A DNA stretch of 36,100 bases from a virus. Where the stretch lies: positions 1-36,100 of IMG/VR virus record IMGVR_UViG_3300031600_000013; one strand, given 5' to 3'. The translations under genes were made by a program, and so were the position numbers. Below the pieces are notes generated by a model. The model saw only the letters and a program-made list of their open reading frames with translations. It was not told the DNA's origin and made no database searches. Every line of letters begins with the position of its first letter. The first letter of the stretch is position 1. Of this stretch, positions 1-36,100 are shown one piece after another.

Positions 1-224
1 TGGATAAAGGTAACTTTGATGTGGTGTTGTGGGTTGACGCCTCAAAGCGCAAGCCGAAGGAGTCTCACGTGTCCATGGAACTTACTGAGGAAGACGCAGA
101 CTACGTAGTGTGTAACAACGGCTCGCTGGGCGATCTACACCCTCAACTGGTGTACTACGCATCGCTGATCACCACCCGCGCCCTGGCAAAAGAGTACGCA
201 AACACTCCAGGACTCATCGTATAA
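1..224 (+). CDS. 3' end of a possible nucleotide-kinase-like gene (partial)
   Basis: The reading frame is open from the left edge (codons begin at base 3) to the stop at 222-224, so the gene starts outside the window; the GTG at 21 need not be its start. About 73 residues are visible. They include a strand-like DVVLWVDASKR followed by SMELT, an acidic stretch, DADYVV and NNGSLGDL. A hydrophobic strand ending in D(Y/F)V(I/V).NNGSL is common near the C-terminus of dNMP kinases and dephospho-CoA-kinase-like P-loop proteins, which suggests a nucleotide kinase fold. The Walker A region would lie outside the window, so this is inference. The next gene follows after 33 bases with its own Shine-Dalgarno. 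Confidence 0.5.
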   Translation, partial: DKGNFDVVLWVDASKRKPKESHVSMELTEEDADYVVCNNGSLGDLHPQLVYYASLITTRALAKEYANTPGLIV

Positions 225-257
225 CCGATTTACACACCTTAAACAGGAGCACCCTTG

Positions 258-1811
258 ATGGCTTTCATGCTGATAGAGACACCTGAGAATATGAATACCG
301 TCTCTCGCCCGATCTCCCGTCAAGTTGTGCGAGAAGTGGCGAGGCGGCTGGGGATCTCCGAGGACACACCGATTTACAACCCAGGCTACCTGGGGTCCAT
401 GAAAACCCCTGGTAGCGCCATAGGCCGAGTAGGCCAGCCAGAAGACGCTCCTGTGGGCGACGATGAGTTGGCGGGCATCACGATTCAATTAGAAGAAGAA
501 TACGACGAGGATTCGTTGTTCACCACCGCGTTGCATCAGTCCGAGTACCCACCCATCTTTCACGATGAGGCGTTAGGGGTTGTTGTTCGCCCCGTGTACA
601 GTGCCACCGTGGCACGGTTGGCGTTTGAGGCTCGGTTTCGATCTCGCACAGAGGCCGTTCGGTGGCGGGATCATATCCGCCACAAGGTCAGTGCCGGGCA
701 GCGGGAAATGAACCACACGGTACAATACGCGTACTTATTCCCGTTGGAATGCCTTCAGCTGATCCGTCACGTGTACGATTTGCGTGAGTCCAATGCAGGG
801 TACGGTGACACCTGGACTGAATACGCCACACACGCCTTTACTCCGAGATTAAAACTGCTTACTAATCAAAACGGGACATTCCAGGCACCGGCAATTTCTG
901 AATCTCAAACGGACATTATAGGGTGGTGGGACTTTGAGTTGGCCCCTGACGTACAGGCTATTTCCGAATCCGGTGAGAAATGGCTGGTGTCGTTTGAGTA
1001 CACCTATCGGTACGACAAACCCACCGCAGTATCCACACACCACCCTATCCTGGTGCATCAGCAGCTTCTCGATCAGACGTGGATACCCGCTATAGAGCGC
1101 ACAGAGCAGGTCTCGGTGCGCACTTACGCATCACGCACACGTAAGGCGTTAGATGCCTTACAGGATACCATGGCGCACATTCCGATGATCTCGGGTGTAC
1201 AACTGCCTGCGTGGGACGATTGGTTGCCTGCCAAAGTGCCGCCGTCCACCGTAACGGTGTTTACCGCGATGCTGATGAAAGAGGCGGACGATCCCACTTT
1301 GTTGGTGGATCTAACCGCGCTGGGAGACTACCGATTTGAGCCGGCTATGCTGCACTACTTAAGTGAGCAGTATCGGAAACTCACCGTGAGGGGTCAAGCC
1401 CCTATTCAAGTCGAGTTGTATAAAAACAACGAGGTAGCCCCTGAGCACGGTGTGACGGTGGATGCTACGTTGCAGGTACGTACGGCTCAGCCGTTGGACG
1501 ATCGTTCGATATACCACTTGAGAGTGTCCTTGTGCACCAACTTAAAACTGCTGTCAGCGGTAGGGCGTAAGTCGTTAATGAATTACCCCAAAGCGTGCAT
1601 GCTGGTGTTGCAGACTCTCGACCCAAAACTGGAAGAAAAAGGATTGTTGCCTAAAGTGCTGGGGGGTACTTACATACCCCCCAGGCAGTTTGACGCAGCA
1701 GCGGATGAGATCAATCGCGGGCTGTTGACCAAGCGGGGAGTATTAGAGCCGGTCATGAAAACAGTTGGCACATTCTTCATAGGAGCCTATCGCGATGGCG
1801 ATCATAAATAG
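258..1811 (+). CDS. virion-type structural protein, 517 aa
   Basis: ATG at 258 is chosen over the TTG at 255 because AGGAG (245-249) lies 8 bases upstream. The protein has no signal peptide, membrane segment or catalytic motif that I recognise. It is a large mixed alpha/beta protein with an aromatic-rich middle (WWDFEL, FEYTYRYDKP). It is the first of four genes that overlap or abut (258-5112) and end at a strong hairpin, and the last of these resembles a baseplate hub. By context I infer a tail or baseplate component of a phiKZ-like virion. The exact role is unknown. Its last 17 bases overlap the next gene, which suggests translational coupling. Confidence 0.6.
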   Translation: MAFMLIETPENMNTVSRPISRQVVREVARRLGISEDTPIYNPGYLGSMKTPGSAIGRVGQPEDAPVGDDELAGITIQLEEEYDEDSLFTTALHQSEYPPIFHDEALGVVVRPVYSATVARLAFEARFRSRTEAVRWRDHIRHKVSAGQREMNHTVQYAYLFPLECLQLIRHVYDLRESNAGYGDTWTEYATHAFTPRLKLLTNQNGTFQAPAISESQTDIIGWWDFELAPDVQAISESGEKWLVSFEYTYRYDKPTAVSTHHPILVHQQLLDQTWIPAIERTEQVSVRTYASRTRKALDALQDTMAHIPMISGVQLPAWDDWLPAKVPPSTVTVFTAMLMKEADDPTLLVDLTALGDYRFEPAMLHYLSEQYRKLTVRGQAPIQVELYKNNEVAPEHGVTVDATLQVRTAQPLDDRSIYHLRVSLCTNLKLLSAVGRKSLMNYPKACMLVLQTLDPKLEEKGLLPKVLGGTYIPPRQFDAAADEINRGLLTKRGVLEPVMKTVGTFFIGAYRDGDHK

Positions 1812-3144
1812 ACACCCTAACCCCCCGGCGCCGAAACGGGCAGAACCCATAAATGTCCACACCGAGAATCGTACGGCGGTGGTGGACACGGGCGTCGAGC
1901 GTCTTGGCAACTTACTGACTCACGTCGAGGGTATGTCTTGGTACGTCACCTATTACCAACAAGTATTGGGTGAGGACGATCAAACGGGGACGCAGGAGGT
2001 GTCCCTCGACCCGGTGAATCAGCAGTACCGTAAGATCGAGGCAATGGAGTACAAAGTTCAATCGCCGTTGTCGGTGTCGACCAACTCGGAAACCTACGCG
2101 CAGACACTCACAGGGTCTGCCGTGATCTACCCCGGCACACTGATCCCTAATAAGGGCGATGTGTTCCTGGCGGATATAGGCGCCGGCGAGCTAGGGGTGT
2201 TTACCCTGACTAAAATAGAACTGATGTCCCATTACAAGGATCGGTGCTACGAGGTCAGTTATCGGATGGTTCGGCGTGTGGACAGTAGGACCGATGTGTA
2301 CCTGATCGATCTGGACCACAAGGTTGTCCGGGAATACACGTACATCAAAGACTACTTGGTGTACGGAAAAGACCCTATCATCACGTCTAGCGAAGCCACC
2401 CTTAACCAGCGACTGCAGTCTCAAATCGATGCGGTCCTTATGTATTACTTTAACGTGTATTACAGCGACGACCACGCGACGTTGCTGTTCCCCGATAACC
2501 GATCCATCACGTACGACCCGGCGATCCCTAAGGTGATGCTGTCACTGTTTAATACACACGACCATCCTTTTGTGCACAAACTGCGGACGATCAACACAGA
2601 AGCCATACCCGAGACTCAGCAGATGACGATCTGGGACGTGCTGTTGCGTCGTACGCCAGAGCTCTTGGCCACGATCCCTAAAACGGCTAAGCGGGTGCCC
2701 ACAGGACACTACGCCAACAACCCCCAGCTGTACAACATCGCGTACAGTGGCATGGAGTATGTGATCATACCCGAGCGTGTTTACAGTGTGAATCAGCATC
2801 GTGATGTTCGGTACTTGCACGACTACCTCCCTTCGTTGGAGGTGCGCTACAAAGATCTGGGCAAACAGATGAGCAGCAGACACGAATTAGACACAGGGCA
2901 TCTGCCAGACACCCCGATCGTGCGTCGTCTAGACACGTATGTGCTGACCGCCGGCATTTACACCCGCACCGAGGTAGACACCGAATTAGAAACACTGGTC
3001 TCCTCGTATCTGTCTCAGACAGGCATAAATCGAGAGTCTTTGCTGAGACTCTCTGAGAGAGCCCTCAGATGGCCTTACCTGGAAGGGTACTACTACATCC
3101 CCGTATTACTGATACTCATGCTCACGTCCCTCAGGGGCGCTTAA
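1795..3144 (+). CDS. virion-type structural protein, 449 aa
   Basis: The ATG at 1795 lies inside the end of the previous gene (17-base overlap). The product starts with a short proline-rich segment, followed by a soluble domain with YVTYYQQVLG and a beta-rich part (PLSVSTNSETYAQTL, GDVFLADIGAGELGVF) that looks like a virion or baseplate domain. The C-terminus ends in a hydrophobic stretch (YYYIPVLLILMLTSL) of about 15 residues. This is short for a transmembrane helix and may be a buried assembly segment. There is no enzymatic motif. Its position between two structural-type genes suggests a tail or baseplate part. The identity is not proven. Confidence 0.55.
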   Translation: MAIINRHPNPPAPKRAEPINVHTENRTAVVDTGVERLGNLLTHVEGMSWYVTYYQQVLGEDDQTGTQEVSLDPVNQQYRKIEAMEYKVQSPLSVSTNSETYAQTLTGSAVIYPGTLIPNKGDVFLADIGAGELGVFTLTKIELMSHYKDRCYEVSYRMVRRVDSRTDVYLIDLDHKVVREYTYIKDYLVYGKDPIITSSEATLNQRLQSQIDAVLMYYFNVYYSDDHATLLFPDNRSITYDPAIPKVMLSLFNTHDHPFVHKLRTINTEAIPETQQMTIWDVLLRRTPELLATIPKTAKRVPTGHYANNPQLYNIAYSGMEYVIIPERVYSVNQHRDVRYLHDYLPSLEVRYKDLGKQMSSRHELDTGHLPDTPIVRRLDTYVLTAGIYTRTEVDTELETLVSSYLSQTGINRESLLRLSERALRWPYLEGYYYIPVLLILMLTSLRGA

Positions 3145-3154
3145 GGAGGACACT

Positions 3155-3751
3155 ATGGCGGTGGTGCGCACAGCAGCCTGGTGGATACACCACAAGTACT
3201 ACCGATGTTCGATCCGTAACGCCGACATAGCCGCACGGGAAGAGCATAAATACGGCTACCGCCGAGCGGGCGTCAGTGACATGGACGATCAGGAGTATGC
3301 CGCGGGCATGAGTCCGGTGCGACTGACCATCATGGACATCGCCGAGCTATGGGACGACGGGGGTAAAATACAACTGGACAACCCACGCGACGCCATCGAA
3401 GTGTGTACCAAAGTTCAAGAGCACCTGGATACGTGGAACCGCGCGTTAGAAGAACGCTTGACCCTGCCTGGTAAGTCCGGGGACGTAGAAAAGATCCTCA
3501 ACGATTTGGTCAAACTCGATGGGGTGCAATACCACTTTCACAAGATGGCCTTGCGCTACTTCGGTGAGAGCGTGCCCCGTATGCGCCTCGAGCGTCATTT
3601 GGCCGGACGTAAGCGCCGTGGTCTTAGTTTGGATCGTGTTGAACAGGTCGTCCCCTCAGAAGAAGAAGTCTCAGAGAACCGTGCGTACAAGCCTGTGTCG
3701 GATTCTCTTAAACTCAAAGCACTCAAACGTAGGAATCGAGGATGGCAGTAA
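3155..3751 (+). CDS. unknown protein in the baseplate-type operon, 198 aa
   Basis: ATG at 3155 follows a near-perfect AGGAGG (3144-3149) with a 5-base spacer. The protein is basic and mostly helical. The N-terminus has many aromatic and charged residues (AWWIHHKYYR). The middle is amphipathic helix (residues about 75-130), and the C-terminus is Lys/Arg rich (LKLKALKRRNRGWQ). This fits a small adaptor, chaperone or baseplate protein rather than an enzyme. It overlaps the next gene by 10 bases, so it is probably translationally coupled to the hub-like protein. I do not recognise a family. Confidence 0.5.
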   Translation: MAVVRTAAWWIHHKYYRCSIRNADIAAREEHKYGYRRAGVSDMDDQEYAAGMSPVRLTIMDIAELWDDGGKIQLDNPRDAIEVCTKVQEHLDTWNRALEERLTLPGKSGDVEKILNDLVKLDGVQYHFHKMALRYFGESVPRMRLERHLAGRKRRGLSLDRVEQVVPSEEEVSENRAYKPVSDSLKLKALKRRNRGWQ

Positions 3752-5112
3752 TAGACTCTACTCTCATGGCAGAAGTGCAAGCCATCATCGAAGACGGCAG
3801 CAACCCGGTTCACAACCGGTATCGCCTGACGTTTCTACTGGACGGCTTGGAGTACCCGGCCAACAAACTTAAGGAACTCAATATTGACCGGGATTACACC
3901 GCCGCGTTGGCGGATCTGGCCATGGCGGAGGTGGAGGTAGAAGAAGAGATTTATCTTCGGTACCTTTACCCCAACCGAGAACGGCTGATGGCCAGACTGT
4001 CCAAAGCCCCGACGATTGCTCCGGACGATCCAGAGGTTGATTCGTTAGGGGGCACGCTCATCACCCTTTGGCGACCGGTGTTGCAAGCAAGTGCGGACGA
4101 GACTCTGGAAACGAATCACCCGATATCGTCAGACCCGGCAACGCAAGGTCAGCGAGGCTTTCGGACGCTGGTGGTGCAGCTCATTCACCCGGCGGCGGAT
4201 CACGTTCGGCGTAAATCGTTGGGTGGGGTGTTCAATCGGGTTTCCGCAGGGGATTTGCTAAAAGGGTTGTTGACCCACACAGCGGCCTCTCAGGTGATCG
4301 AGGAGCCCTACCGCGTCAAAGGGGTAGACATGGTGCCCCCGGACACCAAAGGCCCTAGAGAGACGATCGTGCTGCCACATGGGACACCTGTGACCTCGCT
4401 GCACAAGACTCTGCAGCGTGATCAAGGCGGCATTTATCAAACGGGGATTGCCTCGTACATACAGAACGACCGCTGGTACGTGTATCCACCGTTTCATTTG
4501 GACAGGTTCGACCGAGAACCACGCACGTTGACCCTGATCAACTTGCCCCCCAACCAAGCGCCGATGATTGAGAATACGTATCGGATTAAAGACAACGCGG
4601 TCATCGCGCTGCTCACCGATCAAACAAGAGAGATCGACGACACGGAAGATCAAGAACTCAACCAAGGCAACGGGGTGGTGTATCTAAAAGCCTCCAAGGT
4701 CATGGAAGGCATCATCGCAACGAAAGGCAATAGAACCACGACTCAGCGGGATCAAAACATCCGTCAGTACGGTCTTCGTGAACGACAGACACGCGAAAAC
4801 TATCAGGTGATCAGTCCTGAGCGTATCACGGACAACGACGCCGTGCAGGCCTCTCGTTTGGCTCGACGCAACGGACGACACATGCTGGCTACTTGGCACA
4901 ATGCCAATCCTGATGTTTTGTACCCGGGTATGCCTGTTCGGTTTCTGTCGCTTAAGGGCGACAACTTGACCTTGTCTTCGGAGTTGTTTGGTACGTTGGT
5001 GCGTGCTGACCATCAGATTCTCATGAAGGGTCGGGGTCAGGCCATGAACCACCATGCATGCATCAGCGTCCTTACGTTGTTCTTAGGACGACCCACTAAG
5101 GACAAGGGGTGA
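3742..5112 (+). CDS. baseplate hub-like protein, 456 aa
   Basis: ATG at 3742 overlaps the previous stop by 10 bases. The architecture suggests the gpD/gp27-type hub fold. A mid-protein segment (KGLLTH) resembles the sDlLkkLL segment of hub proteins. Near the C-terminus, PDVLYPGMPVRFL followed by a beta strand, GTLVRADHQI and a final strand resembles the domain where hub proteins describe a value written in and read out of a beta barrel. A polar, Q/R/T-rich helix sits around residues 320-380. This assignment is by pattern only and no catalytic function is implied. The stop codon lies in the loop of the terminator at 5098-5125, so this is the last gene of the operon. Confidence 0.45.
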   Translation: MAVIDSTLMAEVQAIIEDGSNPVHNRYRLTFLLDGLEYPANKLKELNIDRDYTAALADLAMAEVEVEEEIYLRYLYPNRERLMARLSKAPTIAPDDPEVDSLGGTLITLWRPVLQASADETLETNHPISSDPATQGQRGFRTLVVQLIHPAADHVRRKSLGGVFNRVSAGDLLKGLLTHTAASQVIEEPYRVKGVDMVPPDTKGPRETIVLPHGTPVTSLHKTLQRDQGGIYQTGIASYIQNDRWYVYPPFHLDRFDREPRTLTLINLPPNQAPMIENTYRIKDNAVIALLTDQTREIDDTEDQELNQGNGVVYLKASKVMEGIIATKGNRTTTQRDQNIRQYGLRERQTRENYQVISPERITDNDAVQASRLARRNGRHMLATWHNANPDVLYPGMPVRFLSLKGDNLTLSSELFGTLVRADHQILMKGRGQAMNHHACISVLTLFLGRPTKDKG

Positions 5113-5135
5113 CGCCCTTGTCCTTGCCTATGCCG
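5098..5135 (+). terminator. hairpin terminator with TATGCCG tail
   Basis: The stem 5098-5108 pairs with 5115-5125 over 11 perfect base pairs with a 6-base loop that contains the TGA stop of the hub-like gene. There is no T-run. Instead TATGCCG follows at 5129-5135, the heptamer seen after most hairpins in this window. It ends the 258-5112 operon. Confidence 0.8.
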
Positions 5136-5154
5136 TGGTCCAAACGATCTGATA

Positions 5155-5164
5155 TAGACATCAT
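5155..5164 (+). promoter_or_regulatory. TAGACATCAT promoter-like element
   Basis: TAGACATCAT, 54 bases upstream of the GTG at 5218 and 19 bases after the preceding terminator motif. The same decamer occurs at 21110 and 35401, with variants at 12429 and 15467, each between a terminator or gene end and the next gene. The position suggests a phage promoter, probably read by the phage's own RNA polymerase. This is inferred from recurrence only. Confidence 0.5.
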
Positions 5165-5217
5165 AAAGTGGATATCGGTGTCACTTAAGACACCCCACTT
5201 GTAAGGAGTCTTCCAAC

Positions 5218-5688
5218 GTGATCTTATTTTACAGCAACACCGTCAGCGGCGCCCTCATTGCCACTGTGATTAAGCAACTGTGTAATAAAAACAACATCCC
5301 ACTTATTGGTGTGGGGTGCAATGATTCCAGGTCGGCCTCTTTAAATGTCATGTCCACACTGCTGAGTGTGGGACGTCCATCTCGCAAGGACGTTGTCTTT
5401 GTGAATTTACCTCCAAACGTAGCCGTCGAACAGTTCTTATCGGATCAGAACGAAGGCATCCGTTCTGTGACATCCATCGGCACGGAGCTTTACACCGTCA
5501 AAACTCGCCCGTTTGATAGACTGACTCAGTCGGGCGTCATTAGTTTGTTCAACGTGTCGGGCACAGATACCTCGCTGAATCAACAGCTGGCCGCTATCTT
5601 TAGCGATCAGCAAGACATAAGGCACACCCTACGGCGAACAACGGACTACGCTCAACACATCCTTTCAAAGGACACCCCATGCGCCTGA
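5218..5688 (+). CDS. unknown protein, 156 aa
   Basis: GTG start at 5218 with AAGGAG at 5203-5208 (9-base spacer). It begins a unit placed right after a terminator and a promoter-like element. The predicted fold is alpha/beta: an N-terminal beta strand (MILFYSN), a helix, a second strand (IPLIGVGCND) and a third strand (DVVFVNLPP). The N-terminal pattern is faintly like the first strand-loop of DHH phosphoesterases (a strand, then a loop ending in G), but the metal-binding Asp and His residues are missing. I would not assign that family. The gene ends overlapping the next ATG by 10 bases, and the next product is also a degenerate nucleotide-enzyme-like protein. Confidence 0.6.
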   Translation: MILFYSNTVSGALIATVIKQLCNKNNIPLIGVGCNDSRSASLNVMSTLLSVGRPSRKDVVFVNLPPNVAVEQFLSDQNEGIRSVTSIGTELYTVKTRPFDRLTQSGVISLFNVSGTDTSLNQQLAAIFSDQQDIRHTLRRTTDYAQHILSKDTPCA

Positions 5689-6473
5689 ATATCTATGTTG
5701 AGACTTTGCCTGGTCAAGACACCCAAGTATCAAAGTTTACGGATGCTTTAACAAACTCATTGATCAATAAGAAGGTGGCGACCACCGTAGTAGACGGTCA
5801 TGTTGGGTTGCATACAAGCCCTTTTACCCGGGCGGATGCACTTGACAATGCCGCGCGCCACCTCAAATCGTCGTTTACTAATGGATTAGTAATATGGCGA
5901 GATACGCTGGTCACTCACTTTGCTTGGGAAGCAAAGCACGATACCCTAAACCGATACAGAATAGAATCTGAATTACAAGCGTTGTCGATGCTTTATAAGG
6001 TAGCGGCTATCCGGGGCGTTCCTGCGCCGGATGTGATCATAGTGCCTAAACGCCCTACCGAAAAAGAGTACGGGGCGTTAGTTGCCGAGTCGGGCCTGCG
6101 CGTGACCGACCAAGACCGCCATCGGTGGTGGAAGAACGGCTCAGCGTTCTTGACAGCAGCCTCAATGCGCGCCGGGGACTGGGCAGCAGCCGACCCTTAC
6201 GTTGTCTCGGTGAACTATGCGAACCCTGACGAGGCAGTAGCCGACGTACTCAGACTACTGCCCGAGAACATCTGGGACGACTACCGTCAAGGCGGCGGCG
6301 TACAAGTCACCGAAAACGAACGCTTTATGGGCTTGACCCCTCTGGAGATTAAAGTCCCTAAACACATTCTGGATCAGATTAAACACGAAGCCCGCGACTT
6401 GTCCATCCCCTTGGACAATCACGTTGCGGCTATTCTTAAAAAATACTTATTAGAGGGTATCTTAGGCCCTTAA
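5679..6473 (+). CDS. thymidylate-kinase-like fold without P-loop, C-terminal RHH-like domain, 264 aa
   Basis: ATG at 5679 overlaps the previous stop. The first 150 residues run parallel to a thymidylate kinase: a strand (LNIYVET), a loop, then TQVSKFTDALTNSL, the position of TMK's TQ..kL...L helix. An Arg-containing segment (IWRDTLVTHFAW) sits where TMK has its dR..S..AYQ motif, and PAPDVIIVPKRP matches the PDl.i.l..p strand. The Walker A GxxGxGKST is replaced by LPGQDT (10-15), which lacks the Lys, so ATP phosphoryl transfer is unlikely. Residues about 219-264 (LEIKVPKHILDQIKHEA..., then a long helix) resemble a ribbon-helix-helix DNA-binding domain. I infer a former kinase now used for binding or regulation. 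Confidence 0.45.
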   Translation: MRLNIYVETLPGQDTQVSKFTDALTNSLINKKVATTVVDGHVGLHTSPFTRADALDNAARHLKSSFTNGLVIWRDTLVTHFAWEAKHDTLNRYRIESELQALSMLYKVAAIRGVPAPDVIIVPKRPTEKEYGALVAESGLRVTDQDRHRWWKNGSAFLTAASMRAGDWAAADPYVVSVNYANPDEAVADVLRLLPENIWDDYRQGGGVQVTENERFMGLTPLEIKVPKHILDQIKHEARDLSIPLDNHVAAILKKYLLEGILGP

Positions 6474-6486
6474 CCGGAGTAACACC

Positions 6487-7122
6487 ATGAACACACTCAC
6501 CGTAAAGCAAGCCACCCAGTACATTTTGTCTTTGTCCGCCGAAGATTGCGACCGCATTGCTTTGGAAAACGGGTCTATGTCCATACGCGTCGTTGCTGAG
6601 ACAGCGCCCGCAAACATGACACGAGGCCGCACGATCGACGGCTGGACACTGTTCTGGATACCGGTGTGTAAAGAGCCGATGACCTGGCAGATGCTGTTGG
6701 GTGCGGACTCCACCCGCACACACGCCCTTGCCACGAAAGGTCGCATACAGCGCCTAGTCAATGACTACGGCACCGATGCTGAAACAGCCAGACGTTACAC
6801 CGAAGCCGCTCGCGGTATACAGTACGGCTCCACCGACACCGTGATCACTATCGTGTTAGAGGCCATGACGTACCGACAGGAATGGGAAAGATTCCCAGGG
6901 CCATCAATCGCGATCCGCTTCTGGCTCAACGCTCACCCAAAATACAAGGACGTTAACCACGGCAAACTGGTCTCTGCCAACAAGATCATCAAAACTCTAT
7001 GGGGCTTACCCGAAGTCACCTCCTCAGGCGTCCACACCCTCAAAGCGTACAACGACCGCCACAACCACCAGGTGATTATCCCTCAGATAACCACCAATAC
7101 GCTCGCCGCCGCTTGGTCGTAA
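6487..7122 (+). CDS. unknown protein, 211 aa
   Basis: ATG at 6487 follows GGAG (6476-6479) with a 7-base spacer. It is a soluble mixed protein with no membrane segment and no signal peptide. The middle (GTDAETARRYTEAARGIQYGSTDTV) is helical, and the C-terminal half (GKLVSANKIIKTLWGLPEVTSSGV) has a helix-turn-helix-like spacing that could bind DNA, but this is weak. It lies in a run of accessory genes downstream of the kinase-like gene. I do not recognise the family. Confidence 0.6.
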   Translation: MNTLTVKQATQYILSLSAEDCDRIALENGSMSIRVVAETAPANMTRGRTIDGWTLFWIPVCKEPMTWQMLLGADSTRTHALATKGRIQRLVNDYGTDAETARRYTEAARGIQYGSTDTVITIVLEAMTYRQEWERFPGPSIAIRFWLNAHPKYKDVNHGKLVSANKIIKTLWGLPEVTSSGVHTLKAYNDRHNHQVIIPQITTNTLAAAWS

Positions 7123-7151
7123 CCGACCTCCACCCATAAAAGGAAACAAAA

Positions 7152-7418
7152 ATGAGCCATGTCACACTACGCACCCGCACCGCCGATGGAGTGATGGTGG
7201 GTTCGTACATCACCGCCGACCCAGATTCTCTAATGAATCTAGAAGACAAACACAAAGCCTTGCGCGCACTGGAGCAGGCGATTCATTCCAGTGAACTTAT
7301 GGTCAATCCGTTTATGGTGACAGAGGCGTCTGTGGCCTGCAATAACCTCACGTACCGTTACACGATTCGTAAGCACCCTGCCTTAGCTACTAGGGATACG
7401 AAACAGCCTCAGTCTTGA
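7152..7418 (+). CDS. small unknown protein, 88 aa
   Basis: ATG at 7152 preceded by AAAAGGAAAC, giving a good Shine-Dalgarno. The product is small, soluble and slightly acidic in the middle (LMNLEDKHKALRALEQAI), with strands at each end. It shows no motif that I can name. It is the last clear gene before the gene-poor stretch 7419-7985. Confidence 0.55.
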   Translation: MSHVTLRTRTADGVMVGSYITADPDSLMNLEDKHKALRALEQAIHSSELMVNPFMVTEASVACNNLTYRYTIRKHPALATRDTKQPQS

Positions 7419-7607
7419 AACACAGACTACGTTCTTATCGTGATCACACCCTGGGGTGGCCGGACCAGCCCCCTGCTCTGTGGTGCAGCATTAAAAGCCC
7501 TGTGTGCTCGGGGCGGTGTGTTGCACGTGACAAGCGACTAGAACATTGGCGAGGTCCACGTTACACCCCCACACTGGTGGGGGTAGACATCGTAAGAGGA
7601 AACTTTT
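7419..7607 (+). ncRNA. candidate structured RNA upstream of PLMP-domain gene
   Basis: This 189-base gap has no convincing gene and several hairpins. 7453-7459 pairs with 7465-7472 (with one mismatch or bulge) around a CCGGA loop. 7565-7572 pairs perfectly with 7577-7584 (8 bp, loop ACTG). GTGC/GCAC segments between them can also pair. It sits directly before a PLMP/RRXRR-domain ORF. In IscB/IsrB loci the guide-bearing omega RNA (also called HEARO RNA) lies at this position. Position and structure fit; I cannot confirm that it matches the omega RNA covariance model. Confidence 0.35.
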
Positions 7608-7969
7608 ATGTCTAATTATGCATTTGTGCTGGATACCAATAGGCGTCCTTTGGCGCCGTGCCATCCAGCTCGGGCCAGAGAGTTACTCAGTAAGGGAAAG
7701 GCATCACTACCGGTAGGGTAGCGATTAGGAGCAGCGGCAGCTTTACGATAGGGGACACAGTAACCCATTATCGCCATCTAGAAAAACTGTTTTGTTCCGA
7801 CGGTTATCAGTACCAAACAACCCAGCTGGCAAAAGTGATATTAACGACCGACACACGCATTAAAAAGATGTACCGGTCTTTAATAAAGACTTCCTACCGG
7901 GTGGTCACCAAAGAACTAAAGAAAAAAGTGACCCTCTATACCCTGCAAACGAACCTAAATAACTACTAA
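7608..7969 (+). pseudogene. IscB-type PLMP/RRXRR-domain gene, split in two frames
   Basis: Shine-Dalgarno AAGAGGA at 7594-7600 precedes ATG 7608. Residues 5-33 match the RRXRR (PLMP) domain that begins IscB, IsrB and IshB proteins: VLDTNRRPLAPCHPARAREL then LSKGKASL. The frame stops at TAG 7719-7721 after 37 residues. The -1 frame is open from 7694 to TAA 7967-7969 without a standard start near its beginning, and it encodes about 80 plausible residues (FTIGDTV..., an HTH-like TTQLAKVILTTDTRIKKM, a basic C-terminus). GGGAAAG at 7694-7700 is a canonical -1 slippery heptamer in the right phase, which would give a 120-aa fusion. Alternatively, a GGTAG tandem duplication (7712-7721) broke a 118-aa gene. 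RuvC and HNH domains are absent. Confidence 0.7.
7929..7966 (+). repeat. direct repeat copy 1, leader/promoter-like
   Basis: This segment recurs at 9397-9435 with about three differences: ACCCTCTAYACCC, then TGCAAACGAACC and TAAATAACTAC. Copy 1 lies 20 bases before the HTH gene at 7986, copy 2 lies 20 bases before the DHH gene at 9455. The last part (CCTAAATAAYTAC) also occurs at 12413, upstream of the element at 12429. This suggests a duplicated promoter or leader. Confidence 0.6.
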
Positions 7970-7985
7970 CAAGGACTAACCCCAC

Positions 7986-8306
7986 ATGAGGAAACTGTCC
8001 GATGAACAAGAATGGTCATTGTTGGAGCGCTATCATCTGAATAAGATGTTCACCGCGAAGGCGCGTGAGATCACCGACGACTACATCGCCGTGACCGTCG
8101 GGATTAGCCCCACAGACGTGCTGTGCATCTTACGTGGCAGGACCCACAAAGCCTTGCAAAAATACCGTGAGAAAGTCATGACGCTGGCGGCTAAGCGAGA
8201 TCACAACAAATCTCACGCCGCCCAGCACAGCGACAAAGTATTGATGGCAGAGTTCAACTTGACGGAAAAAGAAATGAAGAGCATCCTCAGAACACGTCGA
8301 GGATAA
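7986..8306 (+). CDS. small helix-turn-helix-like protein, 106 aa
   Basis: ATG at 7986 with AAGGA at 7971-7975. The protein is short, basic and fully helical. Two segments look like HTH units: DDYIAVTVGISPTDVLCILRG (about residues 31-51) and HSDKVLMAEFNLTEKEMKSIL (about 80-101). Each has a short turn between a helix and a probable recognition helix. It is probably a DNA-binding regulator, but the target is unknown. The gene is preceded by a leader repeat shared with the DHH gene and followed at once by a hairpin with the TATGCCG motif, so it is probably transcribed alone. Confidence 0.6.
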   Translation: MRKLSDEQEWSLLERYHLNKMFTAKAREITDDYIAVTVGISPTDVLCILRGRTHKALQKYREKVMTLAAKRDHNKSHAAQHSDKVLMAEFNLTEKEMKSILRTRRG

Positions 8307-8312
8307 AAGCAT

Positions 8313-8348
8313 AGAGACAGGGCCTCACCCCTGTCTCTTTTTATGCCG
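8313..8348 (+). terminator. hairpin terminator with TATGCCG tail
   Basis: Stem 8313-8322 pairs with 8329-8338 (10 bp, loop CCTCAC), followed by a T-run and TATGCCG (8342-8348). GCAT at 8309-8312 can extend the pairing with ATGC at 8343-8346. It ends the HTH gene. Confidence 0.85.
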
Positions 8349-8385
8349 TCGAGTGATCGTCTGAACACTCACAACGGAGGCCGCT

Positions 8386-9396
8386 ATGAGCATCACGTGG
8401 CCGGATTTCAAACTGCCGCCTATCAATCTTTACAACGTCCCATTACTTTACCCGGAGTCACCCATGAACGAGCCTCTACAGCCCTTAGGTCAGCGCTTCC
8501 TTTTTTGGAAGCAACGCAGTGTGCAAGAACAGTTGTCGCATTCACCTGAAGATCAGTACCTGGGGGCTTTACAACGCATCCAACAACAAGGCCGATGGAT
8601 CAACAATGACCGCACCGGCATACGGTGCCTAACCGTCATTAACATAGACTTCACGTACAACGTGGGTGCTGGGGTGTTCCCTTTGGTGACCACCCGCAAG
8701 TTGGGCATTAAGACCGCCATCGGTGAGTTGCTGGGGTATCTGCGCGGCTACACCAACGCCGAAGACTTCGCCGCCCTGGGCGCTAAGTCCTGGTACATGA
8801 ACGCCAACGAGACCCCCGCCTGGCTGGCCAACCCCCACCGCAAAGGTGAGAACGACACTGGACCGATCTACGGCGCGGTCGCTCGCGACTGGCCTAAACA
8901 CGACGGCACGACTATGGATCTGCTGACTAAGATCGTCGACAACCTGACCAAAGGCGTCGACGACCGTGGGGAGATCCTCACCTTCTGGAATCCGGGCATG
9001 TTTGAGTTGGGGTGTTTGCGGCCTTGTATGTACGAGCACCATTTCTCCCTGCTGGATGGCGTACTTCACATGAACTCCACCCAGCGCAGCTGGGACGGTG
9101 CGCTGGGCGGCCCTGCCAACATGGTGCAGTGTTATGTGTTGCTGGCTTTGATGGCCAGGATCACCGGGCATAAGCCTGGGGTGGTCAACCACCGCGTGGT
9201 AAACGCACATCTGTACGACGCTCAGCTCGAGCTGTTCAAAGAGCAAATCGAACGTAGGCCGTTCAGCGCACCGACACTGGAAATCGATGAGCGCATACAG
9301 ACCCTGGACGACCTACTGACGTGGGTGACGCCTGAGCACTTTACCGTGCACGGCTACGAGCATCACCCTGCGATCCAGTACCCGTTTGCCATCTGA
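8386..9396 (+). CDS. thyA: thymidylate synthase (ThyA family), 336 aa
   Basis: Converts dUMP to dTMP using methylene-tetrahydrofolate, in the cytoplasm. Visible family features: DRTG (75-78), the FPLVTTRKL segment, GELLGYLRG, catalytic Cys214 in RPCMYEHHF, the phosphate-binding QRSWD (233-237), GGPANMV with Asn245 (the Asn that marks dUMP rather than dCMP substrates), and a C-terminus YEHHPAIQYPFAI close to the bacterial end. PCM replaces the usual PCH. It has about 50 residues before the normal fold start. Two starts are possible: ATG 8386 (GGAGG at 8374-8378) and ATG 8464 (CGGAG at 8454-8458), the latter giving 310 aa. It follows a terminator with no obvious promoter element. Confidence 0.95.
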   Translation: MSITWPDFKLPPINLYNVPLLYPESPMNEPLQPLGQRFLFWKQRSVQEQLSHSPEDQYLGALQRIQQQGRWINNDRTGIRCLTVINIDFTYNVGAGVFPLVTTRKLGIKTAIGELLGYLRGYTNAEDFAALGAKSWYMNANETPAWLANPHRKGENDTGPIYGAVARDWPKHDGTTMDLLTKIVDNLTKGVDDRGEILTFWNPGMFELGCLRPCMYEHHFSLLDGVLHMNSTQRSWDGALGGPANMVQCYVLLALMARITGHKPGVVNHRVVNAHLYDAQLELFKEQIERRPFSAPTLEIDERIQTLDDLLTWVTPEHFTVHGYEHHPAIQYPFAI

Positions 9397-9435
9397 TGAC
9401 CCTCTACACCCATGCAAACGAACCTAAATAACTAC
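9397..9435 (+). repeat. direct repeat copy 2, leader/promoter-like
   Basis: Second copy of the segment at 7929-7966, located between the thymidylate synthase stop and the DHH gene. Differences are few (one transition, one inserted base in the middle). The copies share CCTAAATAACTAC and the A-rich stretch that follows. It is probably a duplicated promoter or leader. Confidence 0.6.
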
Positions 9436-9454
9436 CAAAAAAGGAAATACTAAC

Positions 9455-10588
9455 ATGATACACCACATCAGCCACATCGATCTAGACGGCTACACCTGTA
9501 GCCACATCGTGGCCTCGGTACACACCGACCCAGACACCCTGCGTCAAACCAACGTCGATTACGGCGAGCTCACAGAGCATTTGATCACGGTGTTGTCCGC
9601 GGTCGATCCGGTCAACCCATTGGAAGAGCTTTTGATCACGGATCTCAATTTAAAGACAGACGCCGTGGATGCGATACTGCAGTACCGTGACCGCTATCGG
9701 TTACTGACGCTGATCGATCACCATCAAAACGATGAACGTGAGATGGATCGGCTGGACGAAAACGTCAACTGCCGCCTGGTGCTGGATCCTGCGTACAGTG
9801 CGACGTGGCTAACAGCCCATCACCTGTGTGATGAGCAGTATCTGACGGGATCGTTTCTAGCGCTAGTGGAAATCGTCGATGCGTACGACATGTATCAGGT
9901 CGGGGATACCGCACGATTCCCTTTAGGGTACGTGTTAAACGAGTGGTTCATGGACGTCATTAATCAAGCCCGACCCGTGTTAGCCCCAGAAGGCGTACGT
10001 ATACTGTCTAACGAGCTGTTGTCGTTCTACAAAGATATATCCTTAGAGCTTCAAATCAAGTACCCTGCGGCGGAGGTGTGTGATCTTTTGTACCAGCTTT
10101 TGATGGAGTCGATTCACGTTGATATTCCGGAACGCTTTCGCGATATTGGGCTGATCGACCCGGACCGTTACCACGCCACCGATAACGCGGTTCACTGCAG
10201 TGCTTACCCACAGCGTGTGGCAGCGTTACTGGCAGCGGCGGGGATAGGACCCCACGGCATTGCTCAGGATTATCTGATCGAGATCGACGACGTCACCCTA
10301 CTGATGTCTCCCGTAAAGCTTCCTCGTGGCGTCTTGTTTCAGCTGATGTACACGTTGGGAGTCGTTGACATCCACGTGATGATGACCGACTCGGTAAAAG
10401 GGCGCGTCGAGTTCCGGCAGCACAAACTCAAACCGCACGTGGATCTGTCTCAGGTCGCTCACTTGTGGGGCGGTGGGGGGCACATCGGTGCAGCCGGGTG
10501 CCACACGCAACAAGGCTGGACGTCGTTTGAGCCTGAAGTAATAGAAATCCTAACCAAACAACTCCGGAAATTGACCCCCGATGAGTAA
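9455..10588 (+). CDS. DHH-family phosphoesterase, 377 aa
   Basis: The motifs of the DHH/DHHA1 superfamily are present in order: HIDLDG (7-12, metal ligands Asp9 and Asp11), TDL (62-64), DHH (88-90) and the C-terminal DHHA1 motif GGGGHIGAAG (339-348), which binds substrate phosphate. Members include NrnA-type nanoRNases/pAp phosphatases, c-di-AMP phosphodiesterases and RecJ. With no OB fold or CBS/PAS domain, the size best fits a NrnA-like enzyme that acts on short oligonucleotides or pAp. A role in nucleotide recycling, next to thymidylate synthase, is inferred. The stop overlaps the start of the next gene. Confidence 0.9.
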   Translation: MIHHISHIDLDGYTCSHIVASVHTDPDTLRQTNVDYGELTEHLITVLSAVDPVNPLEELLITDLNLKTDAVDAILQYRDRYRLLTLIDHHQNDEREMDRLDENVNCRLVLDPAYSATWLTAHHLCDEQYLTGSFLALVEIVDAYDMYQVGDTARFPLGYVLNEWFMDVINQARPVLAPEGVRILSNELLSFYKDISLELQIKYPAAEVCDLLYQLLMESIHVDIPERFRDIGLIDPDRYHATDNAVHCSAYPQRVAALLAAAGIGPHGIAQDYLIEIDDVTLLMSPVKLPRGVLFQLMYTLGVVDIHVMMTDSVKGRVEFRQHKLKPHVDLSQVAHLWGGGGHIGAAGCHTQQGWTSFEPEVIEILTKQLRKLTPDE

Positions 10589-10778
10589 AATAACCGGCCA
10601 TCAACGTCTGACCATGCTGGCGGCCGTTACCACCGCCATAGGGCTGGGTGTGGATCGACCTTTGTGCGATCGTCTGGTGTCATTGCCACCCGTGCAGGCA
10701 GAAGAAGACCGTCAGCGTCGTCTGTCCGCCGCGACCGATAAACGCCAACGTCGCCTGGCTAAAAGGCGACCCACCTAA
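10581..10778 (+). CDS. small basic protein, 65 aa
   Basis: ATG at 10581 overlaps the DHH gene stop by 8 bases, so it is probably coupled. The N-terminal half is hydrophobic with alanine (LTMLAAVTTAIGLG), but too short and polar to call a membrane helix with confidence. The C-terminal half is strongly basic and helical (EEDRQRRL, then DKRQRRLAKRR), suitable for binding nucleic acid. The function is unknown. Confidence 0.5.
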   Translation: MSKITGHQRLTMLAAVTTAIGLGVDRPLCDRLVSLPPVQAEEDRQRRLSAATDKRQRRLAKRRPT

Positions 10779-10803
10779 ACACGCACATCAAAGGAGATCC
10801 ACT

Positions 10804-11259
10804 GTGAACGATACACTGGATACAGACACCACCGCGTTTTTTCGGGGGACTGAGTATCTGGGGTGGTTTCACCCTGTTTCTGGGTACACAGGGCTTTACG
10901 AGGTGCATTACCACTCCAACGACCCTGACAAAGCCGTGGTGGTGGTGGCCAACTGCACGCTGTCCATCGGCGAGACGCTGGGGAATATACTGGACACGCT
11001 GGCGGTCAAACACCCGACCCTTTTGGTCGGTGTGCGTAAGAAACCGTCGCAGGTTAACTACCGCCCCATAGGGGATCGGTTGTGGTGTTTGATGCTGACG
11101 CCTATGGCCGACCCTCAGTACGTGCAACGGTACGCGGACCGCTCTGTGGTGCAATTAGTCTGGTCCGATGACCACCATCGATTCCCCTGGAACGAGAAGT
11201 GGGAGTACCATCCAGAAGTGCAGCATCTGTTGCCGGGTGGGACGAGAGTTCTCCACTAA
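10804..11259 (+). CDS. unknown protein, 151 aa
   Basis: The frame is open from 10648, but a GTG at 10804 preceded by AAGGAG (10791-10796) is the best start, because the upstream part is the shadow of the 65-aa gene. The protein is soluble, with several beta strands (KAVVVVANCTLSIG, TLLVGVRKK, RLWCLMLTPM, SVVQLVWSDD) and acidic and aromatic turns. No catalytic motif is recognised. The next gene follows after 14 bases. Confidence 0.6.
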   Translation: MNDTLDTDTTAFFRGTEYLGWFHPVSGYTGLYEVHYHSNDPDKAVVVVANCTLSIGETLGNILDTLAVKHPTLLVGVRKKPSQVNYRPIGDRLWCLMLTPMADPQYVQRYADRSVVQLVWSDDHHRFPWNEKWEYHPEVQHLLPGGTRVLH

Positions 11260-11273
11260 CAGGATAATAACAT

Positions 11274-11711
11274 ATGAACACGGCGCTTACTGTGCAGCAA
11301 CGCAAGTACCACCGCCTTAAAGACGCGGTCCTTAAAGAGGGGTTTAGATACCATCTCCTGTACAACGTACATCACCCAGAGACACTCCCTGCGTTGCATG
11401 GGGTTGTCTTTGTATCTTACGACCAACTGATGGAGGTAAACGGTCACTCACCCCACCCAGACACCTCAGACTCTGTTGTCTGGGTGGTCCACACCTCAGA
11501 GGAGGCTTTAACTGCACCGCGCCGGTGTTTTAAGTCGCACATCCCCGCCTCTATATGCATGCTGTCGACGTCGGTTGGGTCGTTAAGCTCAGACTATGCA
11601 GTGGATGAGATCCGGTCCGCGCTACCGGTGGTGCCTGGGCATCATTGCCAGTCCATTTCAGACTGGCTTAAGCGCAGCATTCCCACGACAACATTTATAA
11701 GGAACCTGTAA
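11274..11711 (+). CDS. unknown protein, 145 aa
   Basis: ATG at 11274 with AGGATAATAACAT upstream. The product is mixed alpha/beta with an N-terminal helix (QQRKYHRLKDAVLKEGF) and strands (GVVFVSYDQL, DSVVWVVHTS). There is no signal peptide or membrane segment. Its TAA and the next gene's ATG share one base (11711), so it is coupled to the lytic transglycosylase. I do not recognise the family. Confidence 0.6.
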   Translation: MNTALTVQQRKYHRLKDAVLKEGFRYHLLYNVHHPETLPALHGVVFVSYDQLMEVNGHSPHPDTSDSVVWVVHTSEEALTAPRRCFKSHIPASICMLSTSVGSLSSDYAVDEIRSALPVVPGHHCQSISDWLKRSIPTTTFIRNL

Positions 11712-12205
11712 TGAGACACATCCTCTTATTTCTCATCGCGTTGATGAGCACCACCGCCGCGACAGCACAGTCGTGCCCTACGTTCACGACCGAGCAGGAC
11801 ATCCTACTGCGTAAAGCCTACGCGATCGGTAATTATCGTGAGTGGGGTTACACCTTAGCCGCCATCGTGTGGCGTGAATCCTTTGTGGATGAGTACATCG
11901 TCCGCATCAACGGCCAAGACGGTCAGCAGGGCTCCTACGGCGTCGCCCACATGCAAATCACCACCGCCGCCTACCTAATGGGTGAGAAGAATATATGGCG
12001 TGCTAAAGCAGAGCTAGCACTTCTCATGATCAATGACGATACAGAGGCATTGCTGCTGGCCTTGAGGTATTTAAAGAAACACGAGAGTCTGGGCTGGCGC
12101 GGCATGGTGGCACGTTACAACGGCAGTGGACCGGCCGCCCGACGTTATTCGAAGGACGTGATATCCAAAGTTAAAACGCTGCAGACCTGTATGTACCGAG
12201 GGTAG
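11711..12205 (+). CDS. exported SLT-type lytic transglycosylase (endolysin), 164 aa
   Basis: Cleaves peptidoglycan glycan strands at lysis. Residues 1-20 form a signal peptide (hydrophobic ILLFLIALMSTTAATA, then AQS), so the enzyme is probably exported by the Sec pathway. The SLT/lysozyme-like fold is shown by the catalytic Glu56 in WRES, the conserved GSYGVAHMQIT (74-84) and YNGSG (136-140). The cysteines at 22 and 160 could form a disulphide in the periplasm. A small two-helix membrane protein follows after 6 bases, which fits a lysis pair. Spanins are not here but near 34.5-35.4 kb. Confidence 0.85.
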   Translation: MRHILLFLIALMSTTAATAQSCPTFTTEQDILLRKAYAIGNYREWGYTLAAIVWRESFVDEYIVRINGQDGQQGSYGVAHMQITTAAYLMGEKNIWRAKAELALLMINDDTEALLLALRYLKKHESLGWRGMVARYNGSGPAARRYSKDVISKVKTLQTCMYRG

Positions 12206-12211
12206 TCCGCC

Positions 12212-12421
12212 ATGACCATAATCTTGTGCTTGTTGGTATGGGCTGTGCTGGCGGTTGTACTTGTCAATGTGTTTCACTATCTGGCGGTGACAAAGAAGTG
12301 GGTGCGTATCGCACCCACTGTCTGGACTGCGATGTTGCTGTCCGTATTCTTGCCTTGGAGTTTAGTGGCTTTAGGTGTACTCGCCTGGCACGTCACGTTT
12401 CAAAGGCGGGGACCTAAATAA
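12212..12421 (+). CDS. two-TM membrane protein, holin candidate, 69 aa
   Basis: ATG at 12212, 6 bases after the transglycosylase stop. Two hydrophobic helices are visible: residues 2-24 (IILCLLVWAVLAVVLVNVFHYL) and about 37-62 (VWTAMLLSVFLPWSLVALGVLAW), joined by a short basic loop, and the protein ends in a basic tail (QRRGPK). Size, topology and the neighbour endolysin fit a class II holin. Because the endolysin carries a signal peptide, the protein may instead act as a pinholin or an export partner. Function is inferred from context. Confidence 0.6.
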   Translation: MTIILCLLVWAVLAVVLVNVFHYLAVTKKWVRIAPTVWTAMLLSVFLPWSLVALGVLAWHVTFQRRGPK

Positions 12422-12428
12422 TTACAGG

Positions 12429-12480
12429 TAGACATTATCTTATTGCATCGTAATACCCCGTACTTTAGTGCGGGGAGTTT
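12429..12480 (+). repeat. leader module A: promoter-like element plus CCCCGTAC hairpin
   Basis: It runs TAGACATTAT (12429-12438), CTTATTG, CCGTAATACC-like sequence and a hairpin with stem 12456-12463/12468-12475 and TTTA loop, followed by AGTTTCAA. Related copies lie at 14617, 15412 and 15467. It precedes the small ORF at 12563. It could be a promoter with a 5' hairpin, or a remnant of a TnpB-type guide RNA end. Confidence 0.6.
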
Positions 12481-12562
12481 CAATAGAAGCCGTCGGCCAT
12501 CTGGACGAGACTAACTTCGACGAGTTGAACGACTGACCCACCTGTAAAAAAAGGATCTGCCC
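12477..12562 (+). other. untranslated leader with a possible gene fragment
   Basis: After hairpin A the frame that reads EAVGHLDETNFDEL and ends with a TGA at 12535-12537 looks protein-like but has no clear start. It is likely a remnant of a gene end, or chance. The rest is leader sequence to the ORF at 12563, and it shares CACCTGT with the region after hairpin C. Confidence 0.3.
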
Positions 12563-12691
12563 ATGTTAGCCATTTTCGATAAAGGTCAGTGGTATTTCAA
12601 AGTCACCGCTGACAACTGGGTCCACGTAGGCCCCAAACTCCGAGACCTGGAGACGGTTCTCCGGGGGCTCGGCATCACCGTAGGCCGATAG
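12563..12691 (+). CDS. small ORF, 42 aa
   Basis: ATG at 12563 after AAGGA (12551-12555). The product starts MLAIFDKGQWYFKVTADNW and continues with helix-forming LRDLETVLRGLG before a TAG at 12689-12691. The composition is typical for a small phage protein (a strand pair, then a helix). It lies between leader module A and the hairpin at 12705. I do not recognise a family, and its reality rests on the ribosome site and composition. Confidence 0.55.
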   Translation: MLAIFDKGQWYFKVTADNWVHVGPKLRDLETVLRGLGITVGR

Positions 12692-12704
12692 AGCCTACTA
12701 CGCC

Positions 12705-12725
12705 CCCCGTACTGTATGTACGGGG
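12705..12725 (+). repeat. CCCCGTAC hairpin (copy E)
   Basis: Perfect 8-bp stem 12705-12712/12718-12725 with loop TGTAT. The stem sequence is the same as in copies A and C, but the surrounding conserved parts are missing. It lies between two small ORFs and may act as a terminator or an mRNA-stabilising hairpin. Confidence 0.6.
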
Positions 12726-12750
12726 ATATCCACACCACAGGAGCATCACC

Positions 12751-12864
12751 ATGCGAACTATCCACAACGCACTGGAAGATCGGGAGCTGAATGAGCAACC
12801 GACAAAAGACGAAGAAGAAGAGCACGAGCGTAAGCGCAAAGAATACGGACACGACCAAGATTAG
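12751..12864 (+). CDS. small acidic/basic ORF, 37 aa
   Basis: ATG at 12751 with CAGGAG at 12738-12743. The peptide is highly charged: EDRELNEQPTKDEEEEHERK, then RKEYGHDQD. It has no hydrophobic segment. It is followed by the terminator at 12891. It is probably a real small phage protein because of its strong ribosome-binding site, but its function is unknown. Confidence 0.5.
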   Translation: MRTIHNALEDRELNEQPTKDEEEEHERKRKEYGHDQD

Positions 12865-12890
12865 CACCGGCCGTATTCGGCAGTACGCGT

Positions 12891-12918
12891 AGGGGAGGTG
12901 TGCCTCCCCTATGTTTTT
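12891..12918 (+). terminator. hairpin terminator with T-run
   Basis: Stem 12891-12898 pairs with 12903-12910 (8 bp, loop TGTG). TATG and a TTTTTT run follow. Only the first four letters of the TATGCCG motif are present, then a canonical U-tract. It separates the small ORFs from the gene at 12943. Confidence 0.8.
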
Positions 12919-12942
12919 TGTTTGAAGATAAAGGATGTTGGG

Positions 12943-13491
12943 ATGCTTATCCATGCTGTTCGCGTTAAAAGGCCTTACCCTACCCTGTACCATCTATCGT
13001 TTAATGCGGACATAGAAGGTCTATGGAAGCCACAGATCCCAGATGGCAGCTACGAAGACGACCCTGGCGACCCTACGTTGTACACCGAACCTTCCACGCC
13101 TAGGATCTCTTTGTCGCCTACCGTGGAACAGTGTTTCCAGGCGGTGTACGCCAACGTTAAGCACCTGTTTGCGGATTCGCCCGACCGTACGGTAACCTTT
13201 AATGTATACCGTGCGGTTTTTAACGGTCGTGAAAAGCTTGTTTATCCTGATACGTTGTCCAAACAACGTATGGTGCACGACGCGCACATCACCAAAGAGC
13301 ACTGTGTATTAACCCCTCTAAGAATGGAATGGGTATCACAAGTAAGGGTGCAAGAACCCTCCAAGCAAGATCAGCGCCCCTATTACGCCTTCGGTGATTT
13401 GTCCGGTGGAGTGTATGGCTGGTTGCCCCACGCGATACGCTATAACGCTGTTTCTAGCGAATGCGTACTACCTCCGTCACTCAACTGGTAA
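12943..13491 (+). CDS. unknown conserved-type protein, 182 aa
   Basis: The frame opens at GTG 12898, but that codon lies in the terminator hairpin. ATG 12943 has AAGGA (12931-12935) upstream and is the likely start. The protein begins with a strand-rich region (HAVRVKRPYPTLYHLSF), then an acidic part (YEDDPGDPTLYTEPSTP), and a segment ISLSPTVEQCFQAVYANVKHLF with alternating helices. It looks like a compact phage accessory protein of a conserved but uncharacterised type. The next gene follows after 7 bases. Confidence 0.6.
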   Translation: MLIHAVRVKRPYPTLYHLSFNADIEGLWKPQIPDGSYEDDPGDPTLYTEPSTPRISLSPTVEQCFQAVYANVKHLFADSPDRTVTFNVYRAVFNGREKLVYPDTLSKQRMVHDAHITKEHCVLTPLRMEWVSQVRVQEPSKQDQRPYYAFGDLSGGVYGWLPHAIRYNAVSSECVLPPSLNW

Positions 13492-13498
13492 CCCCCAC

Positions 13499-14074
13499 AT
13501 GAACACGTCACACACCGTCTCTACGGAGGCCTCCGATTTACTGCGATTGTCTAAGAGCGCTTTGGCGGATAACCCTGTGTACGTCCTACTGACCGACACG
13601 GGTACGGGTTTTTCTAAGTTGTCCAAAGCGATAACGGGGGATCCTTTCAATCACGTCTCACTGGCCTTAGACAGCGATTTAGAGTATGTCTATACCTACG
13701 CACTGGTCACGACCACCAACGGCCGTAGAGGCGGTCTGAAGCGTGAATCCAAGGCCATGCTAAAAGGCGCCAGGTACAGTCTGTATGAGATGTCCCTCAC
13801 CAAGGACATGTACTTCAAACTGGTCAGTCGCCTTAACCACCTGGAAGACAACGTCTCCCAGACAGGCTACAATCATTGGGGTTTGGTCAACACGTTGCCG
13901 GGTAAAGAGATCTTTGCTTCAACAGCCGAAGTGATGATCTGCAGTCAGTTTCTGGCGTCTGTCATGGCCGATGCGGGCGTGGAGTTCTTTAAAGGTCGTG
14001 CTCACAGCACGATAAAGCCCTACGACTTCGTCCGCAGCAAGCTGCTAAAACACGTCCGCCGAGGGACATTTTAA
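13499..14074 (+). CDS. permuted NlpC/P60-like (YiiX-type) cysteine peptidase fold, 191 aa
   Basis: ATG at 13499 is preferred to the upstream opening at 13394, which lies inside the previous gene. The pattern is that of circularly permuted papain-like NlpC/P60 proteins: a strand VYVLLTDTGTGFSKL (27-41), the catalytic His in PFNHVSLALD (His52), and later the catalytic Cys in EVMICSQFLAS (Cys148), with a final IKPYDF. Members of this fold include YiiX, LRAT-like and amidase proteins that act on amide or thioester bonds in cell wall or lipid substrates. The substrate is unknown here. No signal peptide is present, so it should act in the cytoplasm or in the virion. Confidence 0.75.
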   Translation: MNTSHTVSTEASDLLRLSKSALADNPVYVLLTDTGTGFSKLSKAITGDPFNHVSLALDSDLEYVYTYALVTTTNGRRGGLKRESKAMLKGARYSLYEMSLTKDMYFKLVSRLNHLEDNVSQTGYNHWGLVNTLPGKEIFASTAEVMICSQFLASVMADAGVEFFKGRAHSTIKPYDFVRSKLLKHVRRGTF

Positions 14075-14075
14075 C

Positions 14076-14615
14076 ATGGCCACCACCTGGCACCCCGACT
14101 TTGCACCGTCTTATACGCCCAAACAAATGCTGACCATGGGCGTGTTTGAGGGCAAATACATCAACGCCATCAAAGGCCTACCCAGTGACTGGTACGACCT
14201 GCCCAAAGTCGTAGGGCCCAAAGACGACCCGGATGTCACCTTAAACCATTTTAAAGTCAAGTCCCGTCAGCCTTTATCGGTGTGGCGTCAAAACGACTGG
14301 ACCACCAAAAACTCACCACTGGGGCATTTTGAGTGGTATGTTTTGTACTTCCTAGGGCGCAGGCTGCCCAAAGAAGACGACTGGCAGGTCAAGCGCTGGC
14401 GATCCTTTGTGGCACGGCACATGGGTCAGATCAACGCGTCGTGCAAGCTCACCGACGACACATGCCACACCAAACAGCGCCAAGGCCTGCTGCAGTGGGC
14501 TTGGGATTCCCACACCGAGATGACCGATGAGCAGCTCAAAAAGAACCTGAACAAGATGCTTCGCAGTACGGGTACACGCGTCTCTACCGAGTCTGTTGTA
14601 TCGTCACGATGGTAG
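14076..14615 (+). CDS. conserved protein of unknown function, 179 aa
   Basis: ATG at 14076 abuts the previous gene (the stop ends at 14074). The sequence matches a widely spread but uncharacterised family: MLTMGVFEGKYIN near the start, LGHFEWYVLYFLGRR in the middle, VKRWRSFVARHMGQI and a Cys-containing TDDTCHTKQRQGLLQWAWDS near the end. Such proteins are about this size and occur in phages and bacteria. The conserved Trp, Arg and Gln residues suggest a compact helical enzyme or binding protein, but no function is established that I can name. It precedes leader module B. Confidence 0.7.
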   Translation: MATTWHPDFAPSYTPKQMLTMGVFEGKYINAIKGLPSDWYDLPKVVGPKDDPDVTLNHFKVKSRQPLSVWRQNDWTTKNSPLGHFEWYVLYFLGRRLPKEDDWQVKRWRSFVARHMGQINASCKLTDDTCHTKQRQGLLQWAWDSHTEMTDEQLKKNLNKMLRSTGTRVSTESVVSSRW

Positions 14616-14616
14616 C

Positions 14617-14655
14617 CTTATCTTATTGCACCGTAATACCCTGTACTTAGGAGTA
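14617..14655 (+). repeat. leader module B upstream of SSB gene
   Basis: It contains TTATCTTATTG, CACCGTAATACC and a short GTAC/GTAC hairpin whose loop contains the TAGGAG ribosome site of the gene at 14660. It resembles modules A and D but the stem is shortened and the hairpin encloses the Shine-Dalgarno, which could control translation. Confidence 0.55.
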
Positions 14656-14659
14656 CACC

Positions 14660-15346
14660 ATGAGCAACGAGTTGACCACCCCAGCAAAACCCACCAAACT
14701 GCTGATAGAGAAAAACCTCAAAGGCGAATTGATCAAAGGGCGCATTGAGGACGCCACATTGCTGTACGTGCAGCTGCAAGTTGGGGAATTGGCCTTCGGT
14801 TCAGAAACCGATCTCAACCTCGTCGTTCAGATGGCCGTCACGGAGGACACGGCGAAAAACTGGAAAGCGACATTCCCCAAGAACGGGTGTCGTGAAGTAC
14901 CTAACGAGACGTTTGCCAAAACCTACAAAACCAGCCCACCGTACCCTGAGGAAGAAAAGCAACACGTCCTCAAACTGAAGTCCCGGGGCACGTACCACCA
15001 AGACGACGAAGAACGGGATATCAAGGCGGGAGATCTTATCCCGTATGAAACCCTGACGCGTCCCAAACTGTACGAGGTACGTGAGGGTAAGGCTGTGGAC
15101 GTCACTAAGGAGGTGCAACCGGCAAACGGATCCAGGGGCATCGTGGCGTTCCGTACCGCCAACAACAAGTTTGGTACCTTCCCTGTACTGTCAGGCGTAC
15201 TGGTGACCGACCTCATCGAAGCGCAGCAGCAGGCCAGCATCGCGTCGATCTTCGGCATCACGGAAGACACTCCGGCCACGAATCGACTGTCGTCAGAGGC
15301 GGCAGTCGACGATGACGACGACGCCGGTGATGACAGCGAGTACTGA
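14660..15346 (+). CDS. ssDNA-binding protein (T7 gp2.5-like type), 228 aa
   Basis: Binds and protects single-stranded DNA during replication and recombination. The region of residues 25-185 has the strand pattern of phage OB-fold SSBs: an early GRIEDATLLYVQLQ, a middle HVLKLKSRGTYH, PYETLTRPKLYEV and the conserved NGSRGIVAF before the last strands. The C-terminus is intensely acidic (VDDDDDAGDDSEY), as in SSBs that recruit polymerase and other partners through an acidic tail. It has a strong leader module with the Shine-Dalgarno in a hairpin loop, and ends before the terminator at 15368. Assigned by pattern, without a database match. Confidence 0.75.
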   Translation: MSNELTTPAKPTKLLIEKNLKGELIKGRIEDATLLYVQLQVGELAFGSETDLNLVVQMAVTEDTAKNWKATFPKNGCREVPNETFAKTYKTSPPYPEEEKQHVLKLKSRGTYHQDDEERDIKAGDLIPYETLTRPKLYEVREGKAVDVTKEVQPANGSRGIVAFRTANNKFGTFPVLSGVLVTDLIEAQQQASIASIFGITEDTPATNRLSSEAAVDDDDDAGDDSEY

Positions 15347-15367
15347 ACGGATTAACATAGAACGCTA

Positions 15368-15397
15368 GGAGGGCGGGAACGCCCTCCCACTATGCCG
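15368..15397 (+). terminator. hairpin terminator with TATGCCG tail
   Basis: Stem 15368-15375 pairs with 15380-15387 (8 bp) around a GGAA tetraloop. TATGCCG follows at 15391-15397. There is no T-run. It ends the SSB transcript. Confidence 0.8.
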
Positions 15398-15411
15398 AAA
15401 CCCTAAGAGTA

Positions 15412-15439
15412 CCCCGTACTTTAGTACGGGGAGTTTCAA
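15412..15439 (+). repeat. CCCCGTAC hairpin with AGTTTCAA (module C)
   Basis: Perfect 8-bp stem 15412-15419/15424-15431 with TTTA loop, followed by AGTTTCAA (15432-15439). Identical in design to hairpin A, but without the promoter-like start. The sequence after it (CCACCTGTGAAC) resembles the end of the leader after hairpin A. Confidence 0.65.
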
Positions 15440-15466
15440 GCCACCTGTGAACTAAACGTCTGTAAG

Positions 15467-15510
15467 TATACATTATCTTACTGCACCGTAATACCTCGTA
15501 CTTCAGTACG
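15467..15510 (+). repeat. leader module D
   Basis: Starts with TATACATTAT, then CTTACTG, CACCGTAATACC and a 5-bp CGTAC hairpin (15497-15501/15506-15510). It lies just upstream of the gene at 15543. It shares about 27 bases with modules A and B, so it is part of the same dispersed family. Confidence 0.6.
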
Positions 15511-15542
15511 CCCACGTAAATCACCAACCGTAAGGAACTTGC

Positions 15543-15794
15543 ATGAAACGCACGGATCACACGCACGCCGTAGACGCTCACCTGGAGAGAGTGTCAGACC
15601 TCCGCCAGCAACAACGCACCTGGGAGATCCGCCACAACAACGCCGTCAGGAACTCCCCACACCTCTCAGGCACCACCACTGAACTGGCCGCTGCGCTGAG
15701 TGTCAGTAAAGGCGAAGTACGGCGCCTGAAGCGCGAGGGACGCCTAGAGGCGGCCCTGAACGATCTACCCCCCACGACGAAAACCGAAGCGTGA
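15543..15794 (+). CDS. small HTH-like protein, 83 aa
   Basis: ATG at 15543 with AAGGAA upstream. It is basic and helical. TTTELAAALSVSKGEVRRLK (about residues 44-63) has the spacing of a helix-turn-helix with a positive recognition helix, followed by REGRLEAAL. It may be a DNA-binding regulator or a DNA-packaging accessory protein. The gene has its own leader module (D) and ends before two small hairpins at 15804 and 15843. Confidence 0.55.
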   Translation: MKRTDHTHAVDAHLERVSDLRQQQRTWEIRHNNAVRNSPHLSGTTTELAAALSVSKGEVRRLKREGRLEAALNDLPPTTKTEA

Positions 15795-15803
15795 ATCGAT
15801 GCA

Positions 15804-15861
15804 ATAGGTTTCACTGAAGCCTATCGGCAATCAAGCTGTCGTCGGGGTCTTTAGGACCCCG
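15804..15861 (+). terminator. tandem hairpins, probable terminator
   Basis: First stem 15804-15812 pairs with 15816-15824 (9 bp with one G-T pair, loop ACT). Second stem 15843-15849 pairs with 15855-15861 (7 bp, loop TTTAG). Neither has the TATGCCG motif or a long T-run, so termination is likely but less certain than for the others. Confidence 0.5.
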
Positions 15862-15893
15862 GTACACCCCCTTTCAAAAAAGAGTCATTCATC

Positions 15894-16409
15894 ATGTATA
15901 AATTAGTTGCTTTTGTTCTGTGTTTGTTTTCTACCTATTGTTTTTCTGCTGTACCGTACTGGCAGATGGAAAAAGAATACGACGATTTTGAGCAGCGCAC
16001 TTACGCCAGGATCACCGGTAATAATCACGACAACGAATGGTTGTTGTTAGAATGCACTCCCGAGCAGACCGTGGGCTTTTCCATTTTCATAAATGAGGCT
16101 GTGTTTAACGATTCTGGCCCTATAAAGGCCCAGCTTGTCTGGAAGAACGACGCCAACAAGTCCGCCAGTAAAAGAAACACCATAGAAAACTGGTGGCTTT
16201 TAGAAGACCCACGGCATATTTTTCTACCGTACGAGGAGTTTGATTCGTTCCGGGATGATCTTCTTGCGTTCAAAATATTGAGCATTCGAGTGACTGACTC
16301 ACAAGGCACGGCCCACGACATTTACATCAACCACGGTAAATTCTTAGAATATTACTCAGTGCTTGAAAATGTGTGTCGCAACGAAGGCCAAAAAGTCTTA
16401 CGCACTTAA
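15894..16409 (+). CDS. AT-rich exported protein, moron-like, 171 aa
   Basis: ATG at 15894, preceded by AAAAAAGAG as a weak Shine-Dalgarno. Residues 1-18 form a signal peptide (LVAFVLCLFSTYCFSA) with cleavage probably near FSA-VP. The mature part is acidic and rich in beta strands and aromatics, with two Cys (residues 54 and 160) that could pair. The codon use is distinctly more AT-rich than in the neighbours, and the gene is isolated between tandem hairpins and a long terminator. This is the pattern of a moron: a recently acquired gene that acts at the cell surface or periplasm, for example in superinfection exclusion or stress. Function unknown. Confidence 0.7.
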   Translation: MYKLVAFVLCLFSTYCFSAVPYWQMEKEYDDFEQRTYARITGNNHDNEWLLLECTPEQTVGFSIFINEAVFNDSGPIKAQLVWKNDANKSASKRNTIENWWLLEDPRHIFLPYEEFDSFRDDLLAFKILSIRVTDSQGTAHDIYINHGKFLEYYSVLENVCRNEGQKVLRT

Positions 16410-16430
16410 CCCAAATGACAGACGTATAAA

Positions 16431-16500
16431 CGGCATAACGTGTGCACCAGACGCTGCAGCGTCTGGTGCACCTGAGAGCCCCTATGAGACTCTCTTTTTT
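16431..16500. terminator. bidirectional terminator between convergent genes
   Basis: A 13-bp perfect stem 16442-16454/16459-16471 with loop TGCA forms a 30-base palindrome. On the minus strand it is followed by TTATGCCG (the complement of 16431-16437), ending the helicase gene. On the plus strand a second hairpin GAGAG/CTCTC (16474-16478/16490-16494) is followed by a T-run, ending the exported-protein gene. Confidence 0.85.
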
Positions 16501-16522
16501 TGTCAACTCACGCCACGTGCTC

Positions 16523-18055
16523 TCACGACCACCATGCCGCCCCACCGCCTTCACCTTCGGTGGAGGCGCCTATGGCACGACGTGACATGTCCTTGCCCTC
16601 AACATCCATAGGGATGGTGCCCACCGGCTGGAACTTGTACACACAGTACAGGTTGCGCTCTGAGGTGATGCCTGACTTACGATGCTTACCGCGCTGAATG
16701 GTCAGGTACTTTTCGCCGCCGGCTCTTTCGATGTGGATGTACAGTTCCAGATCGACTTCGTTGTCGATCGTCTTACAACCGTCCCAGTAGCCCTTGTTGG
16801 CGATTTCTTTTACAAAGTCATCCCGACCTTCACGGAGCAAGTTCTTGGCCTCAGTGGACAACTGGTGAGGCGTACAGAACGTGATCTTCTTTTTCGAGGT
16901 GAAGTTCCGGATGCGGCGAAACAAGTCCCGAATGTCCGATCCGGTGCCTGAGGGCGTATCGCAGCCTCGCTTGCTGATCATGTTCAAATAGTCGAACACG
17001 CACAACCCAATTTCGTAGCCTTTCCCTTCATAACGCAGGATTAGATCGTAAAACTTACGGTACGTAAAGTCGGACGGATCGAAGCGTGAGAACGCCACGT
17101 GCCAACCGCGACGCTGCAGTCGCTCGGTCACATAGATCGCCGCCTCGTCTTCATCGACGACTTTCATGTCGACCGCCTCACCGGTTTCGTTTTCCTTTAG
17201 GTAGGAGTACAGCCACACTAAGTTCTGCTGAAGCTCGTTTTCTGCGGAACAGAACAACATCAGTGGCTTGCGGGTCTTATCGTACACATACGGGTCGTTG
17301 TTTAACGCAGCTTGGGCTAGCAGCAGCAAGCCAAAGCCCGATTTAAAGTGGTGCTGCAGACCACCCCACAACACCATCTCACCACGCCGTAACCCTAGGC
17401 GCTCCTCGCCACACATGCGGTTCAGACCCTGCAGGCCCAGGGATATGATCCCTTCTGAGGATTCTTCTACTTTAGCTTGTCTGAATATTCGCGCTACATC
17501 TTCTACGTTGTCCAACTCCACCTCGTCTACGATGGATGGGTCCCGCACGTCGAAGTTTTCGTGCAGGTGGGGTTCCAGCTCAGAGGATATTTCCGACGCT
17601 TTCTCTCTCCAGTTGGTGCTGCGATTGGCTTTAAACGCGGTCTTACCGGCGTTTGACAAGATCTGGCGTATGTGATGATCGGCCAGGTAATTTTTTAACT
17701 GGGCTTTGTGCTTTACACACACTTTCTCCAACCCATCGTCGACCAGGCGCTCTTGGGTCGAAATCTCAAAGGACTCATAGAGGCTGTCGTCATCCTCCAC
17801 CACGATGCGCAGACGACCCCTCAGGTCGTCGTAGTCAAACGCTTCGGCCAACGGCTCTGAACACATCTCTTCAGCCATGTGCTTCATACCCGACATGATA
17901 TGATGCGAACGGTCGTTATCGATGGCTATTTCCGGCAGCTTTATGGTGGTAAGTATCTCTTGCACAAGATCCGCGGAATGATCGCTGTTATTGATTCGCT
18001 GGTGTTCGCGGTATAACAGGTTAATGCACTTGAGTACTACTTGCTTACTGTTCAT
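16523..18055 (-). CDS. DnaB-like replicative helicase with altered Walker A, 510 aa
   Basis: The start is the ATG ending at 18055, with AAGGA 7 bases before it on the minus strand. The 17-residue upstream extension is not supported. The first 200 residues are a helical N-terminal domain. The RecA-like motor follows: a Walker A-like segment WGGLQHHFKSG (230-240) in which GK is replaced by FK, with Lys238 and Ser239; Walker B IGLCVFDYL (Asp355); sensor TPHQLS (His397, Gln398); and an arginine-finger region IQRGKHRKSG (453-462). Unwinding DNA at the fork is the likely role. It is the only minus-strand gene between 5 and 27 kb, divergent from the gene at 18099. Confidence 0.8.
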   Translation of the reverse strand: MNSKQVVLKCINLLYREHQRINNSDHSADLVQEILTTIKLPEIAIDNDRSHHIMSGMKHMAEEMCSEPLAEAFDYDDLRGRLRIVVEDDDSLYESFEISTQERLVDDGLEKVCVKHKAQLKNYLADHHIRQILSNAGKTAFKANRSTNWREKASEISSELEPHLHENFDVRDPSIVDEVELDNVEDVARIFRQAKVEESSEGIISLGLQGLNRMCGEERLGLRRGEMVLWGGLQHHFKSGFGLLLLAQAALNNDPYVYDKTRKPLMLFCSAENELQQNLVWLYSYLKENETGEAVDMKVVDEDEAAIYVTERLQRRGWHVAFSRFDPSDFTYRKFYDLILRYEGKGYEIGLCVFDYLNMISKRGCDTPSGTGSDIRDLFRRIRNFTSKKKITFCTPHQLSTEAKNLLREGRDDFVKEIANKGYWDGCKTIDNEVDLELYIHIERAGGEKYLTIQRGKHRKSGITSERNLYCVYKFQPVGTIPMDVEGKDMSRRAIGASTEGEGGGAAWWS

Positions 18056-18098
18056 AGATGTCCTTAGTCGTAAGGCGCCCTCACTAGGAGAACCCCTG

Positions 18099-18674
18099 AT
18101 GTCCACGGTTAAACTAATGATCTATCCCGAGTGGATGATCGACGCAATGAAACAGAACGGGCTATCGTTCGAAAACGGGAAAGATCTTAAAATTCTGGAA
18201 GGCATAGTATCCGTACGAGATCTTATTATTTACTCTTCGGTCAACTCGCTGCATTTTCACGAGGTGATGTCCCTAGCATTCACCAACTTCACCAACGTCA
18301 AACCGGGCCTAGACATGTCCGACATAGAAGACTACTTTATGTCTTCAGGCGACGACGGCGCCAAGCAGTTGTCGTATCGTGAGTTGTCGGAGCAGATCTA
18401 CAGCCCTGAGATGCTGGGCAGTGCTGCTATGCAGATGCTCTGTAACGACAACGCTACCTCTATACGTCTGGTGCCCGAGGTTGTTATAGGCGACACCATC
18501 CACGCGTGTGTGGTGGCAAGTCACCAACCTAAAGCCGCATGCACGCTGAGGACTCTAGAAGACCTCTTGCAAATAATCAATGATGAATCCCCTATTGTTA
18601 TGGAAGACACCGCCTTGTACGAGATTTACCACAAGGCATTGATCCACGGCGTGACGTCATCCTATGACTCCTAG
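18099..18674 (+). CDS. unknown protein, 191 aa
   Basis: The frame is open from 17991, but the ATG at 18099 with TAGGAG at 18085-18090 is the best start. The gene is divergent from the helicase (43 bases apart), so both promoters must lie in a very small region or inside the genes. The protein is acidic and soluble with several helices; SSGDDGAKQLSYRELSEQIY and EDLLQIINDESP are the most distinct parts. There is no recognised motif. The next gene upstream of the capsid suggests a morphogenesis or late role, which is only inference. Confidence 0.6.
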   Translation: MSTVKLMIYPEWMIDAMKQNGLSFENGKDLKILEGIVSVRDLIIYSSVNSLHFHEVMSLAFTNFTNVKPGLDMSDIEDYFMSSGDDGAKQLSYRELSEQIYSPEMLGSAAMQMLCNDNATSIRLVPEVVIGDTIHACVVASHQPKAACTLRTLEDLLQIINDESPIVMEDTALYEIYHKALIHGVTSSYDS

Positions 18675-18784
18675 TGATGACGTACACCGACGGTACCGTC
18701 ACCGGTTTCTCTGCGCATCCCGCGTCCGCCTTCTAGAGTCGGACGTCTTACAACGTATCAGCTGATATCAAAAAGGACCTACGC
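18675..18784 (+). promoter_or_regulatory. capsid gene leader with palindromes
   Basis: This gap has a 12-base palindrome GACGGTACCGTC (18689-18700), a CGTCCG/CGGACG hairpin (18723-18728/18740-18745) and ATCAGCTGAT (18757-18766), then the Shine-Dalgarno AAAAGGA (18771-18777). No TAGACATYAT element is visible. It may hold the capsid promoter and a stabilising leader. Confidence 0.35.
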
Positions 18785-21028
18785 ATGTTTGAGAATATGA
18801 ATGTTTTCCCGAAAGAGCGCCAGCAAGCAGCGAAATCTCCGCTGCAAAAAGCTCTGGATCAGCTCCACAACACCATCCAGACCGGCGGAACTCAGTTCGC
18901 GAACGCGTCTGTTACCAAAACGTTCTTGGGCATGGAGTCAGTTTCTGACGACATTCTGATGGATACGAAGAACACCTTCGTCGCCGCCCTGGAAGATTTC
19001 TCCAGCCAATTCAACTCCACAGACGATAACTTCCAAATCAATGGCCAATCTGGCCAGGTGGAATCGTTTGAATCTGCGCTGTATGACCTGCGCGGCGAAA
19101 AGATCAGTGGCGTTCCTGCGTTTAACGTAGAAGCCGCAGCCCACGCAGCGGTAGCGGTCGGTGCTCCGAACGACTACCACCAGCGTGCAACCAAAGTCTC
19201 TACCTCTTTGGAAGACGTGAGTCTGTACCAGAACATCATCTCTGGCCCAGCCGGTTCCATGCCTGTTGTTGATTCCGTGTCTATGGAGTCTTACGACACC
19301 CAGGCCCTGAACAACTACGCAGCTATGTCCATCGCCTTTAACGGCGGCGGCGCCCGACAGGACGCCTTCGGTGAACTGTTCTTTGACACCAAGGTATGCC
19401 CTGCGGATCAAACCGGTCACCAGTTGGAAATTCGCCCGACTATGATCATGCGTGATCCACGTCACGGGGATTCTGGCCGTCCGATGGAATTCGGTCGTCG
19501 TCGTTTGCTGGACGCTGTGTACGATGACAGCATCCTGGCTTCCGAGTCTACCGCTTTGATACCCTTCCTGGACGCTGGCACTAACGACACGTACTTCTTT
19601 GAGGAAGGCGACGTTGCTCTGCCGAACCGCACCGTGGACGGTGTAGACATTCCCACAGGCTTCCTGCGCGCCGGTCCTGAAATGGATCTGTTGTCACTGA
19701 CCGCTCACCCAGGCCTGCTCGACAACGGCGTACTGGATTTCACCGACAGCATCGACCCACCGCTGAACATAAAGACCCTGCTGGTGAAAATCTCCGACGG
19801 TACCGATACTGAGTATCTGTCGTTTGACACCACCATGATGCAAGGCAATCAGTTCCATACCCCAGCCGAAGGCAAAGGTCGGGACCAGACGCTTCAGTGG
19901 AATCTGAAAGGCTTGGTTGTTCGTAAAAGCAAAACTCAGTTGGACGGCACCACATCGACCCTGCTGGGTCCACTGGGCGCTAACGATTGGTCGATTGGCC
20001 TGAAAGGTCTGATCTCCGGATACGCGAACCTGCAAAAAGGCAACATACAGATACCTAAAGTGGAACTGTCGTTGGCCAGCATCACCGATGTTGCAGGCGA
20101 ATCTGTTTCCACCACTGGCGGCGCTGGTAAAACGTTTGCAGACGCCCTGACCACGATTGAGGTGGTTGGCTGGGTACCCGAAGGCACGCGTTCTAACCTG
20201 AACCTGCGTCAGCGCGGTTTGATCCTGACGTACGAAACCTCTCGTTTCCGTTTCGCGCCTCCTCTGCAGGCACCTCTGTCTGTTGTTATCCCCACCAGCA
20301 AGACCGGTGCGGATGCGGTAGAGCTGGAAGCCTTGACCTCAGCCGCACGTGTGCGTAACTCCAACAACGCGGTCATCGCGCTGTTTAACTACGCCGACAT
20401 GCTGGAGCGTTACACCAACAACGCCGGTGAAATTGGCTATCTGCAAGGCCCAGGTGCTCAGGTACTGCGTCCTTGCTACATCGAACGTGAAGTCGATGTG
20501 GATGCGCGCATCACGACCATCAGCTCGTACACCCGTGAGCTAGACGTGAACGCTATCCTGATCAACGAAATCCGTGACGTGGCTCACGAGTTGCTGTACA
20601 AGTCCGGCTATCAAGCGGCACTTGAGCACGCATCTTTGGGCAGCAACGTCAAGCCTGTACTGTGTATCGGCACCGACCCACGCACTCAGCGCTACCTGAC
20701 CATCAAAGGCGACCCCCGCACCAGCGGTATCGCGATGGACAGCCAGATCGCAACGACCATTAACCGTCGCCTGCGTTCTAGCGCCAATGATGAAGGCTTC
20801 ATCTTCTTGACCTTCAAGCGTCCAGGCGTAGCTGCACAAGGCATCGACCCACTGTCCTTTGGCTTTCACAGCTGGACTCCTGAGTTGGTATCGGTGAACC
20901 CGATTAGCCGTAACGGCCAGACCAGTCGCGAGTTGACTGTCCAGCCGCGCAGCATGCACTTCCCAATCATGCCTGTCATGGCGAAGCTGAAGATCGTTAA
21001 CCTGATCAAAGCCGCCACCAGCCAGTAA
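18785..21028 (+). CDS. major capsid protein, phiKZ-like, 747 aa
   Basis: Forms the capsid shell. The length and layout match phiKZ-family capsid proteins: an acidic, helical N-terminal propeptide (about residues 1-168), then an HK97-type body with many beta strands. The phiKZ-group protease cleaves after small-X-Glu, and here SLE (141-143) and SME (166-168) are candidates; cleavage after 168 would leave a body that starts SYDTQALNNYAAMSIAFN. Codon use is the most regular in the window, as expected for a highly expressed gene. The Shine-Dalgarno (AAAAGGA) is strong, and a hairpin terminator follows at 21053. Confidence 0.85.
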   Translation: MFENMNVFPKERQQAAKSPLQKALDQLHNTIQTGGTQFANASVTKTFLGMESVSDDILMDTKNTFVAALEDFSSQFNSTDDNFQINGQSGQVESFESALYDLRGEKISGVPAFNVEAAAHAAVAVGAPNDYHQRATKVSTSLEDVSLYQNIISGPAGSMPVVDSVSMESYDTQALNNYAAMSIAFNGGGARQDAFGELFFDTKVCPADQTGHQLEIRPTMIMRDPRHGDSGRPMEFGRRRLLDAVYDDSILASESTALIPFLDAGTNDTYFFEEGDVALPNRTVDGVDIPTGFLRAGPEMDLLSLTAHPGLLDNGVLDFTDSIDPPLNIKTLLVKISDGTDTEYLSFDTTMMQGNQFHTPAEGKGRDQTLQWNLKGLVVRKSKTQLDGTTSTLLGPLGANDWSIGLKGLISGYANLQKGNIQIPKVELSLASITDVAGESVSTTGGAGKTFADALTTIEVVGWVPEGTRSNLNLRQRGLILTYETSRFRFAPPLQAPLSVVIPTSKTGADAVELEALTSAARVRNSNNAVIALFNYADMLERYTNNAGEIGYLQGPGAQVLRPCYIEREVDVDARITTISSYTRELDVNAILINEIRDVAHELLYKSGYQAALEHASLGSNVKPVLCIGTDPRTQRYLTIKGDPRTSGIAMDSQIATTINRRLRSSANDEGFIFLTFKRPGVAAQGIDPLSFGFHSWTPELVSVNPISRNGQTSRELTVQPRSMHFPIMPVMAKLKIVNLIKAATSQ

Positions 21029-21052
21029 GGCCGTGTAGTGTTGCAATGACAC

Positions 21053-21082
21053 AGATGGGGGCTCCGGCCCCCATCTATGCCG
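21053..21082 (+). terminator. hairpin terminator with TATGCCG tail
   Basis: Stem 21053-21061 pairs with 21068-21076 (9 bp, loop CTCCGG), and TATGCCG begins in the last stem base (21076-21082). TCGAG follows, as after the hairpin at 8313. It ends the capsid transcript. Confidence 0.85.
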
Positions 21083-21109
21083 TCGAGGTGTAGATCAAAT
21101 AATTACAAA

Positions 21110-21119
21110 TAGACATCAT
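21110..21119 (+). promoter_or_regulatory. TAGACATCAT promoter-like element
   Basis: TAGACATCAT, preceded by AAATAATTACAA (21098-21109), 45 bases before the gene at 21164 and 27 bases after the capsid terminator motif. The same AAATAAYTAC sequence is found before the element at 12429. Probable promoter for the 21164-25967 unit. Confidence 0.5.
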
Positions 21120-21163
21120 GGACATGTAACCGCCACACTAGAGCACAAAGGGGAGGTCGGGTA

Positions 21164-22360
21164 ATGTCCGATCATAACAAACCAAATGAACAGATCGCCT
21201 ACACAAGCGATATGCGAGCATGGCATGCCCGTGATTCAAATTTTGATGTAAATCACAACGGGGTACAGCGTACACAGACGGTAAGAAACTACACAAACGA
21301 AGTGATCTATGTTCAGCACCGCGACGGAATACCGTTTAAATTAAACCCAGAGATCCGTGCCAATGGGTACGAAGAAATTGGTGTATTGATCCGGGTTCGG
21401 TATCGGTACGGTAAAAACGTGGAGGTGTGTGCTGACAACACGCTTAACTCGCCTGCCAACAACCCTACAGGGGATGTTAAAGCCTTACAACACGCCGCCC
21501 GACATCCGCGCACCGAAGATCGCAGTAGCACCAAAACGTTTGAGGTGGACTATTTTATCTCTGCGTTGGACATTCGAAAACTGGGCGGGTTGTTCTACTT
21601 AGAGCAGATAGACTTGTTAATTTCTACGCTAGAGGGAAATAGCATAGGCACACATCCCGAAAGCCGCTTGGGTAAGGGCAAGAAAAACCAGCAATCCGTG
21701 GAACTTCACAACAACAACGTGGGGTTTTACTATCAACTAAGGTTTGTCGACAATGAGGGTATCTACGGAACCCACTACGTCAACATTAACGGCGTGGTGT
21801 TTTCCATAAGGCCAATAGTCAATCAGGATCTGCACAGCGGCATCCATCACTATACGCCTACCGACTCTATCTCCGAGTCTACGAACAACGCGTTAGTGCA
21901 CAACAGTTACGAGACGATCGAAGAAGGCATTAAAAAGTACAATCTGTACAAAACCCGAGAAGAGGCGTTGTCTCACGGCAACATAAAAGAAACGCATGTG
22001 TTGGAGCTGCAAACGCAAAAACAAAAGATCAAAGAAAGAGAACTGGAAATTGAACAGTCTAAGATGGAAATGTCGCGTGAGTTATCGGACCTTAAGTCCG
22101 AATACGACATGGGTCTATTGCGTTTGAAGAAAAAGTACGATGTTGAAAATGAACATCGTGAAAGCCGTACCGCAGATCTGAAAGAAGAAAGGGACATACT
22201 GAAAGATCAGCTAGAAAAAGAGCAGCTAAACAGAAAAGACCACTACGATCAGAAAGCGTACCGACGAAAAGATACGTCTGAAATCATCAAGATCATACCC
22301 GTAGTGCTGACCGCGGTGGCCGGTTTGGTGGGCGTATTGGTTGGTGGGCGTATGAAGTAG
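21164..22360 (+). CDS. coiled-coil protein with C-terminal membrane anchor, 398 aa
   Basis: ATG at 21164 with GGGGAGG at 21150-21156. Residues 1-260 form a polar, strand-rich globular domain. Residues about 280-365 are a long heptad-rich coiled coil full of Glu, Lys and Leu (for example QKIKERELEIEQSKMEM). Residues 374-396 (IIKIIPVVLTAVAGLVGVLVGG) make a single C-terminal membrane helix, so it is a tail-anchored protein with its bulk in the cytoplasm. The base use is more AT-rich than for the capsid gene. It could tether something to the inner membrane. The function is unknown and no family is recognised. Confidence 0.65.
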   Translation: MSDHNKPNEQIAYTSDMRAWHARDSNFDVNHNGVQRTQTVRNYTNEVIYVQHRDGIPFKLNPEIRANGYEEIGVLIRVRYRYGKNVEVCADNTLNSPANNPTGDVKALQHAARHPRTEDRSSTKTFEVDYFISALDIRKLGGLFYLEQIDLLISTLEGNSIGTHPESRLGKGKKNQQSVELHNNNVGFYYQLRFVDNEGIYGTHYVNINGVVFSIRPIVNQDLHSGIHHYTPTDSISESTNNALVHNSYETIEEGIKKYNLYKTREEALSHGNIKETHVLELQTQKQKIKERELEIEQSKMEMSRELSDLKSEYDMGLLRLKKKYDVENEHRESRTADLKEERDILKDQLEKEQLNRKDHYDQKAYRRKDTSEIIKIIPVVLTAVAGLVGVLVGGRMK

Positions 22361-22388
22361 TTTCACCCATTGAAAAAGGAGCAGCCTT

Positions 22389-24008
22389 GTGGATCCGTCC
22401 ATGTTAGCAAAGATTGATGAGTTGACCCCTAAACTCAACCCGTTAATCGTGGAAGGGTATTCTACGCAATGCATGCGTAATGCACTGGCTTACATCGATC
22501 TTATCTTTCGATGCGCGCAAAGTGGTTTTCCCAAAGGCATGAAGTACTTAGGTGACCGTGCGCGGGTCGCCACCCCCAAAGAGCAGTACGATGAGATGAC
22601 CCGCAAACGGTCGTCCAGTCCGATGTTCGAAACCGCTGAGAACTATCTGTTCCTGGCTAAGTTCTTTTTCGAGTACGACGGAGAAGTCATTGACCGCAGT
22701 TTGTTTTTGCCGTACTTAGAACCTGCAAACATCTTTAAATTGCGAGGATCTACCTACATGCTGTCGCCTGTGTTGGCGGATAATGGGTTGTCAGTGAGCT
22801 TTGACCACATCTTTGTGGCGTTGCCCCGCAGTAAGTTGACGTTTTATCGTGACATTCATCACATTCGTGTGAATGGGGTTACTCATTCCAACATGGTGGC
22901 CTGGTCTAACTTTTACAACAAAAAGATAGACAATAAGAAAAAGATCACCAACGCCAATCCCTCTTTGGCGCACTACCTCTTTACTCGTCACGGGTTGCGT
23001 GGGGCGTTCAGTAAGTTTACTGGGGTCGAGCCCGTGGCGTTATTGGACAAGTCAGATCCTGAGACGTACCCCCAAGAGGAGTACGTGACGTGCTCCTCGA
23101 ACGGCCTGATGCCCCGTGGGTGGAAAGGTCTGTACGGATACAAGCCCACAACACTGCACATGATCTTCCACAAGAAGGACTTTGACGAGTCCGTCGAACG
23201 GCTGACGGCTGGGTTTTTCTACATTGTAGACAACTGGGCCGACAAATTCAAAGTGGAGTACTTCTACAACGCGGAAGATGAGGCGTGGTTGTGGCGGGAG
23301 ACGTTGGGCAACATTCACTTCCCCGAAGACTTACTGGGTAAGCGAGTAGATCACATCAACACGCACATGGCGTCGGTGGACACGTACGTGGACAAAGTGG
23401 CGATCGATGACCTTCAACGTGAAGGCATCTTAGTCAACGACATCTACGATTTGTTCTACGTGATTTTAACGCAGATGGATCGCATCATCTCCACCGCGAA
23501 CACCGATGTGGGGACCATGTACGGTAAAAGACTGTCCGTGTTGTACTATGCATTGGGCAAAGTCAAAGACATGATCTTTAACTTCGCGTTCGTGCTGCAA
23601 CGCAGTGACAAAGTCAGCGCCAAATCAATCTTAGACCTGATGCGCACCCGTGATAACGGACTGCGTACCCATGAAGGTGGCAACCTGCTGCCTAACCGAG
23701 GTCACGGTGAGGTGGAGTCCGTGTCCTACCCTGGGGACAACATGGCGTTCAAGATCACCACGAATCTGGTGCTTCAGAAAAACGCCACCACCAACACCAA
23801 CGCCGAAGTCAGTCCGGATCATCCCGACCAGCACCTGCACAGTTCCATTGCTGAAGTAGGCTCCTACATGGCGTGCCCCAAGTCCGACCCCACCGGACGC
23901 AGTAAGCTCAACCCGTTTGTGCAAGTGGATTCGGATGGGTTTATCGTGCAGCAAGAGAAGTACAAAGCGTTACTATGCAGCGTTCAAAAAGACATCCGTC
24001 GCAACTAA
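22389..24008 (+). CDS. large conserved-type protein, 539 aa, possibly a phage RNA polymerase subunit
   Basis: GTG at 22389 follows AAGGAG (22376-22381), an alternative ATG lies at 22401. It is soluble, with no signal peptide and no membrane segment. There are many aromatic-rich helices and strands, for example LFLAKFFFEYDGEVID, LPRSKLTFYRDIHHI and GLYGYKPTTLHMIFHKKDF, and a Ser/Gly-rich region EGGNLLPNRGHGE. Its size is close to phiKZ gp68, the lineage-specific subunit of the non-virion RNA polymerase. That is only a size and context guess because I see no diagnostic motif. It lies between a tail-anchored protein and a low-complexity protein. Confidence 0.35.
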   Translation: MDPSMLAKIDELTPKLNPLIVEGYSTQCMRNALAYIDLIFRCAQSGFPKGMKYLGDRARVATPKEQYDEMTRKRSSSPMFETAENYLFLAKFFFEYDGEVIDRSLFLPYLEPANIFKLRGSTYMLSPVLADNGLSVSFDHIFVALPRSKLTFYRDIHHIRVNGVTHSNMVAWSNFYNKKIDNKKKITNANPSLAHYLFTRHGLRGAFSKFTGVEPVALLDKSDPETYPQEEYVTCSSNGLMPRGWKGLYGYKPTTLHMIFHKKDFDESVERLTAGFFYIVDNWADKFKVEYFYNAEDEAWLWRETLGNIHFPEDLLGKRVDHINTHMASVDTYVDKVAIDDLQREGILVNDIYDLFYVILTQMDRIISTANTDVGTMYGKRLSVLYYALGKVKDMIFNFAFVLQRSDKVSAKSILDLMRTRDNGLRTHEGGNLLPNRGHGEVESVSYPGDNMAFKITTNLVLQKNATTNTNAEVSPDHPDQHLHSSIAEVGSYMACPKSDPTGRSKLNPFVQVDSDGFIVQQEKYKALLCSVQKDIRRN

Positions 24009-24044
24009 CCCTGAAAAAGACCGCACCACCATTAAGGAGATATC

Positions 24045-25967
24045 ATGTCCTGGAACACCAATCAACCCCCTCAGGCTCTGCCTTTTCCGACAGATTACGT
24101 CGTTCAAGGATCCTGGATCAACAATCCGATGGGGAACCCGCCACAGTGCCCATTGCCTGCCCCTGGGGCGGCAGAGGGCATAGAACGCAACATCCTAGGG
24201 GCACTGCTGGAGTATTTGCAAAGCCAGTCTAACGTATCCCCTGTGCGGTGTTTCACCTACAACCTATTGTCGTACACCGAGTACAACAACCAAGACTTCA
24301 CCGCGCTTCTGAACACAGTACTGATCCTGACCGGTGCTTTGTTAGAGAGCGGTCAGTTTCAACGCGGATCCCAGGCGGCTGAGTTTGCCGTGGCCCGTAT
24401 GGTTGATTACCAGTACGTGCAAATTGCCAAGAAGTTCACGCCCCTGCAAGACATGGATCCTGAGCTTGGAAACATCGCTGGACAGATCGAGCAAATAGGG
24501 GGCGAGCTGGGACAGATGATCAAAGGCTATACCCAACAACTGCAGCAACAGCAGCAGCAGCCCCAGACCCAATGGGGGTCGGGTCAGCGTGCCCCATCCA
24601 GCAATGATCGTTTTGGGGGTCAGCGTCAAGCCCCCCAGGATAATCCCTGGGGCAGTAAACCCCAGCAAAAGCAACAACCGCAACAGATCAACACCGACAT
24701 CTTCAGTTCTGTCAAACCCAGACAGACTCCCCCTGAACCTGTAAGGAGCAGTCCCCCCATGACCAACACTCTGTTGGATTTGTACGGCGTAACAGCGCCG
24801 GCTGACACACCTCCCGCACCCACTCAAAGGGGGCGTGCACCGGCACCGGTGGCACCAAAGACTACTGGGCATCCCACTGGCAACACCGTACACGTGCAAG
24901 AAACCCCTAACAAGGAAGCACGGTGGGTGGTGAACAGTGATAAGACCAAGCCGGTGTACATGAAGCCGACGGCGTCCACCAAAGGTCGCCAGAACTTACT
25001 GTACGACCGCACCACTCACAAACCCGCTTACCGCATCGAGGGTAACCTCGTACAAGCCAGCATCACTGAACGTGAGACCCCTATGTCTGCAGGATACGAA
25101 TTACACGAGCTGACCTTCCGCAATAAAAACGACGGTTTGTTTGCTACGGAAATCCGCAAGCCTGTCGGTGAGGTTTACAATCGCGATCGATTGCTCAAAG
25201 CCACGGATGAAGAAGTCGGCGATCTTATCCCCTACTACCAAGAGAGTCACAGTGGCGGTAAGTTGGACGATACGGCGCTGTTTTCCTTGGCCGCGATGCA
25301 CGACTCGATTGACGAAGAAAACGCCGTGCTGGTGCTGTCGTACAAAGAGTCGCAGACCATTATGACCAACGTGAATCTGAAAGTTGAACTGGATACGTTG
25401 CGGGATACGCACGACATGGCCTCTATCCGCGATCGGATCACGGCTATTAAGAAAATCAACGTGTATCTGGGTGCGTGGCTGATGGACAGCATGACGGGTA
25501 TGGTGAATAAGATCTTAAAAGAAGACTACGCGTTGGACGACACCATCGACTCGTTCGAAGAAGACGCTTCGGATTTTTATCAGTTGGTTGGGGGTGACGT
25601 CACACAAGAGCTGGTTGAGTCGTTAGAAGATCGCATCCGTACGCGTTTGGATGTATTGATTGGTAACGTAGGCTACCTTGAAGGCAGTAAGGATGAGTGG
25701 GGGATGTGCACACTGACGCACACGCACCTTATCTTGGATTTGCCAATGACCGTGGAGCAGCTGGAGTTGTCGGGCAATGAGGCCATTGGGCGTGTTACCC
25801 GCACCACTGCGCCCGTGCTGCATCGTTTGATTGAAGGAGCGGTTGGCGAAAACGCCGATCACTATTACTGGTTGCGCACCCTGGACGGCACCATCGTTGA
25901 GGCAGTACCCGCACCCGGTGGATCCAGCGATTGGATCTTAGCGGTTCGTGATCACCTGGGGCAGTAG
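24045..25967 (+). CDS. large protein with Q/P-rich linker, 640 aa
   Basis: ATG at 24045 with GGAGAT upstream. The N-terminal domain (1-160) is a helical region. Residues about 164-300 form a low-complexity linker: a CAG/CAA-coded glutamine tract (LQQQQQQPQ), then proline, serine and arginine. The C-terminal domain (about 320-640) is alpha/beta with repeated acidic helices, for example YALDDTIDSFEEDASDFYQL. Long flexible linkers of this kind join domains in virion proteins or scaffold-type proteins. It is the last gene before the terminator at 25972, and it is probably co-transcribed with 22389. I do not recognise a family. Confidence 0.6.
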   Translation: MSWNTNQPPQALPFPTDYVVQGSWINNPMGNPPQCPLPAPGAAEGIERNILGALLEYLQSQSNVSPVRCFTYNLLSYTEYNNQDFTALLNTVLILTGALLESGQFQRGSQAAEFAVARMVDYQYVQIAKKFTPLQDMDPELGNIAGQIEQIGGELGQMIKGYTQQLQQQQQQPQTQWGSGQRAPSSNDRFGGQRQAPQDNPWGSKPQQKQQPQQINTDIFSSVKPRQTPPEPVRSSPPMTNTLLDLYGVTAPADTPPAPTQRGRAPAPVAPKTTGHPTGNTVHVQETPNKEARWVVNSDKTKPVYMKPTASTKGRQNLLYDRTTHKPAYRIEGNLVQASITERETPMSAGYELHELTFRNKNDGLFATEIRKPVGEVYNRDRLLKATDEEVGDLIPYYQESHSGGKLDDTALFSLAAMHDSIDEENAVLVLSYKESQTIMTNVNLKVELDTLRDTHDMASIRDRITAIKKINVYLGAWLMDSMTGMVNKILKEDYALDDTIDSFEEDASDFYQLVGGDVTQELVESLEDRIRTRLDVLIGNVGYLEGSKDEWGMCTLTHTHLILDLPMTVEQLELSGNEAIGRVTRTTAPVLHRLIEGAVGENADHYYWLRTLDGTIVEAVPAPGGSSDWILAVRDHLGQ

Positions 25968-25971
25968 GTCA

Positions 25972-25998
25972 GTAAGCGGGGCATCGAGTCCCGCTTAC
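25972..25998 (+). terminator. hairpin terminator, TTACGCC tail
   Basis: Stem 25972-25980 pairs with 25990-25998 (9 bp, 9-base loop). The tail reads TTACGCCCC (25995 on), one or two letters off the TATGCCG motif. It ends the 21164-25967 unit. Confidence 0.75.
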
Positions 25999-26029
25999 GC
26001 CCCCCACCACCCATAAGGAAACCCACGCA

Positions 26030-26896
26030 ATGGATACGTTCAATTACACCGGCGTAGGCTCGCGCATCACGTCCGAAGAAATCTGCAAGGTCTTCACGTA
26101 CTTAGCCTCAGAGATCGCCACCCGTGGTGGACGCTTGCGCTCAGGTCACGCGGATGGCCCTGACATGGCGTTTGAGCACGGAAGCCCCTTACGGTTAGGG
26201 GATGGCAGCGGTTATAACGCCCCACTGGGGCGTGAAGTCTATCTGCCCTGGAAGAAGTTCAACGGTCGTCGTAAACACTACGACCCGTTTGGTCCTGAAA
26301 CCGATCAGGACAACGACGACGAAGGGTATTATGTGCCCGATGGCCACTGGCCGACGTACGCAAAAGCCGAGCAGATAGCCCACTCAGTGATCCCCTGGTG
26401 GGACAAGATCAAACCGTCCCATCGGCGCATGCACACCCGGAACGTGTACGAGGTACTGGGGATGGATCTGCAGCAGCCCAGCAGGGTGCTGATCTGCAAC
26501 GCCAGCCTGGACGGCAAAGGTGAGCCTAAAGGCGGCACTCGTACGGCCATCAAGGTCGCCGAACAGCACGCTGTCCCCGTGTACAACCGTCAGAAATACG
26601 AATCCGACGACACCTTTATTGAAGCGGTGCTTGAATTCTTGGTGAAGTACCACGAGTTCGAAGCGACCAAGGCCAGTGCACTACTTAAAAAGTCCACCAC
26701 CCCCAATCAAAAGGAACCGAACCATGGCACAAGTATCGATCACCGTACTATCGGGACGCAACCTGGACACACTGACCCGGTCCCTAATGACAATCCTTCA
26801 GCACGAGATGACCGTACTGAACCAGATGCCGGGGCATCAAGTGCCCTTGTGGTCACACCAGACGCACCTGCCACAACTGGACAAACCCATCCCTAA
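26030..26896 (+). CDS. SLOG/DprA-like nucleotide-binding protein with overprinted tail, 288 aa
   Basis: A Rossmann-like fold of the SLOG superfamily (DprA-related): a first strand-loop NYTGVGSR (5-12), GGRLRSGHADGPD (33-45), which resembles the phosphate-binding GG.L.SGGA.G.D, HTRN (135-138), VLICNASLDG (153-162) and GGTRTAI (168-174) near the end. Such proteins bind nucleotides or nucleic acid, and some sense signals. The domain ends near residue 215. The remaining tail (about residues 222-288) is low complexity, and its last 58 codons run in a different frame across the start of the next gene. The tail may be real or a lost stop codon. Confidence 0.7.
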   Translation: MDTFNYTGVGSRITSEEICKVFTYLASEIATRGGRLRSGHADGPDMAFEHGSPLRLGDGSGYNAPLGREVYLPWKKFNGRRKHYDPFGPETDQDNDDEGYYVPDGHWPTYAKAEQIAHSVIPWWDKIKPSHRRMHTRNVYEVLGMDLQQPSRVLICNASLDGKGEPKGGTRTAIKVAEQHAVPVYNRQKYESDDTFIEAVLEFLVKYHEFEATKASALLKKSTTPNQKEPNHGTSIDHRTIGTQPGHTDPVPNDNPSARDDRTEPDAGASSALVVTPDAPATTGQTHP

Positions 26897-27143
26897 ACTG
26901 AAAGCGTACCTGGGGATGGACAGCGGCCCCAAGGATACGGCTGAGATGCTCACACAGCAAGGTCAATGGCGTACGGTGTACGTCGACAGACCCCAATGGC
27001 GACAAGCCGACGTAGAGCGCTTCAGAGCCTTCATGAAGGATCATTGTGAACACATGTTCATGACGCATAGGTTAGAGGAGGGCGCGCCTCACCCGACCTT
27101 AATAGACAGCAACACAATCTACGAGGTCGGCACCGATGAGTGA
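26724..27143 (+). CDS. unknown protein, 139 aa
   Basis: The ATG at 26724 has AAGGAA at 26711-26716, and it is preferred to the upstream frame opening at 26676. It overlaps the previous gene by 173 bases in another frame. It is mainly helical, with VSITVLSGRNLDTLTRSLMTI at the N-terminus and a Trp/Arg-rich middle (QWRTVYVDRPQWRQADVERF). No motif is recognised. Its stop overlaps the next start (ATGAGTGA), so they are coupled. Confidence 0.6.
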   Translation: MAQVSITVLSGRNLDTLTRSLMTILQHEMTVLNQMPGHQVPLWSHQTHLPQLDKPIPKLKAYLGMDSGPKDTAEMLTQQGQWRTVYVDRPQWRQADVERFRAFMKDHCEHMFMTHRLEEGAPHPTLIDSNTIYEVGTDE

Positions 27144-27441
27144 AACCACTACGCATTACACCACGATCGCCACGACCGGTGAATCGGTCGTAGATGCTGA
27201 TACGTTGGCCCGTGCGTATTCTCACGCCATCGTATCAGCAGAGCTGCTGGAGAAACTGCACGAGAGCAGTTGTTCTCGATTGAAAATGGACTTAAGCGCT
27301 GCTCGACAAAAGATTGGTAAGCACCACTACCGGCAGTACAAAAGCAACAACGAACAACGGGATCCCAGCGAGGATGATCAGCGTCATCTAGATGAGCTGA
27401 CAGAGTCCTTAATGCACAATCTGTTCCCGACTGAGGTGTAA
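27136..27441 (+). CDS. small helical protein, 101 aa
   Basis: ATG at 27136 overlaps the previous stop by 8 bases. The product is all helix: an early segment (DADTLARAYSHAIVSAELLEKL), a basic centre (SRLKMDLSAARQKIGKHHYRQYK) and an acidic C-terminal part (EDDQRHLDELTESL). It may be a small coiled-coil partner of a larger protein. It is not recognised. It is followed by the bidirectional terminator at 27443. Confidence 0.55.
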   Translation: MSETTTHYTTIATTGESVVDADTLARAYSHAIVSAELLEKLHESSCSRLKMDLSAARQKIGKHHYRQYKSNNEQRDPSEDDQRHLDELTESLMHNLFPTEV

Positions 27442-27442
27442 A

Positions 27443-27500
27443 CGGCATAGCAGGAGGGCTTTACGCCCTCCTGCACTTATGCCCTTATCTTATTTTTTTG
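27443..27500. terminator. bidirectional terminator, TATGCCG on both sides
   Basis: Stem 27450-27459 pairs with 27465-27474 (10 bp, loop TTTAC). GGCATA (27444-27449) can also pair with TATGCC (27478-27483). On the plus strand TATGCCC and a T-run follow; on the minus strand TATGCCG (complement of 27443-27449) follows. It separates the 26030-27441 unit from the convergent portal gene. Confidence 0.9.
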
Positions 27501-27504
27501 TAAG

Positions 27505-30084
27505 TTAAACGTCTAGCTCGTCGTCCTCGGGTGGGACGACATCGTCACCCCCGCCGGCATCGTCGTCAGCAGCAGGTTCCTCCTCCTCGCCTTCTGATGG
27601 AGCTTCACCTTCTTCCTCATCGATTTCACCATCGCCCTCGGCCTCTTGACGCTTACGCTCTTCCTCCTCTTCTTTAAGGCGGCGCTTCTCCTCGATCGCC
27701 TCCATCTTCTTCAGTCGGTTGTGTTCCAGTTTGTCCATTTCCAGCAGGTAATCAAACAGGCCTTTAGACACACTCTCCGCGTGAGTTTTCAGCTCATCCA
27801 TCAGAGGTATCTTTTTATCCTCGTGATCAAAGGTGACCATCTCATCCAGCTCGGTCATGATGTTGTTAGAGCGCATGTACCGGCGCATGTACAGCGCTTT
27901 GATCTGGGCTTTGATGTTAGGGACCAGATACTCCAACTCTTTCATGTCGTCGGAGGTGAACATATCACCCGACAGATACCACTCCAGCGCATCGTCGATC
28001 ATGCCACTTTGCATGTTGACCGCCTCAGACTGGTTCTCCACTGTGGTAGTGTCAGGCTTAGGTAGACCCACCGAGAACGAGGTGACGAATTTGGCCACCA
28101 GCTCCTCGTCTGACATGTCTTTGAAAATCTCCGCTTCCCCTGCCTGTCTACGACCATTGGTCACGATCTCAGACAATTCTTGCAGCAAAGCGCCGGAGTA
28201 ATGCGTGTAGATCTGTAGGTGACGAGTCAGCTTAGCACAATACTGCGTTTGGTAGTTCAGAACCCGCTTAGACAACAGCAGATCTCGACGTACGACGGAC
28301 GTTGCCAAATCCAGCGATGACGCCTGATCCATCAGATCGGGGGATAGCCCCAGTCCGAGGTACTGGCGGTTTTTCATCTGCTCTTCCAGATCGCTGTCCG
28401 GCATGGTGATGTTGGAGTTGAAGTTGTCGATGTTGACTTTGGTGTCCGGTAGGTCTGGGTGGCCTGTGGTTTTCACCTCCACACCTGCACGTCGAATGTA
28501 ATCCACGATGTTGACGGGGTTAGGTTCGCCAATAGGGAAAAACGGGCTGCGGGAGTTCAGATACTCCTGCACCACGTACTCTCGGAGTTTCTCCGGATCG
28601 GGTTCGGTGCCGTCAAATTCAATTTCCAACATCGTCCGACCAATGGAGTTGCGCATCATGCCCATAGTGGATGAGAACATCAACATCGCACGGATAGAGC
28701 CTACGATCTTTGTAGCCTCGATCAGCGACTGCCCAATGCCTTCCTCATCGTAATGAAACGCAAAGTACGAAACAAACTCCGAAGGCATAAACAGAAGCTG
28801 CGTGCCTTTCTGAGCCAACGCCCGAGAAAACATGAGCCGATAGACTTCCTCGCGCATAGACACTTCTACGCCGTCTTGATACAAGCCGTTTTTAAGTCGG
28901 GTGATCAGTTCTTTCTCGATCAGATGAGAGTAGACTTTAGCCGCAGCAGCAGGGTCGTCGTTGTTGTTAAACTGATCCACACCGTACCAAGACCGAGCCG
29001 TCTTCTGGATCAGTTCGCTGACTTGCGATTTGGACTTAAGTTGGGTCTGCATCATGGCGTAATAGTTGGTGGTCCGAGCTTTCTTTATGGGATGACCACT
29101 TTCATCCAGCACGATCCAGTAGCCTATGTGATTGGTCGGATCGCCTGGGGTGTGCACGGGTATGACCGCTTCCATAGGCAGCTTCATGACGGTCGCTAAG
29201 TCGTCTTTATCAACGTTAATCATACCCGGGTCGGTGAGCGTAACCAGGTGTTCTGGGTCGTAGTATCGGTGAGGGGACTTGACGTCGTCCGCGCTCATGC
29301 GTGTGTCTTTTTTAGCTTCCATGGACGCTTTGTATTTGGTCGACGCGTAGCGGTGCATCATGTTTTGATTGCGCAAACGTTTTTGCAGCGTCGGCACCAA
29401 CAGTGTCGCTGGGTTATCGGTGACTTTTAGGTTCAGTATTTTCTCAGTACTGGTGGTGGTCAACTGATTTGAGGATTCGTAGGAAAACAACGACTCCATG
29501 GTCGGCTTTGCGTCTTCTTTGGATCGAGCGTTACCCAGAATACCCAACGACCTACGCATCGAGAAATCGTTGGCCAAGTGGGCGGACACAGCCTCTTGAG
29601 CGATGGACGTGTTGGAGTTAATAATGCTGGTTAACTCAGACTCCGGGATGATAGCCCGGATGGAGGCTCCTGTCTCAAACAACGCTTCCTCTAGGATCGA
29701 TGACAGCTCGTCCTGTATTTTATAGTTTGAGGTGAAGTGAGTCTCTATGGCTCGCAGCAACTCACCCGCCAAAGGATGGGTATCAAACGGTTTGTTCACC
29801 CGATACGTAAGCTCTGCGCTTTGCAGATCGTGTGGGGATAAAACGGAACTGACAATGATGTGCTTGGCCAGATCCAGATCTGGCAGCATCTGACGCAGCG
29901 AGTGGCTGTCGTTAATGGACCCAGCAATTTGATCGGTCTTGTTTTCGTACTTGGATTTGTTTAAATCCAGGGTGGTTTTAGATCGGGTCTCGGGATCCTT
30001 GACCAAATTGCCGATTAACTTCTTGGCCGTTGGGTCATCGATATACAGACCTTTTCTCCGAGTTTTTTGAATAGCATCGTTCAT
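27505..30084 (-). CDS. portal-like protein, 859 aa
   Basis: Forms the dodecameric DNA channel at the capsid vertex. Size is very close to phiKZ-group portal proteins (about 860 aa), and it is the only candidate near the capsid gene. It has an extended N-terminal region, a long central part with clip/stem-type helices (EFVSYFAFHYDEEGIGQSL followed by helices with IEATKIVGSIRAM), and a C-terminal charged coil (KRRLKEEEEERKRQEAE) with a very acidic tail (about 800-859), typical of internal or flexible ends. The ATG ending at 30084 has AAGGAGT close before it. It diverges from the gene at 30097 by 12 bases. Assigned by length, layout and context. Confidence 0.65.
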   Translation of the reverse strand: MNDAIQKTRRKGLYIDDPTAKKLIGNLVKDPETRSKTTLDLNKSKYENKTDQIAGSINDSHSLRQMLPDLDLAKHIIVSSVLSPHDLQSAELTYRVNKPFDTHPLAGELLRAIETHFTSNYKIQDELSSILEEALFETGASIRAIIPESELTSIINSNTSIAQEAVSAHLANDFSMRRSLGILGNARSKEDAKPTMESLFSYESSNQLTTTSTEKILNLKVTDNPATLLVPTLQKRLRNQNMMHRYASTKYKASMEAKKDTRMSADDVKSPHRYYDPEHLVTLTDPGMINVDKDDLATVMKLPMEAVIPVHTPGDPTNHIGYWIVLDESGHPIKKARTTNYYAMMQTQLKSKSQVSELIQKTARSWYGVDQFNNNDDPAAAAKVYSHLIEKELITRLKNGLYQDGVEVSMREEVYRLMFSRALAQKGTQLLFMPSEFVSYFAFHYDEEGIGQSLIEATKIVGSIRAMLMFSSTMGMMRNSIGRTMLEIEFDGTEPDPEKLREYVVQEYLNSRSPFFPIGEPNPVNIVDYIRRAGVEVKTTGHPDLPDTKVNIDNFNSNITMPDSDLEEQMKNRQYLGLGLSPDLMDQASSLDLATSVVRRDLLLSKRVLNYQTQYCAKLTRHLQIYTHYSGALLQELSEIVTNGRRQAGEAEIFKDMSDEELVAKFVTSFSVGLPKPDTTTVENQSEAVNMQSGMIDDALEWYLSGDMFTSDDMKELEYLVPNIKAQIKALYMRRYMRSNNIMTELDEMVTFDHEDKKIPLMDELKTHAESVSKGLFDYLLEMDKLEHNRLKKMEAIEEKRRLKEEEEERKRQEAEGDGEIDEEEGEAPSEGEEEEPAADDDAGGGDDVVPPEDDELDV

Positions 30085-30096
30085 GGGTGACTCCTT

Positions 30097-32172
30097 ATGG
30101 AACAGCGAGTAAGATTATACCTGTCTAAGACCATTGAATTGGCCAAGTCAGTGACTTTTAAATGCGAGGACTTAGCAGCCTCTATAAATGCGGGCCTCAT
30201 CGAGTTAGGCTACGCCGTCGATGAGGAACACCAGGACACGTGGAAGTACTACCTCAACCTGGCCGGTCAGTACCACGAGACCAATAAGAAAATGTTTGTG
30301 GTGTCGTTGGACACCCTAGAGACTATAGAATTCACCACGCAGAACATGAGCTACCATCGCTCAACTCTGAACGCGTACAAATACGGCACACGGTTCTACC
30401 ATGAACTGGTGAGGCTGTATCCTGGTCAAGAAACTTTGATCCATTCCATTGTAACGCCGGTGGATATCGACTTGGCCATTGAGGCTAAGGACGGGCAGAT
30501 ACTCAGTCACGACCCCACCTTGGTAGATCCTAACGAGACGGACCTGATTCCACGGTTGGAGGCATGGGTGCAAGGGTGGCTGTTCCGATGGAACACCCCG
30601 GCATACGCGTTAGTGGATGGGTTGTACATAGCCTCTATGTTGGGTGTGCTATACACCCAGATGACCACCGCCATACTGGCTGTACGCCAGAGCAGCGTGC
30701 ACACGTCCCGTGCGCATGGGTTTCACGTTCGAGAACACCTTGCCAGCTATCAGCGCCTGGACGAATTCTACGAGCTACTGACCCTGGATCAACGGCTGTT
30801 CCTTTATAGGAACCTGGATTACATCGCCGCCAACGCGGGCAACCGTCAGACATTCGATCTTTTAATAGAAAACATACTGACCCGACGAGGCATTTCTTTA
30901 CTGGAGTACGATTACCAGCACACGCACGAGCGTGTGCCCCACGAGCAGTTGGAGCCCAACGGCCGATTCATCGGGACAAATCGAAACTTCCGTGAGCGCA
31001 ACATCTACGGCCGGACGGAGTCGTTAGAAGATCAGGTGAGTAAACTCAATGGCCTGGCGCCCGGCAACCCGGACAATGCCGAGTCGGACGTGGCGTACTT
31101 GGCTAACAAAGGCCCCAAAGCCATGCTCACCCAGCTGCCCACCAAAACGCTGGAAGCCCGGGCGGTGGACAACAGCGCCGGCTATGAGGTGTCGTTAGAA
31201 GACATGCTCATCAACCACTGGGTGTACTTATCCTCTAAAAATCAATACAGCGCTACCGTGCCGGTCACCAACCCGGTGACGGGTCTGGCGCAATCACTCT
31301 CGTCATCGGATGCGTGGGTGGTGTATTTCTATTGTTGGCTTCGTGGTCAAGGCGTGACGCTGGACACCATACCCACCTTTCTAGCGACTACAGTGCAACG
31401 GCCCACCTTACCCACCCTCGATACCCTGGAGGGGTGGTACGGGGAGTCGGATCACCGTTTGACGATCCTAAGGGATCGTCTGGAGCCTTACGGACTTATT
31501 CAGCAGCCGATCGGGTTCTACGAGAAAGTCTCCCAGATACACACGGCGTTTTTACACAACACGTGGTTGTACAAGGCCGATTCTGATCATTTATCCAACG
31601 GACGGTTGAGGCTGATTCATCAACGCTGTTATCAGGACGTCGAGGTGGATCTGTACGCGGGGGAGCCTTATCGTGAATGGTTGCTGGACCACGGGGTGGT
31701 GATCGAGGACTTTAATCAGTATGACTTTACCATCTTTGGGGATGAAATCCTTCGGCGCTTTACAGGTATGGATGTGTCTGAGTCTGACTCGGTGCGGCGT
31801 ATTCTGAACGCCATGGTGGCGATCATGGGGCGCTTGTCCAGTTACAACGTGCAGTACATTCCCTTCTTAGAGAATGAGAACTACTACAACTTACAATGGG
31901 TGACCGATCGCCTAGCCGACACGGGGTTCCACGGAAAGCAGTACGAATACGTTGACAAAAGGCCTTACCGCGCAAAGGTCGCGATCAAAGCTCTTTCTGA
32001 ACACCCGATGTCTACGGTGGTGCCCTTGGACTGGCATCGCCTTGACAGCCGATCCGAGGTACAAATCAACACCCGAGTCGAGGCACTGGCACCCGCCAAG
32101 GTCTTTGCCTCACGCATGGTTGAGCAAGCCTCCATTCATGTGCAGTCTGTCACTATCACGGAGAGAATATGA
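30097..32172 (+). CDS. large virion-type protein, 691 aa
   Basis: ATG at 30097. The plus-strand ribosome site is unusually weak because the 12-base gap to the divergent portal gene holds the portal's Shine-Dalgarno on the other strand; GGGTGA is the best candidate. The protein is soluble and mixed helix and strand, with large aromatic-rich segments (VQGWLFRWNTPAYALVDGLY, DAWVVYFYCWLRGQG) and no catalytic motif. It starts a run of three structural-type genes that overlap each other (30097-33971). I infer a virion or tail component of phiKZ-like phages. The exact role is unknown. Confidence 0.6.
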   Translation: MEQRVRLYLSKTIELAKSVTFKCEDLAASINAGLIELGYAVDEEHQDTWKYYLNLAGQYHETNKKMFVVSLDTLETIEFTTQNMSYHRSTLNAYKYGTRFYHELVRLYPGQETLIHSIVTPVDIDLAIEAKDGQILSHDPTLVDPNETDLIPRLEAWVQGWLFRWNTPAYALVDGLYIASMLGVLYTQMTTAILAVRQSSVHTSRAHGFHVREHLASYQRLDEFYELLTLDQRLFLYRNLDYIAANAGNRQTFDLLIENILTRRGISLLEYDYQHTHERVPHEQLEPNGRFIGTNRNFRERNIYGRTESLEDQVSKLNGLAPGNPDNAESDVAYLANKGPKAMLTQLPTKTLEARAVDNSAGYEVSLEDMLINHWVYLSSKNQYSATVPVTNPVTGLAQSLSSSDAWVVYFYCWLRGQGVTLDTIPTFLATTVQRPTLPTLDTLEGWYGESDHRLTILRDRLEPYGLIQQPIGFYEKVSQIHTAFLHNTWLYKADSDHLSNGRLRLIHQRCYQDVEVDLYAGEPYREWLLDHGVVIEDFNQYDFTIFGDEILRRFTGMDVSESDSVRRILNAMVAIMGRLSSYNVQYIPFLENENYYNLQWVTDRLADTGFHGKQYEYVDKRPYRAKVAIKALSEHPMSTVVPLDWHRLDSRSEVQINTRVEALAPAKVFASRMVEQASIHVQSVTITERI

Positions 32173-33050
32173 TCAATTACGTGTACAATCAATTCAAACA
32201 ATCTTCCAGAACCCGGTTGTTAAACGCCATCAACCAAGCCAACACCACGGCCTTAACCGACGACGATGTGACCTTCTCACCGCCGCAGTGGAGTTTTGAG
32301 ACAATCCACGACACCAACACCAAGGTCACCATCATTGCTTACGCACCGTCGACCGTGCAAGGGCAAGCGGAGTTCTACTACAAGCGTCACGCCATCGGTG
32401 AGTTGTTTGACTCAACGGTGCCTACGATCAACACCACGTCGATCATGACACGATCGGTCGATTTGCTGGAATCGATCGCTGAGCGCTATCGCGTACGCCT
32501 GGATAGGGAGGACGTCATCGACGAGGTACTGCCTTCACTGTCAGCGTCGCCCACTGCGTACACTCTAAAAATGAGTGAGCACAGCCTGGGGTGGGTGGGC
32601 GATCTGAAACTGGACCTAAGGCCGGTGACGGTCATACTGGACACGCGCATCACTAACCCATACGGCGCTATAGCGGACTTTACCCCCGCACCCGGCGCTA
32701 CCCGTGCGGAGCTGTGGCTGGGGCCACGCCGCTTGGTGTCTCAGGCGGACGTTGCTATCTGGTTGGATGAGACTCCGCTGGTCAACGCTGGGTTGACGTC
32801 GTGGATGATTGAGCAAATCCGCACGTATTATGGGCCTGAATGGTCCTCGGTGCCTGAGCTTAATGAAGCCAACAACCTCTACACCGCGACCATCGCGTAC
32901 GTCGGCCCCAACACCGCTGAAGTCGGTATACCCGGATCGGCGGAAGACGTCGTGGTCATGATACGATTAGGACCTTACTGCACGAATTACACGGGGTTCT
33001 TGATTTTCTCCTTGCCTGAGCACATGGTGCGTGCGTACCACGACGCGTAA
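32169..33050 (+). CDS. virion-type protein, 293 aa
   Basis: The ATG at 32169 overlaps the previous stop by four bases, so it is coupled. The protein is rich in beta strands (WSFETIHDTNTKVTIIAY, DLRPVTVILDTRITNPYG) and hydrophobic turns, as in tail tube, fibre or baseplate proteins. It has a final helix-strand pattern that ends in HMVRAYHDA. It has no signal peptide or membrane segment. The next gene starts after 78 bases of untranslated sequence. Confidence 0.55.
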   Translation: MINYVYNQFKQSSRTRLLNAINQANTTALTDDDVTFSPPQWSFETIHDTNTKVTIIAYAPSTVQGQAEFYYKRHAIGELFDSTVPTINTTSIMTRSVDLLESIAERYRVRLDREDVIDEVLPSLSASPTAYTLKMSEHSLGWVGDLKLDLRPVTVILDTRITNPYGAIADFTPAPGATRAELWLGPRRLVSQADVAIWLDETPLVNAGLTSWMIEQIRTYYGPEWSSVPELNEANNLYTATIAYVGPNTAEVGIPGSAEDVVVMIRLGPYCTNYTGFLIFSLPEHMVRAYHDA

Positions 33051-33128
33051 ACGCCTGTAGATTCTCACCTAACTAACTTATCCTATAACGCCATATCCCC
33101 CTATTCTGAACGTCAAGGAGTTGCGACT
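33051..33128 (+). other. short leader between structural genes
   Basis: These 78 bases are T/C/A rich and contain CTTATCCTATAACG (33078-33091), a loose promoter-like sequence, and the Shine-Dalgarno AAGGAG (33115-33120) of the next gene. There is no hairpin with TATGCCG. A weak internal promoter is possible. Confidence 0.25.
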
Positions 33129-33971
33129 GTGTCTGTCCAACGCACGATTTACGCTACATACCTACAAAACTGCTTGTATCAGGACCGCCCGTTTGCACTG
33201 GCCCCTAACAGCACCCTGAACGCCAAACTGAACATCCACAAAGACGTTGACGTCCCACCCGGCATTACGCCGAGGTTGCTTTATTACGCCATCGGAAACG
33301 GTGGTCACTCCATGTCCGTGGGCGGCAACGGATTGGCGATTAGCGTCCCTAAAGTCCATCGCGCGACCGATGCGGCGCTGTACGGGCAAATCCCGTTTGT
33401 TCTGCGTGAAGAGAACGACGATCTGAGCAATTTAGAACAGGGGCAGTACGCCCTGCGGCGGTCAGAATCTCACGGCGGCACGACTTACTGGGCGTACTAC
33501 CTCAAGCGTTTGGACTTTAGCGCCACCGTACCGACCATGAAGTACTCCATCAATGACGCAGGAGTGATCACCACCAACGAGTTCGAGCCTACCAACGACA
33601 ACCTGAACCCCACACCGCCTGTGTTGCTGGCGGATGGCAGCAACCCCACAGAAGCGGAATACGTGCACGTAGAAGCGTTAACCACCGTTCAGTTTACGCA
33701 AAACGATCGGGATGAGTTGCTGGAGGTGGCACGCATCCTGTACGGCGATGAAAAGTACGCATTGATCTCTGAGATTGCACTGTGCAGCGGTGTGGATCGT
33801 CAGTTGTCTGTCCCGGCTCAAGGCGGTGGTACCCAAAGCTTTAACGAATCCGTGGCGGTGCAAGTGAATCATTACGTTCAGTTGTTTAGGCAACTGGAGT
33901 ACGACAACCGAGGCTTTGATGTGACGCTGAATTTAGGTGGCACAGACCCAATGGTTGTTGAACAAACGTAA
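33129..33971 (+). CDS. virion-type protein, 280 aa
   Basis: GTG start at 33129 after AAGGAG (33115-33120, 8-base spacer). It begins with polar strands and a Gly-rich loop (GNGGHSMSVGGNGLAISV), and later has DRDELLEVARILYGDEKYALISEIAL, a helical part in a beta-rich protein. The pattern fits a tail fibre, spike or other external virion protein. It ends TAA with the next ATG sharing one base (33971). I do not recognise a family with certainty. Confidence 0.55.
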   Translation: MSVQRTIYATYLQNCLYQDRPFALAPNSTLNAKLNIHKDVDVPPGITPRLLYYAIGNGGHSMSVGGNGLAISVPKVHRATDAALYGQIPFVLREENDDLSNLEQGQYALRRSESHGGTTYWAYYLKRLDFSATVPTMKYSINDAGVITTNEFEPTNDNLNPTPPVLLADGSNPTEAEYVHVEALTTVQFTQNDRDELLEVARILYGDEKYALISEIALCSGVDRQLSVPAQGGGTQSFNESVAVQVNHYVQLFRQLEYDNRGFDVTLNLGGTDPMVVEQT

Positions 33972-34549
33972 TGCTACGTAGGCCACCGTGTCAAGTCATC
34001 CGTGTCATGGGCATTGATCCCGGCAACGCCACCATGGGCGTCGCCCTGTTGGATTTGTCCGTCCCTGATATGAAGATGACCCTGGCACACGCCTACACGG
34101 TGGACAGTACCCGACAGTACTCAAACCGTCACCATCTGATTGAGCATCGCAGTGAGCGCCACTTACGTCAGCGAATCATGGAACAGGCGATCGCCCGTGC
34201 CGTGCAGTTCTATGGGCCGGCTTTGATCGCTATCGAGTCTCCGTTTATGTATCGCCTTCCCCAGGCGTTCGCAGCGCTAACGGAGTTGATGATGCGATTA
34301 GAGGACGGAGTGGCCTCGTGCGATGTATCGATTCCGATTACCAAAATAGCCCCGGTACAGGCCAAACAGGCCATCGGGGTGAAGGACATCAAATCCAAGG
34401 CTTCTGTAAGGGACGCTCTTAAGAAAAAGAACGTCATCATACTAGAGCGGCAATGGCAAACGCTGGACGAACACAGCATCGATGCCACCGTGGTGGCGTT
34501 CGTTATCGCCCAACAAATCATAGACGGAGACTATCCTTATGTCGTTTAG
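33971..34549 (+). CDS. RuvC-like Holliday-junction resolvase, 192 aa
   Basis: Resolves four-way or branched DNA, probably before packaging. The RNase H-like fold of RuvC is clear: VMGIDPGNATMGVALLD with the first catalytic Asp16, IAIESPF with Glu89, and DEHSIDATVVAF with Asp166, His168 and Asp171. A PVQAKQAIGVK segment (128-138) resembles the RuvC region that contacts the junction. The length is close to bacterial RuvC. The N-terminal ten residues are extra, and a start at the internal Met13 is possible. It is coupled to the gene before and overlaps the spanin gene by 11 bases. Confidence 0.9.
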   Translation: MLRRPPCQVIRVMGIDPGNATMGVALLDLSVPDMKMTLAHAYTVDSTRQYSNRHHLIEHRSERHLRQRIMEQAIARAVQFYGPALIAIESPFMYRLPQAFAALTELMMRLEDGVASCDVSIPITKIAPVQAKQAIGVKDIKSKASVRDALKKKNVIILERQWQTLDEHSIDATVVAFVIAQQIIDGDYPYVV

Positions 34550-35144
34550 CGCAGGCGCAGTAATCGCAAAAGGCTGGGCGACCGTAATGCGGTTCATTGC
34601 CCCCTATTTGGGGTACGTGGCACTGGCAGCCATTGGAGCGTTCGGTGTCGTCCTGTATTTGTACGCCGATGAGAAAGAAAAGCGTCAAGAGACGGCGGTG
34701 GAGCTGGCGGCCGTGACCGCCGAACGAGACCTCATAAAACAGCAGTACGCATTCCTTAGGGCCTCTAGTGCTGCCTTAGAAGCTCAGGTTGATGCCCTTG
34801 ATAAAGAGAGAGCCAATGCGCAGGAGAAATTCGATACGCTGACTGAGGTCGCCACAGAGCGTTACACGAACCTTCGCGAGCAGCAGCGTCGACTGGCGAC
34901 CATGACTCAGCAACATCAACGCCTAGAACTCACATTAAGCGACGCTCAGGCCTCGCTAAACAATACTCGAGAGATCGCCTCCACGCCGGCACCTAAGCCG
35001 GTGGAGTACACCCCAACCGATAAGGAGATCGCCGATGCGGTCTGTAACACCACGAGTTTTTCTGAGCCTGTATCTGGGTATCTTTCTGACCGGCTGCAGT
35101 CTATTTACAAAAACGGAGTATCGTTATCAAACCCAGGTAATTGA
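34539..35144 (+). CDS. inner-membrane spanin (Rz-like), 201 aa
   Basis: The inner-membrane half of the spanin pair that fuses the two membranes at the end of lysis. ATG at 34539 overlaps the resolvase stop. One membrane helix spans residues about 19-42 (FIAPYLGYVALAAIGAFGVVLY), followed by a long heptad-rich periplasmic coiled coil (about 43-145), and a proline-rich and polar C-terminal part. This is the N-in/C-out topology of i-spanins. The outer-membrane partner gene begins inside it in another frame. A Gram-negative host is implied. Confidence 0.85.
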   Translation: MSFSAGAVIAKGWATVMRFIAPYLGYVALAAIGAFGVVLYLYADEKEKRQETAVELAAVTAERDLIKQQYAFLRASSAALEAQVDALDKERANAQEKFDTLTEVATERYTNLREQQRRLATMTQQHQRLELTLSDAQASLNNTREIASTPAPKPVEYTPTDKEIADAVCNTTSFSEPVSGYLSDRLQSIYKNGVSLSNPGN

Positions 35145-35352
35145 GGTTCCGTCTCAATTCACTGAACGATTGGTGATACTGCCTCCGCCCGACCTGGGCG
35201 ATCTTCGACGTAAGGACCGATTAGACGTTGTAGAGTCTTTGGTGGATCTGTACGAGGCCTCCGTGCGACAAGCGGTGGACGCCAACGTGCGATTTCGGCG
35301 CATCGAGGAACATGTGCAAGAACAAAAAAGAATATACCAGCAAGAGAACTAG
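35035..35352 (+). CDS. outer-membrane spanin lipoprotein (Rz1-like), 105 aa
   Basis: Starts at ATG 35035 inside the Rz-like gene, in another frame, with AAGGAG at 35022-35027. The signal sequence FLSLYLGIFLTGC has a lipobox LTGC with Cys21 as the lipidated residue. The mature part has a proline-containing region (ILPPPDLG) and a helical C-terminal part (VRQAVDANVRFRRIEEHVQEQ). It runs 208 bases past the i-spanin gene. This overlapping architecture is typical of Rz/Rz1-type pairs. The stop lies in the stem of the terminator at 35348. Confidence 0.9.
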   Translation: MRSVTPRVFLSLYLGIFLTGCSLFTKTEYRYQTQVIEVPSQFTERLVILPPPDLGDLRRKDRLDVVESLVDLYEASVRQAVDANVRFRRIEEHVQEQKRIYQQEN

Positions 35353-35381
35353 GCCTTGGACCTAGTCCTCTCCTTATGCCG
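35344..35381 (+). terminator. hairpin terminator with TATGCCG tail
   Basis: Stem 35348-35353 pairs with 35361-35366 (6 bp, loop CCTTGGA), extended by GAGA (35344-35347) with TCTC (35369-35372) across a short bulge. TATGCCG follows at 35375-35381. It ends the 30097-35352 unit. Confidence 0.75.
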
Positions 35382-35400
35382 TGCTTAAAAAAAGTACAGA

Positions 35401-35410
35401 TAGACATCAT
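35401..35410 (+). promoter_or_regulatory. TAGACATCAT promoter-like element
   Basis: TAGACATCAT, 19 bases after the terminator motif and 50 bases before the ATG at 35461. It is identical to the elements at 5155 and 21110. Confidence 0.5.
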
Positions 35411-35460
35411 GTTAGTGGATGCATTCAACTGCCCTCGTCACGTGTAAAGGATAACTGCTC

Positions 35461-35529
35461 ATGAGTAAAGAACTGATTAGGCCCGCCGCTGATACGAACG
35501 AAGGGGTGATTGTGTGGTCCACGCCATAA
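35461..35529 (+). CDS. small ORF, 22 aa, possible leader peptide
   Basis: ATG at 35461 with AAAGGA (35446-35451) upstream. The peptide reads MSKELIRPAADTNEGVIVWS plus two residues and ends TAA 35527-35529. It is 50 bases from the promoter-like element and directly before the next gene, so it could be a leader peptide or a tiny real protein. Its existence rests on the ribosome site and codon use. Confidence 0.35.
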   Translation: MSKELIRPAADTNEGVIVWSTP

Positions 35530-35565
35530 AAACCGAGATAAATGGCGTACAAAGGAATCTTAATC

Positions 35566-36006
35566 ATGAACACAGTAGCCGATTTTCGCCGTACTGAATT
35601 AACCCACAATAACTTGCCGATTGCCAGAGTCATGAACCGAACGCTTAAACCTCTATTGATTGACATTGAAAGAGGCTGGCTGCCGACCACGCGACTGGAG
35701 ATTCCGTACGGTCGAGGCGAGCCTTACGCTTTTTACCTGACGGTGCAATCCGCACCTTTGTCACCGGATGCCCCGACGCGACGGTTTAAACCCCCCTCGC
35801 TGTTGCGTGAATGCGTAGACGTCACCGACAAAGATTACAATCGCTTGAATTTTTGGCTGTCGACGCTGAACAAGTATCTTTGGTTGGCGGGGGGCGTGCA
35901 CAGTTTGGGTGTCATTGCCCACCCGGCAGGCACTTACGGCGTGCAGTGGCGGTTGTCGTTACCCGCCGCGGACTTGATCTTGGAGCTGCACGCACCGGCG
36001 GCATAG
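35566..36006 (+). CDS. unknown protein, 146 aa
   Basis: ATG 35566 has AAAGGA (35551-35556) upstream. An alternative ATG at 35542 has no ribosome site. It is soluble, with strands such as PYAFYLTVQSAPL and GVQWRLSLP, and an Arg-rich centre. A hydrophobic end (ADLILELHAPAA) is present. The TAG stop (36004-36006) overlaps the terminator motif on the other strand. No family is recognised. Confidence 0.6.
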   Translation: MNTVADFRRTELTHNNLPIARVMNRTLKPLLIDIERGWLPTTRLEIPYGRGEPYAFYLTVQSAPLSPDAPTRRFKPPSLLRECVDVTDKDYNRLNFWLSTLNKYLWLAGGVHSLGVIAHPAGTYGVQWRLSLPAADLILELHAPAA

Positions 36007-36036
36007 TGCTGCAGGGCCTTTAAGGCCCTGCAGCAC
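35999..36036. terminator. bidirectional hairpin, TATGCCG on minus strand
   Basis: A 13-bp perfect stem 36006-36018/36024-36036 with loop TTTAA. On the minus strand TATGCCG (complement of 35999-36005) follows, which suits the minus-strand gene that ends at 36047. On the plus strand no motif follows, but the long hairpin may still stop the gene at 35566. Confidence 0.85.
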
Positions 36037-36046
36037 GGGTGTTGTC

Positions 36047-36100
36047 TCAGTACTTATCGACGGGCACACGATCGCCCTGATCCATCACATGAGTCGCTAT
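36047..36100 (-). CDS. 3' end of a minus-strand gene (partial)
   Basis: On the minus strand the frame is open from the right edge to TGA (36047-36049) and reads IATHVMDQGDRVPVDKY. The piece has natural codon use and is followed by the terminator hairpin with the TATGCCG motif on the same strand, which supports it being a real gene end. The product is unknown. Confidence 0.6.
   Translation of the reverse strand: MATHVMDQGDRVPVDKY

Follow-up and report, generated by a model that had tools for sequence, protein, structure and literature searches.

Within the window, the 36,100-nucleotide stretch of IMG/VR virus record IMGVR_UViG_3300031600_000013 analysed here, an 88-aa open reading frame (ORF 7152; 7152..7418, + strand) without an assigned family is followed by a 189-nt gap (7419-7607) and then by a start codon at 7608 that opens a short stretch of IscB similarity. 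The initial annotation had described two hairpins in this gap, both of which are present in the sequence, and had proposed that the gap holds an omega RNA or HEARO-like RNA. That assignment is upheld by the Rfam covariance model for HEARO (RF02033), which matches the + strand at 7365-7564 with 96.7 bits (E 8.4e-19; gathering score 83 bits) over the full model (positions 1-211), but the start has to be moved, as the RNA begins 54 nt upstream of the gap, at 7365. This position lies inside ORF 7152, so that the RNA overlaps the last 17 codons of that frame. The match is the only one to HEARO in the 36.1-kb contig. The model scan had been proposed together with a search for covarying stems in relatives, and the latter likewise turned out positive, with strong covariation among 23 sequences; the structured region at 7365-7564 is a real HEARO/omega RNA.

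Folding energy is a weak proof of structure here (-70.9 kcal/mol for 7419-7607, z -1.47, with 15 of 200 shuffles folding as well, which is unremarkable), and the covariance model was used instead. The left end of the scaffold forms an S1-type stem-loop (7366..7402, + strand) in which TTCGTA (7366-7371) pairs with TACGAA (7397-7402). MAFFT misaligned this stem, which was therefore read directly from the window sequence; a perfect 6-bp stem in register arose in 127 of 20000 shuffles. Relative to the common stem, five positions are changed on both sides with pairing kept. Of the two hairpins described initially, the first (7453-7459/7465-7472) is an SL4-type stem, and the second, read from the sequence as the 8-bp terminal hairpin ACCCCCAC/GTGGGGGT (7565-7572/7577-7584, + strand), stands at the position of SL7, the role of which is described in PMC9581776. 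A nexus pseudoknot (7462..7557, + strand) joins GGACC (7462-7466) to GGTCC (7553-7557), and the corresponding helix 6 covaries in relatives. Altogether about 43 of 48 pairs are preserved in the window (37 of 41 outside P1 and, read directly from the sequence, 6 of 7 in P1), as is its own nexus pseudoknot. Across the 23 sequences, the core structure with the nexus pseudoknot gives 93.3% paired cells against 69.1% in shuffled alignments and roughly 35-40% in slid controls, changes on both sides occur in 34 of 43 pairs, and the covariation score is 0.663 against 0.203 (0 of 500 shuffles reached any of these measures); the tested structure was derived from the same 23 sequences, a bias in its favour, and the gap to the shuffles is very large. 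Swapping the partners of the pseudoknot loops likewise worsened the fit (0 of 300 permutations as good). With known HEARO (RF02033)/IscB omega RNAs the window RNA thus shares the full-model match, the core stems, the nexus pseudoknot and a terminal hairpin that precedes the start codon of IscB, and it differs from them in its lower score, in a left end that reads ATTCGTA rather than GTCA, GTAA or ATCA, and in having no intact IscB downstream.

The frame opened at 7608 (7608..7721, + strand) runs for 37 codons to a TAG, and 34 of these match the N-terminus of IscB (PF14239, 34.5 bits; NF040563, 36 bits; 73% identity over 30 aa to the IscB of another viral locus, L073). It had been supposed at the outset that the protein was reduced to its PLMP domain. 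The PLMP domain of DtIsrB comprises residues 1-59 (PMC9581776), so the 34-residue stub amounts to about half a domain, and behind it, in another frame, sequence comparison identifies a C-terminal IscB remnant, TGRVAIRSSGSFTIGDTVTHYRHLEKLFCSDGYQY (7709..7813, + strand). We accordingly rejected a minimal PLMP-only protein in favour of an out-of-frame internal deletion; measured on relatives, about 345 codons covering RuvC, the bridge helix and HNH are missing between stub and remnant. No single frame of the locus contains the PLMP domain together with RuvC, bridge helix, HNH and TAM-interacting parts, and no intact IscB was seen elsewhere in the 36.1-kb contig, itself a phage fragment. The broader expectation that a HEARO/omega RNA is kept beside a broken IscB gene is nevertheless borne out by the full-model RNA match and the IscB remnants downstream of it.

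Comparison of 30 IscB loci with a HEARO indicates where such elements begin and end. Divergence of their flanks sets in exactly at position 1 of the HEARO model. Many of their right ends consist of NTGA behind a hairpin, a type of right end that was confirmed when a deletion derivative was set against intact copies. In DtIsrB a 20-nt guide lies 5' of the scaffold and the TAM is NTGA (PMC9581776). By analogy, the window guide is predicted to be the 16-20 nt directly 5' of the scaffold (about 7345..7364, + strand), which fall wholly within ORF 7152. This frame has 71 codons up to 7364, its last 17 being read from the left end of the RNA, and the element appears to be inserted in its 3' part. No right-end hairpin is recognisable in the window element; besides the left-end stem, kept with changed sequence, the element ends comprise two right-junction candidates on the + strand, a GTGA at 7835..7838 that follows GCAAAA and resembles the NTGA of intact elements, and an alternative GTGA at 7928-7931 read from the sequence. 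After either of them an open frame in phase with ORF 7152 continues to the TAA at 7966, suggesting that the original gene continued there and that 7839..7966 (+ strand) may be its former 3' end. A family search and a single-sequence search of viral contigs returned neither a family nor a relative for ORF 7152, and an empty site was found neither by protein search, which had no positive control, nor by a guide-plus-TAM pattern.

A survey of viral contigs with a DNA motif for this HEARO type yielded 74 stretches. A full or nearly full IscB is present at about 34 of these loci, the RNAs of which were mostly not rescored with Rfam. Among about 41 scorable HEARO loci, seven at which the HEARO was confirmed lack an intact IscB (L066, L094, L100, L102, L106, L116 and L120). 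Orphan RNAs are thus not rare among viral HEARO loci as sampled by RNA motif. RNA scores span the same range in both groups (116-166.5 bits at the seven loci, 118-177.5 bits at the scored intact ones), and since the survey was seeded by an RNA motif, preferential retention of the RNA lies beyond its reach. Four of the seven loci share with the window an omega RNA, a short N-terminal IscB stub and a deleted middle, the stubs measuring about 12 codons in L106, L116 and L066 and about 96 in L100 against 34 in the window. L106 is an internal deletion of an L125-type element with an almost identical right end, and where examined these four loci keep a clear right-end hairpin, whereas the window has none. 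At a further locus (L071, 12786-14046) IscB similarity is split at residue 165/166 and is about 80% identical to L004; this is probably an iscB disrupted by a frameshift, the HEARO motif of which is retained.

Taken together, the locus is very probably an IscB (HEARO) element, its iscB internally deleted, that sits within the 3' portion of a phage gene, and its most likely state is that of an orphan guide RNA. The RNA family, its structure and covariation, and both protein remnants come directly from tool results. In the sequence of events that we propose, an IscB element would have inserted into the 3' part of the gene and a later internal deletion would have removed about 345 codons of iscB, leaving a structurally intact omega RNA together with the 34-residue stub and, in a different frame, the C-terminal remnant, but no right-end hairpin that can be recognised. 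The guide (about 7345-7364) would have been copied from the insertion site, and an IscB of matching type supplied in trans would then aim at the same gene, beside an NTGA, in genomes that lack the insertion. Cutting of insertion-free alleles would favour the element-bearing copy, a homing or gene-drive effect like that reported for the TnpB of IS200/605 elements (PMC11870625). As in that case, a guide taken from the insertion site would target uninterrupted alleles for cutting, but the TnpB systems have an autonomous nuclease, TnpB rather than IscB, and the window has only the RNA. With the middle of iscB gone, the omega RNA could act only in trans, with an IscB from elsewhere, and without any IscB protein it would be inert.

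Whether the RNA does anything today divides the remaining explanations. We give about even odds to a pure relic, in which the good state of the RNA reflects nothing more than a recent deletion, and RNA and remnants do nothing. Since the protein remnants are about as well preserved as the RNA, the intactness of the RNA requires no selection and is by itself no proof of function; in addition, of the viral loci that exceed the gathering score the window has the weakest HEARO match (96.7 bits, against 104.7-177.5 bits for the others), and no right-end hairpin can be recognised. The intact nexus pseudoknot argues against simple decay, as does the left-end stem with its five two-sided changes, which may however predate the deletion.

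A standalone omega RNA that functions by using an IscB encoded elsewhere in the phage, by a co-infecting phage or by the host has a smaller though substantial chance of being correct. Standalone omega RNAs that function with IscB have been reported (cited in PMC9581776), and the window RNA resembles them in that no intact effector, here IscB, lies in cis, and differs in its phage context and in the stub and C-terminal remnant that mark an internal deletion. It is a further example of the known class of standalone omega RNAs, and the phage group that carries it is unusual. Orphan HEAROs occur beside intact IscB loci on two other viral contigs, G001 (six HEARO copies, two without IscB) and G003 (four copies, one without IscB), the former being a natural test case. 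Set against this, no IscB was seen for the window phage, whose contig is a fragment. Should such RNAs work in trans, they would amount to miniature homing elements that consist of the guide alone and are carried by phages; the wider proposition that phages repeatedly carry RNA-only IscB derivatives which borrow the IscB of a host or co-infecting phage to cut rival insertion-free alleles, and that the jumbo-phage locus is one such non-autonomous RNA-guided homing element, we regard as unlikely. At one orphan locus of G001 (L219/L120, 151340-151549) the start codon behind the HEARO is followed, in place of iscB, by what seems by eye to be a TnpB-type element and by an ORF of 387 aa, and at L222 of the same contig (131324-131548; HEARO 153 bits) the downstream sequence has no iscB similarity.

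It is improbable that the RNA has been domesticated for a new task other than cutting, for instance to regulate genes, and the initial annotation's suggestion of such a use by the phage found no support in the analysis. The precedent would be TldR, a group of phage-encoded RNA-guided repressors derived from TnpB (PMC13418256); TldR keeps a full RNA-binding protein with a dead nuclease, and at the window locus no effector protein is left. Least probable of all is that the deletion is an assembly error of the metagenome contig, which comes without reads, as the independent contigs with L106, L116, L066 and L100 have the same architecture.

The orphan element represents a guide RNA without its nuclease in a giant phage. 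Judged from its proteins, the contig represents part of the genome of a jumbo phage of the phiKZ type, from a deep lineage: the major capsid protein is 34% identical to the capsid of Xanthomonas phage LucasX, and PHROGs matches include phrog_3213 for a DnaB-like helicase and phrog_3004 for a virion protein. A capsid alignment search of IMG/VR recovered 62 loci, all at about 35% identity or less, while a single-sequence search of viral contigs returned no relatives of the capsid protein or of ORFs 6487, 7152 and 7986. No close relative phage was found, nor any DNA similarity to the element in known phages. Scans of 10 named jumbo phages and of a further 22 jumbo-phage records from IMG/VR detected no HEARO either, an absence that is only indicative because neither scan had a working positive control.

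Several repeats were observed in the contig. A direct repeat of about 50-60 bp (7930-7989 and 9397-9458), each copy of which runs from TGACCCTCTA to an ATGA start codon, flanks ORF 7986 and the thymidylate synthase gene and looks like a gene-cassette duplication. The motif TAGACATC/T occurs on the + strand at 5155, 7584, 12429, 21110 and 35401, mostly in intergenic positions with extended similarity, and may have a regulatory role in the phage; its occurrence at 7584 may be due to chance. A further intergenic hairpin, TACCCCGTACTTTAGTGCGGGGAG, is repeated together with a leader at 12435-12483, 14618-14648 and 15410-15510.
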